Of a stretch of 50,631 nucleotides of DNA, positions 1-50,631 are shown one piece after another. The translations under genes were made by a program, and so were the position numbers. The stretch is from NCBI RefSeq assembly GCF_000401215.1, contig NZ_ASRV01000047.1, positions 1 to 50,631 of the forward strand, in the 5' to 3' direction. This stretch comes from Clostridium sartagoforme AAU1. Lineage in GTDB: Bacteria; Bacillota; Clostridia; Clostridiales; Clostridiaceae. Within the stretch, counting starts at the first letter, position 1; each line of letters starts with the position of its first letter. Below the pieces are notes generated by a model, which was given only the letters and a program-made list of their open reading frames with translations, made no database searches and had not been told where the DNA came from.

Positions 1-196
1 CAAATAATAGTATTTCTTTATTTACACAGAAATATTATGTAAATTTGTAACAACTTATTAATTATGTTATAATATAATTAAATATATTATATGATTTGTG
101 CTTAATGTCAGCTGTTTATTTAAGTTATTTTTGAACCATATAATATTTAAGTAAAATTAGTATATAAATAACTTATATAACTGGAGGTGTAAATAT

Positions 197-802
197 ATGA
201 ATAAAAAATTTACAGCAATAATTATCTCGCTATTAATAGGTTTTTCCATGATTTCTTGTCAGAATGGAGATAAAGACAATAATATATCGGAAAAAAATAA
301 TACTGGAAGTTTTTCTAATAATAATGATGATTCTAAAAACAATATTAATAATTCCAATAATGAATCTAGTGAAATAGTTTCTGATGATGCAAGAATTTAT
401 TATTATGATGTTGTTATTGATAAAATAGTTTATATTAATAAAACTATTGAAATAAAAGATAAAGCTACAGCTACAGCATTAATTAATGAATTAAAGAAAT
501 CTCCTAATAGTGATATTTCTCCTGCTATATCTAATGATATTTCACTAATATCAGCTAAAGTTAATGATGAAAATGATACTATAACATTAAATTTTTCTTC
601 TAACTTTGTTGAAGCTCAGAATTTAGGATCTGGTGCTGAAACAAATACTTTAAAAGCTATATGTAATACTTTTGGAGATTATTTTAATGTTAGCAATGTT
701 ATAATAAATTTAGATGATAAGCCTTATACTTCTGGACATATCTTAATGAAAGATGGAGATTCATTTAAAGTTGATACAAACAACTCTATTGAGTTAAAGT
801 AA
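197..802 (+). CDS. GerM-domain lipoprotein
   Basis: A 201-aa secreted lipoprotein. Residues 1-21 form a lipoprotein signal peptide: Lys-rich start, hydrophobic stretch, then a lipobox ending at Cys21 (sequence MISC). Residues 22-65 are a low-complexity Asn/Ser/Asp linker. The rest resembles the GerMN (Germane) domain found in GerM and other spore- or envelope-associated lipoproteins, including the pattern of a beta strand followed by 'TLKAICNTF' and a hydrophobic 'NVIINLDDKP' segment. It has a clear GGAGGTG site 8 nt before the ATG. It is monocistronic on the plus strand and ends in a bidirectional terminator shared with the convergent gene. GerM proteins act in spore germination or envelope assembly; that role here is inferred from the domain only. 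Confidence 0.75.
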   Translation: MNKKFTAIIISLLIGFSMISCQNGDKDNNISEKNNTGSFSNNNDDSKNNINNSNNESSEIVSDDARIYYYDVVIDKIVYINKTIEIKDKATATALINELKKSPNSDISPAISNDISLISAKVNDENDTITLNFSSNFVEAQNLGSGAETNTLKAICNTFGDYFNVSNVIINLDDKPYTSGHILMKDGDSFKVDTNNSIELK

Positions 803-837
803 CACAAATCCTATCTTGCAGTAAAAATTAAGAATAA

Positions 838-885
838 AAAAATTAATTTTGAAAACTTCCATAGTGATTTTCAAAATTAATTTTT
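838..885. terminator. Bidirectional terminator
   Basis: A long, nearly perfect inverted repeat (arms AAAATTAATTTTGAAAA and its complement, loop about 12 nt), with a T-run after the right arm and an A-run before the left arm. It sits between the convergent GerM-like gene and the minus-strand 427-aa gene and can serve both. Confidence 0.8.
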
Positions 886-905
886 TTTATCTTTGTTATA
901 GCCTT

Positions 906-2189
906 TTATTTATATTCTATACCTCTTGTATAGAATAAGTCATCAGAAATAGCTGCAATTCCCCTTATTTCACTTCCACTTTTTACTTTTCTTTCTTTTA
1001 TAGGATCTAAAGGATATGCATTACCATTAAATTTTAATACTCTAAAATCTTCTTTTTCACTATCTAATACTTTTACTATTAAGTCTCTATACCCATTACT
1101 TTTATTTTCAGAAATTATTATTGGATTTACAATATTGCTTATTTTAGATATTAAATTATATTCATCATTTTTTCTTTTGAATATGGCTAAAGTTCCCCCT
1201 CTTTCGGTACAAAATCTAGGCCCCTCTAAATAAACTAATATGTGATAATTAGCATCATCATTCAAGTTCACTTTATTATATAAATAATTAACCTTATCCT
1301 CTCCATGATTTAAATTAAAAAACTTTTCTATTGCTCTTTCTATAGAACTATCTTTTACTAATTCCGATTCTATAAATTCAATTTTAGAAAAATTTATATA
1401 ACTCTTATTGCTTATTTCCTTTGATCTTATTAAAGGATTTGGTAACTTTTCTCCTAATATACCTACAAATGAATCTTCTTTTTCAAAAGTTATGTTCCTA
1501 AAGCTTAAAGTACTATTCATTACAGCTAAAATATCACTTTCACTTCTTCCAATAATTTTTTGTATTAATAAAAGGTCTAATACATCTTCTCTTCTTATAT
1601 CTATCGGACTTATTCCTGATACTGGAAGAACCTTCCCTATTATCTTTTTCTTTAATAATCCATTATCATTATATATTTCGCTTAAGTAAAGTTTATCTTT
1701 TCTACTTATATCTATTGAATAAACTGTATTTTTCTTAGTATCTACAACATCTACCACATAATTATCTTGATATATTACCTGATATGATTCACTTTGATTA
1801 TAGTAATTTGTATCAAAAATTTTGATAACTTTGTCTCCATCTAATGTAAAAACTTGTGCTGTTATATATGCATTGGTACCTATATCCTCCATAGAAAATA
1901 ATATTTCATTATCTTTATCAGCCTTAAAATGCTGCAATGTTATTCTCGGCTTGTATCCTTCGATTCCTCTTAAGTCTATATTAACTATCTTACCGGTCTC
2001 CCCATCAGAAATTAATATTTCCATATTATAAAAGATGGTATTTTTCCCACTGCCTTTTCTATTTCCTACTAAATATACAATATCTAGGGCACTACTTCCT
2101 ATTACGTCTCCAACCCTAGTTGAAATTACTTCTTTTTTATCTCCTATATTCATTTCAGTTCTTGGGATATGACTTATATATATTGACAT
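906..2189 (-). CDS. Conserved hypothetical, VCBS/FG-GAP-like repeats
   Basis: A 427-aa protein with no signal peptide or membrane segment. The sequence is rich in beta-strand-like segments. The N-terminal part has the pattern 'GDVIG...DIVYLVGN...ILISDGETGKI', recalling FG-GAP/VCBS repeats of beta-propellers, and similar Asp-Gly turns recur ('FTLDGDKVIKI'). I do not recognise a catalytic motif. It stands alone between the terminator at 838-885 and a hairpin at 2264-2292. Such proteins are usually extracellular when they bind Ca2+ through FG-GAP loops. The lack of an export signal suggests a cytoplasmic or spore-compartment role, but that is inference. Function unknown. Confidence 0.6.
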   Translation of the reverse strand: MSIYISHIPRTEMNIGDKKEVISTRVGDVIGSSALDIVYLVGNRKGSGKNTIFYNMEILISDGETGKIVNIDLRGIEGYKPRITLQHFKADKDNEILFSMEDIGTNAYITAQVFTLDGDKVIKIFDTNYYNQSESYQVIYQDNYVVDVVDTKKNTVYSIDISRKDKLYLSEIYNDNGLLKKKIIGKVLPVSGISPIDIRREDVLDLLLIQKIIGRSESDILAVMNSTLSFRNITFEKEDSFVGILGEKLPNPLIRSKEISNKSYINFSKIEFIESELVKDSSIERAIEKFFNLNHGEDKVNYLYNKVNLNDDANYHILVYLEGPRFCTERGGTLAIFKRKNDEYNLISKISNIVNPIIISENKSNGYRDLIVKVLDSEKEDFRVLKFNGNAYPLDPIKERKVKSGSEIRGIAAISDDLFYTRGIEYK

Positions 2190-2263
2190 AAAAATTTCCC
2201 TTTTAAATTACTATTACAGTATATACTATTACAATGCATTTAATTTTGTTATTCTAAATAAAG

Positions 2264-2292
2264 ATAAGGTAAGAAAAAATCCTACCTTAATA
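2264..2292 (-). terminator. Probable terminator of the zinc-finger gene
   Basis: Inverted repeat TAAGGTA...TACCTTA around a loop containing an A6 run. It lies between the end of the small zinc-finger gene and the start of the 427-aa gene. Confidence 0.55.
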
Positions 2293-2337
2293 TAAATAAT
2301 GCAACTAATTGCTAGACATATCTAGTTTATGATAAAC

Positions 2338-2501
2338 CTAAAGTTTTCCCCCACCTTCACAAACAGGACATTTAAAACTCCCTTCACCACCACAAGTTAG
2401 GCAACGTTCATTTGGCGATTCTTCTGTACACAATCGCATTTTATTCTTCCTGTTCCACTACAACTTATGCATTGAGACATATATTCATCTTTATCTATCA
2501 T
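2338..2501 (-). pseudogene. Small DnaJ-type zinc-finger protein, frameshifted
   Basis: ATG at 2501 follows a GGAGG site with 6-nt spacing. The first frame encodes 'CISCSGTGRIKC' and then loses the pattern and stops. From about 2430 another frame continues it with 'CLTCGGEGSFKCPVCEGGGK' and ends at 2338. Joined, they give a ~54-aa protein with two CxxCxGxG motifs and paired CxxC motifs, the zinc-binding pattern of the DnaJ Cys-rich domain, with no J domain. One extra base near 2431-2436 (coding strand gattg to gatttg) would restore it and create the missing C-x-x-C. It is preceded by purB and has its own RBS. Similar tiny zinc-finger proteins are common in Firmicutes and of unknown role. The break may be a sequencing error or a real mutation. 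Confidence 0.6.
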
Positions 2502-2592
2502 TTATATTCCTCCCTTACTAATTCTATCTATTAATTATTGTCTAATTTAACTATTTTATTCATTTTTCATTAATATTCTTACTAAAATAAAT

Positions 2593-2630
2593 AAGTCATA
2601 AAGTATTATTTTTATAACACTTCATGACTT
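2593..2630 (-). terminator. purB terminator
   Basis: Inverted repeat AAGTCATAAAGT...ACTTCATGACTT with a long AT-rich loop, just downstream of the purB stop at 2644. T-rich tracts flank both sides. Confidence 0.65.
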
Positions 2631-2643
2631 TTTAACTGCTTTA

Positions 2644-4074
2644 TTATACTAAAATCTCTGTTTCTATTTGTAACGCATCTTTATTTTCTTCAATAACTGG
2701 TCTTATATAAGTATCTATAAATTCTAAAACTTGACTTGGAGCTCTCCCAATAAATTTAGTTGGATCTATTATATTTAATATTTCCTCTTGATTTAACATA
2801 AAACTTCTATCATTTATTATTCTTTCTATAAGATCATTTTCTAATCCTTCACCTTTCACTCTTTGAGCTGCTTCCATTGAATGAACCCTAATTTTTTCAT
2901 GAAGCTCTTGTCTGTCTCCACCTCTTTTAACTGCTTCCATCATGATATTTTCTGTAGCCATAAATGGTAACTCTTTATTAACGTGAGAGCTTATAACTTT
3001 TTCATATACAACCATATTTTCAGCAATATTTATATAAAGATTCAATACTCCATCCAATGCTAAAAATGCTTCAGCAACTGCTATTCTTTTATTAGCTGAA
3101 TCATCTAAAGTTCTCTCAAACCATTGTGTAGCTGCTGTTATAGCTGGATTTAATGAGTTTACTATTACATATCTTGCTAGAGAACCCATTCGTTCGCTTC
3201 TCATTGGATTTCTCTTATATGCCATTGCTGATGATCCTATTTGATTTTTTTCAAACGGTTCTTCGATTTCCTTCATACTTTGTAATAGCCTTAAATCATT
3301 ACTAAATTTATAAGCACTTTGAGCAACTTCTGATAACCTATTTAGTACTATAGAATCTAACTTTCTTGGGTAAGTTTGACCCGTTACACCGTAGCTTTTC
3401 GCAAATCCCATTTTTTCAGCTACAATATAATCTAATTTCTTTACCTTTTCTTCATCATTATTGAATAACGCCATGAAACTTGCTTGTGTGCCAGTAGTCC
3501 CTTTAACACCCCTTAATTTAAGCGTTGACAGTAAAAAGTCTATATTTTCTATATCTAAAACTAAATCTTGCATCCATAAAGTAGCCCTTTTTCCAACAGT
3601 AGTTAATTGAGCCGGCTGAAAATGTGTAAAACCAAGTGTAGGCATTTCCTTATATTTTAATGCAAAACTAGATAAATGATTTAATACTAATATAATCTTT
3701 TTCTTAATTAATAATAGTGCATCTCTCATTATTATTATATCTGTATTATCTCCAACATAACAGCTAGTTGCTCCTAAATGTATAATACCCTTTGCTCTAG
3801 GACACTGAAGTCCATAAGCATAAACATGGCTCATAACATCATGCCTAACTTCTTTTTCTTTTTTAATTGCTTCTTCATAATTTATATTATATATATTGGA
3901 TTTAAGTTCTTCTATTTGCTCTTCACTTATATTTAATCCTAGTTCTTTTTCTCCTTCTGCTAATGCAACCCATAGTTTTCTCCATGTTGAAAATTTCATA
4001 TCATCTGAAAATATAAAACTCATTTCCTTTGATGCATATCTTGAATTTAATGGTGAATTATATAAATCTCTCAT
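2644..4074 (-). CDS. purB: Adenylosuccinate lyase
   Basis: A 476-aa member of the fumarase/aspartase superfamily. It catalyses two beta-eliminations of fumarate: from SAICAR in de novo purine synthesis and from adenylosuccinate on the way to AMP. The superfamily signature loop is at about residue 280 ('GSSAMAYKRNP', with the catalytic Ser in the flexible loop). The other substrate-binding blocks are present ('HLGATSCYVGDN' near residue 100, 'TLGFTHFQPAQ' near 150). Length and the C-terminal 'KFIGRAP' segment match clostridial PurB. It has an AGGAGG-like site (cggaggttat) before the ATG. It stands apart from other pur genes, followed by its own terminator. Confidence 0.95.
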   Translation of the reverse strand: MRDLYNSPLNSRYASKEMSFIFSDDMKFSTWRKLWVALAEGEKELGLNISEEQIEELKSNIYNINYEEAIKKEKEVRHDVMSHVYAYGLQCPRAKGIIHLGATSCYVGDNTDIIIMRDALLLIKKKIILVLNHLSSFALKYKEMPTLGFTHFQPAQLTTVGKRATLWMQDLVLDIENIDFLLSTLKLRGVKGTTGTQASFMALFNNDEEKVKKLDYIVAEKMGFAKSYGVTGQTYPRKLDSIVLNRLSEVAQSAYKFSNDLRLLQSMKEIEEPFEKNQIGSSAMAYKRNPMRSERMGSLARYVIVNSLNPAITAATQWFERTLDDSANKRIAVAEAFLALDGVLNLYINIAENMVVYEKVISSHVNKELPFMATENIMMEAVKRGGDRQELHEKIRVHSMEAAQRVKGEGLENDLIERIINDRSFMLNQEEILNIIDPTKFIGRAPSQVLEFIDTYIRPVIEENKDALQIETEILV

Positions 4075-4228
4075 CTTTAGATAACCTCCGAATAAATTTT
4101 TAGTTTTTTTATCATCATTCGTATTATAACATAATTATAATACTTTTAAATAGCTTTTATATTAATTTTCAGTTATATTTTTGTTTTTTTTTAATATATA
4201 TATACTGTATTATTTATAAGAGGTAAAT

Positions 4229-4447
4229 ATGTGTAAAATATCTTTATTGGATAAGATATCTTTTATATTAGTATTAATTGGTGCAATAAACTGGGGTCTC
4301 ATAGGTTTATTAAGTATAAATATTGTAACTCTACTAGTTGGAGGCTCTGTTATACTACAAAGAATAGTATATATCGTAATATTTATTGCTGCTTTGGATA
4401 TAATCGCCTTAGTTTTCAAGTGCAAATCTTTAAATTTATTTAATTAA
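4229..4447 (+). CDS. DUF378 small membrane protein (YuzA-like)
   Basis: A 72-aa protein with two predicted membrane segments (residues about 8-30 and 42-64) joined by a short loop, and the typical DUF378 motif 'LVLIGAINWGLIGL'. The family is widespread in Firmicutes and has no established biochemical function. RBS AGAGG lies about 7 nt upstream of the ATG. It is a plus-strand single gene convergent with ptsH, and both share the hairpin at 4463-4503. Confidence 0.8.
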   Translation: MCKISLLDKISFILVLIGAINWGLIGLLSINIVTLLVGGSVILQRIVYIVIFIAALDIIALVFKCKSLNLFN

Positions 4448-4462
4448 CTACATACTAATAAA

Positions 4463-4503
4463 AGATTAATAAAAAGTGCCTTTTGGCACTTTTTTATTAA
4501 TCT
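4463..4503. terminator. Bidirectional terminator between DUF378 gene and ptsH
   Basis: A very strong hairpin: AAAAGTGCC, TTTT loop, GGCACTTTT, extended by flanking AGATTAAT/ATTAATCT pairing. The ptsH stop codon (4497-4499) and its last codon fall inside the right arm. Confidence 0.9.
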
Positions 4504-4757
4504 TCTAAGTTAGCTATTAAGTTAACAATTTCTTCTGCTGCTAAAGCTTCGTCATCTCCGCTTGCTAAAACAGTTATTTTAGCTCCTTTAGTTACTCCTA
4601 AAGAAAGAACTCCAATTAAACTCTTAACGTTTGCTTTCTTTCCGTTAAACTCTATGCTTACATCTGATTTGAAAGATGAAGCCTTCTTTACTAATAAAGT
4701 TGCTGGTCTAGCATGTAAACCAGTTCCGTTGTTTACTACAACCTCTTTAGATATCAT
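4497..4757 (-). CDS. ptsH: Phosphocarrier protein HPr
   Basis: An 86-aa HPr of the phosphoenolpyruvate:sugar phosphotransferase system. It takes phosphate from enzyme I on His15 (motif GTGLHARPA) and passes it to sugar-specific EIIA domains. The regulatory site for HPr kinase, Ser46, is present in 'NVKSLIGVLSLG', so it should also support CcpA-type catabolite control. I chose the ATG at 4757, placed about 7 nt after AGAGGTG, instead of the in-frame GTG nine bases upstream, which lies inside the ribosome binding site. Enzyme I (ptsI) is not adjacent; a stand-alone ptsH is typical of clostridia. Confidence 0.95.
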   Translation of the reverse strand: MISKEVVVNNGTGLHARPATLLVKKASSFKSDVSIEFNGKKANVKSLIGVLSLGVTKGAKITVLASGDDEALAAEEIVNLIANLED

Positions 4758-4866
4758 TAAACACACCTCTTTACATTAAATTTAAAATAGTTTTCTATTT
4801 AACTATTTCATTATATATGTAATTTTAAAAAATTTCAAGGCTTATAAAGGCTATTTTGCTTAATAT

Positions 4867-4900
4867 GAAAAGGAACTACCTAAATGTAGTCCTTTTCTTT
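4867..4900 (-). terminator. Probable spoVS terminator
   Basis: Inverted repeat (GAAAAGGACTAC / GTAGTTCCTTTTC on the minus strand, one bulge) downstream of spoVS and upstream of ptsH, with A/T tracts on both sides. Confidence 0.7.
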
Positions 4901-4946
4901 ATTTCCCCTAAATAGATTTTCTCCCCAATTTAAATATAAAACCTTA

Positions 4947-5207
4947 CTATCTTGGTTGTACAATTAATTTTATTGCAGTTCTTTCTTCACCATCTATTTC
5001 AATATCAGTGAATGCTGGAACACAAACAATATCTTTTCCGCTAGGGGCAACGAAGCCTCTTGCTATAGCAATTGCTTTTACTGCTTGATTTATAGCACCT
5101 GCTCCTACTGCTTGGATTTCTACTATATTTTTTTCCTTAATTATGGCAGCTAATGCACCTGCCACCGAATTTGGATTTGATTTTGTTGAAACTTTTAATA
5201 CTTCCAC
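4947..5207 (-). CDS. spoVS: Stage V sporulation protein S
   Basis: An 86-aa SpoVS, a small Alba-fold-like protein highly conserved in endospore formers. It starts with 'MEVLKVSTKSNPNSVAGALA' and carries the 'VQAVGAGAINQAVKAIAIARG'-type core (here with IQAV), matching the family over its full length. SpoVS affects spore coat and cortex assembly and progression past the asymmetric septum; the biochemical activity is not settled. An AGGAGG site precedes the ATG. It lies between rny and ptsH with its own terminator, so it is probably monocistronic; rny-spoVS adjacency is common in clostridia. Confidence 0.95.
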   Translation of the reverse strand: MEVLKVSTKSNPNSVAGALAAIIKEKNIVEIQAVGAGAINQAVKAIAIARGFVAPSGKDIVCVPAFTDIEIDGEERTAIKLIVQPR

Positions 5208-5372
5208 TTGTCTTTACCTCCTAGATAAAAATCGTTTACAATATGTTATAGAGCTTTTGCTCCTACATCATATATATTCTATAAGATACAAAAAAATCCT
5301 TCTTTATTTTTAAAATTTTTATACTTTTATTTTTTTAATTTATATAAAAAATAAATTTCTTTAAAATGAAAA

Positions 5373-5407
5373 ATAAAGTACATTTTGCACTGCAAAATGT
5401 ACTTTAT
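5373..5407 (-). terminator. rny terminator
   Basis: A perfect 16-bp stem (ATAAAGTACATTTTGC and its complement) with a 3-nt loop immediately after the rny stop codon (5409). Confidence 0.85.
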
Positions 5408-5408
5408 A

Positions 5409-6959
5409 TTATTTAGCATAATCTACTGCTCTTGTTTCTCTTATAACATTAATTTTTATTTGACCTGGATATTCTAATTGTTCTTCTATACTCTTAGCTA
5501 AACTTCTAGCTAATTCTACAGATCCAGCGTCATCTAACTGATCTGGTTTAACCATAATTCTAATCTCTCTACCAGCTTGAATTGCATATGATTTTTCTAC
5601 ACCTTCGTAAGAATTTGCAATTTCCTCAAGTTTCTCTAAACGCTTAATATAAGCCTCAAGAGTTTCTCTTCTAGCTCCTGGTCTTGCTGCTGATATTGCA
5701 TCAGCCGCTTGAACTAATACAGCTTCTAGTGTTAGCATCTCAACATCTCCATGATGTGCAGCTATAGCATTATATACAGCTTGTGATTCTCCATATTTTT
5801 TAGCTAAATCGCCCCCTATTACAGCATGGCGGCCTTCTTCTTCTTGTGTTGCTACTTTACCAATATCATGTAATAATCCTGCTCTCTTAGCTAAATTTAC
5901 ATCTAAGCCTAACTCTGCAGCCATAACACCAGCTAAATATGAAACTTCAATTGAATGCTTTAACACATTTTGTCCATAACTAGTTCTATACTTTAGTCTA
6001 CCAAGTAATTTAATTATTTCAGGATGAACACCATGAACACCAGTTTCTAATGTTGCTTGTTCTCCTTCTTCTTTGATGTCATTTTCAACATCTTTGGTAG
6101 CTCTTTCTACCATTTCCTCGATTCTAGCTGGATGAATTCTACCATCCACAATTAACTTTTCTAAAGCTATTTTAGCAATTTCTCTCCTTACAGGGTCAAA
6201 ACTTGATAAAATAACTGCTTCCGGAGTATCATCTATTATTAAATCTACTCCTGTTAATGTTTCAAGAGTTCTGATATTTCTACCTTCTCTACCTATAATT
6301 CTACCCTTCATTTCATCATTAGGAAGGGCAACAACATGTACTGTTGATTCTGATACATGATCAGCTGCGCATCTTTGAATGGCAGTTGTTATAATTTCTC
6401 TAGCTTTTTTATCTGCTTCTTCTTTTGCTCTAGATTCTATTTCTTTGATCATAATAGCAGTTTCATGAGTGATTTCTCTTCTAACTTCTTCTAAAAGAAT
6501 TTCTCTAGCTTCATCAGTAGATAGAGTTGCTATTCTTTCAAGCTCCTCTCTTCTTTTAGCAAATAGTTCCTGTACATTTGCTTCCATTTCATCGATTTCT
6601 TGTAATCTTTTACTTAATGCTTCTTCTTTCTTTTCCAGAAGATCACTTTTCTTATCTAGGGATTCCTCTCTTTGAATTATTCTTCTTTCAAGTCTTTGAA
6701 TTTCATTTCTTCTTTCCCTTGAATCCCTTTCTAAATCATTCCTAAGTCTATGAACCTCTTCCTTTGCCTCTAAAATTGACTCTTTCTTAGTTGCTTCAGC
6801 TTCTCTCTTAGCATTTTCTAAAAGAGTTTCCGCTTCTTTTTCTAAGCCTTCTATCTTATTTTTAGAAGCACTTTGTATAGCCTTATAAAGTAATAAGCCA
6901 AGTATGACTAATACTATAATATCAACTATTATCCAAATAAGAACCTTATTCATATCCAT
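5409..6959 (-). CDS. rny: Ribonuclease Y
   Basis: A 516-aa membrane-anchored endoribonuclease that initiates mRNA decay in Firmicutes. In order: N-terminal membrane helix (residues about 5-25), a long charged coiled coil (about 28-180), a KH RNA-binding domain ('[19 protein letters not shown]', about 205-265) and an HD domain with '[10 protein letters not shown]' and the metal-binding 'HDIGK' (about 325-420). The start at 6959 (ATGGATATG) has a GGAGGAGGTG site 5 nt upstream. The in-frame ATG at 6980 overlaps that site and is less likely. A near-consensus promoter lies at 7069-7097. Recognition is secure. Confidence 0.96.
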
Positions 6960-7068
6960 AACAACACCTCCTCCATTCATATAAACTTATGTTTAAACGA
7001 AAATGTAGTAGGCATCACATTTAATCTTAACTGATATTTGAAATATGATAAAACCAGTATTTGTTATT

Positions 7069-7097
7069 ATTTTATCTTAAAATTAAAATTATGTCAA
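7069..7097 (-). promoter_or_regulatory. SigA-type promoter of rny
   Basis: On the minus strand, TTGACA (7097-7092), a 17-nt spacer and TAAAAT (7074-7069), about 110 nt upstream of the rny start. The rest of the 6960-7182 gap holds the AT-rich rny leader and no gene. Confidence 0.75.
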
Positions 7098-7182
7098 GTT
7101 TAGTTATTTATTTGATAAACAAAATTTAATTGTTTACATTATTAATAATGTATTGATTTCTATGTTTTATTTTATAATTAAT

Positions 7183-7226
7183 AAAAAAGTCGACAATAAT
7201 AATATTTCAATATTATCACTATCGAC
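7183..7226 (-). terminator. recA terminator
   Basis: Minus-strand hairpin with GTCGA/TCGAC base, extended through an AT-rich stem (GATAATATT/AATATTATT), followed by T6. It lies about 55 nt after the recA stop. Confidence 0.85.
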
Positions 7227-7278
7227 TATTAGTATTAACATTTTTATCTAATTATATTCAATATATTATTAAAGTTTA

Positions 7279-8346
7279 TTATTCTTTTGCAGTTTTATCT
7301 TTTGTAGTTTTATCTTTTGCAGTTTTATCTATAGCAACTTCTTTCATTATTGGAAGTTGAAACTTTTCTCTAATTTTATTTTCTATTTCTAATGCAATTT
7401 CAGGATTATCTTTTAGATATTGCTTTGCATTTTCTCTTCCTTGACCAAGTCTTATATCACCATAAGAGAACCAAGCTCCGCTCTTTTGAACCATTCCCTC
7501 TTTAACTCCAACATCAACTATATTTCCATTTCTTGATATACCTTCATTATACATTATATCAAATTCAGCTTGCTTAAATGGAGGTGCTACCTTGTTTTTC
7601 ATTACCTTAACTCTTGTTCTATTTCCTACAATACTTTCACCTTGTTTTATTGAATCTATTCTTCTAACATCAAGTCTAACTGAAGAATAGAATTTTAAAG
7701 CTCTTCCGCCTGTTGTAGTTTCAGGATTTCCAAACATAACTCCAACTTTTTCTCTTAATTGGTTTATAAATATAGCTACACAACCCGTTTTTTGTATAGT
7801 TCCTGTTAATTTTCTTAAAGCTTGTGACATAAGTCTTGCTTGAAGACCAACGTGAGAATCTCCCATTTCACCTTCTATTTCCGCTCTTGGAACTAAAGCT
7901 GCAACTGAATCAACTACTATTACATCTATTGCACCTGAACGAACCAATGCCTCAGCGATTTCAAGACCTTGCTCTCCTGTATCTGGTTGTGAAACTATAA
8001 GATTTTCTGTGTCAACTCCCAAATTTTTTGCATAACTTGGATCTAATGCGTGCTCAGCATCAATAAAAGCAACAGCGCCTCCAAGCTTTTGTGCTTCAGC
8101 AGCAATGTGTAATGCTACTGTTGTTTTACCTGAACTTTCTGGTCCATATATTTCTATTATTCTACCTTTAGGAACTCCCCCTACACCTAAGGCTATGTCC
8201 AAATCAAGACAACCTGTTGAAATAGTTTCTATATTTAATGAACTATTTTCTCCTAGTTTCATTATAGAGCCTTTACCAAACTGCTTTTCAATTTGACCCA
8301 TTGCATTTTCTATAGCCTTTAACTTATCCATATCTATATTTCCCAT
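7279..8346 (-). CDS. recA: Recombinase A
   Basis: A 355-aa RecA that forms the ssDNA filament, drives strand exchange and activates LexA self-cleavage. Walker A 'GPESSGKT' is at residues 68-75. Also present: '[12 protein letters not shown]' (Walker B), the L2 loop region '[20 protein letters not shown]', and a C-terminal domain. I chose the ATG at 8346, 6 nt after GGAAGGTG. The longer frame would begin at 8373, inside the LexA operator. The extreme C-terminus is unusual: a Lys/Asp/Thr tail made of three near-identical repeats (KTAKD / KTTKD / KTAKE). It is monocistronic with an SOS promoter upstream and a terminator downstream. Confidence 0.97.
7282..7333 (-). repeat. 18-bp tandem repeat in the recA 3' end
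   Basis: Three tandem copies of a unit containing 'gcagttttatctttt' with one base change, encoding the repeated Lys-Thr-Ala/Thr-Lys-Asp tail of RecA. The in-frame unit length means copy number can vary without breaking the protein. Confidence 0.75.
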
Positions 8347-8366
8347 ATAGCACCTTCCTCTCTTTG

Positions 8367-8380
8367 CGAACATTTGTTCT
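8367..8380 (-). promoter_or_regulatory. LexA (SOS) box of recA
   Basis: CGAACATTTGTTCT is a near-palindrome matching the Firmicutes LexA site CGAAC-N4-GTTCG apart from its last base. It sits just downstream of the -10 element, where bound LexA would block transcription start. This places recA under SOS control. Confidence 0.85.
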
Positions 8381-8387
8381 ATGATTA

Positions 8388-8416
8388 ATTATAAAGTATT
8401 TCTTACTTATAGTCAA
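8388..8416 (-). promoter_or_regulatory. SigA promoter of recA
   Basis: Minus strand TTGACT (8416-8411), exactly 17 nt, TATAAT (8393-8388). Immediately followed by the LexA box. Confidence 0.85.
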
Positions 8417-8559
8417 CATATAATATTCATTTTAATATAAATATATAAATTTCAATAATTATTCAACATTTAAATAAATTAGCTATGCTAATCTTTAATT
8501 TATAGCACTTTTCTATTTATATAATTTATTAATTAGAAACTATATATATTAAAAATATA

Positions 8560-8595
8560 TTAAAAGTTCCAACTATCTAAGATGGAACTTTTATT
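8560..8595 (-). terminator. pgsA terminator
   Basis: Stem AAAAGTTCCA/TGGAACTTTT with an 11-nt loop, about 30 nt downstream of the pgsA stop; T-rich flank. The rest of the 8417-8559 interval is AT-rich with no gene seen. Confidence 0.85.
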
Positions 8596-8625
8596 TTTAA
8601 TTATACCCATATTTCTATTTTTAAA

Positions 8626-9216
8626 CTACTTATTAGTATCTATTATTTTCATGTTTTTAGCAAAATAATCATATCCAGATATTATCGTCATTAGTACAGC
8701 TAAAAACAATGCAATCTTAGGTCCATATGTAATAACATTTTTAAATATATCACTTTCTGATACTAATGATATTAGATATTTTGAAGATGCTACATTTACT
8801 TGAATTAATAAAAATATTATGGCAATTATTTGAGTAACAGTTTTTAGCTTTCCCCAATTGCTTGCAGCAATTACTTTTCCTTCTGCTGCTGCTATAGTTC
8901 TAAGTCCTGAAACTGCGAACTCTCTCGCTATTATTACTACTGTAGCCCAAGCTGGTATAACTTGAAGTTCTACTAATGAAATTAGGGCAGCTGTAACTAA
9001 AAGTTTGTCTGCAAGAGGATCCATAAACTTTCCAAAATTGGTTACTTGATTTCTACTTCTTGCAATATATCCATCTAATTGATCAGTTAAAGACGCAATT
9101 ATGAATATAAAAGTAGCTATGAAAGTTCCATATGGAATGTTTTTTACAGCAATAAATATTAAAAATATCGGTACCAAAAATATTCTTATCATTGTTAGCT
9201 TATTTGCTAAATTCAT
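8626..9216 (-). CDS. pgsA: CDP-diacylglycerol-glycerol-3-P phosphatidyltransferase
   Basis: A 196-aa integral membrane enzyme that makes phosphatidylglycerol-phosphate from CDP-diacylglycerol and glycerol-3-phosphate, the first committed step to phosphatidylglycerol and cardiolipin. The CDP-alcohol phosphotransferase signature D-G-x2-A-R-x8-G-x3-D-x3-D is present at about residues 47-70 ('[23 protein letters not shown]'-type; spacing intact). Four to six hydrophobic helices follow. The start overlaps the 3' end of rimO by 17 nt, so the two are translationally coupled, as in many clostridia. The substrate CDP-diacylglycerol comes from CdsA, encoded at 36355-37149. Confidence 0.93.
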
Positions 9217-10537
9217 CGCATATCTCTCCTATTAAATCATACTCTAATGCTTCCTTAATTTTGACTTTCACAATATCGCCTTTTTTAAGACTTCTAACTT
9301 CATCAATTAATATACTTCCGTCAATTTCAGGTGCCATTTCTGAACTTCTCCCAATGAAATATTTCCCTTTTCTTCCTTCTATAATAGTATCATAAATCTT
9401 TGAAATTTTCAATTTGTTTAGTTCCTCAACAACATTTTTTTGAATTATCATAATCTTTTTTTGTCTTTGCTCTTTTGTATCTTCGTCTACCTGATTTTCC
9501 ATATTAGCAGCTGGAGTTCCTTCTTCTTTTGAATATTTAAAAACTCCTACATTATCAAGTTTATAATCTTCTAAAAAATTGCACAGCTCATTAAAATCTG
9601 CATCTGTTTCTCCTGGAAATCCAACTATAAGAGAAGTTCTTAGAGTAATTCCTGGTATTCTTTTTCTTAATTTATCTATTATTCCTATTATAGCTTCCTT
9701 ATTAGTTCTTCTCGCCATACCTCTTAGTATATTACTACTTATATGTTGTATTGGTAAATCTAAATATTTAACTACCTTAGGATTAATTGCTATTTCTTCA
9801 ATTAGTTCTTCTGTTATTTCTTCTGGATAACAATATAATAATCTTATCCATTCTACTCCATTTATATTTGAAATTTCTTTAATTAATTCATGAAGTTTAT
9901 TTTCATTGAATATATCCATTCCGTAATATGTTAAGTCTTGAGCTATTAGAATAATTTCTTTTACTCCATTTTTAGTTAGATAATTAATTTCTTCTAGTAT
10001 AGATTCTTTACTTCTACTTCTAAATTTTCCCCTTATTTTTGGAATTATACAATAAGTACAATAATTATCACAACCTTCTGCAATTCTTACATATGCAGTG
10101 TGCTTATCTGTAGTTAAAAGTCTTATTCCTTCGTTTATATTATCATCGCTATAATTCGTTGCAAGTAGCTTTCTTTCTCCTTTTATAAAATCTAATATAA
10201 GCTTATGCAGTTTCATATAGTCATTAACACCCATAAGAATATCAATTTCTGGCATAAGTTCTAAAAGTTCTTCTCCATATCTTTGAGCTAAACATCCTGT
10301 TGCTATAAGCATTTTACATTTATATTTATTTTTATATTCAGCCATCTCTAATATTGTATCTATTGATTCTTGTTTTGCACTTTCAATAAATCCACATGTA
10401 TTGACTATTATTATTTCTGCCTCTCTAGGATCATTTGTTATTTCATAAAATTTATTTATAGTTCCAAGAATAAGTTCTGAGTCTACCCTATTCTTATCAC
10501 ATCCTAAACTTACCATACCAACTTTATATTTTTCCAA
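9200..10537 (-). CDS. rimO: Ribosomal protein S12 methylthiotransferase RimO
   Basis: A 445-aa radical-SAM methylthiotransferase that modifies an aspartate of ribosomal protein S12. The N-terminal UPF0004 domain has the first cluster-binding Cys residues ('[10 protein letters not shown]', '[15 protein letters not shown]', 'GCLAQRY'). The radical-SAM motif is 'CDNYCTYC' near residue 155. A C-terminal TRAM domain follows. The '[12 protein letters not shown]' start separates RimO from the tRNA enzyme MiaB. It uses a TTG start preceded by GGAGG. A promoter lies at 10588-10616. Confidence 0.94.
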
Positions 10538-10587
10538 AGCTACTTCCTCCTACGTTTCCTAAATTCTTGATTTTTAGCCTAAATATT

Positions 10588-10616
10588 ATTTTAATGTAGA
10601 AAAATAATATTTACAA
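10588..10616 (-). promoter_or_regulatory. Probable promoter of rimO-pgsA
   Basis: Minus strand TTGTAA (10616-10611), 17 nt, TAAAAT (10593-10588), between the ftsK stop and the rimO start. Confidence 0.55.
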
Positions 10617-10622
10617 GTTTTT

Positions 10623-13043
10623 TTAGTCATCCATATTTAATTCTTCTTTAGAAAGTAGAACTTGCCTTGGTCTGCTCCCATCTTTTTCGGATATAATACC
10701 TCTCTCTTCAAGTTCATCCATTATTCTTGATGCTCTATTAAATCCTATCCTAAGTTTTCTTTGTAAAAAAGATGTTGATGCTTGATTATATTCTATAACA
10801 ATTTTTATTGCTTCATCTAAAAGCTCATCATTTTCTTCTATATCATCTGATTTTCCACTTTCCTTGCTTCCGTTTTCTATATGTTCAAGTATTGATTCTT
10901 CATAATCAACCCCAGCTTCTTCCTCTTTTATAAAACTTACTACTTTTTCTACTTCTTCTTCTGAAATAAACGCTCCTTGAACTCTAATAGGTTTGTTTTC
11001 ACCTATTGGACAATATAGCATATCTCCTCTTCCTAGAAGTTTTTCTGCTCCAGTTGAATCTAGTATAGTTCTTGAGTCTATCCCTGATGAAACAGCAAAT
11101 GAAATTCTAGATGGTATATTAGCCTTAATAACACCAGTAATTACGTCAACAGATGGCCTTTGAGTTGCTATTATCAAATGCATCCCTGCTGCTCTAGCCA
11201 TTTGTGCTAGTCTACAGATATAATCTTCTACATCATTAGGGCACGCCATCATCAAGTCAGCAAGTTCATCTACTATCATAACTATATAAGGTAATTTTTC
11301 TTCAATTATACCTTTATCATAAAGAGAATTATAACTTTCAATATTCCTTACAGAGGAATCTGCAAATAACTTATATCTTTTATTCATTTCATTAACTGCC
11401 CAATTTAATGCTGCTGCAGCTTTTTTAGGATCTGTAACTACAGGAATTAAAAGATGAGGTATCCCATTATAAACACTAAGTTCTACAACCTTAGGATCAA
11501 CCATTAGTAGTTTAACTTCATTCGGACTGTATTTATATAATAAACTAACTATAAGAGTATTAATGCATACAGATTTACCTGAACCTGTTGCCCCTGCAAT
11601 AAGCATATGAGGCATAGTTGCTAAGTCGCCAACTACACATTTACCCGCTATATCTTTTCCTAAAGCAAAAGCTAGTTTTTTATCTGAAGTTTCAAACTCC
11701 TTGGAATCTAAAACTTCTCTTAAAAATACTGATGTTTGCTTATTATTTGGTACTTCTATCCCTATAGCTGCCTTTCCAGGAATAGGAGCTTCCATTCTTA
11801 CACCACTAGCTGCAAGTCCTAATGCTATGTCATCTTGAAGGTTCACTATTTTAGAAACCTTAACTCCTGGACTCGGTTGAATTTCAAATCTTGTTACTGA
11901 TGGCCCTTTAGTCACTTGTACAACCTTTGCATCTACTCCAAAGTCATTTAGAATTCCTTCAAGCTTTCCAGCATTTTCTATAAGCTCTTTTTTATCTTCG
12001 CTTCTAAGCTTCATTTTGCTATTTATATTTAAAAGATCTACTGATGGATGTATATAAATTTTCTCTTCTTTTTTTTCATCTGTTAAACTTTCTTCTATCT
12101 CCTTACTTACTACATCCTTAACTGAGCTATCTAACTTCTCTTTTTTCTTAGGCTTTTCATCTTCTTTTACATTTTTATTAGCTTCTTTATTTGCCCTACT
12201 TTCATGATTTTCTTCATCAAAAACTTCGATATTAAATGGATTATTATTTTTATCTACTTTAAAATCTTCTTGATTACTTTCGATCGTACTTTCTTCTAAA
12301 GAAGAATTTTTCATAAAATCTAAAATTTTTATTTTATTATTTATTCCATTTATAAATTCTTCTCTTTCCTTTTCTTTTTCCTTAGGTATAACTTCTATTA
12401 AAGGTGCATTTTCTTTTTCTGCTGCTGATTCTATAGCCGCTTCCTTTTTTAATGCTTTATCTTTTTTGGCATTTTTACTTTTTTCTTTAAAATACATGAT
12501 TATATCGTAGAAAGTTATATCAAATAGTAATACTGTTCCTATTACCCATATCGAAATGTATAATATATATGATCCTATATAACCAATAAGTTTACTTAGT
12601 GGATAAGCAAAGATATGCCCTATAAGCCCTCCATGCACCCCATTTATATTAACAACTTCTAACCAACTTTCATAAAATCCGCCTTTATTTTGTAATATAT
12701 TAATACTACCAGTGGCGCATCCTAGTGTTATTGCTAATATAATAAGAGTAATTGCAAAAACTCTTCTTGTTACTTTTATACTTCCCTTTGATACAATTGT
12801 ATAATACCCAAAATAAATTAAATATAACGGAAGAACAAAAGTGCTAACCCCTAATAATTTATATATTACTTTTCTTGATAAAACAGATAATGCACCTGCC
12901 CAAGTTGTATAAATCGCAATAGATAATAGCATACCTACTACTATATAAATTATTCCCTTAATATCTCCACTTTCTTTTAAATCATTGTTTTTTTTATTTG
13001 TGTCCTTTTTTTTGCTAGTATTTTTACTCTTAACTTTAGACAA
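10623..13043 (-). CDS. ftsK: DNA translocase FtsK/SpoIIIE
   Basis: An 806-aa septal DNA pump that clears chromosomal DNA from the division (or sporulation) septum. Four membrane helices (about residues 25-185) are followed by a long, charged Lys/Glu-rich linker (about 190-340). The motor then has Walker A 'GATGSGKS' (about 480-490) and Walker B 'MIVDELADLMM', and the C-terminal gamma winged helix ('STSFLQRKLRIGFNRASRIMDELEERGI') reads KOPS/SRS-type sequences. Only one FtsK-type gene is seen here, so whether it acts as FtsK, SpoIIIE or both is not decidable. It lies downstream of tepA and has a candidate promoter of its own. Confidence 0.94.
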   Translation of the reverse strand: MSKVKSKNTSKKKDTNKKNNDLKESGDIKGIIYIVVGMLLSIAIYTTWAGALSVLSRKVIYKLLGVSTFVLPLYLIYFGYYTIVSKGSIKVTRRVFAITLIILAITLGCATGSINILQNKGGFYESWLEVVNINGVHGGLIGHIFAYPLSKLIGYIGSYILYISIWVIGTVLLFDITFYDIIMYFKEKSKNAKKDKALKKEAAIESAAEKENAPLIEVIPKEKEKEREEFINGINNKIKILDFMKNSSLEESTIESNQEDFKVDKNNNPFNIEVFDEENHESRANKEANKNVKEDEKPKKKEKLDSSVKDVVSKEIEESLTDEKKEEKIYIHPSVDLLNINSKMKLRSEDKKELIENAGKLEGILNDFGVDAKVVQVTKGPSVTRFEIQPSPGVKVSKIVNLQDDIALGLAASGVRMEAPIPGKAAIGIEVPNNKQTSVFLREVLDSKEFETSDKKLAFALGKDIAGKCVVGDLATMPHMLIAGATGSGKSVCINTLIVSLLYKYSPNEVKLLMVDPKVVELSVYNGIPHLLIPVVTDPKKAAAALNWAVNEMNKRYKLFADSSVRNIESYNSLYDKGIIEEKLPYIVMIVDELADLMMACPNDVEDYICRLAQMARAAGMHLIIATQRPSVDVITGVIKANIPSRISFAVSSGIDSRTILDSTGAEKLLGRGDMLYCPIGENKPIRVQGAFISEEEVEKVVSFIKEEEAGVDYEESILEHIENGSKESGKSDDIEENDELLDEAIKIVIEYNQASTSFLQRKLRIGFNRASRIMDELEERGIISEKDGSRPRQVLLSKEELNMDD

Positions 13044-13097
13044 AGAATCACCTCACTGTTTTCCCACTTATTGTAAACTAATTATTTACATAATATT

Positions 13098-13125
13098 ATT
13101 ATAAACATTAATAAAAAAAAAGCAA
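13098..13125 (-). promoter_or_regulatory. Candidate promoter of ftsK
   Basis: Minus strand TTGCTT (13125-13120), 16 nt containing a T-run, TATAAT (13103-13098), about 55 nt before the ftsK ATG. Confidence 0.5.
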
Positions 13126-13219
13126 TTTAAATAACTACTCATTATTCAAACCGCCTAAATTAATTTATAATCTTTTAAATATAAAATATATTTTTTATAC
13201 TCTTTCATATCTATTATAA

Positions 13220-13978
13220 TTATTCCTTAATATCCATTTCTTTTTTCTCTTCTTCCTCTTTTTCTTCTATTAATTGTTTTAATTTAGCCAATGCATCCTT
13301 AATCCCGCCTTCTTCATCTATAAGTCCACATTCTACTGCTTGACTTCCTATTAATATAGTACCCATATCATTCAATAACTCATCAGATTTTAACATCATT
13401 TCTTTTAATTCATTTTTATTTATTTTAGATGTTCTTACTATAAAATTATCTATACGCTCTTGCATTTTTTGAAAATAATTAAAAGTTTGAGCAACTCCTA
13501 TAACAAACCCATTCATTCTTATTGGATGTACTATCATTGTTGCAGATGGTGTTATAAATGAGTAACTAGAAGATGTTGCAAGTGGGACTCCTATTGAATG
13601 ACCACCTCCAATTACTATTGATACTGTAGGTTTAGATAAAGAATTTATCATTTCTGCAATAGCTAATCCTGCCTCCACATCTCCACCAACTGTATTTAAT
13701 ATTATTAATACTCCTTTCACTTTATCATTACGCTCCATTGAGATAAGTTGTGGAATTACATGTTCATATTTGGTTGATTTTGATTGAGCCGGAAGTACTT
13801 GGTGTCCTTCTATCTGGCCTATTATTGGTAATATCTGAATACTTTCATCTTGCTCTACTTCATTAGTAGTACCAAATTCTTTTATTTCTTCTCTTTTTTC
13901 TTTAGCTTCATTTAGTTTTTCTTCATCCTTTTCCATATCTTTATTTTCACTTTTTAATGAGTAAAAAAAATTTTTCAT
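13220..13978 (-). CDS. ClpP-fold protease TepA (YmfB-like)
   Basis: A 252-aa member of the ClpP/crotonase superfamily, matching the TepA/YlfB group of Firmicutes found next to aspartokinase and ftsK. After a charged N-terminal region (residues 1-50), the ClpP-like core starts at 'ILPIIGQIEGHQVLP'. The Gly-rich serine region 'VIGGGHSIGVPLATSS' and a His in 'ATMIVHPIRM' are in the positions of the ClpP Ser and His. B. subtilis TepA has been linked to spore-protein degradation and protein export, so the role is plausible but not shown here. The C-terminus is a Lys/Glu tail. Confidence 0.85.
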   Translation of the reverse strand: MKNFFYSLKSENKDMEKDEEKLNEAKEKREEIKEFGTTNEVEQDESIQILPIIGQIEGHQVLPAQSKSTKYEHVIPQLISMERNDKVKGVLIILNTVGGDVEAGLAIAEMINSLSKPTVSIVIGGGHSIGVPLATSSSYSFITPSATMIVHPIRMNGFVIGVAQTFNYFQKMQERIDNFIVRTSKINKNELKEMMLKSDELLNDMGTILIGSQAVECGLIDEEGGIKDALAKLKQLIEEKEEEEKKEMDIKE

Positions 13979-14024
13979 AATAAAATCCTCCTATACAATA
14001 TTATTTTGTACAAGAGGATTTATT

Positions 14025-15227
14025 TTATTCACCTAATTTAAAAGCTTTATGAAGTAGATTAAGAGCTTTTATAATATTTTCAGATTTAATTAGACACCAT
14101 ATGGTCATATTTGAATCTGCTGTTTGTAATATATCTATTGAGTCCTCAGATAATGTCTTTATTATTTTAGCCATTATTCCTGGAACTCCAGTCATTCCAA
14201 TTCCAACTATAGCTATGGTACTACAATTGTCCATTATACTATATTTTATATTCTGATCTTTAAGAACATTTTCTAATTTTTCTTTCTTACATGAATCTAT
14301 AGTAAAAATTTGTTCAGTAGGAAATATATTTATAAGATCTAAACTTATATTATTTTTTGCTAAAGTTTCTAATAGGTTTCTGTAATTATCTTTATTGCTA
14401 TTTTCTTTCAGCCTTACTGTTATTTGTGTTCTGTTATTTAAATGAGTTATCCCAGAGATAACTTTTTCCTTCCTGTTCATTCCATTGTTATTTACTAACG
14501 TGCCCTTACATTGACTCATTGTATTCTTTATAACTATTGGAATATTAGCCTTTCTTGCACATTCTACAGCTCTTGGATGTATAACTTTTGCCCCTTGATC
14601 TGCAAGTTGAAATACTTCGTTATAGCTTATAGTGTCTATTAATGATGCATCATTAACTATCCTTGGATCTGCAGTCATTATTCCATCTACATCTGTGTAA
14701 ATCTCTATTTCCTCTGCATTTAAAGCTTGACCTAAAAGACATGCTGATGTATCACTTCCCCCTCTTCCAAGAGTAGTTAAATATCCTCTTTCAGTTATAC
14801 CTTGAAATCCAGCAACAACTGGGACTTTTCCGATTTTCAAGATTTCTTTTATATCTTCTGTTTTTGTATAAATTAAATCTGCCTCTGAAAAATTATCATT
14901 TGTTATAATACCTGCTTGCCCACCAGTAAGTGGAACTGCTTGAATACCTGCATTTATTAGCATATTACTCATTACTACACTACTTATTATTTCTCCACAG
15001 CACATAAGCATATCAGTTGCTTGTAGGTTATTTCTTTTAAAATTATTATCTAGTAAAGATAATAATGTATCAGTAGCATAAGGCTCTCCCTTTCTTCCCA
15101 TAGCAGATACTACTACTACAGTGGAAAATCCTTTATTTATTGCCTCTTTGACCTTAGATACTACTTGATTTCTTCTTTCTTCGGTAGATACTGATGTACC
15201 TCCAAATTTTTGTATAATTATTTTCAA
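14025..15227 (-). CDS. dapG: Aspartokinase (DapG-like)
   Basis: A 400-aa monofunctional aspartate kinase that phosphorylates L-aspartate, the first step of the lysine/DAP, threonine and methionine family. The N-terminal kinase domain has 'KFGGTSVS' and 'TLGRGGSDTSA' (about residue 150). Two C-terminal ACT domains (about 265-400) bind the allosteric effector. Position next to tepA, ylmC and an M16 peptidase parallels the B. subtilis dapG locus, whose enzyme is DAP-inhibited and supplies DAP and dipicolinate in sporulation. The dapG label is inferred from context. Start is TTG with GGGAGG upstream. Confidence 0.85.
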   Translation of the reverse strand: MKIIIQKFGGTSVSTEERRNQVVSKVKEAINKGFSTVVVVSAMGRKGEPYATDTLLSLLDNNFKRNNLQATDMLMCCGEIISSVVMSNMLINAGIQAVPLTGGQAGIITNDNFSEADLIYTKTEDIKEILKIGKVPVVAGFQGITERGYLTTLGRGGSDTSACLLGQALNAEEIEIYTDVDGIMTADPRIVNDASLIDTISYNEVFQLADQGAKVIHPRAVECARKANIPIVIKNTMSQCKGTLVNNNGMNRKEKVISGITHLNNRTQITVRLKENSNKDNYRNLLETLAKNNISLDLINIFPTEQIFTIDSCKKEKLENVLKDQNIKYSIMDNCSTIAIVGIGMTGVPGIMAKIIKTLSEDSIDILQTADSNMTIWCLIKSENIIKALNLLHKAFKLGE

Positions 15228-15247
15228 GTAATAACCTCCCTAAGTTT

Positions 15248-15573
15248 CTACGCTCTTGCCCTCTTAATCTTATCTTTATCAGCTGAAACAACAATAACAT
15301 TTGCTCCAATCTTAGTGACATAATTCCAAGGAATTTCTACATATTCCCTACCACCAAATAAGCCTAATTTACTTCCGGCAACAGCAGCAACTATAAATTG
15401 TAAATTCCCATTTTCATCAATTATAAAATCTAAGGCTTGTTGAGTATCATATTTTTCTGCTTCTTCTGTATTAAATATTTCATATCTTTCTAAATCACTA
15501 AGAAGCCTATATTTTGATTCTCTCTTAGATTCCTCTTCATAGTATTCTCCTCTTTTTTATCTCCTCTTAACAT
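15248..15573 (-). pseudogene. YlmC/YmxH PRC-barrel sporulation protein, frameshifted
   Basis: ATG at 15573 follows GGAGGTG. The first codons give MLRGDKK, then the frame is lost. The -1 frame continues as 'RGEYYEEESKRESKYRLLSD...' to a stop at 15248. One more A in the run at 15553-15558 (A6 to A7 on the coding strand) restores a ~108-aa protein of the YlmC/YmxH family. This is a PRC-barrel fold, with the conserved 'GSKLGLFGGREYVEIPW' block, typical of spore formers. It sits between the M16 peptidase gene and the aspartokinase gene, the same neighbourhood as ymxH in Bacillus. Most likely a sequencing error or recent mutation in an otherwise intact gene. Confidence 0.8.
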
Positions 15574-15650
15574 AAGATTCACCTCCATACCATCTTATGT
15601 AAATCTTATGCTAATTAGAGATACTTTAGTACATAATATTCTAATAAAGA

Positions 15651-16958
15651 TTACATTCTTTTTATTCCATCTTTATTAGAATTGTCATATGCCTTTATAT
15701 CTGGCTCTATAATTTGATTTAATTTCTCATACTCTATATCTTGACCTACATATGCTGAGCTTATTATGCCTGGTTTAAAGCACGTATCTAATACATAATT
15801 TATGTCATCGCTATTTATATTGTTAATTCTTTTTATTACTTCTTCTTGAGTTTTAATTTTGTTTTGAAGTAACATACTTTTTGCGTTAGAAAACATTCTA
15901 GATGAAGTACTTTCAAGACCTAATATATAACTCGCCTTTATCTTTTCCTTATTAATTTCTAGTAATTCATTTGATATTCCTTTATCCGCAAACTTTTTAA
16001 GTTCCTTATTAATAACATCCAAAGCCTTATCTGCAGATTGTTTACTTACTCCTGTATATATATTATTGATTCCAGTACCTAAATATGGCTGACCATAAGA
16101 ATAAATAGTATAGCATAGTCCTAATTCTTCTCTTACATTTTGAAATAATATTGAAGATGCTCCTCCTCCAAATACATTATTTAATAGTACTAAAGAATAT
16201 GCCTTTTCATGTGCATATGGTAATCCTTTAAAGGCTAAATTTATATGCAACTGTTCTATAGGCTTATTTGTATACTTACTTTGAGAAATCAAAATTGGAG
16301 ACTTGTATTCTGGTTTATAATCTCCTTCTCCTTTCCATGAACCAAAGTTTTCTTCTAGCATTTTCATTAGTTCCTTTTCATCAAACTTTCCACATACAGA
16401 TACCACTGAATTATGTGGAGCATAATGAGATTTAACAAATTTTTTAATTTTTTTACTATTAAATGATTTTATATTTTCTATTGTTCCTAATATAGGATAT
16501 GATAATGAATTTTCTCCAAAAATAGCTTTTGATGAATCATTATCTAGAACATCTTCTGGAGTATCTTCACTCATATTTATTTCTTCAATTACTACACCTT
16601 GTTCCTTTTCTATTTCTTCATCATCAAATTTAGAATTTAATATCATATCCGCTAATATTTCTATAGATAAATCTAAATGTGTATTTAATGCTTTAATATA
16701 ATAGCAAGTTGCTTCCTTGCTAGTATAAGCATTTATTTGCCCTCCTACATTTTCTATCTGCTGAACTATTTCTTTTGAGGTTCTTTTTTCTGTACCTTTA
16801 AAAAACATATGCTCTATGAAATGAGAAATACCATTTAACTCTAATTCCTCATTTCTTGAACCATTTTGCACCATTACTCCCACACTTATTGAATTAACAT
16901 GATCTATATATTCAGTTACAACCCTTAATCCATTTTTTAATGTATATATATTGTACAT
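15651..16958 (-). CDS. M16 family zinc peptidase (MlpA/YmxG)
   Basis: A 435-aa processing-peptidase-like M16 enzyme. The inverted zinc motif HxxEH is at residues 46-50 (HFIEH), with the distal Glu region about 75 residues later ('GVVIEEINMSEDTPED'). The N-terminal catalytic and C-terminal M16_C halves are both present, so it can be active. The Bacillus homologue YmxG/MlpA is encoded near pnp and dapG, as here. The substrate is unknown. It is cytoplasmic, with no signal peptide. The 16959-17214 upstream stretch is AT-rich with no gene. Confidence 0.88.
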   Translation of the reverse strand: MYNIYTLKNGLRVVTEYIDHVNSISVGVMVQNGSRNEELELNGISHFIEHMFFKGTEKRTSKEIVQQIENVGGQINAYTSKEATCYYIKALNTHLDLSIEILADMILNSKFDDEEIEKEQGVVIEEINMSEDTPEDVLDNDSSKAIFGENSLSYPILGTIENIKSFNSKKIKKFVKSHYAPHNSVVSVCGKFDEKELMKMLEENFGSWKGEGDYKPEYKSPILISQSKYTNKPIEQLHINLAFKGLPYAHEKAYSLVLLNNVFGGGASSILFQNVREELGLCYTIYSYGQPYLGTGINNIYTGVSKQSADKALDVINKELKKFADKGISNELLEINKEKIKASYILGLESTSSRMFSNAKSMLLQNKIKTQEEVIKRINNINSDDINYVLDTCFKPGIISSAYVGQDIEYEKLNQIIEPDIKAYDNSNKDGIKRM

Positions 16959-17214
16959 AGCTCCTCCTTGCTTTACACTTTTTTAATTTATTGTATATTA
17001 CTATTATTCTATATTATTTTAGAGTTATGTAATACTAGTTTATTTATATTTAATTTAATTTTTATTATATGAAAATTTATTGAAAGGTAAATTTGCTCCT
17101 AAACTCAATTTATTCAAAGGAAATAGATACTTACATAAATTCACTTGAAAATTAAATAAAAGAAGTCATAAAGAACTGATTTAAAAGATAAACTTCTTAT
17201 AAAGCCATAAAATA

Positions 17215-17240
17215 AGAAAAAAGGCAATAAATTGCCCTTT
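17215..17240 (-). terminator. pnp terminator
   Basis: Minus-strand AAGGGCAA, TTTA loop, TTGCCTT followed by a T-run, a few bases past the pnp stop codon. Confidence 0.88.
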
Positions 17241-17253
17241 ACTAACTTTTTTA

Positions 17254-19368
17254 CTATTCACTTTTTTCTTTTTTATCTTCTGAATCATCAGTTAAAGCAT
17301 CTTTTCTTGAAAGATTTATTCTTCCTTGATTATCTATTTCTGTTACTTTAACTAATATTTCGTCTCCTACAGATACAACATCTTCAACTTTATTTACTCT
17401 TGCTTTATCTAACTTTGATATATGGCATAGTCCTTCCTTATTTGGAAGAATTTCCACAAAAGCTCCAAAGGTTGCTATTTTAGTTACTTTGCCTAAATAA
17501 ACTTCCCCTGATTTAACTTCTTTAGTTAAACCTTCTATAATAGCTATCGCTTTATTAACGCCATCATGATCTGTCGAAGATACAAATACTGTACCATCTT
17601 CTTTAATATCGATTTTAACTCCAGTTTCATCAATAATTTTATTTATAACTTTTCCACCTGCACCTATAACGTCTCTAATTTTTTCTGGATCAATGCTTAT
17701 TACTGAAGTTTTAGGAGCATATTTTGAAACTTCTTCTCTTGGAGTTGGAATACATTCGCTTATTTTATCTAATATATGAAGTCTAGCTTTTCTAGCACCC
17801 ATTATAGCATCTTCTATTACTTTAAAGCTTAGTCCTTTTATTTTTGTATCAACTTGTATTGATGTAATACCCTCTACAGTTCCTGCAACCTTAAAGTCCA
17901 TATCTGCAAAGAAATCTTCTATGCCTTGTATATCTGTTAAGACTTCTTCCCTTGAAAGATCTTCTGAAGTTATAAGTCCCATTGCTATACCAGCGGCCGG
18001 TCTCTTAAGCGGTACACCTGCATCTAATAAAGCTAAAGTACTACCACAAACTGAAGCTTGTGAAGTCGATCCATTAGAACTTAACACTTCCGATACTAAT
18101 CTAATAGTATATGGAAACTCTTCTTCTGAAGGTATTAATGGCTCTAATGCTCTTTCGGCTAAAGCTCCATGACCTATTTCTCTTCTTCCTGGGCCTCTAA
18201 GAGGTCTTACTTCACCTACTGAATAAGCAGGGAAGTTATAGTGATGCATATATCTCTTAGATTCTTCTTCACCTATTCCATCAATTATTTGAATATCACC
18301 TACAGCACCCAAAGTAGCAACTGTCATTACTTGAGTTAATCCTCTTGTAAATAGTCCTGTACCATGAGTCCTTGGTAGTATTCCTACTTCACAAGATATT
18401 GGTCTAACTTGATCAAAAGCTCTTTCATCTGGTCTTCTATGGTGATTTAAAAGCATATCTCTTACAACTTCTTTTTGTAAGTTATAAATTATTTCCTTTA
18501 TATCTCCTAAATTTTCTGGATACTTTTCTTCAAATTCTGCATAAACCTTTTCATTTACTTCGTCCATTGCAGCATTTCTTTCATCTTTATCACTTATCCA
18601 CATAGCTTTTTTAATAATTTCACCAGCAAATTCTTTTATGTCATTTTCTAATTCCTTACTTGGTTTATATAACTCAGGAATCATTTTTTCTTTTCCAAAT
18701 CTTTGCATAGCTTCTTCTTGAAACTTGATTATATCTTGACAACTATCAAATCCAAATTTAATAGCACCAAGCATAACATCTTCTGGAATTTCTTGACCAC
18801 CAGCTTCAATCATCATAACTCTTTCATTAGTTGCACAAACAGTTAATTGAAGTTCACTTTCTTCTCTTTCTTTAGATGTTGGGTTTAAAATGAATTTTCC
18901 ATTGATTAGTCCTACTTGCACAGCCGCAACAGGAGTTGTAAAAGGAATACTTGATAAGCATAATGATAATGACGCTGCATTAATTGCTAGAATTTCTGGT
19001 AGGTTATCCTTCTCAACTGATACTACTGTACAAACAACTTGAACATCATTCCTATATCCTTTTGGAAATAGTGGTCTTAAAGGTCTATCTACCGCTCTTC
19101 CAAATAATATAGCATTTTCTGAAGGTCTACCTTCCCTTTTGATAAATCCACCTGGGATTTTTCCTACTGAATATAATCTTTCTTCATATTCAACACTTAG
19201 TGGGAAAAAATCTATTCCCTCTCTTGGTTTTTCTGAAGCATTAACATTAGTTAAAATAACTGTTTCTCCATAACTAATAAATGATGCTATATTTGATAAC
19301 ATCCCAACTTTTCCAAATTCTAGTTTAAGTTCTCTACCAGCTATGGTTGTTTTCATTACATTGTTCAT
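17254..19368 (-). CDS. pnp: Polyribonucleotide nucleotidyltransferase (PNPase)
   Basis: A 704-aa phosphorolytic 3'-5' exoribonuclease that degrades mRNA and can add 3' tails in reverse. Two RNase PH core domains (about residues 5-220 and 320-545) are joined by an alpha-helical domain. They are followed by KH ('[19 protein letters not shown]', about 555-615) and S1 ('[21 protein letters not shown]', about 620-690) RNA-binding domains. The active-site region '[19 protein letters not shown]' is intact. It follows rpsO, from which it is separated by an intercistronic hairpin. PNPase and RNase Y (5409-6959) are partners of the Firmicutes RNA-decay machinery. Confidence 0.96.
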
Positions 19369-19421
19369 TTTGTAACCTCCCTTCAGGCTTGTATCTTATC
19401 ATTTAAAATTGTTAAAATAAT

Positions 19422-19443
19422 AGAGCGGCTTAAAAACCGCTCT
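19422..19443 (-). terminator. rpsO-pnp intercistronic hairpin
   Basis: Stem AGAGCGG/CCGCTCT with an 8-nt loop directly after rpsO. The following U-run is weak (TATTATTTT), so it may act as a partial terminator or processing and stability element for the rpsO-pnp transcript. Confidence 0.75.
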
Positions 19444-19448
19444 AAAGA

Positions 19449-19712
19449 CTATCTTCTTAAGCCTAATTTTTTGATTATAGCTCTATATCTTTCGATATCT
19501 TGGTCAGCTAAATAGTTTAAAAGACCTCTTCTTTGTCCAACCATCATTAAAAGACCTCTTCTTGAGTGGTGGTCTTTTTTGTGCATTTTTAAGTGACCTG
19601 TCAAAGAATTAATTCTTTCTGTTAATAATGCAATTTGCACTTCTGGTGATCCAGTATCTCCTTCGTGTCTTGCATGTTCTTTAATTATTTCTTGCTTTCT
19701 TATTGCGTCCAT
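19449..19712 (-). CDS. rpsO: 30S ribosomal protein S15
   Basis: An 87-aa S15 that binds 16S rRNA early in assembly of the platform. The family block '[20 protein letters not shown]' is present, and the protein ends 'IIKKLGLRR', the usual length. The ATG at 19712 follows GGAGGTG by 7 nt. An upstream in-frame Met at 19769 has no supporting RBS and would add 19 non-family residues. A strong promoter is at 19796-19824, leaving an ~80-nt leader that could carry S15 autoregulation, which I cannot show. Confidence 0.97.
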
Positions 19713-19795
19713 TGTTCGCACCTCCGTAAAATTATCCCCTATATCCATGAAATGAGATAGCACCCTCATATCTTAGAATTAGGTTCTTCTTTGCT

Positions 19796-19824
19796 ATTAT
19801 AACAAATGATATACATATTGTAAA
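19796..19824 (-). promoter_or_regulatory. SigA-type promoter of rpsO-pnp
   Basis: Minus strand TTTACA (19824-19819), 17 nt, TATAAT (19801-19796). It lies between ribF and rpsO, giving the rpsO-pnp unit its own start. Confidence 0.75.
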
Positions 19825-19840
19825 TTATAAATTTACATAA

Positions 19841-20764
19841 TTAAACTACTATATCTTTATCTATAGCAAATTTTTCATCTTGCTTAATTTGTTCTATTAA
19901 TTCTTCTAAAGAATTAAATTTTATTTCATCTCTTATTCTTTCAATAAAATAGACCTTAATCTCTTGTCCATAGATTGTATCATTAAAGTTCAATATAAAT
20001 GTCTCTATAGTTAATTGTTTCCCATTTACTGTTGGATTATTCCCAACTGATGTAATTCCTTTGAAAATTTTATTATTATATTCTATATTTGTATAGTAAA
20101 CACCTTTTTTAGGAATTATCATCTTTCCATCAAATTGTAAATTTGCAGTTGGAAATCCTATAGTTCTACCTAATTTTTTCCCATGAATAACTTTTCCCTT
20201 AATTAAATATGGTTTAGATAGCATTTTAGTGGCTTCTTTCACATCACCTTCTAAAAGTATCTTTCTTATTCTGGTACTACTTATTACATCACCATTATAA
20301 GTATAAGGCTCCATTATGTATAACTCATATCCATATTTATCTTGAAGATTTTTTAGCAACTCTATATCACCTAAGTTTTTATATCCAAACTTAAAATTAA
20401 ATCCAACTATAATTCCTTTTACATTATAGTCTAAACAAAGAAGCTTTATAAAATCTTCTGCAGACATTGACATGAATTCTTTATTAAAACTTTTAAGAAC
20501 GACTATATCTATATTTTCCTCTTCTAAATACTTTAACTTTGTTTCTAGATCCATAATTAATTTAGGTGAACTTTCTGGTTTAACCAATGTTTTAGGATGG
20601 TTCTTATATGTAAACACCATACTTTTCCCATTCTTTTCCTTTGCAACCTGAACAGTTTTTTTTACAAGAGATAAATGACCATAGTGAAGTCCATCAAAAC
20701 TTCCTAGTGCAACATAAATTTCACTTTCTTTATTATTCATAATAATATCATCTATTACTACCAT
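19841..20764 (-). CDS. ribF: Bifunctional riboflavin kinase/FMN adenylyltransferase
   Basis: A 307-aa two-domain enzyme that makes FMN and then FAD. The N-terminal nucleotidyltransferase domain has 'ALGSFDGLHYGH' (HxGH motif) and 'ISSTRIRKILLEGDV'. The C-terminal riboflavin kinase domain begins near residue 185 with 'GKVIHGKKLGRTIGFPTANL'. It directly follows truB (11-nt gap) in the truB-ribF order standard for Firmicutes. The start with GGAG upstream gives a slightly long N-terminus; the Met at residue 9 is an alternative. Confidence 0.94.
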   Translation of the reverse strand: MVVIDDIIMNNKESEIYVALGSFDGLHYGHLSLVKKTVQVAKEKNGKSMVFTYKNHPKTLVKPESSPKLIMDLETKLKYLEEENIDIVVLKSFNKEFMSMSAEDFIKLLCLDYNVKGIIVGFNFKFGYKNLGDIELLKNLQDKYGYELYIMEPYTYNGDVISSTRIRKILLEGDVKEATKMLSKPYLIKGKVIHGKKLGRTIGFPTANLQFDGKMIIPKKGVYYTNIEYNNKIFKGITSVGNNPTVNGKQLTIETFILNFNDTIYGQEIKVYFIERIRDEIKFNSLEELIEQIKQDEKFAIDKDIVV

Positions 20765-20775
20765 ATCCTGCTCCC

Positions 20776-21654
20776 CTAATTAATTAATAATTTTTCTATC
20801 TTAAATCCTTGATGATCACTTTTCCCAAGACCGATGAAATTATTATTCTCATCATAAACCCTATATAATTTTCCTATTTCAGCTTTTTCTTTAGTAAGCC
20901 TTTTATCGAAAACCTTAACTCCATTAATTAAAAGTTTTGAAAATTTATTTGAAATCACTAATTTTTGATAGCTATCTAATGCATCTTCTATGCTTATAAT
21001 ATAATCTTTTATGTTTTCAGAGTTTATATCTTCTATATTAATAGATTTTTCTTCAGTAAATTTAGATGTTTTACTTCTTTTAAGCTTTGTCATTGTTGCT
21101 CCAACTTGTAGATCTTCCCCAATGTCATAACAAAGACTTCTTATATACGTTCCTTTGGAACATATAACTTTCATACTAATATATGGATTATTTATTCTCA
21201 CATCTTCTATTTTATGGATACTTACAAGCCTGCCTTTTCTTTCAACTTCAATTCCTTTTCTTGCAAGTTCATAAAGTCTTACTCCATTTTGCTTTATTGC
21301 TGAATACATAGGCGGTATTTGAGAGTATTCTCTTTCAAAAGAATAGATAGATTTTAATATTTCTTCATTTTCTATATTAGATGAATCCTTTTCTTGTATT
21401 ACATCTCCTTCTAAATCATATGTAGTAGTTTTTATTCCAAGTTTAAATTCTACTTCATATATTTTATCACTGTTCATTATATAATCAATAATCTTTGTTC
21501 CCTTACCTATACACACAGGTAGGACTCCACAGGCTTCTGGATCTAACGTGCCTGTATGTCCAACCTTTCCTGTTCCTGCTACTTTTTTAATTTTCCTAAC
21601 AACATCAAAGGAAGTCATTCCAGTATTCTTAAAAATATTAATTACACCATCCAT
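20776..21654 (-). CDS. truB: tRNA pseudouridine(55) synthase
   Basis: A 292-aa enzyme that isomerises U55 in the T-loop of tRNAs. Catalytic Asp lies in 'GHTGTLDPEACGVLPVCIGK' (residues about 35-55), and 'YSAIKQNGVRLYELARKG' and 'CSKGTYIRSLCYDIG' match TruB. A C-terminal PUA-like region follows. The ATG overlaps the stop of nrnA (TAATG), so the pair is translationally coupled. Confidence 0.95.
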   Translation of the reverse strand: MDGVINIFKNTGMTSFDVVRKIKKVAGTGKVGHTGTLDPEACGVLPVCIGKGTKIIDYIMNSDKIYEVEFKLGIKTTTYDLEGDVIQEKDSSNIENEEILKSIYSFEREYSQIPPMYSAIKQNGVRLYELARKGIEVERKGRLVSIHKIEDVRINNPYISMKVICSKGTYIRSLCYDIGEDLQVGATMTKLKRSKTSKFTEEKSINIEDINSENIKDYIISIEDALDSYQKLVISNKFSKLLINGVKVFDKRLTKEKAEIGKLYRVYDENNNFIGLGKSDHQGFKIEKLLIN

Positions 21655-22631
21655 TACAATAACTCTTTCTCTATTTCTTCTAGAATTTTATCTTTAGCTT
21701 CTTCTAACTTTATTCCTTTTAAAGTTATTCCTGCCGCCTTAACGTGACCCCCGCCACCTAATCTTTCAGCTATATTCCTAACATCAAATTTATCTTTTGA
21801 TCTTAAACTTACTTTAGTTCCATTTTCTACTTCTTTAATTAATACAGCTACTTCTACACCCTTTATTTGTAATCCAAAAGATATTATATCCGAAGTATCA
21901 CCTATTTCTATTCCAAGTTCATTGCCATAAGAAATTGGAATTTTAATTAATGATACTTTTCTATCAAGTAGAAGCTCCATACCATTTAAGGCTTTACCTA
22001 TTAATCTAATTTTTTCAAAACTTTTGTTATCAAAGAGATTTTGATGTATATACGTATTATTTACTCCGATTTTTTTTAACCTTGCTGCTATAGTATGTGT
22101 TCTAAAAGTTACATTTGAATGCCTAAAAGCTCCAGTATCTGTAACTAATGATGTATAAAGACAAGTTCCTATATTTTTTATAGAATCAGTTTCTTCATTA
22201 AAATTTAAACCTAATTCTTCTAAAAGTTCAAAAACTATTTCTGCTGTCGCAGCCGCATCTGTATCTATATAATTTAATTCACCATAATTATCATTTGAAA
22301 CATGATGATCTATATTTATTATGCTTCCTTTAAAAGTATCTAGGTCGGCAGATATTCTTTCATAATTTCCACAATCTAACACTACAACTATTGAAGTATC
22401 TTCTGTTGCAGATGTTAAATTTCCAGTAGCTTCCTTTGCTCCTTTAAGAAATTGAAGGTTTTCTGATATTATATCTTTTGAAATTAAATAAGCGTCTTTT
22501 TTTAATTTCTTTAAGGCATTTAATAGTGCAAGTGCACTACCTACTGCATCACCATCAGGTGATACATGATAGGTAATGCCTATTTTTTTACTATCTAAAA
22601 TTATCCTGCTTATATCTTGTAAATTATTCAT
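21654..22631 (-). CDS. nrnA: DHH/DHHA1 nanoRNase/pAp phosphatase
   Basis: A 325-aa DHH-family phosphoesterase. The DHH motif is in 'INIDHHVSNDNYGE' (about residue 105-120), the N-terminal Asp motif is 'VSPDGDAVGSALAL', and the DHHA1 domain has 'RLGGGGHVKAAG' near the end. Family members degrade short oligoribonucleotides (2-5 nt) and dephosphorylate 3'-phosphoadenosine 5'-phosphate, finishing RNA decay begun by RNase Y and PNPase. It sits between rbfA and truB as in B. subtilis-like clusters. NrnA is the best name by position and length. Confidence 0.9.
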   Translation of the reverse strand: MNNLQDISRIILDSKKIGITYHVSPDGDAVGSALALLNALKKLKKDAYLISKDIISENLQFLKGAKEATGNLTSATEDTSIVVVLDCGNYERISADLDTFKGSIINIDHHVSNDNYGELNYIDTDAAATAEIVFELLEELGLNFNEETDSIKNIGTCLYTSLVTDTGAFRHSNVTFRTHTIAARLKKIGVNNTYIHQNLFDNKSFEKIRLIGKALNGMELLLDRKVSLIKIPISYGNELGIEIGDTSDIISFGLQIKGVEVAVLIKEVENGTKVSLRSKDKFDVRNIAERLGGGGHVKAAGITLKGIKLEEAKDKILEEIEKELL

Positions 22632-22982
22632 TTACTTTTCTTTAACTTTTTCTATAAGTTCTTCTATTTTCATACTATAGCTTATAGAATCATCAAGTTC
22701 AAATAGTATTTGAGGGGTATTTCTCAAATTCATTCTTTGACTTACTTCTTTTCTTATATATCCGCTTGCACTTTTTAATGCTGCAAAAGTCTCATTTTTC
22801 TCTTCTTCACTTTTTCCATATATACTTACAAATACTTTTGCATATCTTAGATCCTTTGTAACTTTGACTTCTGTAATTGAAACCATAGCCGTCATTCTAG
22901 GATCTTTTATTTCATCTCTTATTATAACGCTTATTTCTCTTCTAACTTCTTCGTTAATTCTTCCGCCTCTGTAATTAGCCAT
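22632..22982 (-). CDS. rbfA: Ribosome-binding factor A
   Basis: A 116-aa KH-fold protein that binds the 30S subunit and helps mature the 16S 5' end, also needed in cold adaptation. It opens with 'RGGRINEEVRREISVIIRDEIKDPR' and contains 'VTKDLRYAKVFVSIYG', the family blocks. It lies between infB and nrnA, with its stop 1 nt before the nrnA start. Length is normal. Confidence 0.95.
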   Translation of the reverse strand: MANYRGGRINEEVRREISVIIRDEIKDPRMTAMVSITEVKVTKDLRYAKVFVSIYGKSEEEKNETFAALKSASGYIRKEVSQRMNLRNTPQILFELDDSISYSMKIEELIEKVKEK

Positions 22983-22999
22983 TTAAATCACCTCTTTAA

Positions 23000-25045
23000 T
23001 TAAAGCTGCTTTCTTTCAATTGCTTGCATGCTAAATGACTCTATTACGTCACCTTCTTTTATATCATTAAATTTCTCAACGCTTAGACCACATTCATAGC
23101 CTGCATTTACTTCTTTAACGTCATCTTTAAATCTCTTTAATGAAGCTAAAGTTGATTCAAATATTACTATTCCATCTCTTATAACTCTAACTTCTGAGTT
23201 TCTTAATATCTTACCATCTGTAACGTAACATCCAGCAATTGTTCCTACATTTGAAATTTTATATACTACTCTTGCTTCTGCTTTACCATTTACAACTTCT
23301 TTATATTCTGGATCAAGCATTCCAATCATTGCTGATTTAACATCTTCTATTGCATCATATATTATTCTATATGTTTTAATTTCGACTCCTTCTTTATCTG
23401 CAATTATTGTTGCATTTGAATCTGGTCTTACATTAAATCCTATAAGTAGTGCATTTGATGCAGTTGCAAGTGTCACATCGGTTTCTGTTATTGCACCAAC
23501 TCCACCATGAATTACTCTTACCTTAACATCTTCTGTTGAAAGTTTTTCTAAAGACTGTTTTATAGCTTGAACTGATCCTTGAACATCAGCTTTAACTATT
23601 ATACCAAGTTCTTTAACTGTTCCTTCTTGAATTTGGTTATATAAATCTTCAAGAGATACTCTATTAGCTGAATGGAAGCTCTCATCTTTGATTTTTTGCT
23701 TTCTAAGTTCAGCCATATTTCTAGCTGTTTTTTCATCTTTAACAACAGTAAATCTATCTCCTGCTGCTGGTACTTCTGAAAGTCCTAAAATCTCTACTGG
23801 TATTGATGGCCCAGCTTTTTTTATACTCTTTCCTTTATCATCAAACATTGCTCTAATTCTACCGTATGTAGACCCAACTAATATTGAATCTCCAACATGT
23901 AATGTACCATTTTGAATAAGTAGTGTTGCAACAGCTCCTCTACCTTTATCAAGTTTAGCTTCTATCACTGTACCCTTAGCTTTTCTCTTTGGATCAGCTT
24001 TAAATTCTGCCATCTCTGATGTTAATAAAACCATTTCTAATAATTGCTCTAAATTTTCACCTGTTTTAGCTGATACAGGAACACAAATAGTATCTCCACC
24101 CCAGTCTTCAGCTACTAATTCATATTCTGTTAATTCTTGTTTAACTCTTTCTATATTAGCTCCTGGTCTATCTATTTTATTTATAGCTACTATAATAGGA
24201 ACTCCTGCTGCCTTACAATGACTTATAGCTTCCTTAGTTTGTGGCATTATTCCATCATCTGCTGCAACAACTAAAATAACTACATCTGTAACTTGAGCAC
24301 CTCTTGCCCTCATTGCTGTAAAAGCTTCATGTCCTGGTGTATCTAAAAATGTTAACTTTTCTCCATTTAGGTTTACAGTATACGCACCAATATGTTGAGT
24401 TATTCCACCCGCTTCGTGTGCAGTAACATTTGCTTTTCTTATAGCATCTAATAATGAAGTTTTACCATGGTCAACGTGTCCCATAACAGTAACAATAGGA
24501 GGTCTCTTTACTAGATTTTCTTCAATTACATCTTCTTCTTCAACTATTTCTAGCTCTTCTTTTTCTTCTTTTTTTACAACTAAACATTCATATTTTTCAC
24601 ATACTTTTTCAGCTGTTGCAAAATCTATTTCTTGGTTAATAGCAGCCATAACTCCTGTAAAAATAAGAGTCTTTATAACATCTGCTGTTGGTTTTCCAAG
24701 CTTTTCTGAAAGTTCTTTAACAGTTATTGTCTCTCCTATTTCAACAACTCCAGATCCACCTTCTCCAATCACGTCTTCTTCTTCTTCTGATTTTTTCTTC
24801 TTTCTCTTTTTAGCTTGATTATTAACTTCTTCTGCTAATATCTCTTCATATTCATCAACTATAGTTTTGTTATCTGAAGAATTATTTTCTCCAATTAATT
24901 CTTTAATTAATTCTGCATCTTCATCTTCTATAACGCTCATATGATTTTTTACATCAACACTAAATTCACTCATTAATAATTCTATAAGCTCTTTTGAACT
25001 TATTTGCAGTTCTTTTGCCAATTCATATACTCTGATTTTTGACAA
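23000..25045 (-). CDS. infB: Translation initiation factor IF-2
   Basis: A 681-aa GTPase that delivers fMet-tRNA to the 30S subunit. Short N-terminal domains with '[11 protein letters not shown]' and a basic KKRKKKKS stretch lead to the G domain: G1 'GHVDHGKT' (about residue 190), G3 'DTPGHEA', G4 'NKID', G5 'SAKTG'. Domains II, III and IV follow. I set the start at a TTG (25045) preceded by GGGGGTGAT; a GTG 9 nt upstream is within that site. The IF-2 N-terminal region is short, as usual in clostridia. It belongs to the nusA-ylxR-ylxQ-infB-rbfA cluster. Confidence 0.95.
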
Positions 25046-25060
25046 TAAAATCACCCCCGG

Positions 25061-25375
25061 TTAAATTTTAACTTTTTCCTCTTCGTAAAGGGTATAAAGT
25101 TTTTTTGCCATATTTTCATCTGTTACAGCTATTATCTTCACTTCTTCTCTTCCAATTGAAAAACCTAATTCTTCCTTTGAAAAATCCTCTATTAGCCTTA
25201 TATTTTTTGCTATACAATGGTTTTTAAACTTTTTTCTGGTACTATCAGATGCATCGTTAGATATTATAAACAAAAAAATGTTTTTTCTATTTCTTTGTTC
25301 ATCGCATTTACTATACCCTTCAACTAAATTTCCTGATCTCTTTGCTAATCCTAGAAAATTAAAAAATTTATTCAT
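25061..25375 (-). CDS. YlxQ, L7Ae-family ribosomal-like protein
   Basis: A 104-aa L7Ae/L30e-fold RNA-binding protein ('FFNFLGLAKRSGNLVEGYSKCDE...FLFIISNDAS'). The family binds kink-turn RNAs. YlxQ is conserved in the nusA-infB cluster and its role is not well defined. Its start overlaps the end of ylxR by 8 nt, pointing to coupled translation. Confidence 0.88.
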   Translation of the reverse strand: MNKFFNFLGLAKRSGNLVEGYSKCDEQRNRKNIFLFIISNDASDSTRKKFKNHCIAKNIRLIEDFSKEELGFSIGREEVKIIAVTDENMAKKLYTLYEEEKVKI

Positions 25376-25634
25376 TTCCTATTTCTTCCCTTAATCTATT
25401 ATATATAGCCTCATTTATAGCTATATCTAAGTTTCTTGACAACCTTTTAGTTTTAAAAGCTTTTTCTAAGCATTCTTTATCTTTGCAGATATATGCACCT
25501 CTGCCTGATTTCTTTCCAGTCAAATCAACTGAAACTTCATTTTCCGGGCTTTTTACAACCCTTATAAGTTCTTTTTTAGGTTTCATTTCCATGCATCCTG
25601 TGCACATTCTTAAAGGAATTTTCTTTACCTTCAT
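25368..25634 (-). CDS. YlxR family protein
   Basis: An 88-aa YlxR protein with the family motifs 'RMCTGCMEMKPKKELIRVV' and 'SGRGAYICKDKECLEKAFK'. The first Cys pair resembles a metal site. In other Firmicutes YlxR (RnpM) is an RNA-binding protein reported to affect RNase P. It lies between nusA and ylxQ, in the canonical order. Confidence 0.9.
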   Translation of the reverse strand: MKVKKIPLRMCTGCMEMKPKKELIRVVKSPENEVSVDLTGKKSGRGAYICKDKECLEKAFKTKRLSRNLDIAINEAIYNRLREEIGNE

Positions 25635-25647
25635 AAAAATCCTCCCC

Positions 25648-26721
25648 TTACTCTAAATTTTCTTCTGCTTTTAATGCTTCTGCTTGAGATTTACTTTTAA
25701 TATCTATTTTCCAGTTAGTTAATTTTGCTGCAAGCCTAACATTTTGCCCTTCTTTTCCTATAGCTAATGATAATTGATTATCATCTACCACAACTTTCGC
25801 AGATTTTGAATCTTCAAAAGCTACAACTTCTAAAACTTTGGCAGGACTTAATGAAGCTGCTATAAATTCTTCTGGATTTTTGCTCCATTTTATTATATCT
25901 ATTTTTTCGCCTTTAAGCTCATTTACTATATTTTGAACTCTAACTCCTTTTGGGCCAACACATGAACCCATTGGATCTACATTTTCATCATTTGAATAAA
26001 CTGCTATTTTACTTCTTGATCCAGCTTCTCTTGATATACTCTTTATTTCTACAACACCTTCGTATATTTCAGGTACTTCTAATTCAAAAAGTCTTTTCAC
26101 TAATCCAGGATGAGTTCTTGAAACTAATATTTGAGCTCCTTTTGAGCCATTTTTAACTTCTACAACATATAGCTTTACTCTTTCGTTAAATTTATATTCT
26201 TCACCTGGAATTTGTTCGTTTGGTCCAATAGAAGTTTCTATTCTCCCAAGATTTACAAATACATTACCTTTGTCTTTTCTTAGTACAGTTCCGGTAATTA
26301 TATCATATTCTAATTCCTTATATTCTGAATATACTATGTTTCTTTCTGCTTCTCTTATTCTTTGAGTTACTACACCTTTAGCAAGTTGAGCTGCTACTCT
26401 TCCAAAATTCTTTGGAGTAACTTCTAAATCAACTATATCATCAAGATCATATCTTACACTTACGTCCTTAGCATCTTCTAAACTTATTTCAGTTACATCA
26501 TCATATACGTCTTCAACTACAACCTTTTGAGCATATACATGAATTTCTCCTGTTTCTCTATTTATACTTACTTTAACATTTTGTGCTGAAGTTGTCGGAC
26601 TAGCGTAATTTTTTTTATATGCTGCAACTAAAGCATCCTCTATAGTAGTAAAAATTAAATCTTCGCTAATCCCCTTATCTTTAACAATTTCTTTAAGAGC
26701 ACTTATAAACTCTTGGTTCAT
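25648..26721 (-). CDS. nusA: Transcription termination/antitermination protein NusA
   Basis: A 357-aa NusA that binds RNA polymerase and the nascent transcript, promoting pausing and intrinsic termination. Order: N-terminal polymerase-binding domain (1-125), S1 domain ('DIITGTVLRKDKGNVFVNLG', about 130-200), and two KH domains ('DPMGSCVGPKGVRVQNIVNEL' and 'LSLAIGKEGQNVRLAAKLTNW'). It lacks the C-terminal acidic repeats of E. coli NusA, as expected for Firmicutes. It follows rimP closely (16 nt). Confidence 0.95.
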   Translation of the reverse strand: MNQEFISALKEIVKDKGISEDLIFTTIEDALVAAYKKNYASPTTSAQNVKVSINRETGEIHVYAQKVVVEDVYDDVTEISLEDAKDVSVRYDLDDIVDLEVTPKNFGRVAAQLAKGVVTQRIREAERNIVYSEYKELEYDIITGTVLRKDKGNVFVNLGRIETSIGPNEQIPGEEYKFNERVKLYVVEVKNGSKGAQILVSRTHPGLVKRLFELEVPEIYEGVVEIKSISREAGSRSKIAVYSNDENVDPMGSCVGPKGVRVQNIVNELKGEKIDIIKWSKNPEEFIAASLSPAKVLEVVAFEDSKSAKVVVDDNQLSLAIGKEGQNVRLAAKLTNWKIDIKSKSQAEALKAEENLE

Positions 26722-26737
26722 TTTAATATCCTCCTTA

Positions 26738-27196
26738 TTATATTTCCCCTTCTAAATTGGCTGATTTTATTTTATCCTTTGGAATTGTAACTAATTTGTC
26801 AGCTTCAACTACAATCGAATCATCATTTACTTCTTTTAATATGCCCTTTACATTTTTTCTTCCATCTAATGATTTTGTAAATCTAACCATTATTTCTTTT
26901 TCTATTTGTTTTTTAAAATGATCATCTGTAAATAATCCTCTATTTAATCCTGGTGATGATACTTCTAGAAAATATGCTTCTTTTATTGGATCTTTTTCAT
27001 CCATGACATCGCTTACTCTTCTTGATAAAGCTTCACAGTCAGATAAAGTTATACCACCATCTTTATCTATATATATTCTTAAATAATATTCTCCATTTTC
27101 TTTTACATATTCAATGTGATAAATCTCATACTTTAATTCTTCTGCTATAGGTCTTACTAATTGATCAATAGTTTCCAATAATGCATCAACTTTCAT
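26738..27196 (-). CDS. rimP: Ribosome maturation factor RimP
   Basis: A 152-aa factor for 30S maturation. The N-terminal alpha/beta domain has '[34 protein letters not shown]' style blocks and '[14 protein letters not shown]', and the C-terminal beta-barrel (residues ~95-152) is SH3-like. First gene of the nusA-infB cluster, with GGAGGGGT before the ATG, downstream of the tandem polC terminators. Confidence 0.95.
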
Positions 27197-27260
27197 ATTA
27201 CCCCTCCTTTGCTATATTCAGTTTTAATTTTAAAGATTTACTAAACTCTTAACTCCCTAT

Positions 27261-27284
27261 AAAAAAAGCAACTATTTTAGTTGC
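27261..27284 (-). terminator. First terminator downstream of rimP-polC junction
   Basis: Minus strand GCAACTAAAATAGTTGC followed by T7, in the polC-rimP gap. With the next one, it ends the polC transcription unit and insulates rimP-nusA-infB. Confidence 0.9.
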
Positions 27285-27294
27285 AATTAAATAG

Positions 27295-27320
27295 AAAAAG
27301 CGGGCATTTATCACTCCCAC
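27295..27320 (-). terminator. Second polC terminator hairpin
   Basis: Minus strand GTGGG...CCCGC (11-nt loop) followed by T5. It is encountered first by polymerase leaving polC. The remaining polC-rimP gap (27321-27457 and 27197-27260) has no gene. Confidence 0.65.
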
Positions 27321-27457
27321 TCACATTTTCTAGCTATTAGTAAATTACTTCTTTAATTATCCTATCATAATTTCCTAAATAATACAAGGGGTAGCAATAA
27401 ATTATTACTTTTCTTATATTTATTACTTGCCCCATATATATTGTTTTTATACTTATT

Positions 27458-29956
27458 TTAAAATAATGATAATTGATTTGTTTCTGACATTCCCTCAAGA
27501 CACCCATGGTTGCTTAAAGTTTCTATTACCGTCTTCGAAACCTTTGACCTTATTCTTAAATCTTCTTTAGATATAAATTCACCTTGTTTTCTAGCTTCAA
27601 CTATACTTTTTGCAGCATTTTCTCCAACTCCCTGAAGCGCACTAATAGGAGGTCTTATTCCATCCTTTTCAATTGTAAATTTTGTTGCTTCCGATATATA
27701 TAAATCTACTTTCAAAAAATTTAGCCCTCTTGCATAAAGCTCATAAGAAAGCTCAAGTACAGTAATTAATCCCTTATCTTTTGCAGTAATCTTATTTCCT
27801 AGTTCATAAAGCTCATCTAATTTTGCTTTTATAGCCCCTGGACCTTTACAAATAAGCTCTGCATCAAAATCATCCGCCCTTACAGTAAAATATGTAGCAT
27901 AATAAGCTTCTGGATAATACACTTTAAAATATGCTATTCTTACAGCCATCATAACATAAGCAACTGCATGCCCTTTAGGGAACATATACTTAATTCTTTT
28001 ACATGATTCTATATACCAATCAGGAACATTATTTTCTTTCATTGTTTTCTCAAACTCTTCCGTTAGCCCTTTACCTTTTCTTACACTTTCCATTATAGTA
28101 AAGGCCATTTTAGGTGGAACTCCTGCATACATTAAATAAACCATGATATCGTCTCTTGTAGATATACAATCTTTAAGAGTTGTATATCCTTCTTTAATAA
28201 AGTATTGTGCATTATTAAGCCATACATCTGTTCCATGTGAAAGTCCAGATATTCTAACTAAATCGGCAAAACTCTTAGGTTGAGTATCAACAAGCATCCC
28301 TCTAACAAATTTCGTTCCAAATTCCGGAAGTCCATAACTACCAACTTCACAGCCTAATTCTTCCTTAGTTACTCCTAATGCATCTGGAGAAGTAAATAAT
28401 GAAATAACCTTTTTATCATTTAATGGTATGGTTTTGGGATCAACTCCTGTTAAATCTTGAAGCATCCTAATCATGGTAGGATCGTCATGCCCAAGTATAT
28501 CAAGCTTAAGTAATCTACCTGATATAGAATGATAATCAAAATGAGTAGTTGTAACATCTGAAGTTGGATCGTCTGCAGGGCGTTGTATTGGTGTAAAATT
28601 ATAAATTTCATTATCACTTGGAACAACCATAATACCACCTGGATGTTGTCCTGTTGTTCTTTTTATTCCTGTACAGCCAATAGTCAATCGTTCAATTTCA
28701 GCAGTTGAAGTTCGTATTCCTCTCTCATCAAGATATTTTCTTACATATCCATAAGCTGTTTTTTCAGCAACTGTGCCTATTGTTCCTGCTTTAAAAACAT
28801 ATCCCTTTCCAAATAGAACTTCTGTATATTTATGAATTTCTCCTTGGTTATCACCCGAAAAGTTAAGATCTATATCCGGCTCTTTATCCCCTTCAAAACC
28901 TAAAAAGGTTTCAAAAGGTATATCATGACCATCCTTTATATATTTAACTCCACATTTAGGACAATCCTTATCTTCTAAATCAGCTCCTGAACTAACAGAA
29001 CCATCTAAGAAAAATTCAGAATTTTTACAGCTAGGACAAACATAATGTGGAGGTAATCCATTAACCTCTGTTATATTTGACATCGTAGCAACAAAAGATG
29101 AGCCTACCGACCCTCTTGAACCAACCAAATATCCATCTGCCAAAGATTTTGCCACTAATTTTTGAGCTATTAGGTAAAGAACTGCATATCCATTACTTAT
29201 AATAGAATTCAATTCCTTATCTAATCTTTTTTGAACTATTTCAGGTAAGGGATCTCCATATATTGAATGTACTTTTTTCATTGTCATTTCCCTTATTTCT
29301 TCATCTGCACCTTCAATTTTAGGTGGATATGTTTCATCTGGTATTGGCTTTAAAACATCTATTGAATCAGCAATTTCTCCTGGATTGGTTATGACAACTT
29401 CTTTTGCCCCATTTTCCCCTAAATATGAAAATTCTTTTAGCATCTCTTCGGTTGTTTTCAAATATAAAGGTGGTTGATTATCCGAATCTGAAAATCCTTG
29501 TCCTGCCATTATTATTCTTCTAAAAACTTCATCTTGTGGTTCTAAAAAATGAACATCTCCAGTTGCAACAACAGGCTTATTTAATTCTTTTCCCAAATTA
29601 TATATTTTAGTATTTAGTGTTCTTAATTCATTTTCATCTTTTACATTTCCTTTTGCAATAAGATATGCATTATTTCCTATAGGCTGAATTTCTAGGTAAT
29701 CATAAAATCTCATTATATCTTTTAACTCTTCATCTGACTTACCATCTAAAACTGCTCTATATACTTCACCAGCCTCACAAGCAGAACCTATAATAAGGCC
29801 TTCTCTCATTTCCATAAGCTTACTTTTTCGAATTCTTGGATTTTTATGAAAATTATCTATATGTGCTTCTGACACAAGTTTATAAAGATTTTTCATCCCT
29901 TCTTGAGTTTTAGCAAAGATTATTATATGATATGTTTTTTCTTTCTTAATATCCAT
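27458..29956 (-). CDS. polC: PolC C-terminal part (PHP-C, polymerase, HhH)
   Basis: 832 codons from an ATG that overlaps the A5 run. That ATG has no ribosome binding site nearby (upstream is TTCTTAGAAAA), so independent translation is unlikely except by coupling to the overlapping upstream frame. It carries the catalytic palm Asp pair 'PDIDLNF', '[14 protein letters not shown]', and the ending '[18 protein letters not shown]', whose last residues (QLSLF) form a beta-clamp-binding motif. Confidence 0.75.
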
Positions 29957-31785
29957 TTTTCTAAGAATTCTTTATTCAAGTCATTAAGTTTATTAATATT
30001 TAACTCTTCTATCATTTTCTTTATTGATATTAAAAAAATTTCTGCTGTCGCCTTTGCATCATCTACTGCTCTATGGTGATTTTGTAGTGAAACTCCTAAA
30101 TGTTTTGCTACTAAATTTAACTTAACTCTTTTTAATTCTGGATATAAAAATCTTGCAAGCGGAACTGTATCAACTATAGTAGAATTAAACTCAAGACCTA
30201 AATCATTGCAGTTCTTTTTTATAAATCCTGTATCAAAAGCAGCATTATGAGCTACAACAGCCGAATCCTTTATAAATTCCATGAATTTAGGTAAAACAAC
30301 TTCTATAGGGTCTGCATCTTTTACCATTTCATCTGTTATTCCTGTAAGTTCTGTTATATTATACGGAATTCTACATTTAGGATATATAAATTCACTAAAG
30401 GTATCTATTACTTCTTTTCCTTTAATTTTTACAGCACCTATTTCAATTATTTTATCATTTTTAGATGAAAATCCTGTAGTTTCTATATCAAATACTACAT
30501 ATGTATCATCAAAACTTTGTCCCTTATCATTTAATGCTATAGGTATTCCATCATTAACTAGATATCCTTCTACACCATATAATACTTTAATCTTATTTTT
30601 TTTAGCTGCAATTTGAGCATCTGGAAAAGCTTGAACGACACCATGATCTGTTATTGCAATAGCTTTATGCCCCCACTTAGCCGCTCTTTCTATTAATTTT
30701 GTAGCTGATGTAATTCCATCCATAGCACTCATAGCCGTATGACAATGAAGCTCAACTCTCTTTTCTTCAGATCCATCCATTCTCTCTATTTTGCCCATTT
30801 TTAAAATATCTCTTCCCATTATTACTACTTCTCTTGCATAAGTATCATAAATGGCTTCTCCTCTTACTTTACAGTAAAGTCCTTTTTTAACATTATCTAA
30901 TACTTCTTCAGTTTCTTGTGGCTTTAAAAAGCATTTTACAGTTATTGAGCTTGTATAGTCTGTAACAAAGAAGGTAAGAATTATTTTGCCTGTTTTCGTT
31001 TCAACTATATCTGTCTTAAAAACTTCACCTATAACAGCAACAACTCCAGAAGTTTCATCAATTTCCTTTATTGAAATAGCTTCTTGACTTATACTTCTCC
31101 CTAAAATGCTATTTTCACTTTTAGGTTCTCTTTTGAATTCTCTTTTTTCATAAGTTTTCTTAGGTTTAGCATTTTGTTTTTCTTCATTTTGTTTATTGGT
31201 AGATTGTGCTGAAATATTTCTTCCACTAAATATTTCTTTTAAAACTTCTTTTTCTTTTTTAATTTTTTCATTATAATTGCTTTCTACTTCTAAGCTGCTA
31301 TCATATTCTAAAGTTACTTTACTTTTAACTCCAAAAATATTTTCAATATTAAGAGCAATTTGTTTAGGAACTTCTTTAATATTTAAATGTTCATTTATTT
31401 TTTCATACCCACTTTTTATAGTTAAAATATTTCCTTTTGTAGTCTTTAAGCCTTTAGTTAAAACAACTTTTGACAGAGGAATTCTTTGCATAATGCCTTC
31501 TATTACTTCAGACCAATGCTTTTCAATTATTTCTTCTATCGTTAGGGTAGATATATCTCTATAAAATAATACCTCTATATCTATTTCTATTCCTAAGGTT
31601 TTTTTAATAGCTTTCTTTACATCAGCTTCTTCTTCATTATTTAGTCCATCTTTTCCTCGTAATACCACTTTAAGAAGATTACTTTTTTTCAAAAATTGGA
31701 ATCTTACTATATTTATTTCTTTATCTTCTAAGGATTCATTTTTATTAATTTCCTTTTTTATAAGTTTTAAAGCATTTTCACTCAA
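29923..31785 (-). CDS. polC: PolC N-terminal part (OB, PHP-N, 3'-5' exonuclease)
   Basis: 620 codons ending TGG ATA TTA AGA AAG ... TAA after the shift; the last 10 residues are out-of-frame sequence. The exonuclease has the DEDD-type residues in 'FDIETTGF', 'HNAAFD' and '[12 protein letters not shown]', so proofreading would be encoded here even if no joining occurred. See the whole-gene entry for the junction. Confidence 0.75.
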
Positions 31786-31877
31786 ATAAACAACACCTCC
31801 TATACAATCAATAATTAGTAATGGATAATGTTTAATTGATAACAGATAATTTAATATTTACCAATTAAAATTCAACG

Positions 31878-31951
31878 AAATAATTGACAATGTTAATGTT
31901 AACTAAGCATTTATTTAAACTTAATTTTTCATTACTCATTGTCAATTATTT
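31878..31951. repeat. Inverted repeat between polC and ispG
   Basis: Perfect 15-bp arms AAATAATTGACAATG (31878-31892) and CATTGTCAATTATTT (31937-31951) around a 44-nt AT-rich interior, ending just after the ispG stop codon. The neighbouring 31810-31875 contains related 'AATTGATAA/GGATAATG' motifs. It may be a terminator-like structure or a dispersed clostridial repeat; one copy in the window cannot decide. Confidence 0.7.
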
Positions 31952-31954
31952 TAA

Positions 31955-33004
31955 TTACATATTTTCTATTTCTTTCATTAATTCTTCAATTAAATCTTCT
32001 TCTTTAACCTTTTTCACAATTATACCTTTTTTGAAGATTAAGCCTTCTCCTCTTCCACCTGCAATTCCAATATCTGCTTCTCTTGCTTCTCCTGGTCCAT
32101 TAACAGCACATCCCATTACAGCAACTTTAATATTTTTATTTATACTTTCTAACTTTTTCTCAACTTCTTGTGCTATTTTAATAAGGTTTATTTGAGTTCT
32201 ACCACAAGTAGGGCAAGATATAAATTGTAAGCCACTTTCTCTTAATTTTAAAGCTTTTAATATTTCTTTAGCTACTTTTATTTCTTCAATAGGATCACTA
32301 GTTAAAGATACTCTAACTGTATCCCCTATACCTTCAGCTAAAAGTGTGCCAAGTCCTATACTTGATTTTATAGTTCCTCTAAAAGGTGTTCCTGATTCAG
32401 TTACTCCTAAATGAAGAGGATAATTACAACTTTCGCTCATTAATCTATAAGCTTCTATCATCATTACAACATCTGATGATTTTATAGATATAACTATATC
32501 ATAAAAATTTAATTCTTCTAATATTTTAACATGTCTTAAAGCTGACTCTACTAATCCCTTTGCAGTTGGTTTCCCGTCTCTTTCTAATATATCCTTTTCT
32601 AAAGAACCTGAATTTACGCCAATTCTAATTGGTAAACTTTTAGCTTTTGCAGCTTCTGCAACTATCTTAACTTTTTCTATACTTCCTATATTGCCTGGAT
32701 TGATTCTTAAAGCAGATACTCCATTTTCAATAGCCGCCAAAGCTAATTTATAGTCAAAGTGTATATCAGCAACTACAGGGATAGGTGAATTTTCACATAT
32801 ATCTCTTAGAGCTTCCGCAGCTTTCATATCAGGAACTGCACATCTTATTATCTCGCATCCTGCTTTATATAAATAATCTATTTGTTTTAGCGTTGCTTCT
32901 GCATCTCTTGTATCTGTATTAGTCATTGATTGAATAGATACAGGAGCATCACCTCCTATATAACAACTTCCAACTTTAACTTTTCTTGTTTTTTTTCTTT
33001 CCAT
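31955..33004 (-). CDS. ispG: (E)-4-hydroxy-3-methylbut-2-enyl-diphosphate synthase
   Basis: A 349-aa 4Fe-4S enzyme of the MEP isoprenoid pathway that reduces MEcPP to HMBPP. The N-terminal TIM-barrel starts '[27 protein letters not shown]'. Three cluster Cys residues are in '[10 protein letters not shown]' and '[16 protein letters not shown]'. It follows rseP and dxr in the dxr-rseP-ispG order typical of clostridia, so two MEP enzymes are co-transcribed with the site-2 protease. Confidence 0.96.
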
Positions 33005-33017
33005 TTTATTTCCTCTC

Positions 33018-34037
33018 CTAAATTTGTATAGGGAATAATATATCCTTTATTGTAACTACTATCATAAGTCCAAAAAGTAGCATTAATCCAACGTAGTTCA
33101 TTGCCCCAACTACCTTATCTGGAACTTTTCTTCTTGTAATAAGCTCTATTAATAATATTACAGTCCAACCACCATCTAATGCTGGGAATGGTAGCATATT
33201 AAATACAGCTAAGTTTATACTTATGAAAGCTACAAAATACATAAGATTCCATATACCATTTTTTGCGGCTTCACTTGACATTCTAATTATAGATACCGGT
33301 CCCCCTACATCAGTCTTAAAGTTTACATTTCCTGTAATCATCATTTTTAGACCTTTATAGGTTTGATTTACTACAGATGCTGTTTCCTTAAAACTTTGTT
33401 TAAAACTTTGAACAATTCCCGGTTTTTCTATTCTTTGAAATTCAAAGCCTATCATATATCTTTCTCTATCGCTTTCCTTTACTAGTTTAGGAACAACAGT
33501 AATTTCTTTTTTCTCCCCATTTCTTTCTATTAAAAAGTTAATTGGCTTATCTTTAGCCAAATTTATACCTATTGTTAGGTCATCAGCTGAAAAAACCTTA
33601 CTTCCATTAACTTTTAAAAATTCATCACCTTTTTGTAATCCAGCTTCTATAGCAGGCATATTTTCAGATAAATTTTTTACTGTCGGTAAACTATAACCAA
33701 ATTTATTTAAAAACACCGTAAATATTATTATAGCAAACAAAAAGTTCATCGTTGCTCCTGCTATAATTACACTTATCCTTCTAAGAGGTGACTTTGAAGA
33801 AAAACTTCTTTCATCTTGAACTTCTTCTTCTTCCCCCATCATTTTAACATATCCTCCAATAGGAAACAAACCTATTGAATATTTTGTTTCTTTTCCTTGA
33901 GTTGAAAATATTTTCGGGCCCATTCCAATAGCAAATTCTTCAACCTTTATTTTATTTAACTTTGCCATAGTAAAATGACCAAGTTCATGAACTATTATAA
34001 GTAAACTAAACCCTAATAACGCGTATATTATATACAA
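33018..34037 (-). CDS. rseP: Site-2 intramembrane zinc metalloprotease RseP
   Basis: A 339-aa membrane protease that cuts anti-sigma factors or signal peptides within the membrane. Zinc motif HExxH is 'HELGH' (about residues 18-22) in the first helix. A PDZ domain is at about residues 115-185 ('[19 protein letters not shown]'), and the third zinc ligand is in '[11 protein letters not shown]'. Four membrane segments. It lies between dxr and ispG; the start is 14 nt after dxr. Confidence 0.94.
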
Positions 34038-34050
34038 TCTCTCTCTCCTC

Positions 34051-35211
34051 CTAACTCCATTTTAACCTTATATACTCTCTTACTTTTTTATCTAACTCAA
34101 TTACATTTTCTAGAGTGACTTTTTTTAATTTTTCCTCTTTAAAGTATTCTAAAGATTCTTCAATTATTTCTGAAACTTGTAAAAATTTTATTTTCTCTTC
34201 TAGTAATAAAGCTACAGCTTCTTCGTTAGCACCATTTAATATACATGGAGCTAAGCCACCTTCTTTTCCAACTTTATAAGCAAGTTTCAAGCATTTAAAA
34301 GTTTCCAAATCAGGTTTCTCAAAAGTTAGCGTTCCAATTTCATAGAAATTAAGTTTTTCTGCTATAGCATGTTTTCTTTCTTTTTTATTAATTGCATATT
34401 GAATTGGTAACTTCATATCTGTTGAGCCTAATTGAGCAACCACACTTGCATCTTTATATTCTACCATAGAATGAATTATACTTTGAGGGTGAACTACAAC
34501 TTCTATATTTTCATATGGACAATTGAATAAAAAATGTGCTTCAATAACTTCAAGACCTTTGTTCATAAGTGTTGCTGAATCAATAGATATCTTTTGCCCC
34601 ATATTCCACTTTGGATGCTTAAGCGCCTCTTTAACGCTAACACTTTTTAAATATTCAGTATCCTTTCCTCTAAAAGGCCCTCCAGATGCTGTTAGAATAA
34701 TTTTGCTCACATCCTTTTCAGTATACCCATTTAATGCTTGGAATATAGCACTATGTTCTGAATCTACTGGAAGTATATCAACTCCCATCTCTTTTGCTTT
34801 ATTTATAACAAGTTCTCCAGCCACTACTAAAGTTTCCTTATTTGCTAAAGCTATATCTTTTTTAGCTTCAATAGCTTTCATTGTCGGTCTTAAACCAATC
34901 ATTCCTACAACAGAAGTCACAACCATATCTATTTCATCTAAGGATGCAATTTTCTCAAGTCCTTCTATGCCTGAGAAAACTTCTATCATTAACTTATTTA
35001 CTGAACAATAATCTTTAATTGATTTATAACTTTCTTCATCCATCATAGCTACGTATTTAGGACTAAATTCATTTATTATTTCCTTAATCTTTTCAACAGA
35101 AGAATTAGCACTTACTCCTATAAGTTTTATTTCTTTATTTGAGTTTCTTATTACTTCTAAAGTTTGTGTGCCTATAGAGCCTGTAGCTCCTAAAATTGAA
35201 ATTTTTCTCAT
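34051..35211 (-). CDS. dxr: 1-deoxy-D-xylulose-5-phosphate reductoisomerase
   Basis: A 386-aa NADPH-dependent enzyme that converts DXP to MEP. The NADPH loop 'ILGATGSIGTQTLEVI' is at the N-terminus. Metal and substrate residues are in 'ALANKETLVVAGE', 'LPVDSEHSAIFQAL' and 'MNKGLEVIEAHFLF'. It is a target of fosmidomycin. First of the dxr-rseP-ispG run. A 24-nt gap separates it from the upstream permease. Confidence 0.96.
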   Translation of the reverse strand: MRKISILGATGSIGTQTLEVIRNSNKEIKLIGVSANSSVEKIKEIINEFSPKYVAMMDEESYKSIKDYCSVNKLMIEVFSGIEGLEKIASLDEIDMVVTSVVGMIGLRPTMKAIEAKKDIALANKETLVVAGELVINKAKEMGVDILPVDSEHSAIFQALNGYTEKDVSKIILTASGGPFRGKDTEYLKSVSVKEALKHPKWNMGQKISIDSATLMNKGLEVIEAHFLFNCPYENIEVVVHPQSIIHSMVEYKDASVVAQLGSTDMKLPIQYAINKKERKHAIAEKLNFYEIGTLTFEKPDLETFKCLKLAYKVGKEGGLAPCILNGANEEAVALLLEEKIKFLQVSEIIEESLEYFKEEKLKKVTLENVIELDKKVREYIRLKWS

Positions 35212-35235
35212 ATTTACCTCCTAAGTACTCAGTAT

Positions 35236-36191
35236 TTAACTGCCGTAAATCATATCTTTTGCAATTATGCTATAAATTGGTCCTGATATTATACCAATAA
35301 ACCCAAACATTTTTACCCCTACATAAATCGATATTATTACTATTAAAGGATGAATGGCTAATTTATTACTTAAAAATTTAGCTTCAAGTATTTCTCTTGT
35401 CAAACGCTCTAATAAATATAATGCAATTAATCCAAATACTAATAAATATCTCTTCATTACAATATTGTATATTATAATTGGTATAAAAACAATTGTTGTC
35501 CCAACAAAAGGAAGTATATCTAAAACGGCACATAAAATTCCTAAAAAAATACTATTATGTATTTGAAGCACCTTAAAACCTAAAATTATTATACATGCAC
35601 TTAATATTATCAATTTAAGTTCAACTTTGAATACTTCTTTTAAATTTTTTATTTTTTAGAAAAATTAATTATTATTTCATTAGGAAATAAATTTTTTAAT
35701 AAATCATAAATCTTATTTTTATCTACTAATATAAAATAATCTACTATATTTGCTATAAAATATGATACGATTCCGCCCCCTGTAACTATAGCACCTTGCA
35801 TAATCATATTACTATTAAGAAAACCACTTAATGTTTGCAAAATTTTATTTAAATCGAAGTTTAAAAGTACTTTCATATTAGTAATGAAAGCATCTACCTC
35901 TTTCATATTATTTCTATAAAATTTATAGAACATTTCCAATATTGTATTGCCGAAATAAAATACTATCATGAATATTCCTAAGTTTACTATAAGCAAACTT
36001 AAAATCGCACATATTGATTTTGGTATATTAATTTTTAAGAAAAATTTATATATTGGTTGAGTTATTAATATCATTATTAATATTATTAAAAAAGGTTGAA
36101 AATAGTTTTTTATTAAAATAGTTATTACAGAAACAATAATAAATGTAATAACTAAGTTTATTATTTTATTGTAATTTTCATATAATTTCAT
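35236..36191 (-). pseudogene. AI-2E family transporter/permease, frameshifted
   Basis: Two frames form one ~318-aa membrane protein. The first (36191-35649, 180 aa) has N-terminal hydrophobic helices and ends '...FPNEIIINFSKK' at a TAA. The second resumes at 'KNLKEVFKVELKLIILSACIII' and includes 'LGILCAVLDILPFVGTTIVFIP' and 'IIVIISIYVGVKMFGFIGIISGPI'-type family blocks, ending at 35236. One more A in the A6 run at 35652-35657 joins them. The AI-2E/PerM family exports various small molecules (and Na+ in some members); the substrate here is unknown. An AGGAG site precedes the ATG at 36191. The gene stands between cdsA and dxr. Confidence 0.8.
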
Positions 36192-36280
36192 AGCACTACT
36201 CCTAATTATTTCATACTATGATTATATTAATTATAATAATAATACATACCTTTTATCTATTTATATAAGTATATTTATTT

Positions 36281-36317
36281 AAAAATAAGGTAGAGAAGTT
36301 TCTCTACCTTATTTTTA
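36281..36317 (-). terminator. cdsA terminator
   Basis: A perfect stem AAAATAAGGTAGAGAA/TTCTCTACCTTATTTT with a 2-nt loop and flanking T/A tracts, 38 nt downstream of cdsA and upstream of the permease. Confidence 0.9.
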
Positions 36318-36354
36318 GCTAATATATTAAATTCCATTTTATACTTATGTTCTT

Positions 36355-37149
36355 CTAAATTCCTACAATAAAGGTTAAGTAATAAAAGACTACTACCGCA
36401 TTAAATAATATTGAGTCAAATCTATCTAAAATTCCACCATGACCAGGTATTAAATTACTATAATCCTTTATTCCAACATATCTTTTTACAGATGATGCTA
36501 CTAAATCTCCAAGTTGCCCCATTATGCCACATAATCCACCTATTAAGAAGAAATGGATTGTTTGAACTTCTGGTACATTAATTCCTATTATTATACCATA
36601 AATTCCACATCCAATAGTACTTCCTAAAAATCCCCCTACCGATCCTGCAATTGTTTTTTTAGGGCTAATCTCTGGACATAACTTTCTTTTTCCTAAATAC
36701 TTTCCACAATAATAGGCTGTAGTATCTGCAATCCAAGACCCAAGGAAAATTAACCAAACTAAGTATTGTCCTCCAACTTTATTATTAACTATCGGAATAA
36801 AACTAAATAATATTGCTACATATAAGAATCCTAATAAAGTTAGTGAAACATCAATAAAATTATATTTTAAATTTACAACTGGTATTATTAATAATAAAAT
36901 AGTTGATAATATTAAAATATACATAGCTTCTTCAAAATTATTTCCTCTTAAATAAAAAATAATTAAAAGTGCATATCCTCCTATAGATATTGGGTTAAAT
37001 TTTTTTTCTTTTAAAGCATTGTAAAATTCATATAATCCAAATATTGAAATCACTATTGTAAAAGCCTTAAGCCATATTCCGCCTAAAAAAATAAACAATA
37101 TAAATGGCGCTATCATAGCGGCTCCTAAATATCTACTATTTAACTTCAT
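36355..37149 (-). CDS. cdsA: Phosphatidate cytidylyltransferase
   Basis: A 264-aa membrane enzyme that makes CDP-diacylglycerol from phosphatidate and CTP, the precursor for PgsA. Multiple transmembrane helices; the CdsA signature 'SSVKRYVGIKDYSNLIPGH' followed by GGILDRFDS lies near the C-terminus. It follows uppS with a 16-nt gap, the conserved uppS-cdsA pair. Confidence 0.95.
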   Translation of the reverse strand: MKLNSRYLGAAMIAPFILFIFLGGIWLKAFTIVISIFGLYEFYNALKEKKFNPISIGGYALLIIFYLRGNNFEEAMYILILSTILLLIIPVVNLKYNFIDVSLTLLGFLYVAILFSFIPIVNNKVGGQYLVWLIFLGSWIADTTAYYCGKYLGKRKLCPEISPKKTIAGSVGGFLGSTIGCGIYGIIIGINVPEVQTIHFFLIGGLCGIMGQLGDLVASSVKRYVGIKDYSNLIPGHGGILDRFDSILFNAVVVFYYLTFIVGI

Positions 37150-37165
37150 TACTCCACCTCAACTA

Positions 37166-37927
37166 CTATACTCCACCATATCGTCTATCTCTGTGCTGAT
37201 AATCATATATGGCTTTATGTAAGTGTTCTTCTTTAAAATCAGGCCAGCATACATTAGAATACCAAAATTCTGAATAAGCACATTGCCATAATAAAAAATT
37301 ACTAATTCTTTGTTCCCCTGATGGTCTTATTATCAAATCCGGGTCTGGTATATTATAAGTATATAAATATTTTTCAAATATATCTTCGCTTATGCTATCT
37401 TCATTTATATTTCCCTTTTTAACTTCTTCTAATACCAAATTAACCGCCCTTAATATTTCATCCCTTCCACCATAATTGAAAGCTATATTTAAAGAAATTC
37501 CAATATTATCTTTAGTTGTCACAATGGCTTTTTTTATTTCTCTTTGAGCATCACTAGGCAACTTATCAATATCACCTAAAATATTTATAACAACTTGATT
37601 TTTATTTAACTCTTCTAACTCATTTTTCAAATACTCAACTAGTAGTTTCATAAGAGCCGAAACTTCATCATTTGGTCTCTTCCAATTCTCAGTTGAAAAT
37701 GCATATAAAGTTAAATATTTTATCCCTAACTTATTAGATTCCTTTATTACCTTTCTTATAGTTTCCACTCCTGCTTTATGTCCCATAGTTCTTGGAAGAT
37801 TTCTTTGCTTAGCCCATCTTCCGTTTCCATCCATAATTATAGCTATATGTTTAGGTATATTTTCTTTATCTAAAACTATTTGTTCTTTATTCTTTCTACT
37901 TTTATTAGTTTTAAAAATATCTAACAT
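37166..37927 (-). CDS. uppS: Undecaprenyl diphosphate synthase
   Basis: A 253-aa cis-prenyltransferase that builds the C55 carrier lipid for peptidoglycan. Family motif 'IIMDGNGRWAKQRNLPRTMGH' with catalytic Asp near residue 33, 'TLYAFSTENWKRP', and the C-terminal 'IRPSGEQRISNFLLWQCAYSE' all match. It uses the products of the MEP pathway (Dxr, IspG) encoded just downstream. AGGAGG-like site (ggaggga) before the ATG. Confidence 0.96.
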   Translation of the reverse strand: MLDIFKTNKSRKNKEQIVLDKENIPKHIAIIMDGNGRWAKQRNLPRTMGHKAGVETIRKVIKESNKLGIKYLTLYAFSTENWKRPNDEVSALMKLLVEYLKNELEELNKNQVVINILGDIDKLPSDAQREIKKAIVTTKDNIGISLNIAFNYGGRDEILRAVNLVLEEVKKGNINEDSISEDIFEKYLYTYNIPDPDLIIRPSGEQRISNFLLWQCAYSEFWYSNVCWPDFKEEHLHKAIYDYQHRDRRYGGV

Positions 37928-37957
37928 ATTTTTATTCCCTCCGCCACTTCTAATATG

Positions 37958-37983
37958 GAAAAAACCTGCTAAAGGCAGGTTTT
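37958..37983 (-). terminator. frr-uppS intercistronic terminator
   Basis: Minus strand AACCTGC, short loop, GCAGGTT followed by T-run, immediately after the frr stop. A strong hairpin inside the pyrH-frr-uppS run, so uppS-cdsA may depend on read-through or its own start. Confidence 0.85.
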
Positions 37984-38539
37984 AAATTGACATAATCTCT
38001 TTTTCTTTTGCCAAAATTATTGTATCTACTTCTTTAACGAAAGAATCTATTATTTTTTGAACTTTTTCTTCTGAATTTTTAAGTTCATCTTCAGTGATCT
38101 CTCCATCTTTCTTTAACACTTTAATTTTATCATTAGCTTCTCTTCTTATTGATCTTAAAGCAACTTTTGCTTCTTCGCCAGTTTTCTTAACATTTTTAAC
38201 AAGATTTTTTCTTGTTTCTTCTGTTAACTCTGGAACAACTAATCTAATCACACTTCCATCATTGGATGGATTAATTCCTAAGTCTGATATAAGAATAGCT
38301 TTTTCTATTTCTTTTATTAAACTTCTTTCCCAAGGTGAAATCACTAAAACCCTTGGTTCTGGAGCTGATATATTAGCCACTTGATTTAGCGGACATTGAC
38401 TGCCATAATAATCAATGTGAATTCTATCAAGCATAGTTGGGTTGGCTCTTCCGGCTCTCATTGTCGAAAGATCTGATTTTAATACAGAAATAGTTTTCTT
38501 CATTTTCTCTTCTGCTTTTTGAATAATATCCTTAATCAT
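37982..38539 (-). CDS. frr: Ribosome recycling factor
   Basis: A 185-aa protein that with EF-G splits post-termination ribosomes. Family blocks '[22 protein letters not shown]', '[14 protein letters not shown]' and '[18 protein letters not shown]' are intact, and length is exactly the family's. It sits 9 nt after pyrH in the canonical tsf-pyrH-frr order. Confidence 0.97.
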
Positions 38540-38548
38540 AAAAACCTC

Positions 38549-39265
38549 CTATTTTTTAGATGAAACTAAAGTTCCTATTTTTTCACCAGAAATAGCTTTT
38601 TTTATATTTCCTGGCTCATCTAATCCAAATACTAAGATTGGAATATTGTTATCCATACATAAAGAAGTTGCAGTTGAATCCATTACTTGTAATCCTTTTT
38701 CAAGTACTTCTATATAATTAAGTTTATCATATTTTTTAGCATCTGAATACTTATATGGATCTTTATCATAAACTCCATCAACTTTTTTAGCTAGAAGTAT
38801 AACATCAGCTTCTATTTCTGCTGCTCTTAAAGCTGCTGTAGTATCAGTTGAGAAGTATGGATTTCCTGTTCCTGCTGCAAATATTACTACTCTACCTTTT
38901 TCTAAATGTCTTACAGCTCTTCTTCTTATAAATGGCTCGGCAATTTCTTTCATTTCTATAGCTGTTTGTACTCTCGTCATAACTCCATTTTGTTCAAGTG
39001 AATCTTGAAGAGCTAGTGCATTTATACATGTAGCTAGCATACCCATATGGTCTGCTTGTGACCTATCCATGCCCTCTCCACTTCTTCCTCTCCAGATATT
39101 TCCTCCACCTACAACTAATCCAACTTCTACTCCCATTTCAACTAAATCTTTTACTTCTAAAGTAATTCTTTTTACTATATCAAAATCAAATCCAAATCCA
39201 TTTACTCCTGCTAAAGCTTCCCCCGAAACCTTTAGTATTACTCTCTTATATTTGCTTTTTTCCAT
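38549..39265 (-). CDS. pyrH: UMP kinase
   Basis: A 238-aa bacterial UMP kinase (amino-acid-kinase fold) that makes UDP for pyrimidine nucleotide supply. The N-terminal '[16 protein letters not shown]' and the 'VGGGNIWRG' glycine loop, '[21 protein letters not shown]' and 'VDGVYDKDP' are the family motifs. I chose the ATG at 39265, 7 nt after GGAGGT; the upstream in-frame ATG at 39280 overlaps that site. Confidence 0.95.
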
Positions 39266-39300
39266 TCTTAGTACCTCCATATATTATTTGACTATTTCCT

Positions 39301-39326
39301 AAAAAAGAGAACACCTATGTGTCCTC
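39301..39326 (-). terminator. tsf terminator or attenuator
   Basis: Minus strand GAGGACAC, ATAG loop, GTGTTCTC followed by T6, between tsf and pyrH. Confidence 0.85.
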
Positions 39327-39333
39327 CTTTGTA

Positions 39334-40245
39334 TTACTTAGTCATCTTAGCTACTTCTTCAGCGAAGTTATCTTCTGCTTTTTCGATACCTTCTCCTCTT
39401 TCGAATCTTACAAATTTGTTTATAGTTATTGGAGAACCAACTTCCTTTGATTTTTCTTGAAGGTACTTGCTTATACTCTTATCTCCATCTTTTACCCATG
39501 CTTGATCTAAAAGACATACTTCTTTATAGTATTTTTGAATTCTTCCCATTACCATTTTTTCTACTATGTTTTCTGGTTTTCCTTCATTTAAAGCTTGAAC
39601 TCTGTAGATTTCTTTTTCTTTTTCTAAAGAGTCTGTATCTACGTATTCTCTACTTAAGAATGTTGGATTTGCAGCAGCTACTTGCATACAAACATCTTTT
39701 GCAACTTCACTTAAAACAGCAGTATTATCAGCATCGCATCCTAATTCAACAACAACACCAATTCTTCCGCCACCGTGAATGTAGCTTTCAACTACACCAT
39801 TTGCTACAACAAATTTTTCAAATCTTCTTACAGTCATGTTTTCACCTAACTTAGCTATTAATGCAGTTAGTGCTTCTGAAACTGTATTTTCAGCATCAAA
39901 TTTTTCAGCAACAAATCCTTCTAAAGTTGTAGTAGAAGTTGTTGATGCCATTTCTGCTAATCTATTTGCGAAATTCACAAATTCTTCATTAGCAGCAACA
40001 AAGTCTGTTTCACAGTTTAATTCAACTATACCTGCTGTTTTTTTGTCTTCTGATATGTAAGTTTTAACTATACCTTCAGCAGCAACTCTTCCTGCTTTCT
40101 TAGCAGCAGCAGCCAAACCTTTTTCTCTTAATATTTCAATAGCTTTTTCCATATCTCCTTGAGATTCTGTTAAAGCTTTTTTGCAGTCCATCATTCCTGC
40201 ACCAGTTTTTTCTCTTAATTCTTTAACTGATTGAGCAGTTATCAT
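39334..40245 (-). CDS. tsf: Elongation factor Ts
   Basis: A 303-aa nucleotide exchange factor for EF-Tu. It opens '[25 protein letters not shown]', with the UBA-like domain, then the coiled '[17 protein letters not shown]' block and two core subdomains. Normal length. It follows rpsB and is separated from it by the hairpin at 40291-40321. Confidence 0.97.
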
Positions 40246-40290
40246 AATGTAAATTCCTCCTAACTTAATGTAAACCTTATTATTTAGGTT

Positions 40291-40321
40291 AAAAGGTAAA
40301 TGAGAATTCTCACCTACCTTT
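40291..40321 (-). terminator. rpsB-tsf intercistronic hairpin
   Basis: Minus strand AAAGGTAGGTGAGAA/TTCTCATTTACCTTT, a 15-bp stem with two G-T pairs, 8 nt past the rpsB stop. The T-run is short, so it may be a leaky terminator. Confidence 0.75.
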
Positions 40322-40328
40322 AATTTTA

Positions 40329-41030
40329 TTATTCAGCTAATTGTTCGCCTTGTCTTCCTTCGATTATACCATCAGCAATTTTTGCAGTTATTAATTTAAC
40401 AGCTCTTATTGCATCATCATTTCCTGGAATTACGTAATCAACTTCTTCTGGATCACAGTTAGTATCAACTATACCTACTACTGGTATTCCTAAAATCTTA
40501 GCTTCTGAAATAGCATTCTTTTCTTTTCTTGGGTCAACTACAAATATAGCGCCTATATTAGTAGCATCTAAGTTCTTAATTCCACCTAAGTTCTTTTCTA
40601 GCTTTTCCATTTCGCCTTTTAATTTTATAACTTCTTTCTTAGGTAAAACTTCAAAAGTTCCATCTTCTTCCATAGTCTTTAAAGCTTCTAATCTATTAAT
40701 TCTAGTTTTGATAGTTTTGAAGTTTGTTAACATACCACCTAACCATCTGCTATTAACAAAGTGCATATTTGATCTTATTGCTTCTTCTTCGATAGCTTCT
40801 TGAGCTTGTTTCTTAGTTCCTACAAATAAGATATCTTTTCCTTCTGTTGCAACTTCTTTTATAAAGTTATAAGCTTCATCTACTTTTTTAACTGTTTTTT
40901 GAAGATCTATTATATATATTCCATTTCTTTCTGTGAATATATAAGGAGCCATCTTAGGGTTCCATCTTCTTGTTTGGTGTCCAAAGTGTACACCTGCTTC
41001 TAATAATTGTTTCATTGATATAACTGACAT
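40329..41030 (-). CDS. rpsB: 30S ribosomal protein S2
   Basis: A 233-aa S2 with the typical opening '[20 protein letters not shown]' and '[20 protein letters not shown]'. S2 joins late in 30S assembly. It is first of the rpsB-tsf-pyrH-frr group, with AGGAGG-type site and a strong promoter ~110 nt upstream. Confidence 0.97.
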
Positions 41031-41136
41031 TTTTCTACCTCCTGGTTATTTCCTCCATTATCTTCTTATAAAGTTTCCTCAAAATAAGGCACCATCTCTA
41101 TAAATCTGATAATGTGTGTATTTATTTACCTTTGTT

Positions 41137-41165
41137 AGTATAACATAACCTAATTATAGTGGCAA
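41137..41165 (-). promoter_or_regulatory. Strong SigA promoter of rpsB-tsf
   Basis: Minus strand TTGCCA (41165-41160), exactly 17 nt, TATACT (41142-41137). The 41031-41323 gap otherwise holds the ~100-nt leader and AT-rich sequence with no gene seen; a leader autoregulatory structure is possible but not shown. Confidence 0.8.
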
Positions 41166-41323
41166 GATTTTTTTCATTTAAAAATCATTAAATGTAAATT
41201 TTTATAGTTTTACATTTTTTCTAATATTCAAATTTTTATGGATAATATAAAACATTTTTATAGTTTTTATATTCTATTTGTTTTATAAATTCTTTCAATT
41301 TCAAAATATATTTTTTAAAATTT

Positions 41324-41358
41324 AAAAGCGCCATATTACATTAGTAATTGACGCTTTT
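41324..41358 (-). terminator. codY terminator
   Basis: Stem AAAAGCG/CGCTTTT with partly paired AT-rich continuation (ATTACT region), just beyond the codY stop at 41367. Confidence 0.8.
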
Positions 41359-41366
41359 ATTTTATG

Positions 41367-42143
41367 TTAATTTATCTTTTTTAATTCGTCTAATAGCTTT
41401 TCATTTAAGATTTTTATATGTGTTCCCTTCATCCCAAGTGATCTAGACTCTATTACCCCTGCACTTTCAAATTTTCTAAGTGCATTAACTATAACACTTC
41501 TTGTTATTCCAACTTTATCAGCTATCTTAGATGCAACTAGTAATCCTTCATTTCCTTCTAGCTCTCCAAAAATATGCTCTACAGCTTCTAGTTCTGAATA
41601 TGATAAAGTTCCTATTGCTAATTGTACTACTGCTTTTTTTCTTGCTTCTTCTTCTATTTCAACTTGTTTAGATCTTAGTATTTCCATGCCAACTATAGTG
41701 GCACTATATTCAGCTAATACTAAATCTTCATCTGTAAATTTCTCTCCAAATCTTGCAAGCATTAAAGTACCTAATCTTTCTCTATTACCTATTATAGGAA
41801 CTATTGTAGTTATTTTATCTTTCATAATACAATTTCCTTGATCTTCAAATACACATAGACCTTTATTTGCTAAATTAGCAATACTTTCATGAATATTTAG
41901 TAAATTATCGTTATAATCTTTTGGAAATCTCTTTTCATCTATGACTTGATTTTTCATAACATCACATTCAAAATTTTTCGAAAATGCATATCCAAGTATT
42001 TTACCTTTCCTACTTGTTACATAAACATTACATAATAAAACTTCACTTAATAATGCGCATATATCTTCAAAAGCTACAGGATCTGTACCGGATTTTTGTA
42101 ATATTTTATTCAACATTCTTGTTTTGTTTAATAATGACGACAT
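41367..42143 (-). CDS. codY: GTP-sensing transcriptional repressor CodY
   Basis: A 258-aa global repressor of nutrient-limitation genes; binds branched-chain amino acids through the N-terminal GAF domain (about 1-155) and DNA through the C-terminal winged helix. The recognition helix '[34 protein letters not shown]' type block is intact and the linker helix precedes it. It follows topA with a 191-nt gap holding its own promoter. Confidence 0.96.
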
Positions 42144-42199
42144 CCCATCTTCCTCCTATAAATACAATAATAAATTTTTTGAAAATTTAAAATTTTTAA

Positions 42200-42214
42200 A
42201 ATTTTCTCAAAATA
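42200..42214 (-). promoter_or_regulatory. Candidate CodY box before codY
   Basis: Minus strand TATTTTGAGAAAATT matches the CodY consensus AATTTTCWGAAAATT at 13 of 15 positions. It lies just downstream of the -10 element, so autoregulation is plausible. The region is very AT-rich, which raises the chance of coincidence. Confidence 0.5.
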
Positions 42215-42230
42215 TCTTTATTACTTATTT

Positions 42231-42259
42231 ATACTATCATAGAAGATTTCTATTTTCAA
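42231..42259 (-). promoter_or_regulatory. SigA-type promoter of codY
   Basis: Minus strand TTGAAA (42259-42254), 17 nt, TAGTAT (42236-42231), about 90 nt upstream of the codY ATG. Confidence 0.65.
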
Positions 42260-42334
42260 CAAATTTCTTGCTATTTTCGACATTTCTGTTGAAAAAGCAT
42301 TTATTTTAATATTTTATTAATTTGTAATTGATTT

Positions 42335-44431
42335 CTATTCCTTATTTTCATTATTTTCTTTATTTATTATAATAACTTTATTACAATCAGAATTTGAACA
42401 CTGAGCATAATTTCCCTTAGTTTTACTATATTTCAAAACCATATAAGAACTACAATCTGGGCATTTATCTTTTAATGGTTCGTTCCAACTTACGAAGTCA
42501 CATTGTGGATAATTAGAACATCCAAAAAATTTTTTCCCCTTTTTACTTTTCTTTGCTAGAATCTTCCCACCACATTTTGGACAAGGAGCTTCAATTTCTT
42601 CCACAATAGGTTTGGCATTTTTACATTCTGGATATCCAGGACATGCTAAGAAATTTCCATATCTCCCACGTTTTATAACCATCATTCGACCACATTTATC
42701 ACAAGGAACATCACTTACCTTATCTTCTATAACAACTTTAGAAACTTCTTTTTCAGCTTTATCTATTGCTACTTTTAATGGTTGGAAAAATTCTGCTACA
42801 ACTTTTCTCCACTCTTCTTCGCCTTCTTCTATGTGATCTAAGTTCTTTTCCATTTCTGCTGTAAAATCTACATCTACTATTTGTTTAAAATATTCACTAA
42901 GCATATTATTAACTATAAATCCAAGCTCAGTTGGAATTAAGTTTTTCTTTTCTCTCTTAACATAATCTCTACTTAATAATGTAGTTATTGTCGGCACATA
43001 AGTACTTGGTCTTCCTATGCCTTTTTCTTCTAATAACTTTACAAACGAAGCTTCACTATATCGTGCTGGTGGTTGAGTAAAATGTTGTTTTCCTTCTATG
43101 TCAACTTTATTTAAATCATCATTTTCTTCTAACTTAGGTAATAAAACATCCTCATTATCTTCTTCAGTTGCATATTCATACAACTTCATAAATCCATCAA
43201 ATTTTATTGTGGATCCGCTTGCTTTGAATTTATAATCACCGTTTCTAATTTCTATACTATTAGTGTTTAATTCACATGAAGCCATTTGGCTCGCCATAAA
43301 TCTATTCCATATTAAAGAATATAATTTAAACTGTTCTGATGTTAAAGAATTTTTTGCAATTTCCGGCGTTATTTCAATTATTGATGGTCTTATTGCTTCA
43401 TGAGCATCTTGAATATTTTTCTTTCCTTTATATATTCTAGGTGACTTTGGTGCATAGTCCTTTCCATAATTTAAATTAATAAATTCTAACGCTTTACCTT
43501 GTGCCTCATCAGAAATTCTTACTGAATCAGTTCTCATATAAGTTATTAACCCAACTGTACCATAACCCTTAACTTCTACTCCTTCATATAATACTTGAGC
43601 TATTGACATAGTTCTTTTAGTCATAAAATTTAGTTTTTTTGATGCTTCTTGTTGAAGTGTACTAGTTGTAAAGGGAGGTAATGGATTTTTCGCCTTAGTA
43701 CCTTTTTTTACTTTAGTAACTATAAATTTGTCTTTTTTTAGTTCTTCTATTATCTTATCGCTTTCTTCTTTAGTATTTATCTCAATTTTCTTGTTTTTAT
43801 ACTGAACTAATTTTATAGGAAACTTTTTTCTATCTTTAGTTGCTACACAGTCAACAGTCCAATATTCCTTAGGCTCAAATTTATTAATTTCCTCTTCTCT
43901 ATCACAAATAAGCTTTAAGGCTGCTGATTGAACTCTTCCAGCACTTAATCCCCATTTTATATTTTTCCACAAGATTGGGCTTATTTCATAACCAACTAAC
44001 CTATCCAATACTCTTCTAGCTTGTTGTGCATCTACTAAGTTGATATTTATTTTTCTAGCCTCTTTTATTGATGATTTTACTGCTTTTTTTGTTATTTCAT
44101 TGAAAACTATTCTACATTTTTCATCTTCTGAAATATTTAATATATTAGCTAAATGCCATGATATTGCTTCTCCCTCACGATCAGGGTCAGTTGCAAGATA
44201 TACTTTATCAACTTTTTTAGCAGCTTTCTTAAGCTTAGTTATAAGATCGCCTTTTCCTCTTATTGTTATATATTTCGGATTAAAATTATCTTCTATATCA
44301 ACGCCTAGCTTACTTTTTGGCAAATCTCTCACATGCCCCATGGATGCTTCTACTATATAATTCTTACCAAGATATTTTCCTATAGTCTTAGCCTTTGCAG
44401 GTGATTCTACTATTACAAGATTTTGTCCCAT
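42335..44431 (-). CDS. topA: DNA topoisomerase I
   Basis: A 698-aa type IA topoisomerase that relaxes negative supercoils. The N-terminal Toprim domain has 'VIVESPAKAKTIGKYLG' and 'ATDPDREGEAISWHL'. Catalytic Tyr is in 'GLITYMRTDSVRIS' (about residue 300). At the C-terminus there are three zinc ribbons ('CDKCGRMMV', 'CPKCGGKIL', 'CPDCSSYMV', each with a second Cys pair). It follows dprA after a hairpin; the order comM-dprA-topA-codY is standard in clostridia. Confidence 0.96.
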   Translation of the reverse strand: MGQNLVIVESPAKAKTIGKYLGKNYIVEASMGHVRDLPKSKLGVDIEDNFNPKYITIRGKGDLITKLKKAAKKVDKVYLATDPDREGEAISWHLANILNISEDEKCRIVFNEITKKAVKSSIKEARKININLVDAQQARRVLDRLVGYEISPILWKNIKWGLSAGRVQSAALKLICDREEEINKFEPKEYWTVDCVATKDRKKFPIKLVQYKNKKIEINTKEESDKIIEELKKDKFIVTKVKKGTKAKNPLPPFTTSTLQQEASKKLNFMTKRTMSIAQVLYEGVEVKGYGTVGLITYMRTDSVRISDEAQGKALEFINLNYGKDYAPKSPRIYKGKKNIQDAHEAIRPSIIEITPEIAKNSLTSEQFKLYSLIWNRFMASQMASCELNTNSIEIRNGDYKFKASGSTIKFDGFMKLYEYATEEDNEDVLLPKLEENDDLNKVDIEGKQHFTQPPARYSEASFVKLLEEKGIGRPSTYVPTITTLLSRDYVKREKKNLIPTELGFIVNNMLSEYFKQIVDVDFTAEMEKNLDHIEEGEEEWRKVVAEFFQPLKVAIDKAEKEVSKVVIEDKVSDVPCDKCGRMMVIKRGRYGNFLACPGYPECKNAKPIVEEIEAPCPKCGGKILAKKSKKGKKFFGCSNYPQCDFVSWNEPLKDKCPDCSSYMVLKYSKTKGNYAQCSNSDCNKVIIINKENNENKE

Positions 44432-44435
44432 ACAT

Positions 44436-44461
44436 AAAAACTCCAGTAAATTTTATGGAGT
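44436..44461 (-). terminator. dprA-topA intercistronic hairpin
   Basis: Minus strand ACTCCA...TGGAGT with a 10-nt AT loop followed by T5, ending next to the topA start (44431). A weak terminator or attenuator. Confidence 0.6.
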
Positions 44462-44477
44462 CTACACCCCCTTAAAT

Positions 44478-45515
44478 TCATAATGATTTTGCATAATAAT
44501 TGCCAGGAAGGCAAATTATTTCATTTCTGTTTTGCATTTCAAATAATAACTCAAACAATACCTTTCTGTCAACATTTACCGATTCTATTATATCATCCAA
44601 ATGCTTCGGTTCATTATTTATAACATTTAACAAGCAACTTTTCAAACCATTTTTTACCGTTTTTTCATTGTTTTCTTTTTTTATATTAAAAAAATCATAT
44701 AAATCCTGTAGTTCAGTAAATGGTCTTGCTCCATCTCTTATTAATTTATTACACCCTTCACTATTACCATTTATAATAGGTCCCGGAACAGCCATTATAT
44801 CTTTTCCCATTTCTAATGCATAATCAACTGTTATTAATGATCCACTTTTTTTAGTTGCTTCTACTATTATTACTTTTTCACTTATTCCACTTATTATTCT
44901 ATTTCTTCTTGGAAAATTATACGGCATAGGTGGTGTATTAGGTAAAAATTCTGAAAGTAATAATCCTTCCCTTATAACCTTTTCATAAAGATATCTATTA
45001 CTTTTAGGATATATAACATCTATTCCACAACCTAATATGCCTATTGTTTTACCTCTAAATTCTAATGAACTTCTTTGTGCAGCTGAATCTATTCCCGATG
45101 CTAATCCACTTACAACCGTTACGTTATTTTCACTTAATTCTCTTCCTATAATCTTAGCTACTTCCATACCGTATTGAGTACATTTTCTAGCACCTACTAC
45201 AGCTCCCAATTTTCCTTTTAATAAATCTATATTTCCTTTATAAAACAATACATATGGAGGATCTATGCTATTTTTTAAACTTTCTGGATAGTCTTTTGAC
45301 TTAATTGTAATATATCCTATTCCATTATTATTCATGTAATTAATAAAATCTTTAATCATATCCTCTGAAATTACTTTATCTTTTATCTTTTGTAATTCTT
45401 TAATATTGTTTTTATATTTCCTAATGTTACTCTCATTTTCATATTCTTGCAATAGTGTATTTTTCTTTTCATTGGATATATTGGTTAAAATAAACCATAT
45501 TTCATCATTTTTCAT
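44478..45515 (-). CDS. dprA: DNA-processing protein DprA
   Basis: A 345-aa protein that loads RecA on incoming single strands in natural transformation. A SAM-like N-terminal region leads to the Rossmann-like DprA fold ('GAVVGARKCTQYGMEVA', 'VVSGLASGIDSAAQR', 'GILGCGIDVIYP') and a C-terminal winged helix (about 285-345). Start at 45515 after GGGTGG, 16 nt past the comM stop. It is cut off from upstream comM transcription by the prophage. Confidence 0.93.
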   Translation of the reverse strand: MKNDEIWFILTNISNEKKNTLLQEYENESNIRKYKNNIKELQKIKDKVISEDMIKDFINYMNNNGIGYITIKSKDYPESLKNSIDPPYVLFYKGNIDLLKGKLGAVVGARKCTQYGMEVAKIIGRELSENNVTVVSGLASGIDSAAQRSSLEFRGKTIGILGCGIDVIYPKSNRYLYEKVIREGLLLSEFLPNTPPMPYNFPRRNRIISGISEKVIIVEATKKSGSLITVDYALEMGKDIMAVPGPIINGNSEGCNKLIRDGARPFTELQDLYDFFNIKKENNEKTVKNGLKSCLLNVINNEPKHLDDIIESVNVDRKVLFELLFEMQNRNEIICLPGNYYAKSL

Positions 45516-45531
45516 GGTAACCACCCTCATA

Positions 45532-46434
45532 CTAAACTATTTCTCCATCCACATTTTTTCTATATCCTAAAGCTTCAAAAATATGATAATCTTGAATTTT
45601 TTCTGACCCTTCTAAATCAGCTATAGTTCGTGAAACTTTTATAATTTTATCATATCCTCTCATAGTTAAATTTAGTTTTTCATAGTGTATTTTTAGTACT
45701 TTTTTTGATTCTTCTGATAAATTAAATAAATTTTCTATATCCCTGCCTTTTACCTCCGAATTATAATTATACTCACTTTTTTTATACCTATCTCTTTGTA
45801 TTTCTCTTGCTTTTAGCACTCTTTCCTTCATTTTTTCCGAACTTAAACTATCTTTTCTTTTAGAAATATCTTCATATTTTAAACGTGGAACATAATTCAA
45901 CAAATCTATTCGATCTAATAAAGCTCTAGATAATCTATTTAAGTATCTTTTTCTATCACTTTCTGAACAAGTACACCTATTTTCATCAATTCCATTTAAA
46001 AATAAACCACATGGGCATGGATTAAAGGCCCCTACAAGCAAAAAATTAGATGGAAGCTTATATGTCCCATTAATTCTATTTATATTTATCACCTTTTCTT
46101 CTAAAGGCTCTCTTAAAACTTCTAAAACATCCCTTTTAAATTCTAATATTTCATCTAAAAATAATATTCCATTATGGGCTAAAGTTATTTCTCCTGCTTT
46201 TATTTCTTTTCCTCCTCCAACTAAAGCTATTTTGGTTATTGTATGATGCGGATTTCTAAAAGGTCTAATAACTCCCTCATCCCCTGAAAATATACCAGAT
46301 GCACTATATATTTTAGCAATTTCTATTTCTTCTTTATATGTTAGAGGAGGTAGGATAGATGGCAGTGCTTTAGCAAGCATTGTTTTCCCTGACCCTGGCG
46401 ACCCATAAAGTAATATATTTAAATACAAAATCAA
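45532..46434 (-). pseudogene. comM: ComM/YifB Mg-chelatase-like ATPase, 5' part replaced by prophage
   Basis: The 300-aa C-terminal part of ComM, a AAA+ branch-migration helicase used in transformation. Walker A 'GSPGSGKT' is at residues 11-18. Walker B 'GILFLDEILEF', Cys cluster region 'FNPCPCGLF...CTCSES', and the Mg_chelatase C-terminal domain follow. A full ComM is ~500 aa, so the ~200-residue N-terminal Lon-like domain is missing. Family identity starts at 'NILLYGSPG'; the preceding 'GGH' is gone. A TAA stop lies in frame at 46440-46449, and the sequence beyond is prophage. The other half must be at the far end of the element, outside the window. Confidence 0.9.
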
Positions 46435-46470
46435 GGATTTTATTTAATTGATATGATAATTATAGACATG
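46410..46470. other. Prophage attachment junction within comM
   Basis: At about 46415-46435, minus strand, recognisable comM codons (AATATATTACTTTATGGG for NILLYG) give way to sequence unlike ComM and full of stops. A serine recombinase gene begins 12-45 nt later. The exact core (usually a 2-nt crossover in a short identity) cannot be fixed without the other junction. Confidence 0.65.
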
Positions 46471-46481
46471 TGAATTATGTT

Positions 46482-48081
46482 TTATTCACTTATTAGAATA
46501 ATGATTTCCTCTATTAACACTTCTAATGAAGTAATTATGTTTATTTCATCATTATTTATACGAATTGATTCTATTATATTGATAAACTTCTCTTTATTTA
46601 TATTTTTACTTTTTAAAATTTGGTTATTTATTTCTTTTCGCAAATTAATTAATTCATCTCTTATAAGTACGAACTCTGAAATTCCATTATTGAGATTATC
46701 TAACTCTTTATCTAACTCATCTTTCTTCGTTAGAATTTCTTGTTGCTTTTCCTCAAATATTTCTTTAGGTAAACTGCTATCCATATATAAATTTAGTAAT
46801 TTTTTATTATCCTCATTTAATATATTTATCCTTTTAAATATATTATCCTTTTTATTTCAATATCTTCTTCTAAAATAGCACCATTATACTCTTCAATTTT
46901 GTTATCAATCTGATTTTTATATCTTTAAATTTATTACATATATATATGTAGAAATTTTTTATATACTCATCTAAAATCATTTCTAATTTGCTTAAAGATA
47001 TATTTTTGTTGTCACATTTATTTACTCCAAAACGCTTTTTATTACAACAGTTAAAAAACCTTCTTCCATCATCCATGTTTGATATATAATTCGAACCACA
47101 TTTATCACAAACTATTTTATTTGAATAAACAGATTTACCTGAATATTTTCCTATACCTTTATTTTCCCCTAACCTTCTTGCTCTTAACTCTTTCGCTTCA
47201 TTGAATATTTCTTTTGAAATAATTGCTGGAATTCTATCACTATCCTTATAAATTATATCCTCTTCTTTATTTCTACTTATCTTATTGCTTTCAAATAATT
47301 TAGGGGCTGAGTATGTTAACCGATTTGATATTCCACAATACTTAACATTTCTCAGTATATTATTAATTGTACTAACTGCAAAAGCTTTTTCATTTCTAGT
47401 TAATATTCCTTTCTCCGTTAATATCCTTTGTATAACTCTATTTCCATAACCTTCAATGCATAGGTCAAATATTAATCTTACTACTTTAGCTTCTGCCTCT
47501 ATTATCTCTAATCTGTTCTCACTCTCTATAAATTTATATCCGTATAGATTCCCATTTGTATGAATCTTATCAGTTCTCATAGCACTTCTTTTGTATCCAT
47601 TTGAAACTTTTATTGATTTATCTCTACTTTCTTGTTCATCCATAGTAAAGAATATATTCAATAAAGTTTCATCCTCTGGCTTTTCTGTAGATTTAGATAA
47701 ATCCTTAAATACAACATAAACACCTTTTTCTTTTAATGCTCTTATTATGGAAACAACTTCAACATTTCTTGCAAATCTACTTGTATTGGTTACATAAATA
47801 TAACTAAACTTACTTTCTTTATTCCTACTAGCTGTATATATACTTTTTCCATTAACTATGTCTATATCTAATCCAGCCATAACTAACATTCTATTAAACT
47901 CTTTTCTATTAGAAAACTTTGTGCCAGACAATCCTTTATCTGCAAAAATATCTATTAATTCATATCCATTTTCCTCATTTAATTCAGCTTCAAAATAAGA
48001 CTTCTGATTTTGAAAACTGTTTTCTTGGTCTAGTTTATCTGTACTAACTCTACAATAAGCCACTACTTTCTTTAAATCCAT
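46482..48081 (-). pseudogene. Large serine recombinase (phage integrase), two frameshifts
   Basis: Site-specific recombinase for the comM insertion. The start is ATG at 48081 after GGAGG. The catalytic domain has 'VVAYCRVSTDKLDQENS' with the nucleophile Ser near residue 11-12 and the Arg cluster 'VSIIRALKEKG...TSRFARN'. A recombinase domain and a zinc ribbon ('CDKCGSNYISN...CCNKK...CDNKN') follow, then a coiled coil. The frame breaks twice. An A5 run at 46914-46918 should be A6 (restoring 'KNQIDNKIEEYNGAILEED'), and an A5 run at 46849-46853 should be A6 (restoring 'IKKDNIFKRINILNEDNKK'). The repaired protein is ~533 aa, family length, ending at 46482. Confidence 0.85.
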
Positions 48082-48133
48082 ATAATCATCCTCCAAACAA
48101 TTAATTATATTATATATTATGTATTCTAATTTT

Positions 48134-48205
48134 CTAATATTTTTTACTGGTTTTTAATACCTTTCTTAAACTCTCAATTATTTTCTTGTCCTTTTTATAA
48201 TCCAT
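48134..48205 (-). CDS. Tiny Lys-rich ORF in prophage
   Basis: A 23-codon frame (MDYKKDKKIIESLRKVLK...) beginning shortly after a G7 tract that could serve as a ribosome binding site, placed between holin-like gene and recombinase. Phage tail modules often carry tiny Lys-rich XkdX-like genes near here, but I cannot match it to a family. May be chance. Confidence 0.3.
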   Translation of the reverse strand: MDYKKDKKIIESLRKVLKTSKKY

Positions 48206-48243
48206 TTACATCCCCCCCAAAAAATTCCTTCCTTTATATATGC

Positions 48244-48272
48244 AAAAAAGGCTAGACTTTTTACATCTAACC
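48244..48272 (-). terminator. Terminator of the prophage tail/holin unit
   Basis: Minus strand GGTTAGA...TCTAGCC (9-nt loop) followed by T6, 19 nt past the holin-like gene stop. Confidence 0.85.
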
Positions 48273-48290
48273 TTATTTCCTTATTATGTA

Positions 48291-48521
48291 TTATTTTAAT
48301 TCTTCAACTAACTTGTCTATTTTAACTCCAACTCCATCAATTTTATTATTAATAGAAGCTACAAGCTCAGAATTAGTCTTTACTAGTTCAGCGTTCGCAT
48401 TTGTAAGTTGATTACAAGTTGCTCTTATTGTGCTCCACATTTGCCACAAAATATATGCTAATGCACAAGCTACTGTTATTGGAAACCCAACATTACTTAT
48501 AAATGTATCCAATTGAATCAA
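48291..48521 (-). CDS. Small phage membrane protein, putative holin
   Basis: A 76-aa protein with one hydrophobic segment (about residues 10-30, 'GFPITVACALAYILWQMW') followed by a polar coiled-coil-like tail ('NKIDGVGVKIDKLVEELK'). This is the layout of BhlA/UviB-type holins and similar phage membrane proteins. TTG start with GGAAGGTGA upstream. It follows the tail gene and ends at a terminator. Holin is inferred from size, topology and position. No endolysin follows, which weakens the claim. Confidence 0.6.
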   Translation of the reverse strand: MIQLDTFISNVGFPITVACALAYILWQMWSTIRATCNQLTNANAELVKTNSELVASINNKIDGVGVKIDKLVEELK

Positions 48522-48542
48522 TACACTTCACCTTCCTTTACT

Positions 48543-50631
48543 TTAAATTTCTTGGCTAAATTTTTCTAGTCTTAGATTCTCATATCCTTTTCTCTTTGCC
48601 TTAATTGTGTATTTAAAAGTGAAATCTTCCCTATCACTCTCTACTATGAAGTAATCTTTAGTTTGGTCTTTTATCTTAAAATCTCCCCAACCTATTTTAT
48701 GAATGTCTATAATATAATTGTTCTCTAAGTTTGCACACTCTTTAAATATGGTATCTATTAGTATAACTCTTTCAAATATTCCTGTTTCTGTTTTAGATAC
48801 AGTCATTAATTCAGAACAAGTATCTGTCAAATAAGATTCTGTATCTTCTGTTGAGTAAAATAATCTATTGCCATATTTTTGTGTAGGTTGAATACAGTTT
48901 TTATTTCCAACAACAGAAAAATCACCAATTACAGTAGTTTTACCACTAATGTACGTACCACCATTTAAGGCATAGAATCCGAGTTGACCGTTTGGACTTG
49001 ATAACTCTCCACCTAATATTTTAGAACCTTCTAGATTTATATTTTGCCAAAACTTAACCCCTTCAAAAAAAGTTATTGGTTTAGGATTTCCGGTAACTCC
49101 ATAATAGTCAAAATCAACGTAGGATCTATTAATGTTTGTACTTTCACTCTCGTCATAGCCTATGGAAAAGTATGAGTTAATGCCATTAGCAATTCCCAAT
49201 CCTGTTTTATTAGCATCACCATTCCTTCTTGAACTATAAATAAATCCAACTGGGGATGTCCTTGTTGTTCCTTCCCAATCATAAAAATTTATAGTACGTC
49301 CAACAAACTCTAGTGCTTTATTTCCATTTGCTTTTGTATATATATTCCCATTAGTTATATCTATTAAAGCATTATTACCTTCTAATTTACCTTTTCTAAA
49401 TGTTACTTCTCCAGCATTAAGATTTATTATCAGATTATCATTAAATCCTCTTATAATTCCTGTTTTAATTAATGCAGCATTAATTTCCCCACTATTTAAA
49501 ATACTACAATTAAAATTCCCGTTGATATCCATAATTAAAGTAACATCATTAGCTTCACCAGTTTCTATATTAATACCATTCCTAAAAAACATTATTCCAT
49601 GCTTGTTGGCTACTATTCCTTTTCTAGCTTGTTTTATGTCAGTTTCATCTGTCCAAGCAGTGAAATTTTTAGCATAATGACTATAACCACCAAATCCATC
49701 CATTACAGTATTTATAGACTCTTTTTTGGCAGTTAGTATAACATCTTCTACTGTAGGTAGTTTTTCAATTTCTTTCTTAATGCTATTTAATGTAGGCGGT
49801 TTTAAATCTTTGATATCATTATTACTTAAAGTAATATTAGTTACTTCATCAGCTAATACATCAACTTCCATCTCAATAATTCTAGTTTCTATATCTATAT
49901 TGAATTTAGGAATATATGTGGCAATCTTATCACCTATGCTTAACCATACTTTAGTATCATCCTTATGTTCTTCTACTGTAGATAATTCTAAAAACTTAGT
50001 ATCAAAAGTCATTTTAGGTTCATCAATTTTATTTACTGTAAATTCTAATCTAGCGAGTCTTTCTAATTCTGCCTTTGCTTCTTCCTCGGTATTGTAATAT
50101 GTATAACCTTCATCATTTTCTTTGCCTTCTTCTTTTACTCTTACTGGATATACTTTCTCAACTGTTTCCCCTAACATATTAATATTAGTTGATAACTTTC
50201 CACTATAGATAATATTGTCGGCATAAAGCTTATCATAACCTTTAGCTAATACTCCTTTAGTAATTGTTAAATCTTCTTCAGCTTCATTAGAAATTAAGTT
50301 TTTCCCATATTCAACTTTATATTTAGGTATTTTACTTCCTACATAGTCAACCAATTCAACCTTAAATTCTTCTTTTTTAATCTCACACCCATAAAGTTCT
50401 TTCAAATCAGAAACTATATTATAAAAGCTATCATGCCAAGCATTTATAGATTTTAAATCACTTAAATTAGAGCTTACTTCTAAATCCCTAGCAAACTGTT
50501 TACCTTGTTTATACTCTTCACTATTGCTTTTTAACCAATCCAATATAGCTAATCCATTTAAATTTCTTGGTTTACTATCCACTATAAACATGCTTCTTAA
50601 AGTTTCAGTTCCCCAATGCCTACAAGTTAGC
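48543..50631 (-). CDS. Prophage tail protein (tail-associated/minor structural), 5' end outside window
   Basis: At least 682 aa from the first Met, with the frame open to the window edge upstream of it ('LTCRHWGTETLRSM'), so the true start lies beyond 50631. The N-terminal part resembles the endopeptidase-type tail proteins of siphophages of clostridia. A middle region ('EKVYPVRVKEEGKENDEGYTYYN...') is followed by beta-rich repeats typical of fibre or base-plate proteins ('GEINAALIKTGIIRG', 'GNALIDI'-like strands). It most likely builds the tail tip or receptor-binding region. Enzymatic activity is not evident from motifs. Confidence 0.7.
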   Translation of the reverse strand, partial: LTCRHWGTETLRSMFIVDSKPRNLNGLAILDWLKSNSEEYKQGKQFARDLEVSSNLSDLKSINAWHDSFYNIVSDLKELYGCEIKKEEFKVELVDYVGSKIPKYKVEYGKNLISNEAEEDLTITKGVLAKGYDKLYADNIIYSGKLSTNINMLGETVEKVYPVRVKEEGKENDEGYTYYNTEEEAKAELERLARLEFTVNKIDEPKMTFDTKFLELSTVEEHKDDTKVWLSIGDKIATYIPKFNIDIETRIIEMEVDVLADEVTNITLSNNDIKDLKPPTLNSIKKEIEKLPTVEDVILTAKKESINTVMDGFGGYSHYAKNFTAWTDETDIKQARKGIVANKHGIMFFRNGINIETGEANDVTLIMDINGNFNCSILNSGEINAALIKTGIIRGFNDNLIINLNAGEVTFRKGKLEGNNALIDITNGNIYTKANGNKALEFVGRTINFYDWEGTTRTSPVGFIYSSRRNGDANKTGLGIANGINSYFSIGYDESESTNINRSYVDFDYYGVTGNPKPITFFEGVKFWQNINLEGSKILGGELSSPNGQLGFYALNGGTYISGKTTVIGDFSVVGNKNCIQPTQKYGNRLFYSTEDTESYLTDTCSELMTVSKTETGIFERVILIDTIFKECANLENNYIIDIHKIGWGDFKIKDQTKDYFIVESDREDFTFKYTIKAKRKGYENLRLEKFSQEI

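What the first reader, a model, noticed from the sequence alone, without database searches (positions are those of the whole stretch)
45532..48096. Prophage with serine recombinase inserted in comM, separating dprA-topA from upstream
The comM reading frame stops being ComM-like just before 'NILLYGSPG' and the recombinase gene lies immediately beyond. This resembles known cases in which a prophage in a competence gene (such as comK in Listeria) can excise and restore it, and other islands that use comM. If this prophage excises precisely it would repair ComM and reconnect dprA (and topA) to the normal upstream region, so lysogeny may silence a transformation gene reversibly.
Basis: partly seen in the sequence, partly recalled or inferred. 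Interest (0 to 1): 0.7.

Follow-up and report, generated by a model that had tools for sequence, protein, structure and literature searches.

The report
Prophage inserted inside the comM gene
A virus integrated in this bacterium's chromosome has cut the DNA-recombination gene comM in two at a spot that related elements also use; this is a common kind of insertion, and its own insertion enzyme gene looks broken, so easy reversal is doubtful.

Summary
The window carries comM residues ~213-507, then a large serine recombinase (LSR) gene and phage tail and holin-like genes. The missing comM 5' half lies on another contig of the same draft genome beside more phage-type genes; no second comM was found. 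The junctions share AATATATT; the phage-side halves form a 50-bp inverted repeat centred on one base step, the inferred crossover, used by four other elements in three genera. Among 206 family genomes, 16 comM genes are cut by LSR elements at three sites (5 A, 2 B, 9 C), each site with its own LSR group. The kind is known: Durrant et al. 2022 report Mg-chelatase genes as targets of 12.4% of site-specific LSRs (passage).

Not supported: ready reversibility (this LSR's C-terminal region is spread over three reading frames; no empty-site or circle junction in the assembly) and a transformation switch (RadA is intact; ComM is untested in this family). Unexpected: near-identical element ends sit at site A in opposite orientations in two genera. 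Ordinary in kind, with an interesting side result.

The parts
45532..46419 (-). comM 3' part (residues ~213-507 of a 507-aa relative), AAA+ domain with Walker A
   Evidence: tblastn 84.7% identity to intact G043 ComM; TIGR00368 213-499
46388..46437 (-). attR (phage-chromosome junction); inferred crossover step 46412-46413, shared 8-bp stretch 46412-46419
46482..46784 (-). probable C-terminal piece of the serine recombinase in another frame
   Evidence: weak blastp to recombinase C-termini (best E 2e-7 to G005, 0.003 to G139); frames
46870..48096 (-). large serine recombinase: catalytic, recombinase and zinc-ribbon domains
   Evidence: PF00239, PF07508, PF13408 above cut-off
48291..48521 (-). 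holin-like small protein
   Evidence: phrog_4898 holin E 1.5e-6; PF12841 YvrJ below its cut-off
48543..50591 (-). phage tail / minor structural protein
   Evidence: phrog_1067 E 1e-33 and phrog_5555 E 2e-21; PF06605 slightly below its cut-off
44478..45530 (-). dprA, directly downstream of the comM 3' half
   Evidence: TIGR00732 above cut-off
42335..44431 (-). topA
   Evidence: TIGR01051 above cut-off

Best explanation
A temperate phage integrated by its large serine recombinase into comM. Recombination between a roughly 50-bp inverted-repeat attP and a site in comM at the codon after 'AAGKHN-I', just before the Walker A motif, split the gene: about 216 codons stay at one end (contig C50), the AAA+ part at the other (window). 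ComM is thereby lost or reduced to separate domains, and dprA-topA are detached from the region upstream of comM. This attB is a recurrent target of one recombinase group. Shown: the two halves, the junctions, attP symmetry, recurrence. Inferred: the crossover step, loss of ComM function, and that the two contigs flank one element. In this genome the recombinase is probably defective, so the insertion is probably fixed unless helped in trans.
For: Both halves found and complementary. 8-bp overlap of junctions against an intact relative. attP composite symmetric about the same base step in 5 of 5 site-A elements (20, 19, 18, 18, 18 of 24 positions; 0 of 2000 mononucleotide shuffles as high in each; best of the centres tried in each). 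A serine recombinase frame beside a junction in 16 of 16 element-interrupted comM genes. Site-A recombinases group together (92/87), site B (81/70), site C (100/100) in a 27-row tree of 16 comM-linked and 11 other recombinases that I chose. The site-A element of G139 has portal, terminase, major head and tail genes.
Against: The middle of this prophage was not located, so its completeness and size (about 24.8 kb on the two contigs if all of C50 up to the junction belongs to it) are unknown; terminase and capsid genes were not sought in this genome. The contigs could in principle flank different insertions. Groups A and B rest on moderate support and include long or partial rows.
Confidence: 0.93

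Rival explanations
1. Active lysogeny: the prophage excises precisely under some condition, restores comM and relinks dprA, as the comK prophage of Listeria does, making lysogeny a reversible switch of transformation.
For: Clean junctions and symmetric attP; a ComEC-family gene; competence genes are enriched LSR targets (Durrant 2022 passage).
Against: Recombinase C-terminal region spread over three frames; no attB-like or attP-like junction in the assembly at up to 2 mismatches; RadA intact; ComM role untested in this family.
Confidence: 0.12
2. Anti-curing strategy: elements gain by inserting in comM because losing ComM lowers their removal by transformation (Croucher 2016 model).
For: Three sites in one gene, each with its own recombinase group; published model and comM cases in Gram-negative species (passages).
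Against: A conserved region is also simply a stable attB; two site-B elements leave a long comM ORF (511 and 482 aa), which does not fit a drive to destroy ComM; transformation in these hosts unproven.
Confidence: 0.3
3. The comM half-genes are an assembly artefact.
For: 322-contig draft; halves on different contigs.
Against: Phage-side sequences at both junctions make an inverted repeat centred as in four other genomes, in three of which (G007, G068, G139) both halves lie on one contig.
Confidence: 0.02

Closest known systems
LSR elements in magnesium chelatase/ATP-dependent protease genes (Durrant et al. 2022, PMC10083194; passages seen)
   Same: Same target gene family by name; diverse serine recombinases converge on it; 12.4% of predicted site-specific LSRs
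   Different: The passages seen give no map of sites within the gene, no orientation and no family-wide frequency as made here
Listeria phage A118 in comK (PMC3556126; passages seen)
   Same: Serine integrase, attP of about 50 bp, crossover at a central dinucleotide, competence-annotated target
   Different: Target comM, not comK; recombinase here frame-broken; no excision evidence
MGE insertions in comM of Aggregatibacter, Acinetobacter, Mannheimia, Francisella, Pseudomonas (PMC4774983, PMC11472951; passages seen)
   Same: comM interrupted by mobile elements
   Different: Other elements (integrases similar to CF65_00446; AbaR/Tn7-like islands) in Gram-negative hosts
Wolbachia WOcauB2-type prophages (PMC5447182; one passage seen)
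   Same: Serine recombinase gene immediately beside a magnesium chelatase-related gene
   Different: Different host and phage; the passage does not say the gene is interrupted

Membership tests
Large serine recombinase (phage integrase) | N-terminal resolvase catalytic domain plus Recombinase and zinc-ribbon domains | tested here: met
   PF00239, PF07508, PF13408 on window 46870-48096
Large serine recombinase (phage integrase) | Intact single ORF including the C-terminal coiled-coil region | tested here: not met
   408-aa ORF ends early; a probable C-terminal piece lies in another frame. Site-A relatives G139, G068, G141 have 554-556 aa frames
Large serine recombinase (phage integrase) | Roughly 50-bp attP with imperfect dyad symmetry about a central dinucleotide | tested here: met
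   20 of 24 positions symmetric at p10.5, 0 of 2000 shuffles as high
Temperate phage (prophage) | Phage structural, lysis and replication genes inside the element | tested here: inconclusive
   Tail protein and holin-like protein in the window; helicase and partition protein on C50. Terminase and capsid not sought in this genome
Active lysogeny / gene-interrupting regulatory prophage (comK type) | Precise excision restoring the host gene | not testable with these tools
   No reads; the assembly holds no attB-like or attP-like junction
Active lysogeny / gene-interrupting regulatory prophage (comK type) | Interrupted gene acts in competence in that host | not testable with these tools
   YifB/ComM family by TIGR00368; no functional data for this family seen
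ComM (YifB family) | ChlI + Mg_chelatase + Mg_chelatase_C domains | tested here: met
   The two halves together cover the three domains, and TIGR00368 3-217 plus 213-499; neither half alone reaches the TIGR00368 cut-off

The most novel reading that the evidence does not exclude
At this comM site the orientation of integration is evolutionarily free: because attP arms are near-symmetric, only the central dinucleotide sets direction, and elements with nearly identical ends have inserted both ways in nature (G068 against G141). In both copies the two junctions differ by one base at the inferred dinucleotide, hinting that the core was changed, mismatched or self-complementary during the flip.
Probability: 0.55. 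Interest if true: 0.45.

Novelty: new member of a known kind. Interest (0 to 1): 0.3.

Why it matters
It adds a mapped case, and a family-wide frequency (16 of 206 genomes), to the known preference of serine integrases for the ComM/Mg-chelatase gene. It also tempers the functional reading: in these bacteria ComM is widespread yet uncharacterised, RadA is present in this genome, and two site-B insertions leave a long comM ORF, so 'phage silences transformation' should not be assumed. The opposite-orientation pair offers natural material for testing how serine integrases set direction.

Tried and rejected
Naming the host or close recombinase relatives: the one genome-contig scan gave only a 24%-identical planctomycete locus; viral-contig scans with the 782-aa ATPase and the recombinase gave no relative; 263 phage records matched the recombinase, all under 60% identity. 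No call names the host; Clostridium is my inference.

Second intact comM: none found. Of the ChlI-domain matches outside C50, the one on C25 is RadA; those on C39 and C152 were not followed. Diverged second ComM-like copies (38-44% identity) do occur in 5 of the 68 genus genomes, G001, G035, G054, G059, G062, not in this one.

Excised form: no attB-like or attP-like junction in the assembly.

A palindromic AATATATT core as orientation-blind crossover in this genome: rejected, since the symmetry centre puts the step at TT.

Site-C orientation differences as proof of free orientation: not accepted, as those elements differ. Of the 9 site-C genomes attP was composed for 8 (not G140); 7 centred best at p7.5 (G161 weakly, 9 of 20), G029 did not; no shuffles were run there.

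The recombinase group is not confined to comM: G059's recombinase matches ours at 41% though its comM is intact; in the tree it falls with other-locus rows.

Papers on phages in comM of Clostridium: the titles listed (20 of 176; 4 of 4; 20 of 379; 20 of 108; 1 of 1; 12 of 76) show none aimed at this; that is not proof of absence, and Durrant 2022 may well include such cases.

Full report
Observation. The window is a whole contig (C47) of a 322-contig, 3.98-Mb draft genome, 97.7% complete. On the minus strand it reads tail protein (48543-50591), holin-like protein (48291-48521), serine recombinase (46870-48096), then the 3' part of comM from 46419, dprA (44478-45530) and topA (42335-44431). The comM frame matches only positions 213-499 of 499 of the YifB/ComM model.

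The missing half. A ChlI-domain search of the same genome found a 232-aa ORF on contig C50 (L001:1237-1935) that matches model positions 3-217. Upstream lie yraN-like and rnhB-like ORFs (named from recall); on the phage side lie about 20.6 kb with a helicase, an actin-like partition protein, a protein of family phrog_8308 and an ATPase of family phrog_5156 with a weak TrwB match. Two same-genus relatives, G043 and G063, have one uninterrupted ComM (507-aa query range) and the same order of comM and its downstream DNA through topA. G043 DNA aligns to the C50 junction up to its base 1548 and to the window from its base 1541: an 8-bp overlap, AATATATT. For a second copy, one search lists only the two halves and one weak match in G000.

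Attachment site. I set p1 at the first base of the His codon of AAGKHN. In each of five site-A genomes I put together the phage-side sequence of both junctions. Each composite is an inverted repeat whose best centre is p10.5, with 20, 19, 18, 18 and 18 of 24 positions paired (own, G007, G139, G068, G141). None of 2000 mononucleotide shuffles reached these values in any of the five; the host-side composites score 10, 7, 13, 14 and 12 of 24. The inferred crossover step is p10-11, window 46412-46413. It reads TT here, AT in G007 and CT in G139 at both junctions; in G068 and G141 the two junctions differ at p10. Own and G007 have CCTTG and CAAGG on the outer arms, G068 and G141 have one of these and a one-base variant of the other, G139 has neither.

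How common. All 206 genomes held for the family were searched with ComM (list cut off); the 58 not listed there as full length, or weak, were looked at (26; 32). My count from the three outputs: 173 long ComM frames (including G166, whose match starts at residue 31 and may be another site-B case, and four matches of only 42-44% identity, G100, G101, G190, G191); 16 interrupted by an element; 2 split by adjoining frames without an insert (G138, which also has a diverged full-length copy, and G175); 4 unresolved at contig ends (G058, G082, G172, G183); 11 with only weak or no matches (G047, G085, G181, G186-188, G192-195, G205). The 16 are: site A, residues about 212-216: own, G007, G068, G139, G141; site B, residue about 35: G005, G056; site C, residues about 345-350: G029, G070, G113, G140, G148, G161, G162, G176, G178. 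All 16 have a serine recombinase frame beside a junction. In a tree of these 16 and 11 other recombinases that I chose from the loci in hand, site A forms one group (92/87), site B another (81/70), A+B together 93/96, site C a distant group (100/100). G005 and G007 are flagged as long branches, and the own and G005 rows are partial, so fine placement is unsure.

Orientation. G068 and G141, of different genera, share element ends at 99.77% over 2573 bp (with the recombinase) and 98.25% over 4161 bp; their middles differ. In G068 the recombinase end adjoins the comM 5' half, in G141 the 3' half, while the chromosomal flanks align in the same order. G141's halves are on two contigs. The A118 study (passages) shows that the central dinucleotide alone sets direction and must match between sites; the one-base differences here may be later substitutions or reflect an altered core. 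Site-C elements also occur both ways (recombinase beside the 5' half in 6 of 9, the 3' half in 3 of 9), but those elements differ.

Mechanism and function. The element most likely entered by ordinary LSR integration. Whether it can leave is doubtful: the recombinase's C-terminal region lies in three different frames, with a 100-aa piece that weakly matches recombinase C-termini. dprA and topA beside it are single ORFs, which speaks mildly against poor sequence, but no reads were available. The assembly holds no attB-like or attP-like junction; minority forms may be lost in assembly. The genome has a ComEC-family gene (the family also matches E. coli) and a full RadA above its curated cut-off. 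An EMBO J. 2024 paper (abstract and one passage seen) assigns transformation in model Firmicutes to RadA and calls ComM absent from Firmicutes; here YifB/ComM is present in most of the family, so its role is open. One base separates the comM stop from dprA, so comM-dprA probably form one unit with a promoter before comM; in this lysogen dprA and topA must use another one (inferred; the consensus scan of 44300-48600 found 22 promoter-like sites against 30.7 expected).

Known context. Durrant et al. 2022 (passages) report that magnesium chelatase/ATP-dependent protease genes are targeted by 12.4% of predicted site-specific LSRs and that competence genes are enriched as targets. Croucher 2016 (passages) and a 2024 PLoS Biology paper (passages) describe other elements in comM of Gram-negative species. 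The finding is a new, well-documented member of a known kind.

Verdict. Anatomy confirmed; reversible control of transformation not shown and, for this copy, unlikely. The two site-B cases (511-aa and 482-aa comM ORFs left after insertion) and the opposite-orientation pair are the parts most worth following.

Noticed in passing
L062 1945-13465; L063 130-2701; L064 1201-5360: Nearly identical element ends at the same comM site in opposite orientation in two genera (G068, G141).
   Followed up: partly
L041 1543-3078; L040 14238-15686: Site-B insertions leave a long comM ORF: in G005 the element side seems to supply a new N-terminus (511 aa; DNA similarity starts only near residue 32), in G056 the ORF starts about 30 residues late (482 aa). 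G005's recombinase is also in two frames.
   Followed up: partly
L062 8254-10041: The 11.5-kb G068 element carries an EcoRV-family restriction enzyme and a D12-class adenine methyltransferase, plus a short tyrosine recombinase at 10257-10874.
   Followed up: partly
L006 6568-9471, 14840-17188, 18304-19170: The C50 part of the prophage has a 967-aa phrog_8308 protein, a phrog_5156 ATPase with weak TrwB similarity and an actin-like partition protein, perhaps a large phage or phage-plasmid.
   Followed up: no
L083, L084: In G175 and G138 comM is split into two frames that touch at residues ~264 and ~250 with no insertion between them.
   Followed up: no
L069 3007-3354: G140 has an extra inverted comM fragment (residues 253-368) near its split comM.
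   Followed up: no
G166:C1:1721162-1722610: ComM match starts at residue 31, as in the site-B case G056; possible further site-B insertion.
   Followed up: no
L050 2-148; L049: G031 has a full comM at one contig edge and a second comM 5' piece (residues 5-53) at the edge of another contig; not resolved.
   Followed up: no
L006 13376-14803: 475-aa protein with an HsdR-type N-terminal domain and weak tyrosine-integrase similarity in the C50 part of the prophage.
   Followed up: no
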